Shown here one piece after another: positions 1 to 64,000 of a stretch of 64,000 nt of DNA. The notes under the pieces are model-generated. The model worked only from the letters and a program-made list of their open reading frames with translations. It ran no database searches and was not told where the DNA came from. How positions within the stretch are numbered: the first letter of the stretch is position 1; every line of letters begins with the position of its first letter. Source of the DNA: Parvibaculum sp. (GTDB lineage: Bacteria > Pseudomonadota > Alphaproteobacteria > Parvibaculales > Parvibaculaceae); contig NZ_JAUYUS010000123.1 in assembly GCF_030694575.1 (NCBI RefSeq), positions 1 to 64,000 on the forward strand, given 5' to 3'. Made by a program: the position numbers and the translations under genes.

Positions 1-594
1 AACAAAGCTGAATGGCAGAAGTATGAGCGCTAGTCCGGCCCAGACCAGATGCGCTGGTCGGATCGGGAGGCGTTCAAGCGTGTGATAGTAGAGGAATGCC
101 AGGACCACGATGAACAGGGAGGCCTTGCTGCCGGTCAGCACCCAATAGAGGATGTTGGCAGCCAGCAGGAGGATCCAGAAGCGTTTGCGTGTAACGATTG
201 CGCAGAGCAGAGCCGCTACTGTTACGATTTCGCGCGGGAGAAAGCGGATAACAAAATTCTCGGAGGCGCTGGTCTGCTTCACGCCGATATCCAGTGCGAG
301 CAGAAGATAGCATATCGCGGTAATCGCGAGGCAGAGCATCTGGAACGAAGTACGCCGAGCGATAATTTCCGTTAATTCGCGGATGCGGGCCCTGTCGATC
401 TTCGCGAGATATGCCGCAAACAGGAATACCACGACGAAAAGAACCAGGCATTGCATGCCTACGAGGAACTCCACGCCGAAATCCATCTGCACCCGCAACT
501 TGCCGGGATAGGCGCCGAGCGCGTTGAGCAGCATTTGCGGCAACACAAAGAACATGAACAGAGCCAGGTTGACGATCACGAAACGTCCGCTCAT
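1..594 (-). CDS. Wzy-like polysaccharide polymerase, partial (C-terminus beyond left edge)
   Basis: An uninterrupted minus-strand frame of 198 codons runs off the left end of the window. It begins MSGRFVIVNLALF and shows about six to seven hydrophobic segments separated by short charged loops. A TGSKASL motif near residues 160-166 resembles the SGSR/SGSK loops of O-antigen and exopolysaccharide polymerases. The ATG overlaps the stop of the upstream pyruvyl transferase gene as ATGA, so translation is probably coupled. Position and topology fit the polymerase that joins flipped repeat units at the periplasmic face. An O-antigen ligase or EpsG-like protein cannot be excluded because the large periplasmic loop and C-terminus lie outside the window. 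Confidence 0.7.
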   Translation of the reverse strand, partial: MSGRFVIVNLALFMFFVLPQMLLNALGAYPGKLRVQMDFGVEFLVGMQCLVLFVVVFLFAAYLAKIDRARIRELTEIIARRTSFQMLCLAITAICYLLLALDIGVKQTSASENFVIRFLPREIVTVAALLCAIVTRKRFWILLLAANILYWVLTGSKASLFIVVLAFLYYHTLERLPIRPAHLVWAGLALILLPFSFV

Positions 595-1613
595 GTCGTC
601 ACCTGAATCTGGCGTCGGATTGCCTGCAGGCTCAAATGTCGCCGCGCGTCGAGCAGTGCCGGCGATATCGCGAGATCGGCAGCGGGCAGAACGGAGCCAT
701 CCAGTTGCAGGATCGACCCTGTATGGCCGACCAGTTCGGGTGCTTCCGTCTTGCGGTCGTAGGAAACTAAAATCACCTCTATTCCCCAGTACAGACAGGC
801 TTTGGCCAAGTGGAGCCGGTTGGTGATGACCACTGTACCCGGGTCAAGCGTCAAAGGTGCGGAATTTGGCACCAATGTCAGCTCAACGCGGTTGGACCAT
901 TCGTTGGAGATATGTCTGAAGCAGGGTTCAGCGTCATCGACATTTGCCGATGGTGAAACCGTTATTTTATGAATCTCGCGATTCAATGCGACGTGTCTGA
1001 TCGCGTCCGCAATCCGTGCGGCATTTTGATTGTCGTTATACCCCTGTCCCCGGCCGAAACTGCGGGGAAGGACGATCAGGTGACATGGACCTTGGGGCTG
1101 AGCCGGCCCCGGCTCCAGCCGGAACCGGTCCACCGCCGGGAGAGCCCCCCTGCCTGGCGAACCATCGAAGGCCGGGTGCAGATAGAAGAGGTCGACCACC
1201 TGCCTTGTCGCTTTCCAGGGCATGACCTGCCGAAGTATGGCCGCGCTCTCTGCTGTGCGCACGGAGATGTCTGCCTTTGCGAGTACCAGCCACTGCAAGA
1301 GCCGGGTCAGCCGGCGCCGGGGCATGCCGGACATCTCGATGCTGACGAAGCGGATTGCTTTTCCCATCAGCAGAGCCGGAATCAATACACGGAGGTACGA
1401 ACCGTGGCGCGGAGCGATGACATGCCCGCCGCACACCACAATCCTTTCAGCCTGCCATAGTAGGCTGAGCAGCTTTCCCATCGGGATTCCGCCCTCGACT
1501 ATCCTTACGGTGCTGCCGGACAGCAAGCCGGCGGCGGCTTCGATCATCATTTCGTCGCCGAAGTTGCCTTTTCCTGCGTAACCAACAAGAAGGATCAACG
1601 AAGAGGAAGTCAT
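591..1613 (-). CDS. polysaccharide pyruvyl transferase family protein
   Basis: About 340 residues. The N-terminus (VGYAGKGNFGDE) carries the GNxGDE motif of the PF04230 (CsaB/ExoV/WcaK) family, and a late TNRLHLAKA segment matches its conserved RLH motif. Family members transfer pyruvate from phosphoenolpyruvate to a sugar as a ketal, adding negative charge to the glycan. I placed the start at the ATG at 1613 because its ATGA overlaps the sulfotransferase stop and it puts GNFGDE at the usual N-terminal position. The longer open frame upstream overlaps the sulfotransferase gene and is not needed. The gene sits in a tightly overlapping series with the sulfotransferase and polymerase genes. The acceptor sugar cannot be read from sequence, and some PF04230 members have other roles. 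Confidence 0.8.
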   Translation of the reverse strand: MTSSSLILLVGYAGKGNFGDEMMIEAAAGLLSGSTVRIVEGGIPMGKLLSLLWQAERIVVCGGHVIAPRHGSYLRVLIPALLMGKAIRFVSIEMSGMPRRRLTRLLQWLVLAKADISVRTAESAAILRQVMPWKATRQVVDLFYLHPAFDGSPGRGALPAVDRFRLEPGPAQPQGPCHLIVLPRSFGRGQGYNDNQNAARIADAIRHVALNREIHKITVSPSANVDDAEPCFRHISNEWSNRVELTLVPNSAPLTLDPGTVVITNRLHLAKACLYWGIEVILVSYDRKTEAPELVGHTGSILQLDGSVLPAADLAISPALLDARRHLSLQAIRRQIQVTT

Positions 1614-2524
1614 CGCTTCAGAACCTTTGCCGTCAGGATCGCGGCCAGTTGCATTAGTCTCCAACCAAAGCCACGGCCTTGGCCCGACGGCCGACGCAAG
1701 GCTTGCAATGTGACCAGACACAGACCTGCGCCCAAGCGCCCAAGGTACGGATAGCGCCGGCTCCACTTCGTGTTCTGTTGCGGAGCGAACGGCTGCACTG
1801 TCCGGCTGAAGTGGCCGTCCGCCCAATCCGATCTCTCAAAGTTGTGAGGCGTAATCTCGATCGGTTCGGCCCGGCGGGCGATCCCGGCACGTTCGAGGCG
1901 TCGCAGCAAGCCGTCGCGATAGCTTTGGCTCGCCAGCTTTTCGTAACGCACAAGCATCAGCCGTTGGCGGCCGTAGTAGCGGGCCAGTCGCGCCACTTCC
2001 ACATACTGCCGCGCCCAAAGAGCGAAAAGCAGCGCGACGTTGGAGCTGCCCCAAGGAGTGGCCCGGTTGCTCTGGATTACGTCGAAGGGATTGCGTATCA
2101 GGAACAACAACAAGGCCTCGGGGAAAAGCCATCTCAATGCGGTTGCGTGTTCGCCGTTGCGCGGGGTCTGCTCCAGAATCTGCCGGCCTTCGGTGTAGTG
2201 GTCGGCCGATATCAAAGCCTCGGCGAAGGCGCGAGGGGCGTCCAGAATCCTTCGATGAAGCAACGATCGCGGGAAGAGGATGGAGTGGGGCCTGTTGGCC
2301 CCATGCATCAGAAACTTATGCTGTGTGTGCTGAAAGGCCTCAAAGGTCATGGTTCGATGATCGCGGCCAATGCGATCGAGGATGCCCATGACATTGGTTT
2401 CCGGCGAACAGCGCAGGTCGAGGTCGCGGGCGAGCAGATGCGACAAGGCCGTTGTACCCGAGCGGGCAGGTGCGATAACGAAAACAGGGGCCGGGAGAGG
2501 CGAGGCAACAAATTCCGATGACAT
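1610..2524 (-). CDS. PAPS-dependent sulfotransferase family protein
   Basis: 304 residues, single domain. The N-terminal APARSGTTAL loop (about residues 19-28) is the 5'-phosphosulfate-binding loop of Sulfotransfer_3-type enzymes. RNPFDVIQS (Arg144 to Ser152) matches the 3'-phosphate-binding motif. Such enzymes move a sulfo group from PAPS to a hydroxyl or amino acceptor in the cytoplasm. Its place between the 2OG oxygenase and the pyruvyl transferase, with an ATGA overlap to the latter, points to sulfation of the exopolysaccharide repeat unit. No PAPS synthesis genes are in the window. A lipid or small-molecule acceptor remains possible. Confidence 0.82.
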   Translation of the reverse strand: MSSEFVASPLPAPVFVIAPARSGTTALSHLLARDLDLRCSPETNVMGILDRIGRDHRTMTFEAFQHTQHKFLMHGANRPHSILFPRSLLHRRILDAPRAFAEALISADHYTEGRQILEQTPRNGEHATALRWLFPEALLLFLIRNPFDVIQSNRATPWGSSNVALLFALWARQYVEVARLARYYGRQRLMLVRYEKLASQSYRDGLLRRLERAGIARRAEPIEITPHNFERSDWADGHFSRTVQPFAPQQNTKWSRRYPYLGRLGAGLCLVTLQALRRPSGQGRGFGWRLMQLAAILTAKVLKR

Positions 2525-2664
2525 TAGCGACAGCGCTTCCCGCTTGCGTGTATCTCAGGCATTTCATCATAAATGGCGGCTCGCCGGAATTGGTTTCCAG
2601 ACTGGCCCGACATTGAGCATATCGACTAACGTTCACGCAGCGGTCGATCGGATCGCCAGTGGAG

Positions 2665-3660
2665 CTAATCGCGCTTCAGACGGCCGGACGCCACGTCGCG
2701 GCGGCTCTTCAGCAAGACGTCTTTAACAAAAGTTTTTGCGCCTTTTGGCAGTATTGTGGAAATGCGGCCTTTGATTGTCGCCGCCTTTCTTTTTCCTGTC
2801 TGCTCAATAACAAAAGACTCCCAAGCCGGGTGCTTGGTTGTACGTGCTTCGTTATACCAGAAATTCCCATAAAGCTGCGTCCGCTGATACTTCAAATGGT
2901 CGTATCTAGCCTTCACGCCATGCAATGTATTATTTGCAGGCGAGAATATTACTATGCTGTTATTTTCGTTCTGAATTTTCTTCGTATCGCACCAGCTCCA
3001 AGGTACCCAGCACCTGTCGCTGTCCGGATTTCCCTCCCAGTATGACTGCACGTATTTATGGGAGTCCTTGAACTGAAGATAGTGTGTGTGGTGCTCGTTC
3101 TTTTCCGACTCGGGATCGGAATTGATGTTGACCATGTAGGTGAGAGCTTTCTTCCGAATGTCGGGGTGCGGGCTTATCTCGTAGCCATCCAGGTATTTTT
3201 GAATACCTGCATCGTAGAAGACCTCATCCATGGGAATGCCGAATTTTTCGGCAATCGCCGTGCGGAATTCTTCGCTATTCAGAAACTCCGTCAATTTTTG
3301 AATCGCAGCCGACTTGGGTTGCAACAGGCGAAGCGTCACACCGAAGCCTTCACAGGAGGTATTGTTGTATCTGTGGTCTGAACGTTTGTGCTGGTGCCAG
3401 TTCAGATAGACATCTTTGTCCGTGATGCAGCCGGGAAATTCGATAATCTTGTAGCCGCTCTTGAACAGCGCGTTGAACAGATCGCTGTCCGAGCTTTGCG
3501 GCGCGAGCTTGATCTCCGGCGATGCCGTAATTGCCTTGAAATCGTCTTCGTGGAAAAAATCGTTTATCTGAACATGCGCAAACGGCACATCCTGAACTCG
3601 GGCTTTTCGAATCTTTTCCAAAAGATAGGCGTAAGTCACGGATTCGTTCCACACAGGCAT
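2665..3660 (-). CDS. 2-oxoglutarate/Fe(II)-dependent oxygenase family protein
   Basis: 331 residues from the ATG at 3660; an in-frame TTG at 3675 is an alternative. The double-stranded beta-helix iron site is visible: His165-x-Asp167 in SPHPDIRKK, a distal His247 in LHGVKA, and Arg260 as the likely 2-oxoglutarate ligand. Prolyl-4-hydroxylase-like proteins with this layout hydroxylate peptides, sugars or small molecules. The gene is clearly more AT-rich than its neighbours and has its own perfect TATAAT upstream. It lies 140 bp before the sulfotransferase on the same strand, so action on the polysaccharide, its lipid carrier or a sugar precursor is likely. The substrate is unknown. Confidence 0.72.
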   Translation of the reverse strand: MPVWNESVTYAYLLEKIRKARVQDVPFAHVQINDFFHEDDFKAITASPEIKLAPQSSDSDLFNALFKSGYKIIEFPGCITDKDVYLNWHQHKRSDHRYNNTSCEGFGVTLRLLQPKSAAIQKLTEFLNSEEFRTAIAEKFGIPMDEVFYDAGIQKYLDGYEISPHPDIRKKALTYMVNINSDPESEKNEHHTHYLQFKDSHKYVQSYWEGNPDSDRCWVPWSWCDTKKIQNENNSIVIFSPANNTLHGVKARYDHLKYQRTQLYGNFWYNEARTTKHPAWESFVIEQTGKRKAATIKGRISTILPKGAKTFVKDVLLKSRRDVASGRLKRD

Positions 3661-3678
3661 ATAAAAAGTTACCAAAAT

Positions 3679-3708
3679 ATTATAACAGATAAGTATTCGA
3701 GCGTGTAT
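3679..3708 (-). promoter_or_regulatory. candidate promoter for the oxygenase-sulfotransferase-pyruvyl transferase-polymerase unit
   Basis: A perfect TATAAT lies on the minus strand at 3679-3684, 18 bases upstream of the ATG at 3660. No good -35 box is seen at 16-18 bases spacing, so the call rests on the -10 box and local AT-richness. It would separate this four-gene unit from wzx, which ends at 3808. Confidence 0.3.
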
Positions 3709-3807
3709 TCCATCGGAACTGAATTCAAACGCCTTTCGGCTGGGGCTGCGACACCGGATCCGGCGGCCGGCCAGTTCGCGAGACCGTGATTTTCCATGGT
3801 CTGGCGG

Positions 3808-5118
3808 TCAGAAAATCGAGCTGCCTATGCCCAGCTTTCGACGGATCACAATGGTTAATATGCCCTTGTAGAGCATCAGCGCCGCAAACGTCGCGGTTGC
3901 CGCACCTTCGATACCCATGAACCGGATCAGCACGCTGTTCAAAATCAGATTGGCGGCAACCGCGGCGGAGATCGCGGCCAGCGTGATGCGTTCATTGCCG
4001 CTCATGTTCATGAGCAGAGCCGTGGACCCCAGGGCGGCGTTGATGGTCTGCGCACATGCGAGAATTACCAGTGCGGGATAGCCCGCCCGGAACGGTTCAC
4101 CGAAGGCGACGCCCAGCCCCCATTGCCCTCCAAGTACGATCGCCGTGAGAACGCCCAGTGCCAAAAGGAAGGAGCGGCGGGCGTTGCGCTTGAGAAGCTG
4201 TTGCAGCTCGGCTTTTCTTCCCGCCGCATAGAGTTTGGCTACCTGGGGCATGATGACCACGGTCACCACTTGTTGTCCGAACAAGGCCAATCCCGCGATC
4301 GTCACCACCGGTTTGTATATGCCGACCTCAGTGGCGGACAGAGCCCGCGCGATCATGATGATGTCTATGTTGTTATTGATGGTGGTCAGGCCGGCTACCG
4401 CTCCGAGGGCCCCAGTCGCCAGAAGCAGGGCTCGGCCGTCGATTGCTTCAGTCCGCCCCGCTTCCATCGGCGGAGTGTGACGCAGCAGAATGGCTGTCCC
4501 GATGATGAAGGTCGCGAACGCCGCCGCAATGTGAAGCAACAATGCGTCAAAAGCCGTAAAGTTCGTTGTTCCCGCGATAACGGTCCAGAGCAGCACGGCT
4601 ATGTTGAAGAAGAGCGGGCGCAGAATGCTGTCGGGCAGCTGACCGAATACCAAACGCCCCAAACCGCGCAGCGAAGCCCCACGGAGATTGCCGAGCGCGA
4701 TAAGCGGTACCAGCAGGAGGCCCAGGAGAAAGGTATTTCGCGACGAGATGCCTGTGCCGAAAACGGCTACGGCGGCGATCGTCATAACGGCGATGGCAAA
4801 AGACGTGACCAGGATGACGCGATGGGCCCAGCTCCAGATGGCCCGGATCCGGGCCGTGTTTCCGGCCTGTAGGGCGAGAGCGGTTTCGCGGATCACCAGT
4901 TGAGGAAGACCAAGCGTCGTCGGGATGGCCAGCATGGTCATGATGGCGTAGACGAACGCATACTCTCCATACCCCTCCACGCCCAGAGTGCGAGCGAGAA
5001 GGACTGCCGTCAGAAAGCCCAGGAGTGCGTTGGCAATCTTGATGACGGATGTGATGGCGTTCGGACGCCGTGTTATCCGACCGAGGAGCCCGCGCGGCTT
5101 TATGCGGTCGCTAGGCAT
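3808..5118 (-). CDS. Wzx-like polysaccharide flippase (MOP superfamily)
   Basis: About 436 residues of repeated hydrophobic helices (12-14 expected). The N-terminus shows the typical MOP/Wzx pattern: NALLGFLTAVLLARTLGVEG followed by YGEYAFVYA. Family members move undecaprenyl-pyrophosphate-linked repeat units from the cytoplasmic to the periplasmic leaflet. I chose the ATG at 5118 because AGGAAG sits seven bases upstream; a GTG at 5148 would overlap the preceding gene. The gene follows the initiating phosphotransferase by 19 bp in the same direction, the standard pairing of a Wzx/Wzy pathway. Confidence 0.85.
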   Translation of the reverse strand: MPSDRIKPRGLLGRITRRPNAITSVIKIANALLGFLTAVLLARTLGVEGYGEYAFVYAIMTMLAIPTTLGLPQLVIRETALALQAGNTARIRAIWSWAHRVILVTSFAIAVMTIAAVAVFGTGISSRNTFLLGLLLVPLIALGNLRGASLRGLGRLVFGQLPDSILRPLFFNIAVLLWTVIAGTTNFTAFDALLLHIAAAFATFIIGTAILLRHTPPMEAGRTEAIDGRALLLATGALGAVAGLTTINNNIDIIMIARALSATEVGIYKPVVTIAGLALFGQQVVTVVIMPQVAKLYAAGRKAELQQLLKRNARRSFLLALGVLTAIVLGGQWGLGVAFGEPFRAGYPALVILACAQTINAALGSTALLMNMSGNERITLAAISAAVAANLILNSVLIRFMGIEGAATATFAALMLYKGILTIVIRRKLGIGSSIF

Positions 5119-5137
5119 CGGTCCGCTTCCTTTGCAT

Positions 5138-6463
5138 TCAGCGGGCACCGAAGCCGGTGATCACGGTGCGCAGCGTCTTGAGCAGGATCAGGAAGTCGAG
5201 CCAGGGAGAGAAATTCTTGATGTAGTAGAAGTCATAATGCAGCTTCTCCAGCACTTCGTCCGTCGATGCGACATGTCCCTGCATGACCTGCGCCCAACCG
5301 CTGATTCCCGGGCGGACGATGTGGCGATAGCGGTAGAAGGGAAGCTCCCTTTCGTACCACTCGGATAGAGGCACGGCCTCGGGGCGTGGCCCGATCCAGC
5401 TCATTTCCCCACGCAGGATGTTAATTATCTGCGGCAGTTCGTCGATCCGGGTCCGGCGCAGGAATCTCCCGAAGCGTGTTATCCGCGCATCGTTATTGAG
5501 CGTGATGGCCTTTTGGCGGCTGTCACCTTCCGTATCGTCTTCCATCTTCATGGTACGGAACTTGTACAGGGTGAAAATCTTTCCGCCGTAGCCCATGCGC
5601 GGCTGCCTGAATATGACGGGGCCCTTCGATTCAATCCTGATGACAATTGCGATAGCGGCAAGGAATATGAAACCGAAAACAATTACAAGCGCGGCCAGGA
5701 GCCAGTCAGCCACGCGTTTGAACTTCAGATAGACATCGTTCGGGTTCAGCGCTCCCAGCGTGTTCTCGGATAGATGCTCGATTTCCACCCGGCCCGTGAG
5801 TGTCTCGTACATCTGTTTCACGTGGTAGACGGGGGTGCCGACGATGGCCGTTTCCGTAATGAAGCGTTCCCACTCAGGCGGAAAATCCGCACGCAGGTCG
5901 GCCACCATCGCGTCCAGCCGGTTTTCCGGGAGCTTGGGTTCCGACAGCGTCTGCCAAATGATGTTTTTGAGCTGAGGCAACCTGTCGGTTTCTCCGCCCG
6001 GCACTATGCCTATCCGAAACGATCGAATTCTTGTCAGGACGATCGCGAGCGCCGTAAACCAGACAACCGACAATACGAAACTGGAGCCGAAGAGGTAGCG
6101 GCTGTAGTCCAGCCGCAAGAACAGAAACACGACGAGAACGGCCCCATACGACAGCATAAAGACGGGAACCGAATATGAAATTCCGTCGGTACCGGGATAG
6201 GAGGCCAAGCGTCCAAAAATAAAGAAGCCTACCGTCATTGCGACGGTCGCTCCGATAATTGTGTTATTCAGGCTCAGTGAGGTAAGGGGCATTTCAAGCA
6301 GGTCGAACCGCAGCAGGACCGGCAAGACAACGGCAAACAGAACCCCGCCCAGAAGCTGCGTTCTCTGCTTTAGCAGGGCGCTTTTCAGCACGCCGGAAAC
6401 AGATAACGGCCCGGCTTCGAACATACTCTTCGACATTTCAGAGGCGGCGCCGTCGTTGTCCAC
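5138..6463 (-). CDS. polyprenyl glycosylphosphotransferase (ExoY/WcaJ type), initiating enzyme
   Basis: About 441 residues. An N-terminal membrane region with several helices is followed by a final helix and the bacterial sugar transferase domain. Signature motifs are present: KFRTM, DELPQ, GPRP, and PGISGWAQV near the C-terminus. The enzyme transfers a sugar-1-phosphate from a nucleotide sugar to undecaprenyl phosphate, starting each repeat unit on the inner face. The terminal TVITGFGAR tail resembles exopolysaccharide-type members. The GTG at 6463 is preferred because AAGGAAG lies seven bases before it; an upstream GTG at 6496 and an ATG at 6436 lack this. This is one of two such enzymes in the window. 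Confidence 0.88.
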   Translation of the reverse strand: MDNDGAASEMSKSMFEAGPLSVSGVLKSALLKQRTQLLGGVLFAVVLPVLLRFDLLEMPLTSLSLNNTIIGATVAMTVGFFIFGRLASYPGTDGISYSVPVFMLSYGAVLVVFLFLRLDYSRYLFGSSFVLSVVWFTALAIVLTRIRSFRIGIVPGGETDRLPQLKNIIWQTLSEPKLPENRLDAMVADLRADFPPEWERFITETAIVGTPVYHVKQMYETLTGRVEIEHLSENTLGALNPNDVYLKFKRVADWLLAALVIVFGFIFLAAIAIVIRIESKGPVIFRQPRMGYGGKIFTLYKFRTMKMEDDTEGDSRQKAITLNNDARITRFGRFLRRTRIDELPQIINILRGEMSWIGPRPEAVPLSEWYERELPFYRYRHIVRPGISGWAQVMQGHVASTDEVLEKLHYDFYYIKNFSPWLDFLILLKTLRTVITGFGAR

Positions 6464-6820
6464 GTGTGGACTTCCTTTCGCAGAATTTACCCCCACTCCT
6501 GTCTCGCCTCATGTCATCGAATGCACTATTCCCGCTTTTTGATATTATATAGAGATCGTCTAAAAATCATATCAGCTTCGTCGTGCCTGGCTGGCGAAAA
6601 GAGCCATCCGGCAACTCAATTTGGTCCGGCCAAGGCGTTGAGAGGCTGGATCGCGGAAGATTTCTAATCTAGTAATATTATGGGTTGGATCGGCTTCGGT
6701 CATCAGCGGAATTCAAGTGGAGATTGTGCCGTGCCGGCGCCATCCCGGACGATTTTCTGCCAATTGTTGTCGCAGCGGTCTCAGTTTTTGGGAAAACCGG
6801 CTTTGTCTTCGCCCGGTGTC
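6464..6820. other. divergent intergenic region between the phosphotransferase and gmd
   Basis: This 357-bp stretch separates two divergently transcribed polysaccharide genes. It contains AT-rich blocks near 6540-6580 and 6662-6680 against a GC-rich background, so it probably carries promoters for both sides. An open frame continuous with gmd crosses part of it from 6680, but it lacks similarity to the Gmd N-terminus. No RNA gene or clear operator was recognised. Confidence 0.5.
6544..6572 (-). promoter_or_regulatory. candidate promoter for the phosphotransferase-wzx unit
   Basis: A perfect TATAAT on the minus strand at 6544-6549 lies 80 bases upstream of the chosen GTG start. The -35 region is only a weak match. 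Support comes from the perfect -10 box, the local AT-richness and its position in the divergent region. Confidence 0.35.
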
Positions 6821-7942
6821 ATGTGGAAGAGACCATTGCCTCTAGTTCAGCCGACACGTCGACATACGCACCTTGTGGGGGACCGTCCCATTGCCCTGAT
6901 TACCGGCGTGACGGGGCAGGATGGAGGTTATCTTGCGGCGTTGCTGCTTCAGAAAGGATATGTCGTTCACGGAATAGCCCGTGATCTGTCGCGCCTGGAC
7001 AGGTCACGCTTCGAACATATTCTCGATGTTGATCGACGCCTCCATCTTCATGTCTGCGACATCGTGGACGCCGTCTCTCTTGCACGATTGCTGGATGAGA
7101 TACGGCCCGACGAGATCTACAACCTGGCGGCGCAGACACATATCCAGACGAGCTTCGAGGACCCGGCCCGCACGACGGACGTGAACGCGACCGGCGCGGT
7201 GCGCCTTTTGAGTGCGCTGGTCAAGTCCGATCCAGGCCGGCGAACGAGATACTACCAAGCTTCCAGTTCCGAGATGTTCGGCGATGCGAACGGGCACATT
7301 CAGGACGAAAGCAGTCATTTCCATCCCATGAATCCATATGCGGTTTCCAAGCTGGCTGCATATGAGGCGACCGTCAATTTCAGGGAGGCATTCGGGGTGC
7401 ACGCCTCCAACGGGATTCTGTTCAACCACGAAAGCCCATGGCGCGGTGAGCGTTTTGTGACGCGCAAGATTTCGCTCGCGGTTGCACGTCGCCATTTCGG
7501 CGACACCGCACTGCTCAAGCTGGGCAATCTCGATACGCGGCGCGATTGGGGCCACGCGCGTGATTATGTCGAGGGAATGTGGCTGATGCTGCAGCGTGAC
7601 GAGCCCGACGACTATGTCCTTGCGACGTCAGAACACCACTCGGTCAGGGAATTTGTCGAGATCGCTTTCGGTGAGATCGGGCGCAAGCTTGTATGGGAAG
7701 GCGAGGGGGCCGACGAGGTGGGGTTCGATCTGGAGAGCGGCGACCCTCTTGTGGCTGTCGATCCAACCTTCTTTCGCCCGACGGATATCGGTCTGACGCT
7801 TGGAGATGCCTCCAAGGCCCGCCAGTTGCTCGGTTGGGAATGCCGGACGAGTTTTGCCCAGCTGGTCAATGAAATGGTGGCGGCCGATATCAGGCGGTTC
7901 GAATTGGCTAAGGCGAGCGGCGCGAACCAGCCGACAATCTGA
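6821..7942 (+). CDS. gmd: GDP-mannose 4,6-dehydratase
   Basis: About 373 residues from the ATG at 6821; a GTG at 6875 (GDRPIALITG) would match the family N-terminus more closely, and neither has a clear ribosome site. GVTGQDGGYLA is the NADP-binding Rossmann loop typical of Gmd. SSSEMFG and YAVSK supply the catalytic Ser/Glu and Tyr-x3-Lys of extended short-chain dehydrogenases. The enzyme converts GDP-mannose to GDP-4-keto-6-deoxymannose. GDP-mannose would come from manC downstream. No reductase or aminotransferase to finish GDP-fucose, GDP-rhamnose or GDP-perosamine lies in the window. Confidence 0.87.
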   Translation: MWKRPLPLVQPTRRHTHLVGDRPIALITGVTGQDGGYLAALLLQKGYVVHGIARDLSRLDRSRFEHILDVDRRLHLHVCDIVDAVSLARLLDEIRPDEIYNLAAQTHIQTSFEDPARTTDVNATGAVRLLSALVKSDPGRRTRYYQASSSEMFGDANGHIQDESSHFHPMNPYAVSKLAAYEATVNFREAFGVHASNGILFNHESPWRGERFVTRKISLAVARRHFGDTALLKLGNLDTRRDWGHARDYVEGMWLMLQRDEPDDYVLATSEHHSVREFVEIAFGEIGRKLVWEGEGADEVGFDLESGDPLVAVDPTFFRPTDIGLTLGDASKARQLLGWECRTSFAQLVNEMVAADIRRFELAKASGANQPTI

Positions 7943-7971
7943 TTTGCCACGCAGCAGGTTTGCGGGTGACG

Positions 7972-9306
7972 TCAGGCTTCGTGTTCGGCGGTCGAAGGTG
8001 AAACGGATGAACGCCCTACCGAGTGATATTCGAAGCCGGCCTGGGCCATTTCCTCCAAAGTGTAGATGTTGCGCAGGTCGACAATACGCGGTGTTTTGAC
8101 CGCGCGGCGAAGACGCTCGAAATCCAGCGCGCGAAACTCGTTCCATTCGGTGAGTATGAGGATCGCGTCGGCACCCGGCATCACGCTGTAGGCGTCTTCC
8201 ACCCATTCGATATCCTGAAGATATTTCCGGGCTTCTCTCATGCCCTCCGGATCGTAAGCTCGTATACGGGCGCCGGCTTGCTGCAACAGGGGGATAATGT
8301 CGAGGCTTGGTGCATCTCGCATGTCGTCGGTATTCGGTTTGAACGTAACCCCGAGGACACCGATCGTCTTGCCCGTCAGGTCGCCGCCGCAGGCCGCGGC
8401 GATCTTGTTGGCCATTCTTTTCTTCCGCTCGTTGTTTGCGTCCATGACCGCTTCCACGATCTTGGTCGGACGCCCGGCGCGCCGCGCGGTACCGGCCAGC
8501 GCCAGGGTGTCCTTCGGAAAGCAGGACCCCCCAAAACCGGCGCCTGCCTGGAGGAACTTCAGGCCGATGCGGGTGTCGAGCCCTATGCCCCGGGAGACGT
8601 CCTGCACATCCGCGCCCACCACCTCGCATATGTCGGCTATCTCGTTGATAAAGGTGACCTTCATGGCGAGGAAAGCGTTGGCGGCGTATTTGGTAAGCTC
8701 CGCGGTGGCCACGCCGGTGTACAGGAAGTGCATTTCGCTCAGCATGAGCGGCCGGTAGATTGCCTGTATAACTGCACGAGCGCGCGGGCTGTCGGTACCG
8801 ATGACGATGCGATCGGGTCGCATGAAATCGTCGATGGCGTTTCCCTCGCGCAGAAATTCCGGATTTGATGCAACGTCGAAGTCCGCATCCGGATTAATCT
8901 TGCGAATGATTGCCTCAACCTCCCTTGCCGTGCCGACGGGGACGGTCGATTTGTCGACGACGACTGTGTAGTTCATGAGATACGGGGCGATTTCGGCGGC
9001 CGCGGCGTAGACATAGCTCAGGTCGGCATCGCCATCCTCGCGAGGAGGGGTGCCCACGCAGATGAAGACCGCGTCGCTGGATGCGACCGCCGGTCCGGCC
9101 TCGCTGGTGAACGTCAGCCGTCCGGCTTCCACGTTGCGGGTGAAGACGTCCTCGAGGCCGGGTTCATAGATCGGAATTTCGCCTTGTTGAAGCCGTGCAA
9201 CTTTGGCGGGGTCTTTTTCCACGCAAACGACTTCGTGGCCGATCTCGGCAAAGCATGTGCCGGAAACCAGGCCTACGTAGCCTGTGCCAATCATGGCGAT
9301 CTTCAT
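7972..9306 (-). CDS. ugd: UDP-glucose 6-dehydrogenase
   Basis: 444 residues, the usual length. The N-terminal GTGYVGLVSG loop binds NAD, and GAGFGGSCFPKDT holds the catalytic cysteine and its lysine neighbour. The enzyme oxidises UDP-glucose to UDP-glucuronate in two steps. galU, which supplies UDP-glucose, lies 40 bp upstream on the same strand, so the pair likely forms an operon feeding acidic sugar into the polysaccharide. The gene is convergent with gmd. Confidence 0.95.
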   Translation of the reverse strand: MKIAMIGTGYVGLVSGTCFAEIGHEVVCVEKDPAKVARLQQGEIPIYEPGLEDVFTRNVEAGRLTFTSEAGPAVASSDAVFICVGTPPREDGDADLSYVYAAAAEIAPYLMNYTVVVDKSTVPVGTAREVEAIIRKINPDADFDVASNPEFLREGNAIDDFMRPDRIVIGTDSPRARAVIQAIYRPLMLSEMHFLYTGVATAELTKYAANAFLAMKVTFINEIADICEVVGADVQDVSRGIGLDTRIGLKFLQAGAGFGGSCFPKDTLALAGTARRAGRPTKIVEAVMDANNERKKRMANKIAAACGGDLTGKTIGVLGVTFKPNTDDMRDAPSLDIIPLLQQAGARIRAYDPEGMREARKYLQDIEWVEDAYSVMPGADAILILTEWNEFRALDFERLRRAVKTPRIVDLRNIYTLEEMAQAGFEYHSVGRSSVSPSTAEHEA

Positions 9307-9346
9307 GCCGTTCTCCAGAGAAGGGCCAGCCGTCCCGATGCTACGA

Positions 9347-10231
9347 TTAGCCGATCAGATTCAACAGAATCTGTCGGAACTTCGGTGCGATATCGGGGCG
9401 GTCCAGCGCAAGGGCCACGTTGGCCGTGAGGTAACCGATTTTGTCGCCGCAGTCGTAAGTTATTCCGTTGAAGCGGTAAGAAAAGAAATCCTCTTCGGAC
9501 ATCAGCGCGATCATCGCATCCGTGAGCTGTATCTCGCCGCCGGCTCCGGGCTTCTGGGTCGCAAGCTTGGCGAATATTCCCGGTTGCAGGATATACCGTC
9601 CCGAGATGATCAGGTCAGACGGCGCGTCTTCAATCCTGGGCTTTTCCACCATGCCGGTGATGCGATGCGTTTCATTGCCCAGATCTTCGGCGAGCGCCAC
9701 GACGCCGTAGCGGTTCACGTGTTCATGCGGTACCTGCTCGACCGCAATGACGTTCCCGCCGTGTTTCGAATAGACATCGACCATCTGCGCGAAACATCCG
9801 CGCTCACCGTGGATGAGCATATCCGGCAAAGCCAGGGCGAAGGGTTCGTCCCCGACAATATCGCGTGCGCACCAGACAGCGTGACCCAGCCCCAACGGTT
9901 CCTGCTGGCGGACGAAGCTCGCGGTGCCGGCCTTCGGGCGGCTCTCCTGCATCATCTTGAGTTCCGCCGTCTTGCCGCGAGCCTTCAGCGTCGCTTCAAG
10001 TTCATAGGCAAGATCGAAATGATCCTCGATGGCGCCCTTGCCGCGTCCCGTCACGAAAATGAAATGTTCGATGCCCGCCTCAATAGCTTCGTCCACGGCA
10101 TATTGGATGACGGGCTTGTCGACCACCGTCAGCATTTCCTTGGGAATTACTTTCGTGGCAGGCAGAAAGCGGGTGCCGAGACCGGCGACGGGAAAGACGG
10201 CTTTGCGGATGCGGGGGTAGGCAGAAGTCAT
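9347..10231 (-). CDS. galU: UTP--glucose-1-phosphate uridylyltransferase
   Basis: About 294 residues from the ATG at 10231. AVFPVAGLGTRFLPATK is the nucleotide-binding loop, followed by IPKEMLTVVDKPVIQY and the FVTGRGKGAIEDHFD segment, all characteristic of bacterial GalU. The enzyme makes UDP-glucose from glucose-1-phosphate and UTP. A longer open frame reaches 10330, but its extra N-terminus is not family-like. UDP-glucose is the substrate of ugd just downstream and a co-substrate for the GalT reaction encoded further along. Confidence 0.95.
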   Translation of the reverse strand: MTSAYPRIRKAVFPVAGLGTRFLPATKVIPKEMLTVVDKPVIQYAVDEAIEAGIEHFIFVTGRGKGAIEDHFDLAYELEATLKARGKTAELKMMQESRPKAGTASFVRQQEPLGLGHAVWCARDIVGDEPFALALPDMLIHGERGCFAQMVDVYSKHGGNVIAVEQVPHEHVNRYGVVALAEDLGNETHRITGMVEKPRIEDAPSDLIISGRYILQPGIFAKLATQKPGAGGEIQLTDAMIALMSEEDFFSYRFNGITYDCGDKIGYLTANVALALDRPDIAPKFRQILLNLIG

Positions 10232-10485
10232 AGCTGTTTTTCGCCCTTGGAAGCCCTCGTCGACAACGCGTGACAGGTGTTCTGGTTTCGCATTTATCCG
10301 CTTTTCCCGCAAGCGGCCGGCGCGTGGCAAGGCGTCGCTTCGTCGGGACCATGTTGGACCGTGTTAACCAGAAGCGCCGTTTTGAGGATGAATGATCCCC
10401 GGAAATCCATTATCGTTCCATCTGGTCCTCCGTCCGAGGGTTTCACGTCATCGGCGGCTTGTTTTAAATGAACTGAACGGTGCGC

Positions 10486-11916
10486 ATGATTTATCCAGTC
10501 ATTTTGTCTGGCGGTGTCGGCTCGAGGCTTTGGCCGACATCTCGCGCTCTTTATCCGAAGCAGCTTCTGCCTCTGGTGTCCGAGCGCGCAATGCTTCTGG
10601 AGACGGTGCTTCGGGTTGCGGCATCCGACACCGTGGCGGCACCTATCATCGTTTCCAATGACGAGCACAGATTCATCATCGCGCAGCAAATGCGCGAGGC
10701 CGGTATTTCGCCGCTGGCGCATATTCTGGAACCACAGGGACGGAACACAGCTCCCGCGGCAGCTGCCGCTGCTGTCTTTGTGCAGACCTTCGATCCTTCC
10801 GGCATCCTTCTCATTCTTCCCGCGGATCATCATATCGGCGATGTCGCCGCTTTTCACGAAGCTATCGCGCGTGGCGCTCTTCTCGCCGAAGCAGGCAAGC
10901 TGGTGACGTTCGGCGTCCTGCCGTCGGCGCCAGAGACCGGTTACGGTTATGTAAAGCGTGGGGCGCCGCTTTTGGACGGTACGGCCTATGCGGTCGACCG
11001 GTTTGTCGAAAAGCCCGACCGTTCGACGGCAGAGGCCTATTTGGCAGAGGGCGGGTATGACTGGAATGCCGGCATCTTCATGTTCCGGGTCGATCGCATT
11101 ATCGACGAAATGCACCGCTATTGTCCGAAGATTGCGGCGTGTGCTGCCGAGTCCGTGATAAAGGGATCGCGCGATCTCGATTTTCTGCGTCTCGACTCGC
11201 AATCCTTTGCGGCAAGTCCATCGGACTCAATCGACTACGCAGTCATGGAACACACATCCGACGCGGTGGTTGTGCCTGTCGACATGGGCTGGAGCGACAT
11301 AGGTTCCTGGTCGGCGCTTTGGGAAATCGGTGAGAAGGACCAGAAGGGAAACGTCTTCGCCGGCGACGTTCTGGCCGAAGGCACGCGCGATTGTTTTGTG
11401 AGGGCCGAATCCGGCCTTGTCGCGACGGTTGGCGTTGAAAATCTCATCATCGTGGAAACGGGCGATGTGTTTCTCGTTGCCTCACGGGATAGCGTTCAGG
11501 ATGTGAAGAAGGTTGTGGAGCGTCTGGCGGCTGCGGGACGAACGGAACATCAGGCGCACAACCGCGTTTATCGGCCGTGGGGTTTCTACGAAAGTCTCGA
11601 TGCCGGAGACAGGCATCAGGTGAAACACCTCATGGTTCATCCGGGCGCGGCTCTTTCCCTCCAGATGCACCATCATCGCGCAGAACACTGGGTCGTCGTC
11701 AAAGGCAAGGCCCAGGTGACGGTGGGCGATGTGGTCCGGATTCTCAATGAGAACGAGTCCACCTATATTCCTATCGGCACCAGGCACCGTTTGGAGAACC
11801 CGGGATCCGAGCCACTCAGCATCATCGAAGTGCAATCGGGCTCCTACCTTGGCGAGGACGATATCGTACGCTTCGATGACGTCTATGGCAGGGATATAAA
11901 GCCGGCCGCGGAGTAG
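10486..11916 (+). CDS. manC: mannose-1-phosphate guanylyltransferase / mannose-6-phosphate isomerase
   Basis: 476 residues from the ATG at 10486; a GTG at 10480 is an alternative. The N-terminal domain opens with PVILSGGVGSRLWPTSR and KQLLPL, the pyrophosphorylase signature. The C-terminal cupin contains HPGAALSLQMHHHRAEHW, the type II phosphomannose isomerase metal-binding segment. Such bifunctional proteins (ManC/CpsB/XanB/AlgA) supply GDP-mannose. It is divergent from galU and would feed gmd. The VanZ-like gene starts directly after its stop. Confidence 0.93.
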   Translation: MIYPVILSGGVGSRLWPTSRALYPKQLLPLVSERAMLLETVLRVAASDTVAAPIIVSNDEHRFIIAQQMREAGISPLAHILEPQGRNTAPAAAAAAVFVQTFDPSGILLILPADHHIGDVAAFHEAIARGALLAEAGKLVTFGVLPSAPETGYGYVKRGAPLLDGTAYAVDRFVEKPDRSTAEAYLAEGGYDWNAGIFMFRVDRIIDEMHRYCPKIAACAAESVIKGSRDLDFLRLDSQSFAASPSDSIDYAVMEHTSDAVVVPVDMGWSDIGSWSALWEIGEKDQKGNVFAGDVLAEGTRDCFVRAESGLVATVGVENLIIVETGDVFLVASRDSVQDVKKVVERLAAAGRTEHQAHNRVYRPWGFYESLDAGDRHQVKHLMVHPGAALSLQMHHHRAEHWVVVKGKAQVTVGDVVRILNENESTYIPIGTRHRLENPGSEPLSIIEVQSGSYLGEDDIVRFDDVYGRDIKPAAE

Positions 11917-12432
11917 ATGCAGCCGGAAATTCCGGGTTCGCAGTATCGAGTATTTGGATTGCATTTGGACGCCAACAGACTGGCCGGCATCTTGTTGCCC
12001 CGGCTCCCCCTCCTCATGAGGCTTCTGATGCTTCTGTGGGCGAGCTCCTGTCTGATGGTGCTTGCCGGTTCGCTGTTGCCGGGTTTTGGTCCGCCATCGC
12101 TCTTTCCGTATTTCGACAAGTTGGTGCATTTCGGTGCGTGGCTGGTTCTCGGCGCTCTTACACAGCTTCTTTTCCGTCATGTCCGGTGGCCTCTGATGAC
12201 GGCCGGTGTCCTTGTGTCGGCGAGCGCCGCGATTGAGATCATGCAGCTCATTGTGCCGGGGCGGTCGGCGTCGCTGGGTGACTTCGCCGCCAATGTCGGC
12301 GGCATTGCCATCGGGACCTCGCTGGGGTTTGTCGTTGCGCGCTGTCTGAAGATTCTGCGCGCGCGACAGGAGCGATCGCGCTTCGATCAAAGCGGCACGA
12401 ATTCCGGGACAGTCGCCTCGCGAACTATTTGA
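11917..12432 (+). CDS. VanZ-like integral membrane protein
   Basis: 171 residues with about four hydrophobic helices. The helix start FDKLVHFGAWLVLGAL, a later Glu in SAAIEIMQ, and the PGRSASLGDFAANVGG segment follow the VanZ-like pattern. The family's biochemical role is not settled. Many members sit in capsule and exopolysaccharide loci. The ATG immediately follows the manC stop codon, so the two are probably co-translated. Function beyond a membrane accessory role cannot be assigned. Confidence 0.75.
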   Translation: MQPEIPGSQYRVFGLHLDANRLAGILLPRLPLLMRLLMLLWASSCLMVLAGSLLPGFGPPSLFPYFDKLVHFGAWLVLGALTQLLFRHVRWPLMTAGVLVSASAAIEIMQLIVPGRSASLGDFAANVGGIAIGTSLGFVVARCLKILRARQERSRFDQSGTNSGTVASRTI

Positions 12433-12524
12433 TTGCATCGTTCCGGGCCCGCAGTTGGGGGGACTGCCAGGCAGCCGCTTCGGGGTGTCAGGCGCATCCA
12501 TCGAGCGATGCCGGAGGAAGTCGA

Positions 12525-12983
12525 ATGGAGAGCGCCATGATTGGTCTGAGCGGGAGCATCACCCTCGAAAGGGCGATCGTGATTGCCGCCGAAGCGCATG
12601 CGGGCGAAACCGGGAAGGACGGGGGGCCTTATATCCTCCATTGTCTCCGCGTCATGATGGCGGTGGAAGGGCAAGATGCGCGCGTCGTCGCTGTGCTGCA
12701 CGATCTTCTCGAGCATGCGCCTCAGTGGAATCTCGGTCGGTTGCGAACCGAAGGTTGTCCGGAAGAGGTGCTGGACGCCATTGATGCGATGACGCGCCGC
12801 GATGGCGAAGACTATTTCGATTTCGCGAGACGTGCCGCCGCCAATCCTCTCGCGCGGCCGGTAAAGATCGCCGATCTCACGGATAATCTTGCCACCACGC
12901 TGAAGCATACCTCGCCGCCTGTGCGCGACGAGAAAGCCGCCCGCTATGCGAAGGCTCTGCGCATCGTGAGAAGCGTTTCCTGA
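12525..12983 (+). CDS. short HD-domain phosphohydrolase, RelA/SpoT hydrolase-like
   Basis: 152 residues from the ATG at 12525, which follows a strong GGAGGAA ribosome site. An HD metal site is visible: His in YILHCLRVM, His-Asp in VLHDLLEHA, and a late Asp in VKIADLTDN. This resembles the ppGpp hydrolase domain of RelA/SpoT enzymes and the Mesh1 family. No synthetase, TGS or ACT domain follows, so it would be hydrolase-only. The in-frame extension back to 12429 lacks a ribosome site and is compositionally poor. A nucleotide substrate other than ppGpp is equally possible. Confidence 0.65.
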   Translation: MESAMIGLSGSITLERAIVIAAEAHAGETGKDGGPYILHCLRVMMAVEGQDARVVAVLHDLLEHAPQWNLGRLRTEGCPEEVLDAIDAMTRRDGEDYFDFARRAAANPLARPVKIADLTDNLATTLKHTSPPVRDEKAARYAKALRIVRSVS

Positions 12984-13280
12984 GCGGCGGTCCCAGGAGC
13001 GCGACGCCACTACATTCCGAAATCTCGCCATATCGGTTTTTGTTCGAGCCGAATTCGCTCCGTATCGGTTGCGATTTACGGTAACCGAAAGGTTTTTTAC
13101 ATCGCTTCGACGCAAGTTAGTGCATGCGATCGGCGATAGTGGGATATCCGTCTCATGTTCTCCGTACACGAATATAGCCGGCAGTTGCTCGAGGCCCGAT
13201 CAAGCTTCGGCAGCCGTTGTGTGAAGGCCATTCGTCGAGCGCAGAAACGGGTCATGGGTTATGCGAACAGGAGAAGAGAA

Positions 13281-13868
13281 GTGACACTCACAAATTCAAA
13301 CGCGGCGACCGGCTCGGCGACCGGGATCGGCCCCAAGGGCGATGCCGGTCATTCAAGCCGGCAGGATACGCCGGTCCGTCTTTTGAGGGCGGGCAACGAG
13401 GATATAACGATCGGAGAGAACAGCGTTCTTGAGGGGTCGTTCGACACGCAAGGCTCCATGTTCGTCGACGGAGCCGCGATCAACGCCGACCTGCGGGCCG
13501 CACAATTGTCCATCGGCGCCACCGGACGGGTCGAAGGACAGGCGACGGTGCTTCGCGCCGAAATCGCCGGTACGTTCGACGGCACGCTCATGTGCTCCGG
13601 CGAAGTGATCCTGCGCTCCTCCAGCCGGATCAGCGGCGAACTCAAATGTGCGAAACTCGTCACGCATCGTGGCGCGGTCATCGCCGCCGAAATCCGCATC
13701 ATCAACGATGAGGGCGCCGGCGACGATATGATACCCGGTCTTTCGGGCCTTCCGCCTGCATGGCAGTCTCCTTCATGGAGCCGGCGCCGGGTAAAGAAGG
13801 TGCTTCCTTTCGCTTATGGAGCCTTCGCCACCCTGGGTATGGTCGGTATCGGTTCGTTCTTCTTCTGA
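13281..13868 (+). CDS. bactofilin family cytoskeletal protein with C-terminal membrane segment
   Basis: 195 residues from the GTG at 13281, which is preceded by AGGAG seven bases upstream; an ATG at 13155 would add about 42 basic residues. The core (roughly residues 40-140) is a run of short beta-strand repeats such as GSFDTQGSMFVDGA, followed by EGQ, GTFDGTL and SGELKC turns, as in the bactofilin beta-helix. A final hydrophobic stretch (residues 172-195) looks like a membrane anchor, unusual at this end. Bactofilins polymerise and localise envelope or polysaccharide machinery. The 297-bp region before it holds AT-rich patches but no other gene. Confidence 0.82.
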   Translation: MTLTNSNAATGSATGIGPKGDAGHSSRQDTPVRLLRAGNEDITIGENSVLEGSFDTQGSMFVDGAAINADLRAAQLSIGATGRVEGQATVLRAEIAGTFDGTLMCSGEVILRSSSRISGELKCAKLVTHRGAVIAAEIRIINDEGAGDDMIPGLSGLPPAWQSPSWSRRRVKKVLPFAYGAFATLGMVGIGSFFF

Positions 13869-14032
13869 GTGGCCGGGCGCATCACGCGAGGAATTCGGCG
13901 GCCTGGACGAATTCTTCGCGCGCGCTTCCCTTCTCCCGCGGGATGAATTTTCCGGCGGAATTCCGGTCGCCATCACGATAGGATGGCGGCGAAGCGGGCC
14001 GTGTTCCGGTTCGCCTTTCGGAGTTCTTCCTC

Positions 14033-14800
14033 GTGAAAATCGCCGGGCGATGGTTTGAGCGCAAGGAGATGGCTGACGGCGTCACGCTGTTGTGGGAGCC
14101 GCATGTCCATCCGCTCATTCGCTGCAATATCTGGTTCGTGCGCGGCCGTGACCGGGACTTGCTGATCGATACGGGCGTCGGCGTCGCATCGCTCAGAGAC
14201 GAGATCGCCGATCTCATCGACAAGCCGCTCGTCGCGGTGGCGACCCATATCCATTACGATCATGTGGGGTGCCTGCATGAATTCGAGACCCGGCTCATGC
14301 ACCGGCTTGAGGCGCCGCGCATGGAGCACTACCGGGAATTCGCGGCACTTACCGTTTCAGGCTTTCCGCCCGAACTCCGGGCCAGCCTTTCCGGTTACGG
14401 CCTCGGCGATGGCGACGCCGTCCTCCTCGATGCCCTGCCGCATGAAGGTTACGACATAGCCACCTATCGCGTGACCTCGACACGGGCCACGGGCCTCATC
14501 GGCGAAGGCGACGTCGTCGATCTCGGTGACCGGCATTTTTCGATCTTCCATCTGCCGGGTCATTCTCCGGGTTCAGTCGGTCTTTGGGAGCAGGCGTCGA
14601 GGACGCTCTTTTCAGGCGACGCGATCTATGACGGTCCGCTGCTCGATGAACTGCCCGATTCCGACATCGCCACCTATCTCGCGACGATCCGGCGGCTGCG
14701 GGGCATGGATGTGAATGTCGTCCACGGCGGACACGACCCGAGTTTCGGCCGCACGCGGCTCGTCGAAATCTGCGACGCCTATCTCGCGCTGCGCGGCTGA
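14033..14800 (+). CDS. MBL-fold metallo-hydrolase
   Basis: 255 residues from the GTG at 14033; an ATG at residue 13 is an alternative. The metallo-beta-lactamase motif THIHYDHVG gives His72, His74, Asp76 and His77. Further ligands appear in LPGHSPGSVG, LFSGDAIYDG and VVHGGHDPSF. These define a dinuclear zinc or iron hydrolase, glyoxalase II-like in layout. The substrate cannot be assigned. It is convergent with the PF10118 gene, with only four bases between their stops. Confidence 0.85.
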   Translation: MKIAGRWFERKEMADGVTLLWEPHVHPLIRCNIWFVRGRDRDLLIDTGVGVASLRDEIADLIDKPLVAVATHIHYDHVGCLHEFETRLMHRLEAPRMEHYREFAALTVSGFPPELRASLSGYGLGDGDAVLLDALPHEGYDIATYRVTSTRATGLIGEGDVVDLGDRHFSIFHLPGHSPGSVGLWEQASRTLFSGDAIYDGPLLDELPDSDIATYLATIRRLRGMDVNVVHGGHDPSFGRTRLVEICDAYLALRG

Positions 14801-14804
14801 TGTC

Positions 14805-15677
14805 TCAGGCGGCGGACGATACGGCCTGCGACGGCTCCTCGCCATGTTCCGCTTTCCACGCGGCCACAAGTTCGCGGTTGTCGTGCTGCCACGGATGGAA
14901 ACTCGGGCGGAACCAGTCGAGATAGGCGGGAATCGCCTTCCGCAGCGAGCCCGGATAAATCCAGAGATAGCGGAAGAGCCGGCCCCAAGCGCGCGGGCTC
15001 CAGTGCAGCCCATCCGCTTTCAGCAGGTCGCGGATATGCATGAACAGGTTAGCGTTGAAGAAGAGCGTGGTCATCAGCAATGCGCGCACGCGGTTGAGAT
15101 AAAAGGCGGGCTTCGAGGAGACGGCTTTCAGCACGTCGAAGGCCACAGCCTTGTGTTCCGTCTCCTCCACCGCGTGCCACATCCAGAGTTCGTATTCCTC
15201 CGGCGTCGCCTCTGCGCGGAATATTTCCCGGTCCGTCAGCAACTGGTCGGCGAGGATCGCGGTGAAATGCTCCAGCGCGACGGTCTGGCCGAGTTGCGCA
15301 CGCGGTGGCAGAATCTTCTTCGCCAGCGCCAGCATCCGGGCGGAGCGCGCCTCTATCTTGCGCATCGGGTATCCCAGCTCCGCGATCCGGTCGTTATATG
15401 ACTGGTGCTCGCGGGAGTGAACCGCCTCCTGTCCGAGAAACTCCCTGATCTCCGCCTGGAGCTTCGGATCGCCGATCCGGTGTTTCTGCATCCGCACCGT
15501 GTCGCAGAAGAAGCGTTCGCCGTCGGGAAACATCGCCGACAATGCGTTGAAATAGGCGGTAATGACGGGATCGCCCTTGTACCAGTAGCGTTCCTTCCCT
15601 GCGGCGAACTGCCGGTTTCTTGTCTTGAAGGCGAGCTGGCTCCCGCTTTGGCTATCGGCATTCCCGGCGGCGCGCAT
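14805..15677 (-). CDS. PF10118-family protein (predicted metal-dependent hydrolase)
   Basis: 290 residues. The helical core carries Glu and His pairs: QEAVHSREH (Glu84, His87, Glu90, His91), LEHFTA (Glu136, His137) and WHAVEETEH (His168 through His175). This spacing looks like a ferritin-type diiron four-helix bundle, although the family is usually annotated as a metal-dependent hydrolase. There is no signal peptide. No pathway is evident from the neighbours, and the true reaction is unknown. Confidence 0.7.
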   Translation of the reverse strand: MRAAGNADSQSGSQLAFKTRNRQFAAGKERYWYKGDPVITAYFNALSAMFPDGERFFCDTVRMQKHRIGDPKLQAEIREFLGQEAVHSREHQSYNDRIAELGYPMRKIEARSARMLALAKKILPPRAQLGQTVALEHFTAILADQLLTDREIFRAEATPEEYELWMWHAVEETEHKAVAFDVLKAVSSKPAFYLNRVRALLMTTLFFNANLFMHIRDLLKADGLHWSPRAWGRLFRYLWIYPGSLRKAIPAYLDWFRPSFHPWQHDNRELVAAWKAEHGEEPSQAVSSAA

Positions 15678-15842
15678 GAAAGGCTCCTCTGGCGTGAATT
15701 TCTCCTCTACATCTTTGTCAGTGGGCGTCTATCTTCAAGAGCGGCCACAAAATCCTACAATCGGAACGCCGGAATCCCGGCCGGCCATGCGTATCTTGCG
15801 GGGAGAGGCGATGGCCGACCCGGCGAACCGTGAGTACGGCAC

Positions 15843-16136
15843 ATGAAGATCAGGATCGGCAAATATCGCATTCCGGTACCGCGCAGCCGCATCGGCCGCG
15901 TCGGCGCCGGCATTGGTCTTGTCATTCTGGGCGTCATCCCGGGTCCGCCGGGACCTGCCGCCATTCCCGTCGGCCTCACCATCCTCACGCTGGATCATCC
16001 GCGCGGCCGCCGCTGGCGGCGCATCACGATCGTCAGGGTCGGGCGGCGGTGGCAGACCATGAAGATGAAACGGGAAATGCGCCGCACGGTGAAGCGCGAC
16101 GCATCCGTCGATATAGGCGTGAAGCCTGAAATCTAG
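15843..16136 (+). CDS. small membrane protein, PGPGW-like
   Basis: 97 residues. A single hydrophobic region, GAGIGLVILGVIPGPPGPAA followed by IPVGLTILTLDHPRG, resembles the PGPGW-type putative transmembrane family with its Gly-Pro-rich loop. The C-terminal half is strongly basic. The function is unknown. The gene is convergent with the second glycosylphosphotransferase, six bases apart. No strong ribosome site precedes the ATG, so the start is tentative. Confidence 0.55.
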   Translation: MKIRIGKYRIPVPRSRIGRVGAGIGLVILGVIPGPPGPAAIPVGLTILTLDHPRGRRWRRITIVRVGRRWQTMKMKREMRRTVKRDASVDIGVKPEI

Positions 16137-16142
16137 TCCCGC

Positions 16143-17732
16143 TCAGCAGGCGCCCCGGCGAAGCAGCACGGCGGGGAACGTCTTGAACATGATGGCGATG
16201 TCCTGCCACAGCGACCAGTTCTTCACGTACCAGGCGTCGAGTTCGACGCGGCGCATATAGGTCGTGTCGTTGCGGCCGCTCACCTGCCAGAGGCCGGTGA
16301 TGCCGGGCTTGGCGGAGAGGTAGTATTCAGCGTCCTCGCCATAGCGCAGCACTTCGGAATAGGTGACCGGGCGCGGGCCGACGAGGCTCATCTCGCCGCG
16401 GATCACGTTGATGAGCTGCGGCAGCTCGTCAAGGCTCGTCTTGCGCAGGAATTCACCCACCCGCGTCACGCGCGGATCGTTGCGCAGCTTCTGGTCGCGC
16501 GCCCATTCGGCGGCGCGGAGAGGATCGTTCTCGAGTACGTCCTTCAGGATCGCTTCGCCGTCGACATGCATCGTGCGGAACTTCCGGCACATGAAATCGC
16601 GGCCCTTCTCGCCCACGCGGCGGTGGCTGAAGAAAGCCGGGCCGCCGTCGAGGCGGATCAGCGCCGAAACGGCCCAGAAGAAGGGCGCGAGCAGAACCAG
16701 CGCCAGCGAGGCGACGGCGAGGTCGAAGCTGCGCTTCATGATGCGCGCCATCGGCCGGTTCAGGTTGTCGGCGAGCGTCAGCATCACGAGGTCGTGGCTG
16801 AAGAAATTGCCGGCTTCGAGCGCCATCACGCCGATGCCCTTCACCGGCGGGATGATCGAGAAGGCGATGCGGGCGCGGTGCAGCGCGCGCAGGATGTGAT
16901 CGAGGCTCGCCATTTCCTCGGGCGAGGGGGCGAGGACGACGAAGCGGGCGCCGTGGCGATCGCAGGCGAGCTTCAGCGCGGCGGAGAGCTGGCCGCCGGC
17001 GCGGTAGAGCAGGCTCGCGGGATTGGCGGCATTGCGCTCCGAGGTCAGTTCGGCAAGGTCCAGCGTGCCCGCCACCTCGTAGCCAAGATAGGGCTCCGAC
17101 TCGAGCACCTGGGCGGCTTCGAGAGTGTTCTCTTTCGAGCCAATGAGCAGCACCGGCGCGGTCCAGCTTCCGTACCGCTTCAGGACATGTCTCATCGCGA
17201 TACGTGCCGTCGGCACAAGGATGAGGGCCCAGAGCCATGCCTGGAGCATCCAGAGACGCGAGAAATAGTCCTTGGTCAGGTATTGCAGGAAGCCGTCGAC
17301 GAGCGCGACAAGGGCGATGCCTTTCACGATTTCCTTCGCTTCCGCCCAGAAGGGGGTGCGCTTCGAATAATGGCCCTTGGCGGCCCACCAGAGGATCGGA
17401 AGCATCAGCAGGAAACCGATGCGGATGAGGCGGCTGGTCAGCTCGCCGGCCTCCAAGGCCCCGAATTCCGTATTCAAAACCTGCACATTGATGCCGAATG
17501 CGATCGACCCGGCGATCGCCTGCGCCACCGCCAGCGCGCCCAGGTCGCCGACCAGCAGCATGAAACGGTCGGCCAGCGGGGTGAGGCGAGTGCCCGTGCC
17601 CGTTTCCTCGCGATAGGTGGCCTCAAGGCCGGCGACGCCCGCCGCCGGGACGGGGGTCCCGGTTTCAAAGGCCGAAATCTGCTTTTCCAGTACGCTCACG
17701 ATGCCCACGCTGCTTGTATCCGAATGCGACAA
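16143..17732 (-). CDS. polyprenyl glycosylphosphotransferase, WbaP-like
   Basis: 529 residues. About five N-terminal membrane helices (roughly residues 55-190), a cytoplasmic CoA-binding-like middle domain and a further helix precede the catalytic domain. Motifs are KRSFDLAVA, KFRTM, SLDELPQLINVIRGEMS, GPRP, PGITGLWQVSGR and YVKNWSLWQDI. The long N-terminus and the WQVSGRN ending match WbaP-type enzymes, many of which move galactose-1-phosphate from UDP-galactose to undecaprenyl phosphate. The divergent galT-galK genes 120 bp away support a galactose link. The sugar specificity is inference. Confidence 0.88.
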   Translation of the reverse strand: MSHSDTSSVGIVSVLEKQISAFETGTPVPAAGVAGLEATYREETGTGTRLTPLADRFMLLVGDLGALAVAQAIAGSIAFGINVQVLNTEFGALEAGELTSRLIRIGFLLMLPILWWAAKGHYSKRTPFWAEAKEIVKGIALVALVDGFLQYLTKDYFSRLWMLQAWLWALILVPTARIAMRHVLKRYGSWTAPVLLIGSKENTLEAAQVLESEPYLGYEVAGTLDLAELTSERNAANPASLLYRAGGQLSAALKLACDRHGARFVVLAPSPEEMASLDHILRALHRARIAFSIIPPVKGIGVMALEAGNFFSHDLVMLTLADNLNRPMARIMKRSFDLAVASLALVLLAPFFWAVSALIRLDGGPAFFSHRRVGEKGRDFMCRKFRTMHVDGEAILKDVLENDPLRAAEWARDQKLRNDPRVTRVGEFLRKTSLDELPQLINVIRGEMSLVGPRPVTYSEVLRYGEDAEYYLSAKPGITGLWQVSGRNDTTYMRRVELDAWYVKNWSLWQDIAIMFKTFPAVLLRRGAC

Positions 17733-17840
17733 CTGGTTCGTGAGAGCGCAAAGGGCGCGCCAATACGGACTGTCCCGTTCCGGTTCTTGCGGGCGTGGTT
17801 AAGAATTGGTGAGCGCGGCTATAGTGGTGCCGGGCAAACA

Positions 17841-17855
17841 GGGGAGGCCGATCTG
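17841..17855 (+). promoter_or_regulatory. ribosome site pointing to a CTG start for galT
   Basis: GGGGAGG at 17841-17847 lies five bases before an in-frame CTG at 17853. No ATG, GTG or TTG is available in the galT frame between this site and the conserved zinc-binding cysteines. A weak TATAGT at 17820-17825 would start the transcript just upstream. A sequencing error hiding a normal start is the main alternative. Confidence 0.5.
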
Positions 17856-18902
17856 TACACGCTGAGGGAACACCGTCTGCCGGGCGGCCGGGACCTGCTG
17901 CTCTACGGCCGCGCCGTTCATGACGAGGCACCCGGCCTGGCGCTCCCGGCGGAGCCGTCCGGCGCGGAGCCTCATCTGCGGTGGCACCCGCTGCAGGGCG
18001 AATGGGTCGCCTATGCGGGGGCGCGGCAGGCGCGGACCTTCCTGCCGGAGGCGGCCGCCTGTCCGCTCTGCCCGGCGAAGGAAGGACGGCTGGGCGAAAT
18101 TCCCTTTACCGGGTTCGAGGTGGCCGTGTTCGAGAACAGGTTTCCGGCCTTGGCCGCGGCCTCCGCCGCGCCGGTGCTGGCGAGCGTCGAAACGGCACCG
18201 GCGGCGGGGCGCTGCGAAGTCGTCGTCTTCTCCGCCGATCATACCGGCGGGCTCGGCAGTTTTTCGCTCGACCGGCTGGCGCTGTTGATCGAGGTCTGGG
18301 GCGCGCGGGTCGAGGCGCTCGGCAAGACCTATCCCTACATCCTTCCCTTCGAGAACCGGGGCGAGGAGATCGGCGTCACGCTGCATCATCCGCATGGGCA
18401 GATCTATGCCTTTCCCTTCGTGCCCGTGCGTGCCGCCCGCGCGGCCGGCGCGCAGGCGGAAGCGCCTGTCGTCGCGCGGCTGATCGAGACCGCCGACTCT
18501 GCGCTCGTGCTCGACGATGACGGCGAGGCGCTGGCATTGGTACCGCCCTTCGCGATGTATCCCTATGAGACCTGGATCGTGCCGCGCCGGCGGGTGCCCG
18601 GTCCCGCGGCGCTTCGCCCGTCCGAGATCGAGGCGATGGCGCGCCTGCTTCGCCGCGGCGTGCGCCGCCTCGACGGACTTTTCGGCAGGCCGATGCCCTA
18701 TATCCTCATCGTCCAGACGGCGCCGCGCGGCTTCGAAAACAGTTTCCACATGACGATCGAAATCCGTCCCTTCCTTCGCGACGCGAACAAGCTCAAATAC
18801 CTGGCGGGCGTCGAGCAGGGCTCCGGCGTCTTTCTCGTCGATGTGCCGCCGGAGCTTGCGGCGGAGCGGCTGCGGGCGGTTTCGCCGGGCGGTGAGGCGT
18901 GA
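17853..18902 (+). CDS. galT: galactose-1-phosphate uridylyltransferase
   Basis: 349 residues if started at the CTG at 17853, close to the usual 345-350. CPLCP (Cys70, Cys73) is the N-terminal zinc site, and HPHGQ (His179-Gln183) is the active site, with His181 as the uridylylated nucleophile. A later SFHMTIEIRP segment fits the family. The enzyme exchanges UMP between UDP-glucose and galactose-1-phosphate, giving UDP-galactose. The open frame extends far upstream antisense to the phosphotransferase gene, but that part is not GalT-like. Its stop overlaps the galK start. Confidence 0.88.
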   Translation: MYTLREHRLPGGRDLLLYGRAVHDEAPGLALPAEPSGAEPHLRWHPLQGEWVAYAGARQARTFLPEAAACPLCPAKEGRLGEIPFTGFEVAVFENRFPALAAASAAPVLASVETAPAAGRCEVVVFSADHTGGLGSFSLDRLALLIEVWGARVEALGKTYPYILPFENRGEEIGVTLHHPHGQIYAFPFVPVRAARAAGAQAEAPVVARLIETADSALVLDDDGEALALVPPFAMYPYETWIVPRRRVPGPAALRPSEIEAMARLLRRGVRRLDGLFGRPMPYILIVQTAPRGFENSFHMTIEIRPFLRDANKLKYLAGVEQGSGVFLVDVPPELAAERLRAVSPGGEA

Positions 18903-19948
18903 GGGAAATCTTCAGCGGGATATTCGGCCGCGACGCGGTGGCGGAAGCCTCGGCGCCCGGCCGCGTCAATCTCATCGGCGACCACACGGATTATGCGGAG
19001 GGCTTCTGCCTGCCGATGCCGCTCGCGCTCGAAACGCGTGTGGCGATGGCGCCCGCGCCGGCTTTCCGCGCGCATAGTCTCGATCTCGACGAGACGGCGC
19101 CGTTCGATCCCGCCGCGACCGCGCGTGGCGACTGGACGGATTATATCGCGGGTCCGCTTGCCGAACTCCTGCAGGCGGGTTTCGCCATTCCGCCCGTCGA
19201 GGTGCTGGTCAGTTCCGACGTGCCGCAAGGGGCGGGCGTCTCGTCTTCGGCCGCGCTCGAGGTCGCCACGTTGCGCGCGGCGCTGATGCTGACCGGCGCC
19301 CATCTGCCGGACGTGGAAGTGGCGCGGCTCGCGCAATCCGCCGAGAACGCCTATTGCGGCGTCCAATGCGGCATTCTCGACCAGATGGCGAGCGCCGTGG
19401 GCCGTCCGGGTCAGGCACTGCTTCTCGATTGCCGGAGCAACGATACGCGCCTCGTGCCGGTCCCGCCTGAATTTCATTTCGCCGTCATACATTGCGGCGA
19501 GGCCCGGCGGCTTGTCGATGGCGCTTATAACGAACGCCGCCGTTCGGTCGAGGAGGCCGCGCGGCTCCTCGGTATCGCTTCGCTGCGCGATGCAGTCCCG
19601 GCCGATCTTGCCGCGCTTTCCGATCCGCTGATTCTCAAGCGCGCGCGTCACGTCGTCGGTGAGAATGCGCGGGTAACGGCTGCCGTGGCGGCGCTCGAAA
19701 TGCGCGACCTGCGCGGCTTCGGCTCCTTGATGACGGAGAGCCATCGTTCGCTTGCGGAGGATTTCGAGGTATCGACGCCGGCACTCGACCGTCTGGTCCG
19801 GGACGCGCTCGATGCCGGTGCGTTCGGCGCGCGGCTCACCGGCGCCGGTTTCGGCGGATGTATTGTCGCGCTGCTGCCGGCCGGACGGGAGGTGTGGTGG
19901 AAACGGGTTGCCGCGGGCAATCCCGCTGCCTGGCTCGTACAGGCCTGA
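18899..19948 (+). CDS. galK: galactokinase
   Basis: 349 residues. APGRVNLIGDHTDY near residues 19-32 is the galactokinase signature, GAGVSSSAALE is the GHMP phosphate-binding loop, and GAGFGGCIVAL is the third conserved motif. It phosphorylates galactose with ATP. The GTG start overlaps the galT stop (GTGA), so translation is coupled. With galT it makes UDP-galactose. No galE epimerase or sugar transporter accompanies the pair. It is convergent with the PAP2-DUF368 gene, six bases apart. Confidence 0.93.
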   Translation: MREIFSGIFGRDAVAEASAPGRVNLIGDHTDYAEGFCLPMPLALETRVAMAPAPAFRAHSLDLDETAPFDPAATARGDWTDYIAGPLAELLQAGFAIPPVEVLVSSDVPQGAGVSSSAALEVATLRAALMLTGAHLPDVEVARLAQSAENAYCGVQCGILDQMASAVGRPGQALLLDCRSNDTRLVPVPPEFHFAVIHCGEARRLVDGAYNERRRSVEEAARLLGIASLRDAVPADLAALSDPLILKRARHVVGENARVTAAVAALEMRDLRGFGSLMTESHRSLAEDFEVSTPALDRLVRDALDAGAFGARLTGAGFGGCIVALLPAGREVWWKRVAAGNPAAWLVQA

Positions 19949-19954
19949 CGGAGA

Positions 19955-21658
19955 TCAGCCGGCGGCCGTCCCGTTCTCTTCCGCATGCTGCGCCAGCCGG
20001 TCGAGAAGCCTGTAGAGGAAAGCGCCCGCGAAGATCGCCGCGATGCCCAGCGCCACGGTGAGGTCGACATTCATCGGGACATAGGGATGCGCCGCGACGA
20101 GGCGCGCCTTCTCGCCGATTATTTCGTACTCGCGATCCTTGAACGGCCACACGGCAAGCAGCGAGCCGCCAAGCACGCCGATCACCGTCAGCAGCGTCTT
20201 CTGGTAGAAGCGGTCAAGCAGCCACGAGATGGCGCGCGAAAAAGTAAGGGCGCCGACAACGACACCGGTCCCAAGCGGCAGCAGGAAGCCGAGGTCCAGC
20301 CGGCCGAGCGCGTCGATGGCATCGGTATATTTGCCGAGGATCAGCAGCACGAAAGAGCCCGAAATGCCCGGCACCAGCATGGCGGCGACCGCGACCATGC
20401 CGCACAGGAAAATGAACCACGCGGCGTCCGGCGTCTTCACCGGGACAAGGATGGCTGCGAACAGACCGAAGCAGATGCCGAGCGCGATCCATGCCCAGCT
20501 TCCAGGGCCGCGTATGTCGACATGCGAGAGCAGGCCCACGATGGAGGCTGCGATCAGTCCGAAAAAGAAGCCGAAGGTCACTTCGGGAAACTCCGCGACC
20601 AGCAGCGACAGCGGCACGATACGGCTGAAGATGATGAGCGAAAGCACCACGCCGATACCGAGCGGCAAAACGAACATGAAGTCGATGTGGCGCGCGGCGG
20701 CGAGGAATTGCCGGCGCATGAGAAGGTTCAGCATTTCCTTGTCGATATGGGCGATGGCGCCGATCAGGCGTTTGTAGATGCCGAGAATGAGTGCCATCGT
20801 GCCGCCGCTGACACCCGGTACAAGGTCGGCGGCGCCCACGCACATGCCGCGCAAGACCTGCCGCGTCGGATTGGGATTGTCGTGGCCCTCGGGGCTCAAC
20901 TCCGCGACGAAGCGTTGCCAGTGCGAGATCGTCCAGTCGGTCGGTCGCAGCGCCGCCCGGTATATCCACCATGCGACCGGCGTACCACTGGTTAGTGCCA
21001 GCGCCAGTATCGCGATTGCGCCGCCGCCGATCAGGGCATCTGTCGGCCAATGCGCACCCGCTGCTATGGGCGGCAGCACGCACAGGAGAGCAAGCGCGGC
21101 GCCTGCCAGGCCGAGACGCCATGTGAAGCCGCGCCACCAGAGAACCGCCAGAACGATCGTCGCGGTCATCCAGTTGTCGGCCGAGCTGGAGGCGGATCCT
21201 TCTCCTGCCATCGACCAGGGCACCAGCGCCTTGATCGAATGATAGCTGTCGAGAGCAAGAGAGGGAGAGGGGCGCGAATAGGCGACAAGCTCCTGCAGCA
21301 CGACCGCTGCGAGCACCAGGATCGCGGTGAGGACCGCGAATGCGGCACCGTGCCGGAAGCGCGCAAGGTCCGCGCGTCCGATGAAATAGAAATAGACCGC
21401 GAGAATCGTCACCAGCAGGAAGGGACCGAATTGCCGTCCGCCCGTCAACGCCCAGAAGACGGCAATGCGCTCGTCCCGCGCGACTGTGCCGTTGATGGCC
21501 CGGAAGACTGCAACATCGAAGATGTCCCAGTAGCCCCGCGTCGGCTGAAAGAGCCATGATGCGACGAGAAGAAGAGCGGCGGCGGTCCAGCCCAGAAGCG
21601 GTTTCCACTGCCATTCCTTCGACAGGGGAAAGTCGCTCAGGTTCTTGTTTGGCGCCAT
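19955..21658 (-). CDS. PAP2-like / DUF368 fusion membrane protein, putative undecaprenyl-phosphate translocase
   Basis: 567 residues from the ATG at 21658 (GGAGA upstream). Residues 1-235 resemble a PAP2 phosphatase: SRP at 128-130 and AHWPTD at 202-207 match motif 1 and the His-x3-Asp of motif 3. Motif 2 (PSGH) is replaced by SSSADN at 157-162, motif 1 Lys by Gln122, and motif 3 Ser-Arg by Pro-Pro at 196-197. Residues 262-560 form a complete DUF368 domain with paired motifs ADLVPGVSGGT (278-288) and LVPGISGSF (428-436). DUF368 proteins have been shown to translocate undecaprenyl phosphate. The fusion suggests carrier-lipid recycling, with a doubtful phosphatase activity. Confidence 0.8.
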   Translation of the reverse strand: MAPNKNLSDFPLSKEWQWKPLLGWTAAALLLVASWLFQPTRGYWDIFDVAVFRAINGTVARDERIAVFWALTGGRQFGPFLLVTILAVYFYFIGRADLARFRHGAAFAVLTAILVLAAVVLQELVAYSRPSPSLALDSYHSIKALVPWSMAGEGSASSSADNWMTATIVLAVLWWRGFTWRLGLAGAALALLCVLPPIAAGAHWPTDALIGGGAIAILALALTSGTPVAWWIYRAALRPTDWTISHWQRFVAELSPEGHDNPNPTRQVLRGMCVGAADLVPGVSGGTMALILGIYKRLIGAIAHIDKEMLNLLMRRQFLAAARHIDFMFVLPLGIGVVLSLIIFSRIVPLSLLVAEFPEVTFGFFFGLIAASIVGLLSHVDIRGPGSWAWIALGICFGLFAAILVPVKTPDAAWFIFLCGMVAVAAMLVPGISGSFVLLILGKYTDAIDALGRLDLGFLLPLGTGVVVGALTFSRAISWLLDRFYQKTLLTVIGVLGGSLLAVWPFKDREYEIIGEKARLVAAHPYVPMNVDLTVALGIAAIFAGAFLYRLLDRLAQHAEENGTAAG

Positions 21659-21731
21659 GCGTCGTCTCCGGTGGGAGGAATCACGCGATTCTATATTCGC
21701 GGGCCGGAAATGACACCGAAATCGGCTTGCG

Positions 21732-23045
21732 TCACCGGTAGGCGGGCAGCCGGTCGCCATGCGCCTCGATCAGGTCGTCGACGAGCGCCCATATCTGGTC
21801 GAGCGAAAGTTCCGCCGCCGTGTGCGGGTCCATCATGGCGGCATGGTAGATATGTTCGCGCTTGCCGGTGGCGATGGCTTCCATCGTCAGCGATTGCACA
21901 TTGATGTTGGTCTGCATCATGGCGGCGAGATGCGGCGGCAGTGCGCCCACCCGCGTCGGCGTCACGCCGTTCGCATCGACGAGGCAGGGTACCTCCACGC
22001 AGGCGCCCGCCGGCAAATTGTCGATGAGGCCGTTATTGGCGACATTGCCGTTGATGACGGTCGGTTTGCCCGACACGACCGCGCGCATGATCTTTGCGCC
22101 GTACTCGCCGGAGAACTTCACCTCCAGCCGGTTCGCCGACACGAGTTCGCGCTCCTGCGCTTCCCAGGCCGCGATCTGCTCCTCGCAGCGGCGGATATAT
22201 TCGTCGAGCGGAATGTTGAACTTCTCTATCAGGTCGGGCCGGTCGCGCTTGATGAACCACGGCACATATTCGGCGAAGTGCTCGCTCGATTCGGTTACGA
22301 AATAACCGGTCCGGCGGAGGATTTCGTAGCGCACCTTGTTCCAGCCCGGTTCCTCGTCCCTCGCCGCGATTTCCTTCAGCTTCGGATAAAGGTCTTCGCG
22401 CGTGCCGTCCTCGCGTTCGCGTTCGAACTTCGTATAGAAGGCCATGTGGTTGATGCCGGCGCATTGGTAACGCAGCGACTTGTAATCGACATCGAGGTCC
22501 TTCGAGAGTTCGTAGGCCGTGCCCTGTACCGAGTGGCAGAGGCCGACATGGTCTATGTCGGGCGCCAGCCGGTTCAGCGCCCAGCAGTTGATCGCCATCG
22601 GATTCACATATTGCAGCATCAGCGCCTTCGGGCAGAGCTCGCGCATGTCCTTCGCGATATCGAGCAGCACGGGCACGGTGCGCAGCCCGCGCATGATGCC
22701 GCCAACGCCGAGCGTGTCGGCGATGGTCTGGCGCAGGCCGTATTTCTTCGGAATTTCAAAGTCGGTGACGGTGCCGGGCTTGTAGCCCGCGACCTGGATC
22801 ATCACGATCACGAAGTCGGCGCCCGTCAGCGCCTCGCGCCGGTCGGTCGTCGCCGTGATCGCCGGGGAGACGGAGAGCGCATCGGCGATTTTCCCTGCCA
22901 CGATGGCGGAGGTTTTCAGCCGCGCCTCGTCGATGTCGTGGAGAGCGATTTCGCAATCCGCGAACATCTCGTTCAGCAGGATGTCGCCCACCAGATTTTT
23001 CATGAAGACGGTGCTGCCCGCGCCGATCATGCAGACTTTGGTCAT
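21732..23045 (-). CDS. GH4 alpha-glucosidase/alpha-galactosidase
   Basis: 437 residues from the ATG at 23045. MIGAGSTVFMKNLVGD is the NAD-binding N-terminus of glycoside hydrolase family 4. NPMAINCWAL, GLCHSVQGTAYEL and AGINHMAF hold the Cys and His residues that bind the catalytic manganese. GH4 enzymes cleave alpha-galactosides or glucosides by an NAD-dependent redox-elimination route in the cytoplasm. The sequence is closest in feel to the MelA/AglA group, so alpha-galactosidase is likely given galTK nearby. It is divergent from the GH42 gene, which starts 97 bp away. No transporter is adjacent. Confidence 0.87.
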   Translation of the reverse strand: MTKVCMIGAGSTVFMKNLVGDILLNEMFADCEIALHDIDEARLKTSAIVAGKIADALSVSPAITATTDRREALTGADFVIVMIQVAGYKPGTVTDFEIPKKYGLRQTIADTLGVGGIMRGLRTVPVLLDIAKDMRELCPKALMLQYVNPMAINCWALNRLAPDIDHVGLCHSVQGTAYELSKDLDVDYKSLRYQCAGINHMAFYTKFEREREDGTREDLYPKLKEIAARDEEPGWNKVRYEILRRTGYFVTESSEHFAEYVPWFIKRDRPDLIEKFNIPLDEYIRRCEEQIAAWEAQERELVSANRLEVKFSGEYGAKIMRAVVSGKPTVINGNVANNGLIDNLPAGACVEVPCLVDANGVTPTRVGALPPHLAAMMQTNINVQSLTMEAIATGKREHIYHAAMMDPHTAAELSLDQIWALVDDLIEAHGDRLPAYR

Positions 23046-23142
23046 GTCGTTTCCCCTTTTTGGCGGGGCCAGCATTGGACATGAGGGGCGCTCTTGCAAG
23101 CGCCCGCATTTCCGGCAATCTGGCGGGAGAGAGGGAGGAACC

Positions 23143-25125
23143 ATGCCGCAAGCCCAAGGCCCCACCGACGTCTCCATCGGCGTCTGCTACTACCCCGAGC
23201 ACTGGCCGGAGGCCATGTGGGCGGAGGATGCGCGGCACATGCGCGAGGCGGGCATCTCCCGCGTCCGCATCGGCGAATTCGCCTGGTCGCGGCTGGAGCC
23301 GGAACCTGGAACCTGCGATTTTGCCTGGCTCGGCCGAGCGCTCGACACGCTGCATGGCGAGGGGCTTCAGGTCATCCTCGGCACGCCGACGGCGACGCCG
23401 CCCAAGTGGCTGGTCGATTCGATGCCCGACATGCTGCCGGTGGACAGGCATGGGCGGCCGCGCGGCTTCGCGTCGCGCCGTCACTACTGTTTTTCCCATG
23501 CGGGCTACCGGCGCGAATGCGCGCGCATCGTCAGGGCGCTGGCGGAGGCGTTCGGGCAGCATCCCGCCGTCGTCGCCTGGCAGACCGACAATGAGTATGG
23601 CTGCCACGATACGGTGCTTTCCTATTCCGACGAGGCGAGGCTCGGCTTCCGCCACTGGCTGAGAGATCGCTACGGTTCGGTCGCCGCGCTCAACGAGGCA
23701 TGGGGCAACGTCTTCTGGAGCATGGAATACCGGAGCTTCGAGGAGATCGACCTGCCGGCAGGCACCGTCACGGAGGCGAACCCCGCGCACCGGACGGATT
23801 TCCACCGCTACTCGTCGGACCAGGTCGCGGCCTTCAACCGCGTGCAGACGGACATCCTCCGCGCGCTGTCGCCCGGCCGCGACATTCTCCACAACTTCAT
23901 GACCTTCTTCCTCGACTTCGACCACTTCGAGGTGATGAAGGATCTCGATATTGCGACGTGGGATTCCTATCCGCTGGGCAGTCTCGACGTCTTCCCGGGC
24001 GATGCCGCCTACAAGGCCGCCTTCATGCGCACGGGCGATCCCGACCTGCAGGCCTTCCATCACGATCTCTATCGCGGTGCCGGGCGGGGCCGCTTCTGGG
24101 TGATGGAGCAGCAGCCCGGCCCGGTGAACTGGGCACAATACAACACCGACGCGCTGCCCGGTCTCGTCCGCCTCTGGGGCATGGAGGGCTTCGCGCATGG
24201 CGCGGAAACGATCTCCTATTTCCGCTGGCGGCAGGCGCCCTTCGCACAGGAGCAGTTTCACGCCGGGCTCAACCTGCCGAACGGCGAGCCGGACCGCGCC
24301 TTTCACGAGGTGAAACAGCTCTCGGCGGACCTGGCCGCGCTCGGCCCGCTCGGCGCGCCTATATCAGCCCGCGTGGCGCTCATCTTTTCCTACGAGGCGG
24401 CGTGGTTCCTGCGCGTGCAGCCGCAGGGCCGCAATTTTTCATACGTGGAGCAGGTTTTTGCGATGTATCGCTCGCTCCGCCGTCTCGGGCTCGATGTCGA
24501 TGTGGTCGGTCCCGACGCCGATGTGAGCGGCTATGCGCTTGTCCTCGTTCCCTCCATGCCGCATGTGCCGGACCGTCTTGCCGCGTCGCTCGCCGCCTGC
24601 GAAGGAACCCTCCTCGTCGCCGCGCGCAGCGGCAGCCGCACCGCCGCTCACCGGATCCCCGATAACCTCGCGCCGGGCATCCTTGCCGGCCTTCTCGGCA
24701 TCAAGGTGACGCGCGCCGAGAGCTTCCGGGCCTACGGCGCCGTCTCCGTCCGCTATGACAACGAGGCGCACCGGTTCGACCGGTGGCGGGAATTTGTCGT
24801 GCCCGCCTCCGGCACCGAGGTTCTGGCGGAAACGGAGGACGGGCATCCCGCGCTCACCCGCAAGGCCCGCGCGCATTACCTCGCCGGCTGGCCGGACGAT
24901 GCCTTCCTCGACCGTCTCGTCGAGCGTCTTGCCCGCGAGGCGGGGCTTGCCGTTCTCGACCTGCCGGCCGGCCTGCGCACGCGGCGGCGGGGGCCTTACC
25001 GCTTCGTATTCAACTACGGGCCAGTGCCTGCCGACATCTCGCCTCATTTCCCGGCTAGGGAAGTCGTGCTCGGGCAGCCGCTGCTCGACGTCGGCGGCGT
25101 CGCGGTTCTGCATACGGACGTTTAG
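23143..25125 (+). CDS. GH42 beta-galactosidase
   Basis: 660 residues. The ATG at 23143 follows a strong GGAGGAA site. The TIM-barrel start (GVCYYPEHWPEAMW) is typical of family 42. Glu151 in QTDNEYG is the acid/base and Glu322 in WVMEQQPGPVNW is the nucleophile. An amidotransferase-like trimerisation domain and a small C-terminal domain follow. No signal peptide is seen, so it acts on imported beta-galactosides. It shares a divergent 97-bp region with the GH4 gene and should release galactose for galK and galT. Confidence 0.92.
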   Translation: MPQAQGPTDVSIGVCYYPEHWPEAMWAEDARHMREAGISRVRIGEFAWSRLEPEPGTCDFAWLGRALDTLHGEGLQVILGTPTATPPKWLVDSMPDMLPVDRHGRPRGFASRRHYCFSHAGYRRECARIVRALAEAFGQHPAVVAWQTDNEYGCHDTVLSYSDEARLGFRHWLRDRYGSVAALNEAWGNVFWSMEYRSFEEIDLPAGTVTEANPAHRTDFHRYSSDQVAAFNRVQTDILRALSPGRDILHNFMTFFLDFDHFEVMKDLDIATWDSYPLGSLDVFPGDAAYKAAFMRTGDPDLQAFHHDLYRGAGRGRFWVMEQQPGPVNWAQYNTDALPGLVRLWGMEGFAHGAETISYFRWRQAPFAQEQFHAGLNLPNGEPDRAFHEVKQLSADLAALGPLGAPISARVALIFSYEAAWFLRVQPQGRNFSYVEQVFAMYRSLRRLGLDVDVVGPDADVSGYALVLVPSMPHVPDRLAASLAACEGTLLVAARSGSRTAAHRIPDNLAPGILAGLLGIKVTRAESFRAYGAVSVRYDNEAHRFDRWREFVVPASGTEVLAETEDGHPALTRKARAHYLAGWPDDAFLDRLVERLAREAGLAVLDLPAGLRTRRRGPYRFVFNYGPVPADISPHFPAREVVLGQPLLDVGGVAVLHTDV

Positions 25126-25200
25126 GGCGAACGGTTAACGGATTAACGATGGGAGGAAGCTATCTGCGATTTTTTTCCGGAGCGTGATAGCGTCCTGCCC

Positions 25201-26508
25201 ATGTCATCCGTTGGAGTGCGTTCGATGCCCGGTTCCCGTCCTTCCCGGTTCCGCTCGTTTGTGCGGCTTGCCGCGCCGCTTGGTGCGGTGTTCGGTCTCG
25301 CGCTTGCCGGCTGCGGCGCCACCGCCTCGCCGGATGTGCCGCGCGGCGTGCCGCTCTCGCCGCCGGTCAGCGCCGACGCACCGGCCTTCGCGGACTGGCT
25401 CACCGCCTTCCGCGAGGATGCGCTGAAGGCCGGTATCGCCCCCGCCATTTTCGACCGCTCGATGAAGGGCGTCCGGCTCGACGAAGCGGTAATCGCGGCG
25501 AACGAGAGCCAGCCCGAATTCACCAAGCCGGTCTGGGAATATCTCGAAGGCGCGTTGTCCGACAAGCGCGTCGCGACCGGGAAGCAGCTTCTCGTCGAGA
25601 ACAAGGCGCTGCTCGATCGCATCGAAGCCCGGTATGGCGTCGACCGGCATGTGCTGGTCGCGATCTGGGGGCTCGAATCGAATTACGGTTCCTTCCAGGG
25701 CCATATGAGCGTCATCCGCTCGCTCGCCACGCTCGGCTTCGAGGGGCGGCGCGTCGAGTATGGCCGCACGCAGCTCATCGCCGCGCTCCAGATCATCCAG
25801 AACGGCGACATCACGCCCGAACGCATGACCGGCTCCTGGGCCGGCGCCATGGGCCACACCCAGTTCATTCCCACGACCTACAACGTCCACGCGGTCGATT
25901 TCGACGGCGACGGCCGGCGCGACATCTGGAACTCGGAGGCCGATGCGCTCGCTTCCGCCGCGCATTATCTGGGGAACTCCGGCTGGCAGCGCGGCGCCGT
26001 GTGGGGCTATGAGGTGAAGCTGCCGCAAGGCTTCGACTATGGCACCGCCGACATGTCGGTTTCGCGGACCGTCGCCGAGTGGCAGAAGGCCGGCGTCGCC
26101 CGCATCGACGGCCGGCCCTTCCCCAGTGGCGAGACGGCGGAGAAGGCGTCGATCTTCCTGCCGTCGGGCTATCGCGGTCCGGCCTTCATCGTCATGAACA
26201 ATTTCCGCACTGTGCTCGCCTACAACGCCTCCACCTCCTATTCGCTGGCGGTGAACCTCCTTGCCGACCGCTACAAGGGCAGGGGGCAGATCGTCGCTTC
26301 CTGGCCGCGCGGCGACCGGCCGCTCGGGCGGCAGGAACGGCAGGACCTCCAGCAGCTCCTCGCCGACAGGGGCTACGAGACGGGCGGCGTGGACGGGATC
26401 ATCGGCTTCAATACCCGCAAGGCCATCCGTGCCTATCAGGCGAGCCTCGGCCTGCCGGCGGACGGCTACCCGACCCATGAATTGCTGGAGCGGCTGCGCG
26501 GCCGTTGA
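25201..26508 (+). CDS. lytic murein transglycosylase (MltB family), lipoprotein
   Basis: 435 residues from 25201; an ATG at 25225 is an alternative. A lipobox LALAGC places the lipidated cysteine at residue 38. WGLESNYGSFQG holds the catalytic Glu159 of SLT_2/MltB enzymes, which cut the glycan strand to leave anhydro-muramic ends. The last 60 residues are a peptidoglycan-binding domain (GVDGIIGFNTRKAIRAYQ). It should be anchored to a membrane facing the periplasm. It is transcribed alone, 173 bp before the ATP-grasp gene. Confidence 0.93.
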   Translation: MSSVGVRSMPGSRPSRFRSFVRLAAPLGAVFGLALAGCGATASPDVPRGVPLSPPVSADAPAFADWLTAFREDALKAGIAPAIFDRSMKGVRLDEAVIAANESQPEFTKPVWEYLEGALSDKRVATGKQLLVENKALLDRIEARYGVDRHVLVAIWGLESNYGSFQGHMSVIRSLATLGFEGRRVEYGRTQLIAALQIIQNGDITPERMTGSWAGAMGHTQFIPTTYNVHAVDFDGDGRRDIWNSEADALASAAHYLGNSGWQRGAVWGYEVKLPQGFDYGTADMSVSRTVAEWQKAGVARIDGRPFPSGETAEKASIFLPSGYRGPAFIVMNNFRTVLAYNASTSYSLAVNLLADRYKGRGQIVASWPRGDRPLGRQERQDLQQLLADRGYETGGVDGIIGFNTRKAIRAYQASLGLPADGYPTHELLERLRGR

Positions 26509-26681
26509 GCGGGTTGCCTCTTTTCGCGGCGGTTGGCCCCGGCGCCGATCAAAAACCGGTCAGGCGCCCGCATATTTCCGGGGCAAATGCCGTCAATGCC
26601 GCGGTTACGGGCGTGGCATCGCTTTTGCTCTCCCTGTAGTCTCAAAAGGCGCAACAAACGCCGCAAGTGGCAGGAGAGTCG

Positions 26682-28100
26682 ATGGCGCAGGCCATCTTTG
26701 ATGAAATGGGGGCGCCCGGCAGCGACGTTCGTCTGGCTTACAGGACGTTGCAGACTTGGCTGGACGAGACGCCGCTTGAAATTCTCACGCTTCGCCGCGA
26801 AGAGGCAGAGACGTTCTTTCGCCGCATCGGCATCACTTTCGCGGTCTATGGCGAGGGCGGCGATCCCGAGCGCATCATCCCCTTCGACATCATCCCCCGC
26901 ATCCTCGAGGCCGCCGAGTGGCGGCAGATTTCGGACGGGCTGATCCAGCGCGTGAGGGCGCTCAACGCCTTCATCGCCGACATCTACGGCAAGCAGGAAA
27001 TCCTGCAGGCGGGCATCGTCCCGCGCGACAATGTGTTGCTGAACGACACCTATCGCTACCAGATGCAGGGCGTCGCCGTTCCGCACAACGTCTATACGCA
27101 TATCGCGGGCATCGACATGGTGCGGGTGGGCCCGGAAGAGTTCTACGTTCTCGAGGACAATTGCCGCACGCCGTCCGGCGTCTCCTACATGCTGGAGAAC
27201 CGCGAGATCACGATGCGGCTCTTCCCCGATCTCTTCTCCCGCTACAATGTCGCGCCGGTCGATCATTATTGCGACGATCTGATGCGCACGCTCACCTCCG
27301 TCGCGCCGCGCAACTGTCCGGGCGAGCCCACCGTCGTCGTGCTCACGCCCGGCATCTACAACAGCGCCTATTACGAACACTCCTTCCTTGCCGATCAGAT
27401 GGGCGTCGAGCTTGTCGAGGGGCCGGACCTCTACGTGATGGACGATGTTGTCTATATGCGCACGACGCAGGGGCCGAAGCGGGTCGATGTGATCTACCGC
27501 CGCGTCGACGACGATTTCCTCGATCCTCTCACCTTCAAGGCGGATTCGGCGCTTGGCGTCGCGGGGCTGATGAACGCCTATCGCGCCGGCAATGTGAACC
27601 TCACCAACGCCGTCGGCGCGGGCATCGCCGACGACAAGGCGATCTATACCTATGTGCCGAAAATGGTGGAGTTCTATCTGGGCGAAAAGCCCATCCTCAA
27701 GAACGTGCCGACATGGCGCTGCGGCGAAAAGGACGACGCGGCCTATGTGCTCGAACATCTCGCCGAACTGGTGGTGAAGGAAGTTCACGGCTCCGGCGGC
27801 TACGGCATGCTTGTCGGTCCGAAGGCCGCGAAGGAAGAACTCGAACTCTTCGGCGCGCGGGTGAAGGCGTGCCCGGAGAAATACATCGCGCAGCCGACGC
27901 TTGCGCTCTCCACCTGTCCGACCTTCGTCAACGAGGGCGTGGCGCCGCGCCATGTCGATCTCCGGCCCTTCATTCTTTCCGGCAAGGAGATCAAGGTTGT
28001 GCCCGGCGGGCTCACGCGCGTCGCCATGCGCGAAGGCTCGCTCGTCGTCAATTCGAGCCAGGGCGGCGGCACCAAGGACACCTGGGTGTTGAAGGACTGA
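26682..28100 (+). CDS. circularly permuted ATP-grasp protein (PF04174/DUF404-DUF407)
   Basis: 472 residues from the ATG at 26682 with AGGAGA upstream. LEDNCRTPSGVSYMLENR and KEVHGSGGYGMLVGP are conserved blocks of the CP_ATPgrasp family. These predicted ATP-dependent carboxylate-amine ligases are thought to form peptide-like bonds. The gene begins a four-gene unit with alpha-E, transglutaminase and proteasome-like genes, an arrangement reported in many proteobacteria. The actual substrate is not known. Confidence 0.88.
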   Translation: MAQAIFDEMGAPGSDVRLAYRTLQTWLDETPLEILTLRREEAETFFRRIGITFAVYGEGGDPERIIPFDIIPRILEAAEWRQISDGLIQRVRALNAFIADIYGKQEILQAGIVPRDNVLLNDTYRYQMQGVAVPHNVYTHIAGIDMVRVGPEEFYVLEDNCRTPSGVSYMLENREITMRLFPDLFSRYNVAPVDHYCDDLMRTLTSVAPRNCPGEPTVVVLTPGIYNSAYYEHSFLADQMGVELVEGPDLYVMDDVVYMRTTQGPKRVDVIYRRVDDDFLDPLTFKADSALGVAGLMNAYRAGNVNLTNAVGAGIADDKAIYTYVPKMVEFYLGEKPILKNVPTWRCGEKDDAAYVLEHLAELVVKEVHGSGGYGMLVGPKAAKEELELFGARVKACPEKYIAQPTLALSTCPTFVNEGVAPRHVDLRPFILSGKEIKVVPGGLTRVAMREGSLVVNSSQGGGTKDTWVLKD

Positions 28101-28104
28101 CGAG

Positions 28105-29046
28105 ATGCTGAGCCGCACCGCCGACAGCCTGTTCTGGATCGCCCGCTACATGGAGCGGGCCGAAAATCTCGCGCGCACGCTCCGCGTCACCGACCGCCTG
28201 TCGCTGATGCCGTCGACGGCGGAGGCCGATGGCAGCGAATGGCATTCGACGGTCGTCGTCTCCGGCTGCGAGGAAGGCTTCTACGAAAAGCACGAGGAGG
28301 CGACGCCGGAAAACGTCATTTCCTATCTCGCCTTCGATCCGGAAAACCCGTCCAGCATCCGCGCCTGCATCGAAACCGCGCGGCGCAACGCGCGTGCCGT
28401 GCGCACCGCGCTCACCACCGAACAATGGGAATGCCTCAACGCCGCCTGGCTCGCGCTTCCGGGCTGGAACGAGGCGCGCGTGCGCGGCAGCGGCCTCCAC
28501 CGCTTTCTCGACTGGGTGAAGGATTGCTCGCTCCTCTTCACCGGCGGCACCGTCGCCACCATGCTCCGCCGCGACAGCTATTACTTCACGCGGCTCGGCA
28601 CCTTCATCGAGCGCAGCGACAACACCGCCCGAATCCTCGACGTGAAATATCACGTGCTGCTGCCCGAACATGCCGAGGTCGGCGGCGGCATCGACTATTA
28701 TCAATGGGCGTCGATCCTGCGCGCGGTCTCCGGCTACCGCAGCTACAACGCGGTCTATCGCGAGGGGCTCAAGCCCTGGCTCATCGCCGAGTTCCTCATC
28801 ATGCGCGAGGAGATGCCGCGCTCCCTCATCAGTTGCTCGGCCGAGATCAAGGAATGCCTGGACAAGCTCGCCGAGGAATACGGCCAGCGGCATGAGTGCC
28901 ACCGCATCGCCGGGCAGAATTATTCGCGGTTGCGTTTCGGCAAGGTGGAGGATGTCTTCCGCCAGGGCCTGCACGAGTTTCTGAGCGAGCATATCGAGCA
29001 GAACGACCGGCTCGGCGTCGAAATCAGCCGCAGCTATCTTATGTGA
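28105..29046 (+). CDS. alpha-E domain-containing protein
   Basis: 313 residues, almost entirely alpha-helical. The N-terminus LSRTADSLFWIARYMERAEN is the hallmark of the PF04168 alpha-E family. These proteins have no known activity but nearly always accompany circularly permuted ATP-grasp proteins. It starts four bases after the ATP-grasp stop. A structural or partner role for the ligase is inferred. Confidence 0.9.
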   Translation: MLSRTADSLFWIARYMERAENLARTLRVTDRLSLMPSTAEADGSEWHSTVVVSGCEEGFYEKHEEATPENVISYLAFDPENPSSIRACIETARRNARAVRTALTTEQWECLNAAWLALPGWNEARVRGSGLHRFLDWVKDCSLLFTGGTVATMLRRDSYYFTRLGTFIERSDNTARILDVKYHVLLPEHAEVGGGIDYYQWASILRAVSGYRSYNAVYREGLKPWLIAEFLIMREEMPRSLISCSAEIKECLDKLAEEYGQRHECHRIAGQNYSRLRFGKVEDVFRQGLHEFLSEHIEQNDRLGVEISRSYLM

Positions 29047-29059
29047 TACGATCCCGGCC

Positions 29060-29881
29060 ATGCGGATTCAAATTCACCAGGAAACGGCGTATCGCTACGA
29101 AGCGGCCGCCAATTATTCGATGCAGATGCTGCGTCTGCGCCCCCTCGACAGCGGCTGCCAGAAGGTCCTTTCCTGGCGCTTTACGCCGCCTTCCTTCGGA
29201 ACGGTCACCGAAAGCCGGGATGCCTATGGCAATGTCCTGCAAACGCTCTACATCGAACGCTTGCACAGCGAGATCACGCTCACCGTTCATGGCGAGGTCG
29301 AGACGAAGGACACGGGCGGCGTGCTGGAGGGAACTTACGAGCCGTTCCCGCCGGTCTTCTTTCTGCGCCAGACGGAGCTCAGCGCACCCGACGACAAGAT
29401 CCGCGCCCTCAGCGAGGCCGCGAAGGCGGTGTCGGACGGGACGCCGCTCGACCTTGCGCACCGGCTGATGGATGCGGTGCGCGACGCGGTGGACTACCGG
29501 ATCGGCGAAACGCACGCGGCCACCACGGCGGCCGAGGCGCTGGCGCATGGCTATGGCGTCTGCCAGGACCATACCCATGTCTTCATCTCGGCGGCCCGCC
29601 ATGCCGGGCTTCCTGCGCGCTATGTCAGCGGCTATCTCTGGGTCGAGGGCGATGCGGAATATGAGGCTAGCCACGCATGGGCGGAGGCCTATATTGACGG
29701 CCTCGGCTGGGTCGGATTCGATGTCGCCAACCGCATCTGCCCGACCGCCGCCCATGTTCGCGTCGCGTGCGGTCTCGACTATCTGGAGACGGCGCCCATC
29801 CGGGGGCTCCGGCGCGGCGGCGGCGAGGAGACGATGGAGGTCCGCCTCAAGGTGGACGACGCTGCCGCCCAGCAGCAGTAG
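29060..29881 (+). CDS. transglutaminase-like cysteine peptidase
   Basis: 273 residues. An N-terminal beta domain (about residues 1-85) precedes the core. GYGVCQDHTH gives Cys168, and SHAWAEAYI with GWVGFDVAN supplies His205 and Asp221, completing the papain-like triad. Bacterial members usually act as proteases or amide-bond transferases. There is no signal peptide, so it acts in the cytoplasm. It follows alpha-E by 13 bp in the same operon and could reverse or edit the bond made by the ATP-grasp partner. Confidence 0.9.
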   Translation: MRIQIHQETAYRYEAAANYSMQMLRLRPLDSGCQKVLSWRFTPPSFGTVTESRDAYGNVLQTLYIERLHSEITLTVHGEVETKDTGGVLEGTYEPFPPVFFLRQTELSAPDDKIRALSEAAKAVSDGTPLDLAHRLMDAVRDAVDYRIGETHAATTAAEALAHGYGVCQDHTHVFISAARHAGLPARYVSGYLWVEGDAEYEASHAWAEAYIDGLGWVGFDVANRICPTAAHVRVACGLDYLETAPIRGLRRGGGEETMEVRLKVDDAAAQQQ

Positions 29882-29941
29882 CGCTAACGACAAACAGGTA
29901 GGGTCCGGCAGGCGCCGGGCGAAACCGGGAGACGCGACCCG

Positions 29942-30685
29942 ATGACTTATTGTGTGGCCCTTCGGCTCAAGGACGGGCTGGTGATGCTGGCGGATACGCG
30001 CACCAATGCCGGCGTCGACAACATTTCCACCTTCCGCAAGCTTGCCACGATCGAACATCCGGGCGAGCGGGTCATCGGCATCATGACGGCGGGCAACCTC
30101 GCGGTCAGCCAGGCCGCCGTCAACATGGCGGTTGAGCAGGGCGTGCGGGTGCGCGACAGCGACGAACTCGAAACCCTCCACACCGTTCCCACCATGGTCC
30201 GCGCGGCGCAGCTCATGGGCCAGGCCGTGCGCGAGGTCTACCGCATCGATGGGCCGTCGCTCGAAGCGCAGGCGGGCGATTTCAACGTCTCGATCCTGAT
30301 GGGCGGACAGGTCGGCAATGGCGAGATGCGCCTCTTCCAGGTCTATTCCGCGGGCAACTACATCGAGGCGACGGAGGACACGCCCTATCTCCAGATCGGC
30401 GAGCACAAATACGGCAAGCCCATCATCGACCGCGCGCTCGCCTACGACACCGCGCTCGCCGACGGGCTCAAGCTCGCGCTGATCTCTATGGATTCGACGA
30501 TGCGCTCCAACCTCTCGGTCGGCATGCCGATCGACCTCATGGTCTATCGCCGCAACGCGCTCAAGATCGCCATGCAGCACCGCATCAAGGACGACGACGC
30601 CTATTTCACGGGCCTCCGCCGTTCGTGGTCGGATGCGCTGACGCAGGCCTATCGGACCATTCCAGGACCCGGCTGGGAATTCTGA
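29942..30685 (+). CDS. Anbu-type proteasome-related peptidase
   Basis: 247 residues. The protein begins Met-Thr-Tyr-Cys, so removal of Met would expose Thr as the N-terminal nucleophile. LADTRTNAGVDNISTFRKL matches the Anbu (ancestral beta subunit) group, with Asp18 and the conserved Lys that pair with Thr1 in Ntn hydrolases. Anbu forms ring or helical assemblies. Peptidase activity has been hard to show in other species. It closes the ATP-grasp/alpha-E/transglutaminase operon, 60 bp after the transglutaminase gene. Confidence 0.88.
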   Translation: MTYCVALRLKDGLVMLADTRTNAGVDNISTFRKLATIEHPGERVIGIMTAGNLAVSQAAVNMAVEQGVRVRDSDELETLHTVPTMVRAAQLMGQAVREVYRIDGPSLEAQAGDFNVSILMGGQVGNGEMRLFQVYSAGNYIEATEDTPYLQIGEHKYGKPIIDRALAYDTALADGLKLALISMDSTMRSNLSVGMPIDLMVYRRNALKIAMQHRIKDDDAYFTGLRRSWSDALTQAYRTIPGPGWEF

Positions 30686-30724
30686 GCCGATAAAGTAATC
30701 CCCGCTTCCTGCGGCCGCTCCAGA

Positions 30725-30748
30725 CTGTCCTTCGCCTCAGGACAGGAG
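30725..30748 (+). promoter_or_regulatory. hairpin overlapping the ribosome site of the tail-like gene
   Basis: CTGTCCT (30725-30731) and AGGACAG (30739-30745) form a perfect seven-base stem. The AGGAG ribosome site at 30744-30748 begins inside the right arm. The fold could reduce ribosome access to the ATG at 30756. It may also be chance. Confidence 0.35.
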
Positions 30749-30755
30749 CAAACGC

Positions 30756-32048
30756 ATGTCTTCCATCGAACGAATGATCTCTTTCCCGCTTGCCGGCGAG
30801 GTCGCCTGGCGGCTCGGCGCGCCGCCTTCGTGGCGCCGCTTCAAGCCGCCGCTGTCCGCGCTCGCGATAGAGGATGACCCCGTCGTCTGGTCCGCCGATT
30901 TTTCAGGCGGGGCCTATCTGCGCAATGGCGCGGGTGCGGCGCTTGCTGGAATGCTCGCCTGCGTCCGCTCCTCCGAGGCCCTCATGCAGGGCACGGATGC
31001 CGGCTTTCACAGCTTCGGCCCCGATGCCGCGCCCGTTCTGCCGGGCATCGGTCTCGATGTCTGGGGGCAGTTCCCGTCGTTGCTGCGAAGCGGAAACAAT
31101 CCCGCCGCCGCGGACTGGTCGAATACGGGGCTTTCGATCGTCGATTCCGAAACGACGGTTCTCGGCATCTTCAATGAAACGATCCTGGTCAGCGGCGGGA
31201 CACTTGCCGCCCGGCGCGTCCAGAATCTGGTGCTCACGAGCGGCGTTCCGGTTTCCGTGTCGTTCCTCTACAAGGCCGGCACGAGCGGCCGGGGACGTAT
31301 TCTTCTTTTCGGCAGCGGGTCGGACAGTCTGATCCTGCGCGGCGTGGCGGGAAACCTGCTGGGCTCGTCGGTCGTGGGCGGAACGCTTTCGCGCCTCGTC
31401 AACAGCGACCTCGGTAGCGGCATCTATTGTTGCAGCTTCACATGGACCCCATCCAATCCCGGCACCGGGACAGGCGTGGGCATCGGCCCCGACAGTGCCG
31501 TTGCAGGTTCAACTCTCGTCGCGCTCGGCGTGGATGTCGTCCCGGCATCCATTCCCGTGCCGTGGATTTCCAATGCGGCATCGTCGGTCACGCGCCTCGC
31601 CAGCGACGTCGCCATACACGACTTCGCCGCGCTCTCGGCAGCCCATGGTCTTGCCGCCGGGTTCGCCGGGCGCGACGTCGTCGATCTCCGGCGGCTCTCG
31701 GACGCCGTTCCGCGCACCGTGTGGAGCCGCGGCACGGATGCGGATAACCGCATCGCTCTCGAAATCGGCACCGGCAACAAGGTCCGTCTGACCGTTCGTC
31801 TCGGCGGCGCGGATGTGCTCACGCTCGAAACGGCGGACGGCTTTGCCACGACCGGCCTGAAGACGATCGATTATGTCTGCGCGGACGGGCTCTGGTCGCT
31901 CGCCGCCACCGGTCTTGCCGGCGCCGTCTCGGCGGCTTCCGTGGCGGTCCCGGCCCTTGGCGTCGCTCATATCGGCCGCAACTTCGGCGCAACGCCCGCC
32001 TATCTCAACGGCGCCATTGCCTTTTCCCGCATCGAGAGGACCGTCTGA
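30756..32048 (+). CDS. phage tail-fibre/virion-like protein
   Basis: 430 residues, rich in Gly, Ala, Ser and beta-strand patterns, with no signal peptide. A central block (roughly residues 95-290) reads like a carbohydrate-binding beta-sandwich, with WSNTGLSIVDS and FTWTPSNP. The end (IGRNFGATPAYLNGAIAFSR) resembles the LamG-like ends of tail proteins from phages and gene transfer agents. The start overlaps nothing upstream, and the gene is followed by a small partner with a one-base overlap. No other phage gene lies nearby, so this is an isolated pair. The assignment rests on style rather than a catalytic motif. Confidence 0.5.
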   Translation: MSSIERMISFPLAGEVAWRLGAPPSWRRFKPPLSALAIEDDPVVWSADFSGGAYLRNGAGAALAGMLACVRSSEALMQGTDAGFHSFGPDAAPVLPGIGLDVWGQFPSLLRSGNNPAAADWSNTGLSIVDSETTVLGIFNETILVSGGTLAARRVQNLVLTSGVPVSVSFLYKAGTSGRGRILLFGSGSDSLILRGVAGNLLGSSVVGGTLSRLVNSDLGSGIYCCSFTWTPSNPGTGTGVGIGPDSAVAGSTLVALGVDVVPASIPVPWISNAASSVTRLASDVAIHDFAALSAAHGLAAGFAGRDVVDLRRLSDAVPRTVWSRGTDADNRIALEIGTGNKVRLTVRLGGADVLTLETADGFATTGLKTIDYVCADGLWSLAATGLAGAVSAASVAVPALGVAHIGRNFGATPAYLNGAIAFSRIERTV

Positions 32049-32332
32049 TGCACATCTATACGCTGAAAGCCGAAAGCCCCGCTGCGCTCGCCGCGATGCT
32101 CGATGCCGCGCAGGCAGGCAAGCCCCGGCCTTTCGTGACGTGGGACGGCGGCAGCCCCGTCTTCGACGGTGCCCGCATCGTCTATCCCGTCCCGGAAACC
32201 GTCGCCGGCGAACCGCAACCGGATCCCGAAACCGGCGAGCCCGTCACGCCGTTCGAACCGACCGGGCTCTGGCTCTGCGAGGTGCGCCTCAGGGAGGCGG
32301 ATGCGGAGCTGGCGGCGATGATCGAAGCCTAG
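32048..32332 (+). CDS. small hypothetical partner of the tail-like protein
   Basis: 94 residues, acidic. Its ATG overlaps the stop of the tail-like gene by one base (TGATG), so the two are co-translated. The sequence contains TWDGGSPVFDGARIVYPVP and a Pro/Glu-rich middle. No known domain was recognised. Small proteins in this position in phages are often tail-fibre chaperones or caps, but that is inference from position only. Its TAG stop shares the palindrome CTAG with the convergent GST gene. Confidence 0.55.
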   Translation: MHIYTLKAESPAALAAMLDAAQAGKPRPFVTWDGGSPVFDGARIVYPVPETVAGEPQPDPETGEPVTPFEPTGLWLCEVRLREADAELAAMIEA

Positions 32333-33027
32333 GCGGCCAGTGCTTCCGTCTTCGAGCTGTAGCCGAGACCGCCATAGAGGTCGAAGCCGCGCTTCAGCCA
32401 GTCGTTCAGCGTGTCGTCCCTTTCGAGGGGCGGCAGCGTCAGCACGGAGGCCGCCCAGAGAAAGCCGCTCAGCGCGATGTAGTCGGCATAGTTCGGCTTC
32501 TCGCCGCCGAGCCATGGCTGGTTGCCGAGCGTCATGCGGAGCGGCCTCAGTGCGTGACGCAGTTCCGGCAGCTTCTCCTCCCGGCCGGCCACAAACTGTT
32601 CCATCGTTGCGCCGCGCATCATCTTCTCGCGGCTCTCGCGAAAATAGGGCTGGTCTTCGGGCCGGGCGCGGTCGTGAATGTCGAGCACGAACATGCGAAA
32701 CATGCGCGTCATGATTTCGAGCGAAAACCACGTATCGAAAAAACGCACGCCCGCCTTTTCCTGCGGCGAGGTGAAGAGCGGCCGTTCGCTGTAGGTCGCG
32801 TCGAGATAGTCCGTGATCGCCCAGCTGTCGCACACCGTCTTCGCGCCGTCCTCGATGATCGGCACGGTCTTGTACTGCCCGCCGCAGAGCTTCGGGATGT
32901 CGGTGAAGCCCACGGGTGCCGTCTCGAAATCGAGGCCCTTGTGCGCCAGTGCATATTTGATGCGCCAGCAGAAGGGGCTGAGACGGCGGTCTTCCGTCGC
33001 GGCGAGATCGTAGAGACGAATGGTCAT
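32329..33027 (-). CDS. glutathione S-transferase family protein
   Basis: 232 residues from the ATG at 33027. The thioredoxin-like N-terminus carries SPFCWRIKYAL, with the Ser/Cys region that contacts glutathione, and YKTVPIIEDG with the conserved cis-Pro. The following CDSWAITDYLD gives the Glu/Asp-Ser glutathione contact region. An all-helical C-terminal domain follows. It sits 14 bp after the epoxide hydrolase-like gene on the same strand, and both may detoxify reactive oxidised intermediates. The substrate is unknown. Confidence 0.85.
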   Translation of the reverse strand: MTIRLYDLAATEDRRLSPFCWRIKYALAHKGLDFETAPVGFTDIPKLCGGQYKTVPIIEDGAKTVCDSWAITDYLDATYSERPLFTSPQEKAGVRFFDTWFSLEIMTRMFRMFVLDIHDRARPEDQPYFRESREKMMRGATMEQFVAGREEKLPELRHALRPLRMTLGNQPWLGGEKPNYADYIALSGFLWAASVLTLPPLERDDTLNDWLKRGFDLYGGLGYSSKTEALAA

Positions 33028-33041
33028 GGGTCTTCTCCCTG

Positions 33042-33410
33042 TCAGCCAGCGGCCTTGCTGAATGTCTGCAGATCGAAATAGTCGCGCCACACCTTGATCT
33101 TGCCGTCCGCCATTTCAAAGACGCCGCAGCAGGGCAGCGCAACCGGCTTGCCGCCCACCTTCATGCGGTCCACGCGCTCGGCGAAGACGAGGTTGCCCTT
33201 CGACACGATGTTGACGAGTTCCCATTTCGTGTCCGTCCAGTTGCCGGCGAAGGCGCCGATGAATCCCTTCAGCGCCTCGCGGCCCTTTACCGGCTCCAGC
33301 ATCATGTTGTGATAAACGCCGTCCTCGGCGAAATAGCTCACGATTTCGCCCACGTCGAGGCGCGGCCATGCGTCGATGAAATCGCGGATGGTCTTTTCGT
33401 TGTCGCTCAT
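33042..33410 (-). CDS. limonene-1,2-epoxide hydrolase-like / NTF2-fold protein
   Basis: 122 residues from the ATG at 33410, preceded by GGAGG. The cone-shaped NTF2 fold is suggested by length and pattern. FAERVDRM contains an Arg and Asp, and WRDYFDL has the second Asp, matching the Asp-Arg-Asp site of limonene epoxide hydrolases (PF07858). Such enzymes open epoxides with water. Because NTF2-fold proteins are diverse, the activity is probable rather than certain. It forms a two-gene unit with the GST gene downstream. Confidence 0.72.
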   Translation of the reverse strand: MSDNEKTIRDFIDAWPRLDVGEIVSYFAEDGVYHNMMLEPVKGREALKGFIGAFAGNWTDTKWELVNIVSKGNLVFAERVDRMKVGGKPVALPCCGVFEMADGKIKVWRDYFDLQTFSKAAG

Positions 33411-33466
33411 TTCCTGTCCTCCCAAAGAGTTCGGGGCGGCCCTTGCGGCGCCGCCCCGTCGTTCGA

Positions 33467-35545
<2,079 letters not shown>

Positions 35546-35721
35546 GGCGCTCCCTGCCTCTTTTATCGTTCTGGATTATATCCCGGGGTTTCGAGGCGGG
35601 GATTATAGCGCCGCACGGCCCCGGCGCTACCGCCACCCATGTGCAACGGCGTTCGGGCCCCGGTCAGGGCATGAACAGGGGCGGCGGCTGTGCTAGCGTC
35701 GGGCCCGGTTCGCGTCGCGGC

Positions 35722-36423
35722 ATGAAGGGGCAGGCGTTGAAAGGCAGCAGCGAAAAATCGGGAGGGGGCGGCCGCGCCGTCGGGCGGCCCCGCAGCGCCA
35801 ATGCCGCGCCCTCGGCCGATCCGCGCGCCGACATCATCGCCGCCGCCGCCCGGCTTTTCCGCAAGCAGGGCTTTGCCGGCGCCTCCGTGCGCGAGATCGC
35901 GTCGGAGGCCGGGCTGAAGAAGGCGTCGCTCTACTACTACTTCCCCTCCAAGGAAGAGATCGTCTATGCGATGGTCGAGGATGTGCTCGCGCCCGCGCTT
36001 GCCACGCAGCGGCGTCTCGGCAAGGCGGCGCTTTCCGAGGCCGCGCGGCTCTATCTCTATCTCCGTTCCGATATCGAGCTGCTCTGCGCCGCGCCTTACG
36101 ACTGCACCTGGCTTCTCTCGCATGGCAGCCTCAGCGACGCGCGCATGGGTGCCTACTGGAAGCAGCGCCAGAAGCTTCTCGCCTGGCTCGCCGCGCGATT
36201 GAAGCAAGGTCACGCGAAAGGCGAATTCGCGGCTTGCGACGCCGCCACGGTCGCGCAGGCCATGCTTGCCGCAACGGAATACTCGGTTACATGGGCCGAG
36301 CGCGAAGACCGTGAACGCATGGCGCAAACCGCGGAGCAGGTCGCCACGCTCCTTGTGCGCGGCGTGCTGGCGGATGGACGGGACATGGACGCGGTGAAGG
36401 CGGAAGCGGCGGGGGAAGGGTGA
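35722..36423 (+). CDS. TetR/AcrR family transcriptional regulator
   Basis: 233 residues from the ATG at 35722, though no good ribosome site marks the start and an ATG at 35674 is possible. A helix-turn-helix domain (about residues 35-80) reads IIAAAARLFRKQGFAGASV, then EIASEAGLKKASLYYYF. The C-terminal ligand-binding domain is unassigned. It is divergent from the FadJ-type gene and 66 bp ahead of CYP153, so it likely controls one or both in response to an acyl-CoA or hydrocarbon-related ligand. Confidence 0.85.
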   Translation: MKGQALKGSSEKSGGGGRAVGRPRSANAAPSADPRADIIAAAARLFRKQGFAGASVREIASEAGLKKASLYYYFPSKEEIVYAMVEDVLAPALATQRRLGKAALSEAARLYLYLRSDIELLCAAPYDCTWLLSHGSLSDARMGAYWKQRQKLLAWLAARLKQGHAKGEFAACDAATVAQAMLAATEYSVTWAEREDRERMAQTAEQVATLLVRGVLADGRDMDAVKAEAAGEG

Positions 36424-36489
36424 ATCTGTCGCGCTGGATTCTTTCCGCGCCTGGCCTACATTAAACCCAGCAACCTGGAGGAGGCGGCC

Positions 36490-37803
36490 ATGAGCGAGCA
36501 AGTTTCGGTAGGACGGGATTACACGCGGAGCAACGCGGATCTCGCGGCGCAGTGGAAGATCGACGTCAACCGAGATCCCTGGTCGATCCCTCTGGAAGAA
36601 CTCGATCCCGCGCATGACGAGCTTTTCGCCGCCAACAAGGTACTCCCCTATTTCGAGCGGCTGCGAAAGGAAGACCCGGTTCACCTGAACGAGACCGGGC
36701 CTTACGGCCGCTACTGGTCGGTGACGAAATATGAAGACATCATGCATGTCGACACCAACCACAAGATTTTCTCCTCCGACATCCGAAACGGCGGCATCCG
36801 CCTCGGCGGGCAGCGCATCGAGGGCGAGCCCGATCCGCTCACCTATCTGCCCATGTTCATCATGGAAGACCCGCCCAAGCATGACGAGCAGCGCAAGGCC
36901 GTGCAGCCGATGTTCACGCCGCAGAACCTTGCGGAGCTCGAACCGCTGATCCGCGAGCGCGCCGGGCTCATTCTCGACGCGCTGCCGCGCGGCGAGGCCT
37001 TCAACTGGGTGCGCCAGGTATCGGTGGAACTGACGGGCCGCACGCTCGCCACGCTTTTCAACGTGCCGCAGGAAGATCGTCACAAGCTCATTCACTGGTC
37101 GGACACGGTGGAGCGGCTCGGCGATCCGGAATATTTCGAGACGCCGGAGGAAGGCTTCAAGGAACTCTGGAACTGCTGGGAATATTTCGACGGCGTCTGG
37201 AAGGACCGGCTCGCCAATCCCGGCTCCGATCTCATCTCGCTGCTCGCGCACAGCGAGTCGACGAAGAACATGCCGCCGAACGAATATCTCGGCAACATGC
37301 TGCTTCTCATCGTCGGCGGCAACGACACCACGCGCAATTCCATCACCGGCGGCGTCCTCGCGCTCAATCAGTATCCGGATGAATATGCCAAGCTGATCGC
37401 GAACCCGGACATCATCCCGAACATGGTTTCGGAGATCATCCGCTGGCAGAGCCCTGTCGCGCATATGTGCCGCACGGCGCTCGAGGATACGGAAATCCGC
37501 GGCAAAAAGATCAAGAAGTGGGACAAGGTCGCCATGTGGTACGTCTCAGGCAACCGCGACGACGAGAAGATCGAGCGTGCCAACGAATTCCTGATCGACC
37601 GCGAAGGCGCGCGTCACCACCTCTCCTTCGGCTTCGGCATCCATCGCTGCATCGGCAACCGCGTCGGCGAAATGCAGTTGCGCATCCTCTGGGAAGAAAT
37701 CATGAAGCGCTTCAAGAAGGTCGAAGTCGTCGGCGATCCCAAATATCTCCGCTCCAACTTCATCCGTGGCATCACCGAGCTCCCGGTCATCGTCCGGGAG
37801 TAG
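36490..37803 (+). CDS. cytochrome P450 of the CYP153 family (alkane/fatty acid terminal hydroxylase)
   Basis: 437 residues. A strong GGAGGAGG site precedes the ATG. The haem-binding loop FGFGIHRCIG places Cys387, the I-helix has GGNDTTRN (277-284), and the K-helix Glu315-x2-Arg318 is present. The sequence is typical of CYP153, including LTYLPMFIMEDPPKHDEQR and GNMLLLIVGGNDTTRNS. These soluble enzymes hydroxylate terminal carbons of medium-chain alkanes, fatty acids or terpenes using ferredoxin and ferredoxin reductase. Neither partner gene is adjacent here. The TetR regulator lies upstream. Confidence 0.95.
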   Translation: MSEQVSVGRDYTRSNADLAAQWKIDVNRDPWSIPLEELDPAHDELFAANKVLPYFERLRKEDPVHLNETGPYGRYWSVTKYEDIMHVDTNHKIFSSDIRNGGIRLGGQRIEGEPDPLTYLPMFIMEDPPKHDEQRKAVQPMFTPQNLAELEPLIRERAGLILDALPRGEAFNWVRQVSVELTGRTLATLFNVPQEDRHKLIHWSDTVERLGDPEYFETPEEGFKELWNCWEYFDGVWKDRLANPGSDLISLLAHSESTKNMPPNEYLGNMLLLIVGGNDTTRNSITGGVLALNQYPDEYAKLIANPDIIPNMVSEIIRWQSPVAHMCRTALEDTEIRGKKIKKWDKVAMWYVSGNRDDEKIERANEFLIDREGARHHLSFGFGIHRCIGNRVGEMQLRILWEEIMKRFKKVEVVGDPKYLRSNFIRGITELPVIVRE

Positions 37804-37858
37804 GGGAGGGCAATTGCGCTCATAGAATCTGCCACCCTCCCCCTGCGGGAGGAGCCTG

Positions 37859-37901
37859 CCCCCGGGCTTGACCCGGGGGTCAAACGGCTGAAAGCCGTTT
37901 G
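37859..37901. repeat. double stem-loop repeat after CYP153
   Basis: Two perfect hairpins lie side by side. CCCCCGGG (37859-37866) pairs with CCCGGGGG (37872-37879), and CAAACGGCT (37881-37889) pairs with AGCCGTTTG (37893-37901). Flanking CCACCCTCCCC and GGGGAGGGG blocks are also complementary, suggesting a larger palindromic element of about 80 bases. It lies just after the CYP153 stop and could also act as a terminator or mRNA end stabiliser. Confidence 0.7.
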
Positions 37902-37926
37902 GGGAGGGGTTCTCCGTGATCCATCT

Positions 37927-38023
37927 CCGTCATTGCGAGCGAAGCGAAGCAATCCAGGAGCGGCAAACTCCGCATATGCGGCTTCTGGATTGCTTCGTCG
38001 GCTCCGCCTCCTCGCAATGACGG
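37927..38023. repeat. palindromic dispersed repeat (CATTGCGAG...GCAATCCAG type)
   Basis: The left arm at 37927-37957 (CCGTCATTGCGAG ... GAAGCAATCCAG) is matched in inverted orientation by the right arm at 37985-38023, which has the same ends and a longer middle (GGAGGCGGAGCCGAC). The central 27 bases differ. Elements of this type are dispersed in many alphaproteobacterial genomes. A short frame on the minus strand crosses it and is not a gene. The whole 315-bp stretch from 37804 to 38118 is repeats plus the Rieske promoter region. Confidence 0.85.
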
Positions 38024-38059
38024 TGATTTGACACTTTTTTCGCCGCCATATGTCCGCAT

Positions 38060-38107
38060 TTGACACTCCCCCGCCTCCCATCCTAATTTCAACCGAACGG
38101 TCGAAAT
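38060..38107 (+). promoter_or_regulatory. promoter and palindromic operator of the Rieske oxygenase gene
   Basis: TTGACA at 38060-38065 and TAATTT at 38084-38089 (18-base spacing) make a plausible promoter. An imperfect 22-base palindrome at 38086-38107, with half-sites ATTTCAACCG and CGGTCGAAAT around AA, overlaps the -10 box and likely start point. That is a typical repressor site, and a TetR-type protein is encoded nearby. AGGAGG at 38108-38113 is the ribosome site for the ATG at 38119. Confidence 0.6.
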
Positions 38108-38118
38108 AGGAGGGGGTC

Positions 38119-39249
38119 ATGCAGCCGGTCGCGAAACTCATGAAGGAAGGCGAGGCCGCCGTGATGCGGCCGCTTGCGGACGCTTCCACGCTGCCGCCTG
38201 CATTCTACACCTCGCCCGAGGTGTTCGAGCGGGAGCGGGAAACGGTTTTCCGGCGCAACTGGGTTTCGGTCGGCCATGCCGCCGAAATCCCGAAACCGGG
38301 CGACCGTTTCCGCATCGATGTCGCGGGCGAGCCGCTCCTCATCGTGCGCGGTCGCGACGGCGTCGTGCGCGCGCTCTCCGCCGTCTGCCGCCACCGCTGG
38401 ATGATGCTTGGCGAGGGAGCGGAAAGTTCGGGCACGATTTCCTGCCCCTATCACAAATGGACCTATGCGCTGGACGGCTCGCTGATGGCCGCGCCGCTGA
38501 TGGAGCAGGCGGAGGGGTTCGACCGTGCGGAATGCGCGCTTCCCTCATTCGCCTGCGAGGTCTGGAACGGCTTTATCTTCGTCAATCTGAGCGGCGATGC
38601 CGCGCCGCTTGCCGGCGAGCTTCAGCCACTCGCAGAGGAATTCGGGCCCTGGAAGATGGACGAAATGGACATCGTGGGACGGATAGAGTTCGACCAGGCT
38701 TACAACTGGAAGGTGCTGGTCGACAATTTCATGGAGGCCTATCACCACTTCGCCATCCACCCGGAAACATTCGAGCCGAATTATCCTGCGGCAATTTCCT
38801 TCTGCGATCCGTCGAACGGGCCTTATGCGGTTCTGCGCATGCCGCACAAGGACAATGAGTTGACCCATCCGCTGTTCAAGCCGGTCGACGGCATTCCGGA
38901 TCGGGCGCGGCGCGGTTTCTCGGTCTTCAATATCTACCCTTCGATGCTGATCGCCGTGCTGTCGGACAGCGTCATCTGGTACCGGATGGAAATTTCGGGG
39001 GTCGACCGCTTCAAGCTCACGGTCTATCTGCTCGCCCATCCTGCCTCGACAGATGTGCCCGACGCGGAAACTCTCAAGCATTTTCTGCGCGAGGCGACCG
39101 TCGCCGTCCATATGGAAGATCTGGTCGCCTGCGAGGGCGTGCAGCGCGGTCTCCGGAGCGGCGTGGCGCAGGCCGGCCGCCTCAGCCATCTCGAAGCGGC
39201 GATCCACCAGCACCAGCAATGGCTCATGGCCGAACTTGGCCGGGCGTGA
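38119..39249 (+). CDS. Rieske non-haem iron oxygenase, alpha subunit
   Basis: 376 residues. The Rieske cluster is bound by Cys90-x-His92 and Cys109-x2-His112. The catalytic iron site lies in DNFMEAYHHFAIHPETF, with His209 or His210 and His214, and an Asp from HMEDLVACEG. Such enzymes oxidise aromatic rings, quaternary amines or sterol-like substrates using electrons from a reductase. The sequence also recalls choline monooxygenase/GbcA-type members. No reductase or beta subunit is adjacent. It has its own promoter with an operator candidate. Confidence 0.9.
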   Translation: MQPVAKLMKEGEAAVMRPLADASTLPPAFYTSPEVFERERETVFRRNWVSVGHAAEIPKPGDRFRIDVAGEPLLIVRGRDGVVRALSAVCRHRWMMLGEGAESSGTISCPYHKWTYALDGSLMAAPLMEQAEGFDRAECALPSFACEVWNGFIFVNLSGDAAPLAGELQPLAEEFGPWKMDEMDIVGRIEFDQAYNWKVLVDNFMEAYHHFAIHPETFEPNYPAAISFCDPSNGPYAVLRMPHKDNELTHPLFKPVDGIPDRARRGFSVFNIYPSMLIAVLSDSVIWYRMEISGVDRFKLTVYLLAHPASTDVPDAETLKHFLREATVAVHMEDLVACEGVQRGLRSGVAQAGRLSHLEAAIHQHQQWLMAELGRA

Positions 39250-39408
39250 GCGGCTTCCCCTGCTTTCCCCGGCGTCCGGCCTCGTTCACAATCGTTCAGG
39301 GCGCCCCGGATTTTTGATGTGGCGCAGGCTTGCGCCCCCTGTGCTACCTTGCGGCTCAATGGAAATCGCACATCAGGGAAGGGGTGCTCCGCGCCTCTCG
39401 TCGTTCAG

Positions 39409-40356
39409 TTGAACAAAGTCGAAGAAAAAAGCGCCGTCGCGGAAATCGAAGCCGTCCGCAAGGGCTTCGAATCGCGCGGCTATATCTGTAACGCCCATAT
39501 CGCCACCTCGCTTTTCCTCGCGGAGCGGCTGCAGAAGCCGCTGCTGATCGAGGGGCCGCCCGGCGTCGGCAAGACGGAACTCGCCAAGGCGACGGCGGAA
39601 CTTGTCGGCAAGCCGCTCATCCGTCTCCAGTGCTACGAAGGTCTCGACGAGGCGAAGGCGCTTTACGAGTGGAAATACGGCAAGCAGCTTCTCTATACGC
39701 AGGTGCTGAAGGAAAAGCTCGGCGATCTCATGTCGGGCGCGCAGGGCCTGAAGGAGTCCATGACGCGGCTGCACGATTTCGACGACACCTTCTTCTCGGA
39801 AGAATTCCTGGAGCCGCGCCCGCTCCTCAAGGCGCTCTGGCAGCCGGGCGGCGCGGTGCTGCTGATCGACGAGATCGACAAGTCGGACGACGAGTTCGAG
39901 GCGTTCCTGCTGGAGCTTCTCTCCGACTATCAGATTTCCGTACCCGAGCTCGGCACGATCAAGGCGCGTACCACGCCCATCGTCTTCCTCACCTCCAACA
40001 ACACGCGCGAGATCGGCGATGCGCTGAAGCGCCGCTGCCTGCATCTCTACATTCCGTTCCCGGATACGGAGCTGGAACAGCGCATCATCCGCTCCCGCGT
40101 GCCGGAAGTGGAAGAGCATCTCCGCAAACAGCTCGTCGCCTTCGTGCAGGGGCTCCGCACGCTCGACCTCAAGAAGCTTCCGGCGGTCAGCGAAACCATC
40201 GACTGGGCGCGCACCCTCGTGTTGCTCCACGCCCGCGAACTCGACGCCGATCTCGTCCGCAACACGCTCAATGTGCTGCTGAAATTCCAGGACGACATCG
40301 ACAATGTCGACGGCGAGATCAACGCGCTGGTCACGAAGGCCGTGCAGGCGGGGTAG
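39409..40356 (+). CDS. MoxR-type AAA+ ATPase
   Basis: 315 residues from a TTG at 39409; the true start is uncertain because the frame stays open to 39319 and no ribosome site is clear. GPPGVGKTELAKA is Walker A, VLLIDEIDKSD is Walker B, and FLTSNNTREIGDALKRRC holds sensor 1 and the arginine finger. MoxR ATPases work with VWA-domain partners to insert metals or reactivate enzymes. The CoxE-like VWA gene follows 220 bp downstream, separated by a mobile-type repeat. The client enzyme is unknown; the neighbouring Rieske oxygenase is one possibility. Confidence 0.88.
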   Translation: MNKVEEKSAVAEIEAVRKGFESRGYICNAHIATSLFLAERLQKPLLIEGPPGVGKTELAKATAELVGKPLIRLQCYEGLDEAKALYEWKYGKQLLYTQVLKEKLGDLMSGAQGLKESMTRLHDFDDTFFSEEFLEPRPLLKALWQPGGAVLLIDEIDKSDDEFEAFLLELLSDYQISVPELGTIKARTTPIVFLTSNNTREIGDALKRRCLHLYIPFPDTELEQRIIRSRVPEVEEHLRKQLVAFVQGLRTLDLKKLPAVSETIDWARTLVLLHARELDADLVRNTLNVLLKFQDDIDNVDGEINALVTKAVQAG

Positions 40357-40395
40357 GGCGATGCTTTTCCATTCGCCGGTCTTGCAAGAAATCCG

Positions 40396-40527
40396 GTGTC
40401 ACCCCGGCGAAAGCCGGAGTCCACTCGCAGCGCCTCTTGCCGCAGCGCGCGATGCTGCGTGCTGGCTCCGCGCGCGATCGTTTCTGCTGAGGGAGCCAAT
40501 GGATCCCGGCTTTCGCCGGGATGACAC
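40396..40527. repeat. MITE-like palindromic element between MoxR and CoxE genes
   Basis: The 28-base ends at 40396-40423 and 40500-40527 are inverted repeats identical at 25 of 28 positions (GTGTCA-CCCGGCGAAAGCCGG core). The 76-base centre holds further GC-rich palindromic segments and no gene. This GTCATCCCGGCGAAAGCCGG class is widely dispersed in alphaproteobacteria and resembles a REP or miniature mobile element. It sits between two genes expected to be co-expressed. Confidence 0.85.
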
Positions 40528-40576
40528 TTTTTTGTTTGGTGTATTGCATGCGGCAATTCGCTAGAGCCTCCCGCCC

Positions 40577-42016
40577 ATGACGGAAGTCCTTGGCGATTTC
40601 ATCCGGGCGCTTCGTGCCGCCGATATCCGCGTTTCGACCTCGGAGTCGATCGATGCCGGCCGCGTCGTCGGCATTGTCGGTCTCGACGACCGCCGCACGC
40701 TGAAGGATGCGCTGGCGCAGGTGCTCGCGAAGAGCGAGGACGAGAAGACCGCCTTCGGCGAGACCTTCGACAGCTTCTTCGCCTTCGACCAGTTCAAGTC
40801 GCGTCCGCCCGCCGCCAATGAAAACGACAACGATGCGTCCGAGGCCGGCGAGGCGGATGGCGGCGAGGGGCAGGAAGGCGAGCAGGCGGAATCAGGCGGC
40901 ATGCCTTCGCCCGGTTCCGGCGGCATGTCGGGCGAGCGGCAGGGCGAGGGTGAGCCCGGTTCATCGCCCGATCTCGTCTCGCTGCTTGAGCGCGGCGATC
41001 AGGCGGCTCTCCAGATGGCACTGGCGGAAGGCGCGCGTCAGGCGCAGCTCAACCGTATCCGTCTCTTCACGCAGCGCGGCATGTTCACGCGCCGCATCAT
41101 GGAAAACATGGGGCTCGACGGTCTCAACGAGGAAGTCGAGCGCCGCGAAACGTCGGGCAACATGCCAGGCGCGGAGCGGTTGCGCGCGGCCCGCGACGAG
41201 TTGCGCGAGCAGGTGCGCGACTATGTCGAGAAGCAGCTCGAAATCTTCACCGCGAATTCCGGCCGCCAGTTGCGCGAGGAAGTGCTGGCGCAGGTGCGGT
41301 TGTCGAATATCGACCGTTCCGACATGAAGATCATGCGCGAGCTTGTGCGCAAGATGGCAAAGCGCCTGATCGCGCTTCACTCGCGCCGCAAGAAGGTGGC
41401 GCGGCGCGGCCAGCTCGATGTCCGCCGCACCATCCGCGCCAATATCGAATTCGACGGCCTGCTGTTTCACACGATCTGGAAGAAGACCAAGGTCGACCGT
41501 CCGAAAGTCATGGCGGTTTGCGATGTGTCGGGCTCGGTCGCGCAGGTCGCGCGCTTTCTTCTGATGTTCCTTTATTCATTGCAGGAAGTTCTGCCCGCCG
41601 TCCGCAGCTTCGCCTTCTCCGGTCATCTCGGCGAGACGACGGAACTCTTCGAGCGCGAGAAGCTCGAAGAGGCGCTGGTCGAGGTGCTGCGCGATTTCGG
41701 CGGCGGCTCCACCGATTACGGTCAGGCGCTGATGGATTTCGAGGAGATCGCGCTCGACGACATCGACCATCGCACCACCATTCTGATCCTCGGCGATGCC
41801 CGCTCCAATTACGGCGATCCGCGCGGCGACATCCTGAAGAAAATTCACGCCCGCGCGCGGCGCGTCATCTGGCTCAACCCGGAACCGCAGACGATGTGGA
41901 ATTCGGGCGACAGCGAGATGCGCCGGCTTCAGCCCTATTGCGACAAGGCGGTCACCTGCGCCTCGCTGAAGGATCTCGAGCGCGTCGTTTCCGAACTTCT
42001 GCGGAGCGCCGTGTAG
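40577..42016 (+). CDS. VWA domain protein, CoxE-like
   Basis: 479 residues. A helical N-terminus is followed by an acidic, Gly/Ser-rich linker (about residues 75-135). The C-terminal VWA domain has the metal-binding DVSGSVA motif, GGGSTDYGQAL, and LGDARSNYG. PF05762 proteins pair with MoxR ATPases in maturing metalloenzymes such as CO dehydrogenase. The gene follows the MoxR gene on the same strand after the repeat element. Confidence 0.9.
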   Translation: MTEVLGDFIRALRAADIRVSTSESIDAGRVVGIVGLDDRRTLKDALAQVLAKSEDEKTAFGETFDSFFAFDQFKSRPPAANENDNDASEAGEADGGEGQEGEQAESGGMPSPGSGGMSGERQGEGEPGSSPDLVSLLERGDQAALQMALAEGARQAQLNRIRLFTQRGMFTRRIMENMGLDGLNEEVERRETSGNMPGAERLRAARDELREQVRDYVEKQLEIFTANSGRQLREEVLAQVRLSNIDRSDMKIMRELVRKMAKRLIALHSRRKKVARRGQLDVRRTIRANIEFDGLLFHTIWKKTKVDRPKVMAVCDVSGSVAQVARFLLMFLYSLQEVLPAVRSFAFSGHLGETTELFEREKLEEALVEVLRDFGGGSTDYGQALMDFEEIALDDIDHRTTILILGDARSNYGDPRGDILKKIHARARRVIWLNPEPQTMWNSGDSEMRRLQPYCDKAVTCASLKDLERVVSELLRSAV

Positions 42017-42277
42017 GCGAAAACCGGGGATTATTTATTTTTGCCGGTCGTGTCGCGGCGGGCGCGACTCGCCGCATGACATTTTCATTACAGTTCGATG
42101 ACAGAAGCCCTCCAGCCTAGGCAAGCGGGCGGCCGGCGGATAGACTTTGTCCCATTCCGGGGCAGGGTGCCGGGGCACAACCTGTGCAGGTTAAAGCTCA
42201 TTCGGCGGTACGTTCCGGCGGTAATTTGTGCCGGAATGGCGCGGAATCCTTTGTGTTTTTGAGTGTTCGGGGGCGAA

Positions 42278-43267
42278 ATGGCGGGGCGGGCCGTCGTGAA
42301 ATCGGAATCGGACAAGGGGCGGCGCCTCGCGCTGGCGCTCGCCTTTGCGTTGCCGCTCGTCCTTTTCTGGTGGGCCGCCGCGCAGGCAGAGCCGATGCGT
42401 CTGACGCCGCCCGGCGTCGAGAGCGCCGCACTGACCACGCAGCCAATTCCCGAACAAAAACAAATGCTTGCCGCTCCCGCCGCAGCCGTCAAAAAGGAGC
42501 GCTACAACGTCGTCGTGCTCGGCGACTCGCTCGGCGACGGCATGTGGGCCGGCCTCTATCACGTGCTTCGCAAGGACAGCCGTTTCAACGTCATCAAGAA
42601 ATCGCGCGTTGCCACGGGTTTTTCGCGTCAGGACTATTACGACTGGAACGAGGCGGTACGGGAGATCGCGGCGGAGACGAAAATCGACATCGCCGTCGTC
42701 GTCATGGGCACCAACGATCGTCAGCCGATCGTGGAAAACGGCGTCCGCCATGCGCTTTTCGACGACAACTGGCGCGAAATCTACAAGCGCCGCGTCGACG
42801 ATTTCACGGCCACGCTGCAGGCGACGGGTGCGCGTATCTACTGGCTTCAGTTGCCGGTCATGCGCAGCCCGCGCTTCGGGGCCGACATGGCGAGCTTCAA
42901 CGACATATTCGAGGAGCGCGCACGCGCAAACGGTATCGCATTCGTACGCACGGAAGGCCTCGCCGCCGGTGCGGATGGAAGCTACACCGCCTACGGCGAA
43001 GACCGCTTCGGCCGCACCCGCCTCCTCCGCGCAGAAGACGGCATCCATTTCACAATGGCAGGCTATGAGCTCTTGGGCGACAAGGTGGCCGAGGCCATTC
43101 TGACCGACACCGATGGCGGTGCTGCTGCATCGCGCGTCGCGGCGGCGCCTCTCGCGCTTCGCGTGGTGGACGATGCGGCCGCAACGGCCGACGAGGCGAC
43201 ATATGACATGGTGGACAGACGTCCGGGCCGGTCGGATGACTGGCTCTGGCTCGGCGCGACCAACTGA
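42278..43267 (+). CDS. SGNH/GDSL hydrolase (DUF459-like), membrane-anchored
   Basis: 329 residues from the ATG at 42278. A single hydrophobic segment (residues 17-36) acts as a signal anchor. LGDSLGDGM gives Ser84, MGTNDRQP gives Asn146, and DGIHFTMAGYELL holds the Asp and His of the triad. Periplasmic SGNH enzymes of this kind add or remove O-acetyl groups on extracellular glycans. It overlaps the next SGNH gene and lies upstream of an MBOAT gene, as in alginate-type acetylation systems. Confidence 0.85.
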   Translation: MAGRAVVKSESDKGRRLALALAFALPLVLFWWAAAQAEPMRLTPPGVESAALTTQPIPEQKQMLAAPAAAVKKERYNVVVLGDSLGDGMWAGLYHVLRKDSRFNVIKKSRVATGFSRQDYYDWNEAVREIAAETKIDIAVVVMGTNDRQPIVENGVRHALFDDNWREIYKRRVDDFTATLQATGARIYWLQLPVMRSPRFGADMASFNDIFEERARANGIAFVRTEGLAAGADGSYTAYGEDRFGRTRLLRAEDGIHFTMAGYELLGDKVAEAILTDTDGGAAASRVAAAPLALRVVDDAAATADEATYDMVDRRPGRSDDWLWLGATN

Positions 43268-44504
43268 ACGGCGGCGTGCATTCTTTCGCGTCGCATGCAC
43301 AACGCTGATTGCAATGGCCGTGTTTGTGGCGCCACTTCGGGCGGCGGAATGCGAAAACCCATCCGCGCCGCGCGGCCTTGAATATTTTCATTCGGCGATA
43401 GGCGAAATCGAGACGGGGCAGCGCTCGCGGCCGCTTACGGTTCTCCATCTCGGCGACAGCCACATTTCTCTCGATACGTTCACGCGCGGATTGCGGACGC
43501 GCTGGCGGGAAGAGTTCGGCAATGCTGGGCGCGGGCTCATGCCGGGCGTACCGTTCCGTTACTACGCGCCGGATGGCTTCAAGCTTGCGATGACAGGCCC
43601 GTGGAGCGTTGCTTCGAGTTTGCCTGCCGATGCCTCTGGTCCCTTCGGCATCCAGGGTTTTCGTGTGAGCGGCGCGGCGCCCGAGGCCATCATGACATTT
43701 GAGGCCGCCGATCCTTTCTCGCGCATCGAACTTGAACTCTACGGCGGACCGGACACCGGCGCGGTGTTGCTGAAAATCGGCGATGCCGCCGCGCTGAAGC
43801 TTTCCACCCGTATGGTGGAGCCTGGGCTCCTGCGGCTCACGGTTCCGGCTTCCGCCGCGCATCGCGCCACGTTGCGGCCGGCGGGCACGGGGCCTGTGCA
43901 TGTTCTCGGCTGGGCGACCGGAAATAACGGCGCCGGCGTCCGCTACGACAGCTATGGCATCGTCGCCGCGACGGCGTCTGTCACGACGCGTTGGGACAGG
44001 AGCATCGTCAGCGCGCAGGTCGCCGCGATGAAGCCGGACCTTGTGATCTTCGGTTACGGCACAAACGAGGGCTACAACGACGGCCTCGACATCGGGAGCT
44101 ACCGGGCGTTGCTCAGGGACTTCATCGATCTTGTGGCTTCGGCGGCGCCCGGAGCGTCGCTTGTCCTGCTCGGCCCGTTCGACGGCGCAAGGCGCGGCAC
44201 AGGCTCGGACTGCGGGGGCGGCTGGGCAACGCCTCCGAAGCTCGTGCTCGTGCGCGAAGCACAGCGGAGACTGGCAGCGGAGCGGGGTGCCTTTTTCTGG
44301 GACGGGGAAACGGCGATGGGCGGGCTGTGCAGCGCAAATCGATGGGCGCTGGCCACGCCGCCGCTCATGCATGCCGACAGGGTTCACCTGCGACCCGAGG
44401 GTGCGGACCGGCTCTCCGCAAATTTATGGGAAACACTCATGCGTGAGGCAAGTTCGGCGAGCACCAGCCAATGCGGCAAGCAGGCCCAGCCTCCCGGCCC
44501 GTAA
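43236..44504 (+). CDS. second SGNH/GDSL-family hydrolase, exported
   Basis: 422 residues from the ATG at 43236, which overlaps the end of the preceding gene; ATGs at 43113 and 43206 are alternatives. A signal peptide-like stretch ends near Ala37 (MAVFVAPLRAAE). HLGDSHISLD supplies Ser75, GYGTNEGYND the block III Asn, and ADRVHLRPEGADRL the Asp and His. A beta-rich insert lies between blocks I and III (about residues 120-220). It is likely a periplasmic O-acetyl transferase or esterase working with the first SGNH protein and the MBOAT. Confidence 0.8.
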   Translation: MTGSGSARPTERRRAFFRVACTTLIAMAVFVAPLRAAECENPSAPRGLEYFHSAIGEIETGQRSRPLTVLHLGDSHISLDTFTRGLRTRWREEFGNAGRGLMPGVPFRYYAPDGFKLAMTGPWSVASSLPADASGPFGIQGFRVSGAAPEAIMTFEAADPFSRIELELYGGPDTGAVLLKIGDAAALKLSTRMVEPGLLRLTVPASAAHRATLRPAGTGPVHVLGWATGNNGAGVRYDSYGIVAATASVTTRWDRSIVSAQVAAMKPDLVIFGYGTNEGYNDGLDIGSYRALLRDFIDLVASAAPGASLVLLGPFDGARRGTGSDCGGGWATPPKLVLVREAQRRLAAERGAFFWDGETAMGGLCSANRWALATPPLMHADRVHLRPEGADRLSANLWETLMREASSASTSQCGKQAQPPGP

Positions 44505-44634
44505 CGCGGGTAAAAAAACCTGTTTTCGGGTGCTTTGAAAGTTTTTCGTTCGGCATCGTTTTTTTTGCGACGGAAACCTTGCTTCACTGCGTGAAATCTC
44601 TATCTCGGGGTTTCATTCAAGGGGCGGGGGAAAT

Positions 44635-47280
44635 ATGCAGTCAATTTGTGAGCGCAACCGTGCGCGGAAAATGCGCGCGTCGGTGTTTGGCGTCTCTTTG
44701 CTCGGGACGATGGCACCGCTTGGTGCCTCCGCGGGCGACCTTTCCATCTCTACAGCCACCACGACCCCGGTTGTAACGTCCAATGCCGACGGTGCAGGTG
44801 CGGGCGATGTAGAGGTTACGTCGTCCGGATCCCTCACAGTCGGGGCGAGTGAAACCGCGATCACGATCGACAGCGACAACTCCGTTACCAATGCCGGAGC
44901 CATCAATGCACTTGCGGCGGATGGTGTCGGCATCGAGGTTTCATCGGATACGACCGGCGGAATCGTCAATACGGGCACCATCACCACCGGCACTGCGCAA
45001 ACCGACACCGATGCCGTTGTCGAGGGTGGACCTGCGGTCCAGGTGAATGCCGATCTCGGCGAGGGCGTCAGCAACAGCGGCACGATCCGGAGCTACGGAA
45101 GCGTTGCGGTCCTGTTCGAACCAAGCCTGGCAAATATTACCGTCGGCGCAACCGCCGACGGAGCGAGCCTCTATAACGAGGGCGGCATTTATGCCTATGC
45201 CTACGATTCCTCGGCGGGGGGAACGACTGCAGTCCGGATTGGAGGCGGCGGCTTCACGACGACACTGACAGATGGAATCGTCAATGACACGGCCGGTGTC
45301 ATCGGTGCGTACGGTTACGATCAGGATGCCACAGCCATCTCCATACAGAGCGGCGCCGTCATCGGCGGTGCTGTTTCGCTGTCGAATCTCGGCACGATCC
45401 GGGCCTCGACGGCTGCCGGCGGCGGCGACGTCGGTGGCGAAGCCGTGGCAATCGACATCGCTCTTGGTGGCGACCTCGCATCGATTGAAAACGAGGGATC
45501 GATCACCGCCACGGCGAGTGTCGACGGTACGAATGCAACGGCCATACGCGATGCTTCCGGAACGCTGACATCGATCGTCAACTCCGGATCGATTACGGCG
45601 ACGGCAACCGACACCGGTCAGGCGATCGCCATCGATCTTTCTGCCTCAAGTGCGACCGTCCTTATTGAAAACGAAGGTAGTATTTCAGGCGACATGCTCT
45701 TCGGCGCCGGGGCATATACCCTCAATTCGACCGACGGCACGATTGGCAGCGATATTGCCGTTGACGGCGGCAGCCTGACGATGACGCTGTCGGGGGGAAG
45801 CGTTTCCTCGATGTCGAGTACTCTCACATCCGGTGGCACGCTGTTCCTCACGGTGGACGACGCGATTTTCTACGTACCCGAAGGGGAAGTGTTCGAAGCG
45901 ACGACGGCGAATTTCGGAGCGGATTCCACTTTCTTCACAACTTTCGATCCGGTGAACCTGACAACGTCGGGTTATGTGCTCACCACGGGCGCGACGACGT
46001 TCGATGTCGGTGCAACCGTCGACGTCAATTTCACCAGTTATCTGGCCACGACCGCCAGTCTCTTGATTGCCGAAGGCGGCAGCATCGTTGGGGATGCCGG
46101 CATCGAACTCGGCGGTGTCACGGCTGGATATAACGCCGTTCTCAATCTGATCGGAAACCAGCTCTATCTCGACCTTGAGCGGAAGACGGCGGCGGAGCTT
46201 GGGTATTCGGGCTATCTCGCCGCCATTTACAATGCAGCCCCCACGGCGCTGGAATCGGACGATGTTCTCGGTTCGGCCATAGGCGGCATAGGAACGGAAG
46301 CCGAGCTGGAGGCGGCTTATACGCAGTTGCTGCCAGACCTTACAGGTGCGCGCGAAAAGAGCGCTGTCATGGCGCAGAACCTGGCTAACGATGCAATCGC
46401 GTCGCGGCTTTTCGTTCTTCGCAATGGCGAAGGCGGCACAGCCAGCAGAGGCAAGCGGTCCCATACAGAGGGCTGGTGGGCAAAGGAGACCTTCTCGACC
46501 ATCAAGAGGGACGGGAACAACGTCACTGGATATGACGGTGACACCTTCGCGCTTTCGCTCGGATACGACAGCTTCGACGGGAATGGTGGCGCCGGCATTT
46601 CCTTTACCTATGCAGGCTCGACCATCGGAAACGATAGAAGCGGTTCTGAAGACAGCAGCTTCGTTTCCTATGCGCTTCAGCTTTACAAGTCCTTCAACGC
46701 GGGTCCGGCCTACTGGGACCTGATCGGTGGCGTTGCGCTCAACGAATATGAGATGAGGCGCCAGATTCTGATCGGCGCTGTCGACTACCTCGCCGAGGCC
46801 GACTCGATGGGCTATCAAGGCATGGTCTCCACGGATGCGGGCTACCGCATGGACATGGGCGCGCTTATGCTCGTGCCGTCCATTCGGGCCGATTACACTT
46901 ATCTTCTGATGGAGAGCTATTCGGAGAGTGGGGCTGGCGGCGCAAATCTGGACATCGACTCGGGCGATTTCCAGTCGCTCCGGGCGCGGGCGGCGCTCCG
47001 GGCTTCGCTCGGTCTGGGCGAAAAGCGGACTGTCGAGCCTTATGTCGAGGGCGGCTACTCGGCGGAATTGCTGGCTGAAGATGTGGTGGTGGACGGCCGC
47101 TTCCATTCGGGCGGAGCCTTCTCGCTGACCGGTGAACAGGCCAATGAGAGCGCGGCGTTTGTAAACGCCGGCGTTATCTATCGAATGGCGCGCGGCTCAC
47201 TGTCCGGAGGATATGGCGGCGAGTTCGGGTCCGATTCTTCTTCTCATCAGCTATCCGTGACGGCCACGCTGCAGTTCTGA
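44635..47280 (+). CDS. autotransporter with beta-helix passenger and C-terminal barrel
   Basis: 881 residues. The N-terminus has an Ala-rich signal region (GVSLLGTMAPLGASAG). Residues 30-520 are Thr/Ser/Gly-rich with recurring INxGSITA-like turns (NEGSITATA, NSGSITATA, NEGSISG), typical of a beta-helix. The last 280 residues form the type V barrel, ending in TATLQF with the C-terminal Phe required for outer-membrane insertion. The passenger is acidic and lacks recognised catalytic motifs, so adhesion is likely. It is set between SGNH and MBOAT genes. GGGGGAAAT precedes the ATG. Confidence 0.88.
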   Translation: MQSICERNRARKMRASVFGVSLLGTMAPLGASAGDLSISTATTTPVVTSNADGAGAGDVEVTSSGSLTVGASETAITIDSDNSVTNAGAINALAADGVGIEVSSDTTGGIVNTGTITTGTAQTDTDAVVEGGPAVQVNADLGEGVSNSGTIRSYGSVAVLFEPSLANITVGATADGASLYNEGGIYAYAYDSSAGGTTAVRIGGGGFTTTLTDGIVNDTAGVIGAYGYDQDATAISIQSGAVIGGAVSLSNLGTIRASTAAGGGDVGGEAVAIDIALGGDLASIENEGSITATASVDGTNATAIRDASGTLTSIVNSGSITATATDTGQAIAIDLSASSATVLIENEGSISGDMLFGAGAYTLNSTDGTIGSDIAVDGGSLTMTLSGGSVSSMSSTLTSGGTLFLTVDDAIFYVPEGEVFEATTANFGADSTFFTTFDPVNLTTSGYVLTTGATTFDVGATVDVNFTSYLATTASLLIAEGGSIVGDAGIELGGVTAGYNAVLNLIGNQLYLDLERKTAAELGYSGYLAAIYNAAPTALESDDVLGSAIGGIGTEAELEAAYTQLLPDLTGAREKSAVMAQNLANDAIASRLFVLRNGEGGTASRGKRSHTEGWWAKETFSTIKRDGNNVTGYDGDTFALSLGYDSFDGNGGAGISFTYAGSTIGNDRSGSEDSSFVSYALQLYKSFNAGPAYWDLIGGVALNEYEMRRQILIGAVDYLAEADSMGYQGMVSTDAGYRMDMGALMLVPSIRADYTYLLMESYSESGAGGANLDIDSGDFQSLRARAALRASLGLGEKRTVEPYVEGGYSAELLAEDVVVDGRFHSGGAFSLTGEQANESAAFVNAGVIYRMARGSLSGGYGGEFGSDSSSHQLSVTATLQF

Positions 47281-47295
47281 GCTGCTTCCTGAGGG

Positions 47296-47331
47296 CGCGC
47301 CCGGAGCGGACGAAAAATCCGCCCGGGCGCG
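47296..47331 (+). terminator. strong hairpin after the autotransporter gene
   Basis: CGCGCCCGG (47296-47304) pairs with CCGGGCGCG (47323-47331), continued inside by GCGGA with TCCGC around a CGAAAAA loop, with one bulged A. It begins 16 bases after the stop. No U-run follows, so it is a weak intrinsic terminator or an mRNA-end stabiliser. Confidence 0.45.
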
Positions 47332-47460
47332 TGCCGCCGGTTGGTTAACTAACAATGCAGGCGCCCGTTGAGCTTTTGCTCCGGTTGGACGATGATCCCC
47401 CATGCCGTCATGCCCCCCTGATGGTTAATTTGGGCGACACGTGCGTGAGTGGCGGGCGGC

Positions 47461-48912
47461 ATGCTTTTTCCGACCATTGAGTTCGGCATATTCTTTCTGA
47501 TCGTGTTCGCGGTCAGCTGGGCCGTGCGCTGGACGCCGGGAGTCCGCAAGCTTGTACTGCTTGCGGCCAGCTATTTCTTCTACGGTTGGTGGGACTGGCG
47601 GTTTCTCGGTCTGCTTTTTCTCTCTACGCTCATCAATCATATCGCCGGTCTGGCGCTGGTGCGCACTGAACACGCAGCACTTCGCAAGCTGATTGTCGGA
47701 TTGGCCGTGACTGCCGGTCTTTGCATTCTCGGCTTCTTCAAATATTACGACTTCTTTCTCACGTCGTTTGCCGTGGTTCTTGAGACCGCCGGGCTCGAGC
47801 GCGACTTGCCTTTCATGCAGGTGATCCTGCCGGTCGGCATTTCCTTCTTCACCTTCCAGGGCATTTCCTATGTGGTCGATGTCTATCGCGGTCACGTGAA
47901 GGCGGAGCAGTCTCTCGTCAACGTCATGCTCTACATCTCCTTCTTTCCACAGCTCGTGGCGGGGCCGATTGTGCGGGCGGCCGATTTCCTGCCGCAGTTG
48001 CACCGCCCGGTCGGCCTGACCCGCGCGCATGTCGGCGTCGGCGTGGTGCTGATCCTGTCGGGACTGGCGAAGAAGATGGTGGTCGCGAACTATCTCGCAA
48101 CCGAACTTGTCGACCCCGTCTTTTTCGATCCGTCGGCCGTCGGCGCGCTCGATCTGCTGGTCGGCGTCTATGGATATGCGATTCAGATCTACTGCGACTT
48201 TTCCGGCTACAGCGATATTGCCATCGGCGTTGCGGCATTGCTCGGCTATCGGTTTCTCGAAAATTTCGACCAACCGTATCGGGCCTCGAGCCTTCAGGAT
48301 TTCTGGCGCCGCTGGCACATCTCGCTGTCAACGTGGCTTCGCGACTATCTCTATGTACCGCTCGGCGGCAACCGTCATGGCGACGGCAAGACCTACCGCA
48401 ATCTCTTTCTCACCATGTTCCTCGGCGGCATCTGGCATGGCGCCGCCTGGACATTCGTCGTCTGGGGCGCATTTCATGGCGGCATGCTCGCACTTGAGCG
48501 CTTTGCGCGGAAAAAGCTCGATGAATACGCGCCGGCGCATCCCGGTCACTACGGCCTCCTGACCGCGATCGGCAACGGGGCGCAGCACTTCGTCGGCATC
48601 GTCTGGACGTTTCATCTCGTTTGCTTCGCCTGGATATTCTTTCGTGCCGACAGCCTCTCGACGGCGGGAAGCTACCTTGCCGGTCTGTTCCGCTGGTCGG
48701 ATGCCAATCAATACGTCACACCCTTTGCGGTTGGGCTCATTTTGCTTGCCATGTTCTTCCAGTTCACCCCGCGTCATCTCGGCCGCTGGCTTGCGCGTGG
48801 TATCCAGTGGCTGCCGTCGCCTTTGCTCGGGCTTCTGCTGGGTGGTGGTATCTGGCTCATCTGGGCAGTTGCGCCCGAGGGCGTCGCTCCCTTCATCTAC
48901 TTCCAGTTCTGA
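47461..48912 (+). CDS. MBOAT family O-acyltransferase (AlgI/PatA-like)
   Basis: 483 residues from the ATG at 47461 with about ten hydrophobic helices. FWRRWHISLSTWLRDYLY followed by VPLGGNR is the AlgI signature, and His326 in GGIWHGAAW is the conserved catalytic histidine. Members pass acetyl groups across the inner membrane to periplasmic SGNH proteins that acetylate the polymer. The two SGNH genes upstream and the one-helix protein downstream complete such a system. The polymer acceptor may be the exopolysaccharide made by the first locus. Confidence 0.92.
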   Translation: MLFPTIEFGIFFLIVFAVSWAVRWTPGVRKLVLLAASYFFYGWWDWRFLGLLFLSTLINHIAGLALVRTEHAALRKLIVGLAVTAGLCILGFFKYYDFFLTSFAVVLETAGLERDLPFMQVILPVGISFFTFQGISYVVDVYRGHVKAEQSLVNVMLYISFFPQLVAGPIVRAADFLPQLHRPVGLTRAHVGVGVVLILSGLAKKMVVANYLATELVDPVFFDPSAVGALDLLVGVYGYAIQIYCDFSGYSDIAIGVAALLGYRFLENFDQPYRASSLQDFWRRWHISLSTWLRDYLYVPLGGNRHGDGKTYRNLFLTMFLGGIWHGAAWTFVVWGAFHGGMLALERFARKKLDEYAPAHPGHYGLLTAIGNGAQHFVGIVWTFHLVCFAWIFFRADSLSTAGSYLAGLFRWSDANQYVTPFAVGLILLAMFFQFTPRHLGRWLARGIQWLPSPLLGLLLGGGIWLIWAVAPEGVAPFIYFQF

Positions 48913-48918
48913 GGTGCC

Positions 48919-49332
48919 ATGCTCGATTTGCTCCGCGAGATCGAAAGGGAACTGGAAGACGGATGGGAAGCCGCGTCGCGCGCCGAATTGCAGCAGGCCG
49001 AGGAGACGCGACGTTCGGTGGCGCGGGTCGCGCGCACCTTCCTGATCGTCGTACTCATTCTTCTCGTCTTCAGCAGCGACCGGCTGATGAACTGGGTCAA
49101 TGGCTTCGAAGTCGGGCCGTTGCAGAACGGTGTGGTGGCGCTGGCGGGCACATGGAGCGAACAGATGTCGAAAAACGGTTTCAACGAACCTGCCGGCCAA
49201 GTGCGCGACGGGATGACCGAACTGCGCGGTACGGGCTGGCCGGAGGTGAGGTCGCGTTTCGACAATGAACGCGCGCGGACCAGAGAAGGTGCGAAACTTT
49301 TGCGCGGCATGTTGAGCGACCAGCCTGGCTAG
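48919..49332 (+). CDS. one-helix membrane protein downstream of the MBOAT gene
   Basis: 137 residues. A charged N-terminus (residues 1-38) precedes one membrane helix (VARTFLIVVLILLVFS, about 38-53). The remainder is predicted to face the periplasm. No catalytic motif is seen. It starts six bases after the MBOAT stop, so it is almost certainly co-transcribed. A role as a docking or tether subunit between the MBOAT and an SGNH partner is inferred from position only. Confidence 0.6.
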   Translation: MLDLLREIERELEDGWEAASRAELQQAEETRRSVARVARTFLIVVLILLVFSSDRLMNWVNGFEVGPLQNGVVALAGTWSEQMSKNGFNEPAGQVRDGMTELRGTGWPEVRSRFDNERARTREGAKLLRGMLSDQPG

Positions 49333-49337
49333 CGCTG

Positions 49338-49664
49338 CTACAGAGCCGCCTGCAAGATCCAGAGCGTGCCCATGCCGACGGCGAGCGTCGCGAGAACGCT
49401 CTTCGTCTTCCAGGCGATCAGCGTTGCGACGACGCTCGCGATGAGACGCGGATTATCGATCCCGAAATAGAGGCTGCCCGCCTCACCGCGCAGGACGGCC
49501 GGCACAATGATTGCCGAAAGCACGGCGGCCGGCAGGAAGCGCAGCGCCTGCGTCACAGGGGCGGGCAGCGTGAAGCGGCCGCCAAGCTCGATGAAACAGG
49601 CACGCAGCGCGAAGGTGCCGATGCCTATGGCGACGATGGCAAGCCAGACCGTTTGAGCGTCCAT
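49338..49664 (-). CDS. azlD: AzlD-like branched-chain amino acid exporter small subunit
   Basis: 108 residues, four hydrophobic helices. IGTFALRACFIELGGR and the ALRFLPAAVLSAIIVPA stretch match AzlD. AzlD works with AzlC in exporting branched-chain amino acids and analogues. Its ATG at 49664 overlaps the last base of the azlC stop (TGATG). A longer open frame upstream in this frame overlaps azlC and is spurious. Confidence 0.9.
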   Translation of the reverse strand: MDAQTVWLAIVAIGIGTFALRACFIELGGRFTLPAPVTQALRFLPAAVLSAIIVPAVLRGEAGSLYFGIDNPRLIASVVATLIAWKTKSVLATLAVGMGTLWILQAAL

Positions 49665-50386
49665 CAGGAGTTCTCCCGGGATTGTGGCATCAGCCTTTCG
49701 ACCGCATAGCCCGCGGCGACACCGGAAATAGCGGCGAGGAAGAGACCGAGATTGAAGGGCAGGCTCCATGCAAGCACGGCGACCGCGCCGCCTGTCAGGG
49801 CCGCGGCAGCGTTCGCCCGGTCGCGGATTGCGGGGACGATCAGCGCGAGGAAGCTCAGAGGTACGAAGAAGTCGAGCGACCAGCTTGCCGGAATGCTGTT
49901 GCCCAGGAAATATCCGGCTGCCGTCGCCGCCAGCCAGACGATCCACATGACTGCCGCGCCGCCCATGTAGAAGGCGTATTTCGCGGCGAGACTCATCTCC
50001 GGCCGGGCGGCATAGCGCAGGACGCTCAGCGCGTAGGATTGGTCGGTCATCAGATAAGAGACGAGCCAGCGTCTCCCGCGCGGCAAGGCCGCCAGATGCC
50101 CGGCAAGCGCGGCGCTGTACATCGCAAAGCGCAGATTGATCACAAGGCCCGTCAGGATGACCACGAGAACGGGAGCGGCGTCGGCGATGAGTTGCGTCGA
50201 GGCAAGCTGCGACGCGCCCGCAAAGATTACGACCGATTGGCCGATGCCTGCCAGTGCGTCGAGCCCGGCATTGGAAGCGACGACGCCCGCGATCATACCG
50301 AAGGGTATGGCGCCCGGCAGCAGCGGCGCCATGACGCGAATGCCGTCGATCCAGTCCTGTCTTGTGGTCTCGTTCATCGGGTTCAT
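49664..50386 (-). CDS. azlC: AzlC-like branched-chain amino acid exporter large subunit
   Basis: 240 residues with about seven helices. LLPGAIPFGMIAGVVASNAG and IFAGASQLASTQLI are conserved AzlC blocks. The start at 50386 has a second in-frame ATG three codons later. With azlD it forms a two-gene unit just downstream of the gltD terminator, so it should have its own promoter within the short gap. Confidence 0.92.
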   Translation of the reverse strand: MNPMNETTRQDWIDGIRVMAPLLPGAIPFGMIAGVVASNAGLDALAGIGQSVVIFAGASQLASTQLIADAAPVLVVILTGLVINLRFAMYSAALAGHLAALPRGRRWLVSYLMTDQSYALSVLRYAARPEMSLAAKYAFYMGGAAVMWIVWLAATAAGYFLGNSIPASWSLDFFVPLSFLALIVPAIRDRANAAAALTGGAVAVLAWSLPFNLGLFLAAISGVAAGYAVERLMPQSRENS

Positions 50387-50409
50387 CGTTCTTTCATCCA
50401 GCTCACGAA

Positions 50410-50441
50410 AAAGCCCCCGTGATACGTGTCACGGGGGCTTT
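50410..50441 (-). terminator. intrinsic terminator of gltBD
   Basis: AAAGCCCCCGTGA (50410-50422) and TCACGGGGGCTTT (50429-50441) form a perfect 13-base stem with a six-base loop. On the minus strand the stem is followed by a U-run (TTTTT). It lies 30 bases after the gltD stop. Confidence 0.9.
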
Positions 50442-50470
50442 GTCTTCGATCTTCTTGCGCTTTGATCGGA

Positions 50471-51892
50471 TCAGCGCGGAAGCGTTGTTTCCCCCATGAG
50501 AAAGAGATCTACCTCGCGAGCAGCCTGACGGCCCTCGCGGATCGCCCATACCACGAGCGACTGTCCGCGCCGCATGTCGCCGGCGGCGAAAACCTTGCCG
50601 AGACTCGATTTGTAAGTCGCGGTGTCGGCAGCCACGTTGCCGCGGGGATCGAGCTGGACACCAAGTTCCTTGAGCATGCCCTCGTGCACGGGATGTACGA
50701 AGCCCATTGCGAGAAGCACGAGATCGGCTTTGATTTCGAATTCGCTGCCGGGAACAGGCTGCATCTTCTCATCGACCCGCGTGCATTCGATGGCCGTCAC
50801 ATGGCCGTCCTTGCCGAGGATGCGGCGGGTCATCACGGCGAAGTCGCGCGTGGCGCCTTCGGCCTGGCTCGATGAAGTGCGCATCCTGAGTGGCCAGTCC
50901 GGCCAGGTTAGGAGCTTGTTTTCCTTCTCGGGCGGCGCCGGCATGATTTCGAGCTGCGTCACCGATACGGCGCCCTGACGGAACGAGGTGCCGATACAGT
51001 CGGAGCCGGTGTCGCCGCCGCCGATCACGACGACATGCTTGCCGCCGGCGAGAATGGGCTCGACCTGACCGATCGGTTCATCCGAAACGCGGCGGTTCTG
51101 CTGCGGCAGGAATTCCATCGCGAAGTGAACGCCGGAAAGCTCGCGGCCTTCCACCGGCAGATCGCGCGGCTTCTCCGATCCGCCGGTGAGGATGACGGCG
51201 TCGAATCCGGACAGGAGTTCCTTCGCATCCTTGTTGACGCCGACATGGACGCCGTAGTGGAAGGTGACGCCTTCCGCCTCCATCTGTTCGACTCGGCGGT
51301 CGATGTGAAGCTTCTCCATCTTGAAGTCGGGAATGCCATAGCGGAGCAAGCCGCCTGCCTTCTGGAACTTCTCGAAAAGATGGACATCGTGGCCGCGCCG
51401 GGCAAGCTGCTGGGCGGCGGCGAGGCCTGCCGGGCCCGAGCCGACAATGGCGACGCGCTTGCCGGTTTTCTTCGCGGGTACCTGCGGGGCAATCCAGCCT
51501 TCCTTCCAGCCACGATCGACGATCGCACATTCGATCGTCTTGATCGTAACCGGGGCATCGGTGAGGTTCAGGGTGCAGCTCGCCTCGCAGGGGGCGGGGC
51601 AGATGCGGCCCGTGAACTCAGGGAAGTTATTCGTCGAATGGAGATTGCGGCAGGCTTCCGCCCAATCGGCCTGATAGACGAGGTCGTTCCAGTCCGGGAT
51701 CTGGTTGTTCACCGGGCAGCCATTGTGACAATAGGGGATACCGCAATCCATGCAGCGCGCCGCCTGATCGCGCAGCGCCTCTTCGGCGAGCGGGATGACG
51801 AACTCGTTGAAATTGCGAACGCGGTCCGCGGCCGGCAGGTACTTCCGGTCCTGCCGGTCGATTTCCAGGAAGCCTGTAATCTTGCCCAACAC
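50471..51892 (-). CDS. gltD: glutamate synthase (NADPH) small subunit
   Basis: 473 residues. The N-terminal cysteine cluster ([14 protein letters not shown]) binds a 4Fe-4S centre. [20 protein letters not shown] is the FAD site, and [16 protein letters not shown] is the NADPH site. The subunit passes electrons from NADPH to GltB, which makes glutamate from glutamine and 2-oxoglutarate. Its GTG start directly follows the gltB TAA stop, so the two are co-translated. Confidence 0.96.
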
Positions 51893-56596
<4,704 letters not shown>

Positions 56597-57203
56597 CCTT
56601 CCACCCAGACCCGCTCATGGGGGTTACGGCCCCATTCACGACGCAGGTCGCCTCGACGTATTCAATTCTTCACTCGCGCGCGCCGCCCTTCCCCCGAACC
56701 TTTCCGGCCGGGCCCCGATTCCTCGGGGCGGGGGACGCTAGCGGACCGCGCGTTATCGCAAAAGTCCCAGCCTGCAAATTCGGCCTGAAAATCCCGGCCA
56801 AAATTCCGGCGAGACAAGTCGCCGCCGGACCGCTTCGGCGGTCCACCTTCCGGCACGCCCGGGCGCCGCCGTCAGACCCGACGAATGGCGCTCTTGCATG
56901 CCCTTGCAGTGTGCCGCCATCTCAGACGGAGCTTTCTGCTGGGCGCTCCCTATTGCCCGGAGCGGAGGCTTTTACTGAGGCCGGCAGACCATCGTTTTCG
57001 GTCGACCGTTCGCACCTGAAAAGTCACGCTTTCCCGGCTGCCGGATCATGCCAAACCTAGCCCCCTGAATCAAGTAAATAAGACAGGATTGCTGACCTAT
57101 AGACGGCAGCCGATCTTTTCAATAATTATGGAATATTTCAGGCGGTTCCGTCGTGGGTCCGTCTCTGACATGCTTTCCCGGCAAGAACAAGCGGGAGAGG
57201 CGA
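56597..57203. other. divergent intergenic region between gltB and the VOC gene, with stable hairpins
   Basis: No convincing gene is found in these 607 bases. Two perfect seven-base hairpins lie on the gltB leader side: GCCCCGA/TCGGGGC (56712-56729) and GGACCGC/GCGGTCC with a TTCG tetraloop (56827-56844). AT-rich segments near 57075-57135 could hold a promoter for the VOC gene. A nitrogen-control or attenuation role is possible, but no known riboswitch was recognised. Confidence 0.5.
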
Positions 57204-58070
57204 ATGCTGAGCAGAATAGACAGGGTGCAGCTTGCTGTGCCGGATGCCGATGCGGCGGCGCGGGGCTGGATCGATATTCTGGGCGCGGAGCCTGCAGGCC
57301 GGGACAAGGTGGCCGGTCTCGGTGCGCAGCGGCTGACGCTGCGGATCGGTACGGGGGCCATCGAATTGCTGGCGCCGGACGGCACGGGGCGCATTGCGGA
57401 TGCCGTATCGCGTCGTGGCGCGCATCTTTATGCGGCGGGCGCGGCAAGCCCGGACCTCGCGGGGCTGGAAGCCCGTCTTCGCGGCAAGGGCATCGCACCG
57501 CTCAGCGAGGGGGGCCAGCTTCATCTCGACGTCGCCGATACCGGCATTGAGGGGCTTCGCGTCGTACTCAGCAAGGACCAGCCGCTGAAGCCTGTCGGCC
57601 ATGTCGACTTTCTTTATGAGACGACGCTCCTTTCGGCCGATACGCCCGGCGTCGCACGGCAGCTCAATGAGCTTTTCGGCCTCGACGGCAGCAACTATAC
57701 CGAGATCGTTTCCGAGAAGTTCGGCTATCGAGGCACGCTGACACTGTTCAAAAAGGACAAGCTCGACCGGCTCGAAGTCATCGAGCCGACGACGCCGGGC
57801 ACGACGATGGAGCGTTACTTCCGCAAGTTCGGGCAGAGCCTCTATATGGCCTTTGCCGAAACATCGGAGATCAACCTGATTGCCGATCGCGCCACTGCGG
57901 CTGGCGCCGGCTTCACGCTCGACCGGCCGGAAGGGCGCGCGCCGCACCTCCCGTCCGATCAGCTCTGGCTGCATCCGGCGACGCTGGGCGGCATGATGCT
58001 TGGGCTGTCGCGGCCCAGCATGGCCTGGTTCTGGTCGGGAAAACCGGAGCGTGTCGAAGCCGTCGCCTGA
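57204..58070 (+). CDS. VOC (glyoxalase/dioxygenase superfamily) protein
   Basis: 288 residues from the ATG at 57204, preceded by GGGAGAGG. Two VOC modules can be seen: one from SRIDRVQLAVPDADAAARGW and one from GHVDFLYETTLLSAD. Candidate metal ligands are His in KPVGHVDF and Glu in RLEVIEPTTPG. The superfamily includes glyoxalases, extradiol dioxygenases and hydroxyphenylpyruvate dioxygenases. The specific reaction cannot be assigned. It lies 41 bp before the aldolase gene and may share its transcript. Confidence 0.75.
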   Translation: MLSRIDRVQLAVPDADAAARGWIDILGAEPAGRDKVAGLGAQRLTLRIGTGAIELLAPDGTGRIADAVSRRGAHLYAAGAASPDLAGLEARLRGKGIAPLSEGGQLHLDVADTGIEGLRVVLSKDQPLKPVGHVDFLYETTLLSADTPGVARQLNELFGLDGSNYTEIVSEKFGYRGTLTLFKKDKLDRLEVIEPTTPGTTMERYFRKFGQSLYMAFAETSEINLIADRATAAGAGFTLDRPEGRAPHLPSDQLWLHPATLGGMMLGLSRPSMAWFWSGKPERVEAVA

Positions 58071-58111
58071 CAGATACCGCATATTCGTGAATACTCGCGC
58101 GCAAAGCGAGG

Positions 58112-59155
58112 ATGGCGATGGACTTCACGAGCGACAATGCGGCGGGCGCCGCGCCTGAAATTCTGGATGCGCTGACGCGGGCCAATGGCGGTACGGCGGC
58201 CTCTTACGGCGCCGACGAGGTGACGGCGCGGTTGACGCGCCGCTTTTCGGAGTTGTTCGAGTGCGAGGTGGCCGTCTTTCCGGTGGTAACGGGAACGGCG
58301 GCCAATGCGCTCGCGCTCGCGGCGCTCACGCCCTCTCACGGTGCGGTCATGTGCCACGAACTCGCTCATGTCCATGTCGATGAATGCGGCGCGCCGGAAA
58401 TGTTTTCCGGCGGCGCAAAGCTCGTACCTGTCGGCGGAGCGGCGGCGAAGATCGATCCGCGCGCGCTTGCCGCCGCACTCGCGTCTCTGCCTGCCGGCGT
58501 CGTCCACCATGTCCAGCCATCGGCGCTCACGATCACGCAATCGACGGAGATGGGAAGTGTCTATTCGGTCTCGGAAATAGAAGCGCTTGTCGAAGTCGCG
58601 CGCGGCCGTGGCCTTCATGTCCATATGGACGGCGCGCGCTTTGCGAACGCGCTTACCGCGCTTGATGTCCCGCCGGCGGCCGTCACATGGAAGGCAGGCA
58701 TAGACATCATGTCGTTCGGAGCCACCAAGAACGGTGCGCTTGCCGCCGAGGCCGTCCTCGTTTTCGACCCGGAGCTGGCGAAGGATCTTTCCTTCCGCCG
58801 GAAGCGAGCCGGGCACCTTCTCTCCAAGATGCGGTTCCTCTCGGCCCAGCTCGAAGCCTATCTGACGGACGGCTTGTGGCTCCGGCTTGCCGCTCATGCA
58901 AACGCGATGGCGGCGCGGCTCGCGTCAGGCCTTGCCGGGATCGCCGGAATAGATATTCACCTGACGCCGCAGGCGAATGAGGTGTTCGTCCGGCTGCCCG
59001 TCGCCCTCATCAAGCGCCTGCGGGAGGGAGGGGCGCGGTTTCATCCCTGGCCGATGCCGGGTGACGATGAGCAGGCCCGTACCGTCCGCCTCGTCACCTC
59101 GTTCCAGACGACTGCCGCCGAGATCGACCGTTTTCTGGACCTGGCCGCCGGTTGA
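58112..59155 (+). CDS. ltaE: low-specificity threonine aldolase / beta-eliminating lyase
   Basis: 347 residues from 58112; an ATG at 58118 is an alternative. The fold-type I PLP pattern is clear: Lys206 in SFGATKNGAL binds PLP, HMDGARFANA holds the Asp that contacts the ring nitrogen, and HELAHVHVDECG is a conserved block. The enzyme cleaves L-threonine or related beta-hydroxy amino acids to glycine and an aldehyde. It follows the VOC gene on the same strand. Confidence 0.85.
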   Translation: MAMDFTSDNAAGAAPEILDALTRANGGTAASYGADEVTARLTRRFSELFECEVAVFPVVTGTAANALALAALTPSHGAVMCHELAHVHVDECGAPEMFSGGAKLVPVGGAAAKIDPRALAAALASLPAGVVHHVQPSALTITQSTEMGSVYSVSEIEALVEVARGRGLHVHMDGARFANALTALDVPPAAVTWKAGIDIMSFGATKNGALAAEAVLVFDPELAKDLSFRRKRAGHLLSKMRFLSAQLEAYLTDGLWLRLAAHANAMAARLASGLAGIAGIDIHLTPQANEVFVRLPVALIKRLREGGARFHPWPMPGDDEQARTVRLVTSFQTTAAEIDRFLDLAAG

Positions 59156-59230
59156 GGTTTCAGCGTTCGTTAATCCCCCGCGATTACGCTGGCTGGAGGG
59201 CATCGAGCCGGTTCAGGTATCGGGTGGAAT

Positions 59231-59659
59231 ATGATTCCGAAGGACGAAAAAGCGTCGGAGTTCGAGAACCTGATCGCGCAGGCGGAAGCGGCTGTGGAGG
59301 CGCTTCGCGATACCTATCGTCAGCAGCTTGCCAAGGATGTCGATACGCTTTGTGAAGTCTGGTCGCGACTGGAGGCCGGAGCGCCGGTCGAAGGCATTCT
59401 CGATGAGCTTCACAGCATCGCCCACAATATCAAGGGGCAGGGCGGTTCCTTCGGCTACGATCTCGTTACCGATATCGGCGCTTCCTTTTGCCGTTATCTT
59501 CGCAGCGCTCCGCGCGTCGCACCCGAAGAACTCAATATCCTCCAGATGCACATCCGTATGCTGAAGACTGTCTCGGACAACAATATTTCCGGGGACGGCG
59601 GCGAAACGGGTGCGCGGATCGTCGAAAAACTTCGTATCCTGACCGGCGACGACGACTGA
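59231..59659 (+). CDS. Hpt-domain phosphotransfer protein
   Basis: 142 residues. A coiled-coil-like N-terminus (residues 8-50) leads to the Hpt motif AHNIKGQGGSFG, with His65 as the phosphoacceptor and Lys68-Gly69 following. The remaining helices complete a four-helix bundle. A single-domain Hpt relays phosphate between a hybrid kinase and a response regulator. The convergent gene nine bases away is a hybrid kinase without its own Hpt domain, which suggests they are partners. Confidence 0.8.
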   Translation: MIPKDEKASEFENLIAQAEAAVEALRDTYRQQLAKDVDTLCEVWSRLEAGAPVEGILDELHSIAHNIKGQGGSFGYDLVTDIGASFCRYLRSAPRVAPEELNILQMHIRMLKTVSDNNISGDGGETGARIVEKLRILTGDDD

Positions 59660-59667
59660 CGTCCCGC

Positions 59668-62202
59668 CTATCCGGCCAGCCGTTCCAGTTCTTCCAGCAT
59701 TCCCGCAAGCGCGTCGTCGGCCTGAGAAGCCTGCGGTGCCGACACGGCGGCTTTCGGTTCAGGTGTAGCCACGGGCTTGGCGGCTTCGCCGACGGCACGC
59801 GCCATCTCGGCCACCAGCACGTCGATCTTGAACGGCTTGGAGACGAAGCCGTTCATGCCGGCCGCCATATAGAGTTCGCAGTGTCCTTCCATCGCATGCG
59901 CGGTCAGGGCCACGATTGGAATCCTGTGCCAGGGTTCGTCGAAAGCTCGGATCACTTTTGTCGCCTGGATGCCGTCCATCACCGGCATCTGAATGTCCAT
60001 CAGGATGATGTCGAAGCTTCCCTCGCGCAGTTTACGGATCACCTCGACGCCATTTTCGGCAATGGTCAGCTCGTGGCCCAGCCGCTCCATCACCGCGGAC
60101 ATGAGTTTTTGATTCACGGGCTGGTCTTCGGCGAGCAACACTCTCAGTGATCCCGTCATTCCGGGCGGCGGGGATGTCTCGGCCGCCACCGGCTCTTCTT
60201 CCGGCGCGGTGCCTGCGACGATGCGGACGGGAAGGCGCACAGTGAAGCTGCTGCCTTCGCCTTCCGTGCTCTCGACGTCGATGGTGCCGTTCATCAGCGT
60301 CGTCAGCTCGCGGGTGATCGCGAGGCCGAGGCCGGTGCCGCCATAGGTGCGGGAGATCGAGGAATCTGCCTGCTGGAAGCGAGTGAAGAGTCGCGACAGC
60401 ATGGCTTCGGGAATGCCGATGCCGGTGTCGCGTACCATGAAGACGAGGTCCATCACGCCGGGCTCGGTGCGGGCGTGTGCGGTCAACGAGACGTTCACTT
60501 CGCCTTTCGGTGTGAACTTGATCGCGTTGCCGATGAGGTTGAACAGAATCTGGCGAAGGCGTGTCGGATCGCCGACGATACGCTGCGGGATATCGCCATA
60601 CTCGCTCTTCGTCAGGACGAGACCCTTTTCCACCGCATTCGGACGCAGGACCTCGACCACGGTTTCGAGGATGCTCCTCGGCGATGTCGGTTCCGGTTCG
60701 AGTTCAAGCCGCCCGGCTTCGAGCTTCGAGAGGTCGAGAATGTCGTTAAGGATCGTGAGCAGGCATTCGCCGGATTCACGGATCGTCGACACGCGGTCGC
60801 GCTGTTCCGGGGTCAGGCCGCCTGAGAGAAGGAGATCCGCCATGCCAAGAACGCCGTTCATCGGCGTGCGCAACTCGTGGCTCATTGTGGCGAGGAAGGT
60901 GGATTTCGCGCGGTTGGCGTTCTCCGCCGCTTCCTTCGCCACAGAAAGATCGTGCGCCGTCCGGGCGAGCTTCGCGCGCTCCTGCTCGAGCTGCAGCGAT
61001 GTGTGCTGAAGGTCGAGCACGCGATCCTGCAGTTCGAGTTGGCTGCGCTTCAGCTTTATTTCCGTCTGCTTCGCATTGCTGACGTCCGTTTCGACAACGA
61101 TGTAGTTGCGGATCGCGCCACGCGTATCGCGGATCGGGCGCACCTCGATCGAGGCCCAATACTGCTTGCCCTGTTTGGTGAGCCCGATCATCTCGACGTT
61201 GCGCGCCTCGCCGTCGGCGGCGCTTTCCGCAAGGATTTTCAGGGAGCCGACACCGGCGTGCCGGGTAAGGATGTCGCGCGGCAGCCGTCCTTCGATGTCC
61301 TCGCGGTCGAATGCGGTCATGCGAAGATAGCCGGCATTTGCCCAGACGATACGGCCCGTGCGGTCGGTAATCAGGACACCGGCATCGGTGCCGTTGGCGA
61401 CGAGAGCAAGCTGCTCGTTTTCGCGCAGACTGTGTTGCAGCCTGCCGAAGACCTGGCCGAAGAGCTGGGCGAGGTCGTCAAGTTCACCTTTGGGGATTTC
61501 ATGCGGCGGCTCGAAATGCCCACCTGCGCTTTCCCGGACGGCGCTTGCGAGCCGCTGGATGGGGCCGATCACGGCGGCATGGAGAACGATGAAGAGGGCG
61601 CCGAGCAGGATGACGGTCGTCACCATCCTGCGGAACGTGGAAGAGATGGTCGAAGCGGCAAGGTCGGCCCGCAAGGGACGCAAGTCGACAAAGGTCAAGG
61701 TGCCAAGTGCCGTGCCCGGTATCGCCGCGACATAGACCCAGCCGTCATGGCCGCGGAATTTCATTTCGAAGCCTTGAGGCCGCTTCAGGATGAAGCTCGC
61801 ATTGATTGCGGTGCGGACTTCCGGCGTGTCGATAAAGGCAGCCGTGTCCGGGATGCGGGCGGTCTCTTCGCCCTCGATCACGCGACCGGCGTCGTCGATC
61901 AGGTATACCGCCAGCAAATCCTGATGCCAGAGCGCCTCGCGCGATACGGCCTGGCTCGCTTCGCCGACCGTGAAGTCGCCGTCGAGATGCGATCGCATCG
62001 CGAGATGGTCGGCGATGCCGGCGGCCCGCTGCTCGACGCTTTCCAGCATCACGCTCCGAAGCTGGTAGTAGTCGACAACGGACTGGATGCTGGTGAGGAC
62101 CACCAGAACGGCGAGCATTTTCAGCGCAACGTCGCGCGCCGTCGGCCCGATAAACGAGCGAAGACGGCGATAGTCGAAGCTGGCATAGGCGTGTCCGCGC
62201 AT
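59668..62202 (-). CDS. hybrid sensor histidine kinase / response regulator
   Basis: 844 residues. Two membrane helices (about 28-44 and 193-212) flank a periplasmic sensor region, then a HAMP-like segment and a PAS domain (about 262-375) with a coiled coil. The kinase core has His442 in MSHELRTPMNG, the N box NLIGNAIKF, and GTGLGLAI. A receiver domain (687-805) has Asp736 in LMDIQMP. It lacks an Hpt domain, so phosphate would leave through a separate Hpt protein. The input signal is unknown. It diverges from the acyl-CoA synthetase gene across a 295-bp region with no other gene. Confidence 0.93.
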   Translation of the reverse strand: MRGHAYASFDYRRLRSFIGPTARDVALKMLAVLVVLTSIQSVVDYYQLRSVMLESVEQRAAGIADHLAMRSHLDGDFTVGEASQAVSREALWHQDLLAVYLIDDAGRVIEGEETARIPDTAAFIDTPEVRTAINASFILKRPQGFEMKFRGHDGWVYVAAIPGTALGTLTFVDLRPLRADLAASTISSTFRRMVTTVILLGALFIVLHAAVIGPIQRLASAVRESAGGHFEPPHEIPKGELDDLAQLFGQVFGRLQHSLRENEQLALVANGTDAGVLITDRTGRIVWANAGYLRMTAFDREDIEGRLPRDILTRHAGVGSLKILAESAADGEARNVEMIGLTKQGKQYWASIEVRPIRDTRGAIRNYIVVETDVSNAKQTEIKLKRSQLELQDRVLDLQHTSLQLEQERAKLARTAHDLSVAKEAAENANRAKSTFLATMSHELRTPMNGVLGMADLLLSGGLTPEQRDRVSTIRESGECLLTILNDILDLSKLEAGRLELEPEPTSPRSILETVVEVLRPNAVEKGLVLTKSEYGDIPQRIVGDPTRLRQILFNLIGNAIKFTPKGEVNVSLTAHARTEPGVMDLVFMVRDTGIGIPEAMLSRLFTRFQQADSSISRTYGGTGLGLAITRELTTLMNGTIDVESTEGEGSSFTVRLPVRIVAGTAPEEEPVAAETSPPPGMTGSLRVLLAEDQPVNQKLMSAVMERLGHELTIAENGVEVIRKLREGSFDIILMDIQMPVMDGIQATKVIRAFDEPWHRIPIVALTAHAMEGHCELYMAAGMNGFVSKPFKIDVLVAEMARAVGEAAKPVATPEPKAAVSAPQASQADDALAGMLEELERLAG

Positions 62203-62497
62203 GTCCCCGTCGTTCCCGCCGGACCGGGTCCGGTCAGCAAAAATCCGTTGGACCCACCGGTCCCCCCCCCATCCCTTCGGATGAGCTGTCTTTCATAGCA
62301 GGAGGGGGGTTAAGAGGTGCCTAAGCCGGGTTCCATCCGTCCGGACTTGCATGAAGTTTTTCCATGATTTTCAATGCGTTGCGTGGTCGGGAGCGGGTGC
62401 GGCGATGGGCGGCCATGTGAACGCAATGAATGCCGCGTAGGCTGGGCCGGCCGGCGGCGCCCCCCTCTTCCGGTCCACAGGTAACCGAGGAAGCTGA

Positions 62498-64000
62498 ATG
62501 TCGATCCGAAATCTAGACCGTATGTATGCCCCCCGCTCTGTCGCCCTCATCGGGGCAAGCGGGCGGGAAGGCTCCGTCGGCAACGTGCTCCTCAAGAACC
62601 TCCTCGGCGCGGGGCTGCCGGGTCCGGTATGGGCTGTCAATCCCCGCGGTGACCGGATCGGTGAAACGGAGGTCTATAGCGATGTGGCGAGCCTCCCCGG
62701 CGTGCCTGACCTTGCCGTCGTCGCCACGCCGCCGCAGACGGTGCCCGGGCTCATCTCGGAACTCGGCGCGCGGGGAACGAAGGCTGCCGTCGTGATCACG
62801 GCGGGTTTCGGTGAACTCGGTGAGGAAGGCCGCGCCCTGCAGACGCAAATGCTTGAAGCGGCCAGGCCGCATCTGCTGCGCATCGCGGGGCCGAACTGTC
62901 TCGGCATCATGACGCCGGGCAACGGCCTCAACGCCTCATTCGGTCACGTGCAGCCGGAGAAGGGCAATGTCGCCTTCGTCTCGCAATCGGGCGCCGTTGT
63001 CACCGCCGTGCTCGACTGGGCGACGAGCCGGGGCATCGGCTTCTCGCATATCGCCTCGCTCGGCGGCATGTCGGATGTCGATTTCGGCGACATGCTCGAT
63101 TTTCTCGCCGCCGACCCGCAAACGAAAAGCATTCTGCTCTATATCGAATCTGTCCGGGACGCGCGGAAGTTCATGTCCGCCGGGCGTCAGGCATCGCGGC
63201 TGAAACCGGTCATCGTCATCAAGTCCGGCCGCCATGAGGCGGGGGCGCGCGCTGCGGCGTCGCATACCGGCGCGCTTGCGGGATCGGATGCCGTCTACCA
63301 GGCGGCCTTCCGGCGTGCAGGCATGTTGCGCGAGGACGGGATCGAGGACCTGTTCGACGCCGTCGAAACGCTCTCCGCCCGGTCGGAACGCCGTCCGATC
63401 CTCGGCGACCGGCTCGGCATTCTCACCAATGGTGGCGGCGTCGGCGTCCTCGCCACCGATTTCCTGATCGACGAGGGGGGACGTCTCGCCGAGATCGCGG
63501 CGGAGACGATTGCCACGCTCGACGCCGTTCTGCCGCGCACATGGAGCCGCGCCAATCCCGTCGACATTATCGGCGACGCGGGCGCGGAGCGGTATGCCCA
63601 TGCGATGGAAGCGCTTCTGAAGGACAAGGGAACGGACGCCGTTCTCGTGATGAATTGCCCGACCGCCGTCGTGAACAATCTCTCTGCCGCCCACGCCGTC
63701 ATCGACGCGGCGGAAGCGTCGAGCAAACCCGTCTTCACCAACTGGCTGGGCGACAAGGGCGCGCGCGCCGCGCGGGAGGCATTTCAGACGCATCGCATTC
63801 CGACCTACGACACGCCGACAAGCGCTGTGCGGGCCTTCATGCTGCATGTCCGGCACGAGCGCAATCAGCGGCTGCTGCTCGAAATTCCGGCCGCCGGCCC
63901 GGCGGAACCGCAGCACGATCGCGAGGCCGCGCGGCGCCTCGTCGAAACGGCGCTCGCCGAGAACCGCGAATGGCTGAGCGAGGCGGAGGCGAAGCACCTC
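62498..64000 (+). CDS. NDP-forming acyl-CoA synthetase (acetate--CoA ligase family), partial
   Basis: 501 codons to the right edge, starting at the ATG at 62498 with AGGAAG upstream. The N-terminal CoA-binding domain begins VALIGASGREGSVGN. AGPNCLGIM and the SHTGALAGSDAVYQAAF segment, with its phosphorylated His, mark the succinyl-CoA ligase-like domains. The ATP-grasp domain would follow beyond the window. Family members interconvert acyl-CoA and acid with ADP or GDP, and some are used by fatty or aromatic acid degraders. The substrate is undetermined. Confidence 0.88.
   Translation, partial: MSIRNLDRMYAPRSVALIGASGREGSVGNVLLKNLLGAGLPGPVWAVNPRGDRIGETEVYSDVASLPGVPDLAVVATPPQTVPGLISELGARGTKAAVVITAGFGELGEEGRALQTQMLEAARPHLLRIAGPNCLGIMTPGNGLNASFGHVQPEKGNVAFVSQSGAVVTAVLDWATSRGIGFSHIASLGGMSDVDFGDMLDFLAADPQTKSILLYIESVRDARKFMSAGRQASRLKPVIVIKSGRHEAGARAAASHTGALAGSDAVYQAAFRRAGMLREDGIEDLFDAVETLSARSERRPILGDRLGILTNGGGVGVLATDFLIDEGGRLAEIAAETIATLDAVLPRTWSRANPVDIIGDAGAERYAHAMEALLKDKGTDAVLVMNCPTAVVNNLSAAHAVIDAAEASSKPVFTNWLGDKGARAAREAFQTHRIPTYDTPTSAVRAFMLHVRHERNQRLLLEIPAAGPAEPQHDREAARRLVETALAENREWLSEAEAKHL

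Follow-up and report, generated by a model that had tools for sequence, protein, structure and literature searches.

The gene under study, here called OXY, encodes a putative Fe(II)/2-oxoglutarate (2OG) oxygenase and lies near the start of the window, by which we mean the whole 64,000-nucleotide stretch of Parvibaculum DNA that was analysed (Table 1). Read along the minus strand, the gene order is wcaJ, wzx, OXY, a sulfotransferase, a pyruvyl-transferase-like gene and a wzy-like gene, with gmd and UDP-glucose dehydrogenase just upstream; the WcaJ-type product also scores 289.7 bits against TIGR03025, slightly below the cut-off. This setting bears out the first-pass annotation, which had placed the oxygenase in a polysaccharide assembly locus. 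A second WcaJ-type transferase domain occurs in a 551-residue frame at window positions 16152–16739, about 10 kb from the first. Overlaps join wcaJ to wzx (11 bases), the sulfotransferase to the pyruvyl-transferase-like gene (4 bases) and the latter to wzy (4 bases). OXY, by contrast, is separated from wzx by 147 bases and from the sulfotransferase by 140, as would be expected of an insertion into so tight an operon. A search for repeats flanking OXY gave only chance-like pairs.

Table 1. Features of the locus in window coordinates.
Feature	Positions	Strand	Basis and remarks
Wzy-polymerase-like membrane protein	1..594	-	by eye; cut by window edge
Divergent polysaccharide pyruvyl transferase relative (CsaB-like)	591..1613	-	TIGR03609; start ATG 1613
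Sulfotransferase (PF13469)	1610..2524	-	73.8 bits, E 3.1e-20
Gap between OXY and sulfotransferase	2525..2664	-	140 bases
OXY, Fe(II)/2OG oxygenase (putative)	2665..3660	-	331 aa from ATG 3660; alignment, PF13640, fold search
R260, presumed 2-oxoglutarate carboxylate ligand	2881..2883	-	invariant in 30
H247, third iron ligand (predicted)	2920..2922	-	invariant in 30
H165-P166-D167, iron ligands (predicted)	3160..3168	-	H165 and D167 conserved in all 30 sequences
Gap between wzx and OXY	3661..3807	-	147 bases, GC 0.50
TATAAT (TGTTATAAT), upstream of OXY	3679..3684	-	preceded by TGT; -10 only
Wzx flippase (PF01943)	3808..5148	-	61.5 bits
WcaJ-type initiating sugar-phosphate transferase (PF02397)	5138..6496	-	211.1 bits
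GDP-mannose 4,6-dehydratase (gmd)	6680..7942	+	TIGR01472 446.6 bits, above cut-off
Nucleotide-sugar (UDP-glucose) dehydrogenase	7972..9306	-	TIGR03026 475.3 bits, above cut-off

The product of 591–1613 appears from its sequence to be only a divergent relative of the polysaccharide pyruvyl transferases. It scores 33.4 bits (E 2.9e-8) on TIGR03609, the CsaB model, where the cut-off of 213.1 is not reached, matches PF04230 at E 0.3 only and compares weakly (E 0.031) with a profile of 15 pyruvyl transferases found as neighbours of other OXY copies. The pyruvyl transferase of one bacterial locus (L018) scores with similar strength on the CsaB model (37.0 bits). No PF04230 match was found in the window's own genome at E 0.001.

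The frame opened by the ATG at 3660 is intact and encodes 331 residues. The GTG at 3639 seems the likelier start, giving a product of 324 residues, because the N-termini of homologues correspond to about residue 8 in a 30-row alignment; such a start would leave space for a leader downstream of the TATAAT hexamer. This alignment comprises the window copy and 29 intact bacterial loci, the frame-shifted L035 and L037 having been dropped, and has 37 invariant columns that include the ligands, H191, T192 and four tryptophans. The earlier claim that His165, Asp167, His247 and Arg260 are intact was confirmed with the same numbering, all four being invariant across the 30 sequences. We take R260 to be the 2OG ligand from general knowledge of the superfamily. 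With the HxD...H triad, the basic 2OG ligand and a fold match, OXY carries the superfamily hallmark and is very probably an active iron enzyme. Its C-terminal tail (residues 286–331; 2668–2805) is helical in a low-confidence part of the model and contains 14 lysines or arginines in 46 residues; such a basic tail is common to many bacterial copies and short or absent in viral ones. Its basic character suggests, as a guess, work close to the membrane.

Standard models recognise OXY poorly. It scores 18.2 bits against PF13640 (2OG-FeII_Oxy_3; residues 152–253), where the cut-off of 27 is not reached; no other Pfam match was found up to E 10, no NCBIfam model fits above its cut-off and no PHROG matched. 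PF13640 is matched at E 0.1 or better by 16 of 30 family members. OXY is single-copy in its host genome, in which four other oxygenases exceed the PF13640 cut-off. The AlphaFold model (mean pLDDT 84.1, pTM 0.80) gave PolD as its best fold match (Z 18.3 over 184 residues, r.m.s.d. 2.8), followed by PasI (Z 17.5), the structures of these two enzymes spanning Z 17.3–18.3 over 184–203 residues; Tpa1/OGFOD1 (Z about 15–16) and prolyl hydroxylases (about 13) came lower. The model was also matched by BFVD entry A0A5B8IHX4 from the giant virus ChoanoV1, a 616-residue protein named as a GDP-mannose 4,6-dehydratase, and this match suggests a fused dehydratase–oxygenase.

The first-pass annotation had regarded OXY as an AT-rich gene that differs in composition from its neighbours and has its own TATAAT, and hence as a recent arrival, which on that view may have given rise to a new modification. 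Its GC content is indeed low, 0.489 against 0.556–0.608 in nine neighbours and a mean of 0.63 in 23 reference open reading frames of the window. When the protein was recoded with the codon use of the window, however, the expected GC was 0.541 (s.d. 0.008), so that roughly 9 of the 14 points of GC separating OXY from the reference genes follow from amino-acid composition. The difference in GC3 (0.613, expected 0.747) is genuine yet smaller, and by codon log-likelihood OXY (-1.145) is no odder than the sulfotransferase (-1.21), wzx (-1.205) or gmd (-1.21). AT-richness is weakened as a sign of recency, being mostly a matter of protein composition, and we rejected the argument that the gene is recent because it is AT-rich. 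The TATAAT is present at 3684–3679 on the minus strand as a lone -10 hexamer; a promoter scan found neither a sigma-70 site there nor a -35 element, and the idea of an OXY promoter was likewise dropped.

No OXY match was found in 39 other genomes searched in its order or in 97 other relatives, and a search of 398 genomes of the phylum returned only OXY itself and one spurious 19-bit match with six stops. Because the order lacks a match in those 39 genomes and gaps interrupt an otherwise overlapping operon, OXY was probably inserted laterally. In five congeneric loci wcaJ is shared and the ugd/galU backbone partly so; the genes beyond wcaJ differ and OXY is absent from all five. The sugar module beyond wcaJ is strain-specific as a whole, and OXY is for this reason not uniquely recent. 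What survives of the recent arrival is the lateral part, to which a tree mixing phyla and viruses also speaks, and not an origin newer than that of the module.

A scan of a collection of 84,980 species with the OXY core (residues 150–277) found at least 31 bacterial loci, a lower bound since the scan requires exact peptide patterns; the intact ones are 39–61% identical to OXY over most of its length. A first viral scan with a single OXY protein confirmed none, and later scans gave 20 and then 59 loci; the 65 viral loci used fall into 25 groups at 70% identity. Members are dispersed among several bacterial phyla and among uncultivated viruses. In the tree, window OXY belongs to a mainly bacterial group of mixed phyla (21 bacterial copies and one viral; support 95/90), where its closest relatives are L007 (Lysobacteraceae) and L008 (Rhodospirillales). 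A second group joins 21 viral copies to one Bacteroidota member (99/97), and a weakly supported one (83/88) mixes alphaproteobacterial copies with viral copies situated beside tail genes, L031 and the viral L038 being 75.6% identical. The family is mobile and laterally spread. Among closely related viruses, oxygenases about 88% identical lie within a sugar cluster beside PF04230 (L047) and outside one (L048–L051, with a carbamoyltransferase-like fragment at +2, by eye), and the gene therefore moves between sites.

Both of the groups that join viral copies to bacterial ones, together with the opposite-strand position of OXY beside tail genes, could be explained by a phage-carried modification gene that altered the host surface or the phage's own structure, as in seroconversion, and was acquired by bacteria. 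Phage-encoded capsule O-acetyltransferases offer a known parallel for phage-borne surface modification (PMC6586298). We regard such an origin as very unlikely: the window copy sits in the mainly bacterial group, and inspection by eye of the first 14 kb of the window revealed no prophage gene. Searches with tblastn gave no match, whether window OXY was compared with phage and plasmid records, three viral copies with phages or one bacterial copy with plasmids, so that the viral copies are known here from uncultivated contigs only. A phage origin would be compatible with sugar hydroxylation, since it concerns where the gene came from and not its chemistry.

Around the bacterial copies no conserved partner was found. 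By eye, about ten of 29 loci have a sugar-gene setting (L008, L012, L013, L017, L018, L020, L023, L025, L027 and L036), and many others adjoin housekeeping genes, among them dxs, thymidylate kinase, mutS and dps. The glycosyltransferase family PF00534 accounts for six of 137 proteins within 2.5 kb of OXY and six of 132 at 5.5–9.5 kb, counted without the near-duplicates L020 and L021 and, in the near set (142 before removal), without five very long proteins (from L007, L008, L010, L016 and L019); glycosyltransferase-rich surroundings were accordingly rejected as a general bacterial rule. Well over a third of the bacterial homologues, perhaps two thirds, lie outside recognisable glycan loci by eye, which speaks against a role confined to glycans. 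The first-pass annotation had said that homologues consistently so placed, and with a known protein or small-molecule substrate, would count against a glycan role; no such substrate is known for them.

Many of these bacterial copies are solitary, the nearest folds (PolD and PasI) are antibiotic enzymes, and TylF- or FkbM-type methyltransferases occur near L007, L012 and L017, all of which would fit an enzyme that produces or transforms a small diffusible metabolite, such as a nucleoside or secondary metabolite, independently of surface glycans. We think this unlikely, given that OXY occurs in viral sugar clusters and that PF04230 is the only recurring biosynthetic partner found. The methyltransferases, one or two genes from OXY in L007, L012, L017 and L022 (the last assigned by clustering with that of L007), perhaps cap a new hydroxyl.

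The viral copies of the first set lie mostly in sugar clusters with PF04230, GT25, GT8 and FkbM genes, and with gmd in L056 (by eye). PF04230, the polysaccharide pyruvyl transferase family, is the commonest neighbour, with nine of 79 genes around nine viral copies; the 79 were taken from 140 by excluding near-copies, tail-side and other non-sugar contigs, and the count therefore describes sugar-cluster contigs. Two copies (L038 and L039) instead have PHROG tail matches nearby. Together with a fold of the Tpa1/OGFOD1/P4H group (Z 13–16), their position might indicate that OXY hydroxylates a protein in the manner of a prolyl hydroxylase, for example a surface or tail protein, its sugar-gene setting being incidental. 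We judge this to be unlikely too, although protein and small-molecule substrates both remain serious alternatives: both copies are transcribed in the opposite direction to the tail genes, as an added gene would be, the sugar-nucleoside enzymes PolD and PasI outrank the protein hydroxylases in the fold search, and OXY is paired with PF04230.

A search of 34 viral records, which together represent all 25 groups, detected PF04230 in 25 records. With the longest sampled contig representing each group, PF04230 is present in 17 groups, as the direct neighbour of OXY in 13 and no more than two genes away in 15, and it may lie on one flank of OXY or the other; the remaining eight groups have no PF04230 on the chosen contig, these contigs being fragments. 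Conditional on the 17 groups, Fisher's combined test gives p 1.9e-7 for position along the contig and 4.8e-4 for position within the local neighbourhood, and the link therefore exceeds the mere sharing of a sugar cluster. On three contigs (L118, L122 and L124, of 138, 91 and 72 kb) the sole PF04230 match is the immediate neighbour of OXY. The choice of contig matters in places: in groups 0 and 1 it lacks PF04230 and other members have it (L098 at +2, L103 and L105 at +5, L047 at -1), and group 4 is represented by L075, where the two are adjacent, while in L077 of the same group they are twelve genes (6.1 kb) apart. In L054, L055 and L118 PF04230 occupies the C-terminus of a protein some 730–750 residues long that is encoded directly before OXY; in L118 the part ahead of PF04230 is a glycosyltransferase.

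Among bacteria, PF04230 is present in 25 of 30 OXY-bearing genomes (a count that omits L042 and L025) and missing from five, compared with 117 of 398 genomes of the phylum (p 6e-9); restricted to Pseudomonadota, the count is 18 of 23, or 16 of 21 after deduplication (p 2e-5). FkbM, a control from another sugar-decorating family, shows no excess (19/30 versus 222/398). Assuming that contig numbers are those of the accessions, four of the 30 genomes have PF04230 no more than 3.5 kb from OXY (L013, L018, L020 and L023; 0.11 expected), or three (0.105 expected) when the near-duplicate L020 is dropped. In the window a sulfotransferase and then the pyruvyl-transferase-like gene lie beside OXY, the divergent relative being two genes away, and these three kinds of gene recur in reverse order in the viral L040 (the sulfotransferase by eye). 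The pairing is non-random in viruses and in some bacteria. To the extent of our searches, neither the family nor its pairing has been described: a literature search of titles and the beginnings of abstracts gave nothing that links an oxygenase of this kind to a pyruvyl transferase, and a passage on giant viruses mentions both kinds of enzyme as separate matters (PMC9614988). A PDB search with the viral pyruvyl-transferase profile gave nothing convincing.

We lean towards the explanation that OXY is a working Fe(II)/2OG sugar hydroxylase of a mobile, unnamed family, acting in a pathway shared with a polysaccharide pyruvyl transferase. A sugar is our best guess at the substrate, somewhat favoured by the evidence as a whole, and we infer that the pairing reflects one pathway. 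OXY would add oxygen to a nucleotide- or lipid-linked sugar or to a repeat unit; in the window the target would presumably be, before export, the repeat unit of a sulfated polysaccharide of the Wzx/Wzy type. The enolpyruvyl chemistry associated with PolD, in combination with the PF04230 pairing, suggests by analogy a bolder possibility, oxidation of a pyruvylated sugar by OXY. Here the transferase would put a pyruvyl group derived from PEP on the sugar as a ketal or enol ether, and OXY would oxidise that group or the adjacent carbon, much as PolD and PasI oxidise octosyl acid. Together they would make one new decoration, as a two-enzyme unit lodged in viral sugar clusters and traded among bacteria as a surface-switching cassette; we offer this as speculation and think it improbable.

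If the preferred reading, sugar hydroxylation, is true, a widespread and unmodelled oxygenase family that moves between phyla and viruses and accompanies pyruvyl transferases would indicate surface-sugar chemistry that standard annotation misses, and also sugars altered by viruses. The pairing with PF04230 gives the first testable lead, namely an expected mass increase of 16 on pyruvylated or neighbouring sugars.

The closest known systems by predicted structure are PolD from Streptomyces cacaoi (PDB code 9blq) and PasI from Photorhabdus asymbiotica (PDB codes 9ei6 and 9ei7), with which the OXY model shares its fold; the HxD region aligns with that of PolD (sequence match E 7.4e-4). Both are antibiotic enzymes acting on octosyl-acid sugar nucleosides, and a passage in PMC5365060 proposes that PolD acts on octosyl acid, built on 3'-enolpyruvyl-UMP, a sugar enol ether. 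OXY differs from them in its own set of invariant residues, in sequence (18–19% identity), in length (331 residues against 198–216 in the structures) and in its occurrence in polysaccharide rather than antibiotic loci; no genes for octosyl-acid synthesis were recognised by eye near window OXY. The Tpa1/OGFOD1 prolyl hydroxylases share the fold at 12–15% identity with chains of 457–563 residues. Knowledge of hydroxylated surface sugars comes mostly from a handful of enzymes, among them KdoO, the Kdo-3-hydroxylase. The first-pass description of glycan hydroxylation as rarely described is fair, although it passes over a precedent: passages in PMC8533242 and PMC5462993 place the KdoO gene inside an O-antigen cluster in Burkholderia. 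Compared by description only, KdoO, like OXY as proposed here, is an Fe(II)/2OG enzyme whose target for hydroxylation is a sugar of a surface glycan; it differs in its substrate, the core Kdo. By this analogy, chemistry of the kind proposed for OXY would already have a known precedent.

Follow-up and report, generated by a model that had tools for sequence, protein, structure and literature searches.

We analyzed a window of 64,000 nucleotides from a Parvibaculum sp. genome (contig NZ_JAUYUS010000123.1, positions 1 to 64,000), in which one gene encodes a PAP2-fold domain joined to a DUF368 domain. We favor, with fair rather than high confidence, the reading that this protein, called copy A, is an undecaprenyl-phosphate (C55-P) flippase of the DUF368/PopT type that carries an N-terminal pseudoenzyme derived from LpxT, and that an ancestral bifunctional LpxT–PopT protein was duplicated. 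The fusion, the homology of its halves, the states of their motifs, their evolutionary rates and the copy number were read from the genomes.

Architecture of the fusion gene

The domains are arranged in one uninterrupted frame of 567 residues, the PAP2 fold first and a complete DUF368 domain after it. The features are the following.

19955–21658, minus strand: coding sequence of the LpxT-like–DUF368 fusion (copy A), 567 aa and a stop, ATG at 21658; open frame, full-length orthologues in 15 further Parvibaculum genomes
21666–21669, minus strand: probable ribosome-binding site GGAG, 7 bases 5' of the ATG, read from the sequence
20924–21658, minus strand: LpxT-like PAP2-fold half, residues 1-245, from blastp to E. 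coli LpxT and a PAP2 fold match
21263–21277, minus strand: motif-1 region, S128-R-P-S-P132; R129, S131 and P132 kept, one residue deleted just 5'-ward, before R129
21170–21187, minus strand: motif-2 region, residues 158-163; SSADNW against SFPGDH in LpxT, His lost
21038–21073, minus strand: motif-3 region, residues 196-207, PPIAAGAHWPTD; R197 lost (PP for PR), H203 (LpxT H190) and D207 kept
20117–20839, minus strand: DUF368/PopT domain (PF04018), residues 274-514; 254 bits, 2e-75
20798–20818, minus strand: DUF368 core motif 1, PGVSGGT (281-287), with D278 just before it; PGVSGGT in 33/33 stand-alone members and 14/14 copies A, altered in 5/5 copies B
20357–20371, minus strand: DUF368 core motif 2, PGISG (430-434); G434 in 33/33 stand-alone members and 14/14 copies A, Ala in 5/5 copies B

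In the alignment the start methionine of copy A is the same as that of its orthologues. The AlphaFold2 model of copy A (pLDDT 88.5, pTM 0.84) contained a PAP2 fold spanning residues about 20-240. A fold search with this model aligned the N-terminal half with LpxE (6ebu; Z 12.0, 160 residues) and with a PAP2 phosphatase (5jki; Z 12.0, 186 residues). The same search gave no clear known fold for the DUF368 half, for which a whole-model search is a poor test, and no solved structure matching copy A was found by sequence search. The first-pass annotation, made from the DNA sequence of the window, had described a PAP2-like domain fused to a complete DUF368 domain; the open frame, the PF04018 match and the modelled PAP2 fold bear this out.

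The PAP2 half is LpxT-type

We compared the N-terminal halves with E. coli proteins by blastp. The half of the window copy was homologous over about 210 residues to LpxT (YeiU, C55-PP:lipid A 1-phosphate phosphotransferase, PMC2229476), with E = 6e-13 and 25% over 214 residues, and sibling halves matched LpxT along its length (up to 8e-29). YbjG and PgpB matched the N-terminal halves weakly, around the motifs, and an UppP/YbjG/PgpB-type identity was rejected in favor of LpxT. Intact copies share 74 invariant columns, and E. coli LpxT is identical in 40 of them. No PF01569 (PAP2) match over the cut-off was obtained for the window copy; the paralogue described below, copy B, matched this model at 34-38 bits. 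The NCBIfam ybjG model gave about 1e-3 to 1e-4 on siblings, far under its cut-off. By these comparisons the PAP2 half is a relative of LpxT and is not UppP/PgpB-like. LpxT transfers phosphate in the periplasm from C55-PP to lipid A and leaves C55-P (PMC2229476), and C55-P is the substrate of DUF368 proteins (Sit et al. 2022, PMC9876793). The fusion is therefore chemically sensible.

The LpxT motifs served as the yardstick for the active site: motif 1 lacks the Lys, motif 2 is SFPGDH and motif 3 is PR-x3-GAHW-x2-D. The latter two are common to E. coli LpxT and the intact siblings of the fusion. Active E. coli LpxT itself has no motif-1 Lys, PR in place of the motif-3 Ser, and SFPGDH instead of PSGH; the substitution H190A inactivates it (PMC7356881). 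The earlier reading of the motifs consequently stood in part. As it had said, SRP, His203 and Asp207 remain, motif 2 is lost and Pro stands for the motif-3 Arg; the motif-1 Lys and the motif-3 Ser, which it had listed as losses, are absent from the active E. coli enzyme and are thus family features. What is truly lost is F159-P-G-D-H163, R197 and one residue ahead of R129. The set of three PAP2 catalytic motifs is thereby incomplete: equivalents of E. coli LpxT H150 (motif-2 His) and R184 (motif-3 Arg) are absent and those of H190 and D194 are kept, as is W204. Among sites conserved in intact copies, the window copy kept 19/19 in the N-terminal third versus 27/40 in the catalytic core.

Since SFPGDH and the motif-3 Arg are lost, the LpxT half of the window copy is predicted to be inactive, in agreement with the earlier view that the PAP2 half is catalytically impaired; in having neither the motif-2 His nor the motif-3 Arg, and in being fused to a flippase, it differs from E. 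coli LpxT. Residual or altered chemistry may persist, as H203, R129 and D207 are kept. An alignment of the PAP2 half to a family with a different intact active site had been named as evidence against the earlier reading. The half does belong to such a family, LpxT, with an active site that is intact in siblings and broken in the window copy.

The DUF368 half and the paralogue copy B

Copy A passed the PF04018 gathering score easily (26 bits required), and it did not reach the NCBIfam equivalog cut-off for named PopT proteins (209.7 and 106.3 bits; cut-off 400 bits). Judged by these scores, its DUF368 half is a divergent member that does not correspond directly to the named proteins. We compared the DUF368 core in 33 stand-alone members, 14 copies A and 5 copies B. 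D278 was kept in 31/33 stand-alone members and 14/14 copies A, and S372 in 32/33 stand-alone members. All core residues were kept in copy A, which confirms the earlier statement that the domain is complete. In this the window copy resembles the DUF368/PopT flippases VCA0040 and S. aureus PopT; it differs from them in scoring under the equivalog cut-offs and in that DUF368 is always fused to LpxT in the Parvibaculaceae.

A second LpxT–DUF368 fusion, copy B, was observed in the same genome (G000:C1:24565-26196, L002; L185:8527-10260), 48% identical to copy A. Its LpxT motifs are intact and its DUF368 core, otherwise invariant, is altered: D278Q, S372A and G434A were present in 5/5 copies B compared and V283A in four. 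The DUF368 half of copies B is under purifying selection (omega 0.12-0.24), and therefore may not be dead.

Several further genes were observed around copy B. A stand-alone LpxT-like gene lies directly 3' of it in three genomes (L044:2355-3152, L047:5734-6525, L042:3228-4091); it branches with copy B, whose LpxT half was probably duplicated in tandem to produce it. Two conserved small genes of the same strand without a Pfam match lie just 3' of copy B (L185:7642-7980 and L185:7078-7632), and the product of the former has repeated GHGTRDA segments. Between copy B and uvrB there is an AT-richer gene for a P-loop ATPase-like protein (L185:10844-12523). Its GC content by codon position is 0.53/0.36/0.45 versus 0.69/0.46/0.87 for copy B, and it looks recently acquired.

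Active-site loss in the orthologues

We recorded 16 copies A, five with intact LpxT motifs and 11 with incomplete ones, and seven intact copies B; with three stand-alone LpxT genes beside copy B, 15 sequences kept all LpxT motifs. Different residues were lost in different copies A. H163 is replaced by R in G023, G009 and G005, together with R197 by Q or H, and H203 is replaced by E in G008, G024, G010, G011 and G021. D207 was lost in two broken orthologues. The trees demand at least three, probably four, separate inactivations of the LpxT half, because the intact G016 sits amid broken relatives and the clades share no single inactivating change. Four of the broken copies A have a copy B partner and seven do not, so the losses do not follow the presence of copy B. 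In several of these genomes there is neither a copy B nor any other LpxT relative, so redundancy with copy B cannot explain every loss.

Evolutionary rates of the two halves

Separate branch lengths for each half fitted better than shared ones (lnL = -11238.3 vs -11381.5, 42 extra parameters, a gain of 143 log units; AIC = 22729 vs 22931). The LpxT half was about 3-15 times longer than the DUF368 half on most of the long branches that lead to broken copies A. The window's own tip was an exception, with no acceleration (0.17 vs 0.17, ratio 0.97); in its lineage the acceleration lay on deeper branches, e.g. the stem shared with G013 (0.15 for LpxT vs 0.06 for DUF368). On the stem of copies B it was the DUF368 half that was longer (0.83 vs 0.51).

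For the LpxT half, omega was 0.29 (0.21-0.38) in the window/G013 pair (DUF368 half, 0.15), 0.11-0.12 in two intact copy A pairs, 0.39 and 0.46 in other broken pairs, and 0.11, as low as in intact copies, in the broken pair G011A/G021A; several dS values exceeded 0.8, and the omegas of those pairs are rough. As the value of 0.29 is above that of intact copies and still well below 1, constraint on the LpxT half is, by this measure, relaxed and not absent. The G011A/G021A value is a hint that the half is conserved for a non-catalytic role and not just passively retained.

Distribution and origin

Full-length copies of the fusion were present in 16/27 Parvibaculum genomes, so the earlier proviso that it might be unique to this genome did not apply; within our search it is confined to one genus. 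All 23 of the 23 DUF368 domains found in the family Parvibaculaceae lie within such fusions, all inside Parvibaculum. We did not observe the fusion in about 760 further genomes outside Parvibaculum (samples of 385 from the class and 398 from the phylum). The 62 named DUF368 loci from outside Parvibaculum showed none either, and the long frames at L159, L054, L056, L062, L107, L110 and L051 contained no PAP2 domain. The sampled genomes of the class yielded no further DUF368, and the nearest stand-alone relatives were mostly gammaproteobacterial (46-49% identical). From these two observations we infer that the domain was likely acquired laterally and then fused.

Neighborhood and other carrier-lipid proteins

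The copy A locus is conserved, lying beside mltB and a block of ATP-grasp, alpha-E and transglutaminase genes in all 10 relatives checked. In the window (17841-25125) the fusion is surrounded by galT, galK, GH4 and GH42, which form a galactoside module gained or lost among relatives. At this locus galTK, GH4 and GH42 are absent in 5/10 relatives, so the neighbors are uninformative on function. The first-pass annotation had taken the galTK and exopolysaccharide neighborhood as backing for a carrier-lipid role; we rejected this line of support, as the module is not conserved at the locus. The carrier-lipid role itself is supported as likely.

The genome of the window encodes one BacA and three VTT-domain proteins, which best match COG0398 or COG1238 members. 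Judged by the best E. coli match, neither this genome nor any other fusion carrier with VTT matches had a UptA-type (COG0586) DedA; among genomes without the fusion, a small sample, 3/11 had one. Given this absence, copy A may be the main C55-P flippase of a known type in the genome. A VTT (DedA-like) domain was also seen in a long frame with a phospholipase D-like 5' part (G000:C107:48045-48395, L171), and equally long frames with a VTT match are found repeatedly in Parvibaculum.

Proposed mechanism and alternatives

The ancestral form of the fusion is still intact in sister species. In it, the LpxT half would remove a phosphate from C55-PP at the periplasmic face, with lipid A as the acceptor if the activity matches that of E. 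coli LpxT, and the DUF368 half joined to it would carry the resulting C55-P back inward. Duplication of the fusion gene would have produced copies A and B. Copy B would have retained the LpxT motifs while its DUF368 core was altered; copy A would have retained the DUF368 core and lost LpxT catalysis in several lineages. Two reasons would explain why the inactive half persists: it probably still folds with the transporter or packs against it, and it is N-terminal, where a frameshift or a stop would destroy the flippase. Both activities, the link between them and a structural part played by the inactive half are our inference.

The inactive half could instead be a passive relic that decays freely and persists merely by preceding the flippase in frame. 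The repeated loss of different catalytic residues and the bursts of change on branches to broken copies speak for it. We nevertheless regard it as unlikely, because most broken pairs have omega values far under 1 (0.11-0.46), the N-terminal third is nearly unchanged in the window copy and the AlphaFold2 model of the LpxT half is confident.

The first-pass annotation had proposed a sensor or substrate-capture domain, binding C55-PP uncleaved and gating or feeding the flippase. Purifying selection on the half and the retention of H203, R129, S131, P132, W204 and D207 in the window copy agree with such a role. The pocket, however, is not conserved in broken orthologues, which lost either the motif-2 His with R197 or H203 (to Glu), and D207 in two cases. 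The intact N-terminal third beside an eroded catalytic core is the opposite of what a binding pocket predicts. As different residues were lost at least three times, and the half evolved several times faster on most branches to broken copies, we consider a conserved pyrophosphate sensor improbable.

It is very unlikely that the half is still an enzyme, with a changed pocket that carries out another or a slower phosphotransfer through H203 and D207. In favor of this, the nucleophile-position His and the Asp are kept in the window copy and five other broken copies. Against it, the motif-3 Arg, the general-acid His and the FPGD around that His, which E. coli LpxT and the intact siblings all have in common, have been lost. 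An assembly or frameshift artefact joining two genes, which had been named as a possible undoing of the earlier reading, can be dismissed together with pseudogene status, since independent assemblies (16 genomes, two paralogous groups, among them the single-contig 3.9 Mb genome G013) carry the same fusion without internal stops.

Relation to known systems

The idea of an undescribed architecture is not supported, as PAP2-DUF368, DUF368-PAP2 and DUF368-BacA proteins were already reported by Sit et al. 2022 (PMC9876793). Like the window protein, their dual-domain proteins from several microorganisms include PAP2 followed by DUF368 in one polypeptide, and Parvibaculum may already be among their species. 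The available part of that paper does not mention the LpxT type, impaired copies or duplication of the PAP2 half. DedA-PAP2 fusions, e.g. P. aeruginosa PA4011 (PMC12893004, PMC10127716), likewise combine a domain of a C55-P flippase family with a PAP2 domain, but the flippase family is another one and the domain order is reversed. What appears new here, from sequence comparison, is that the PAP2 half is of the LpxT kind, that its active site was lost repeatedly inside a single genus, and that a paralogue shows the reverse pattern.

All cell-envelope glycans are supplied through C55-P recycling, where the question at stake is how dephosphorylation is coupled to inward flipping. The fusion ties DUF368 specifically to an LpxT-type enzyme, linking carrier recycling with lipid A modification. 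A wider reading, to which we give a rather low probability, is that the LpxT–PopT fusion links the phosphorylation of lipid A and the recycling of the carrier in one molecule, and that the copies specialized reciprocally after duplication, copy A as a flippase with a gating or docking pseudo-LpxT and copy B as an LpxT with a pseudo-flippase that delivers or removes the carrier. Parvibaculum offers a comparative set of intact fusions, dead-enzyme fusions, altered-flippase fusions and tandem stand-alone LpxT. If the coupled and then specialized reading were true, this set would be a natural series in which the working of a coupled enzyme–flippase, and its breakdown, could be followed.
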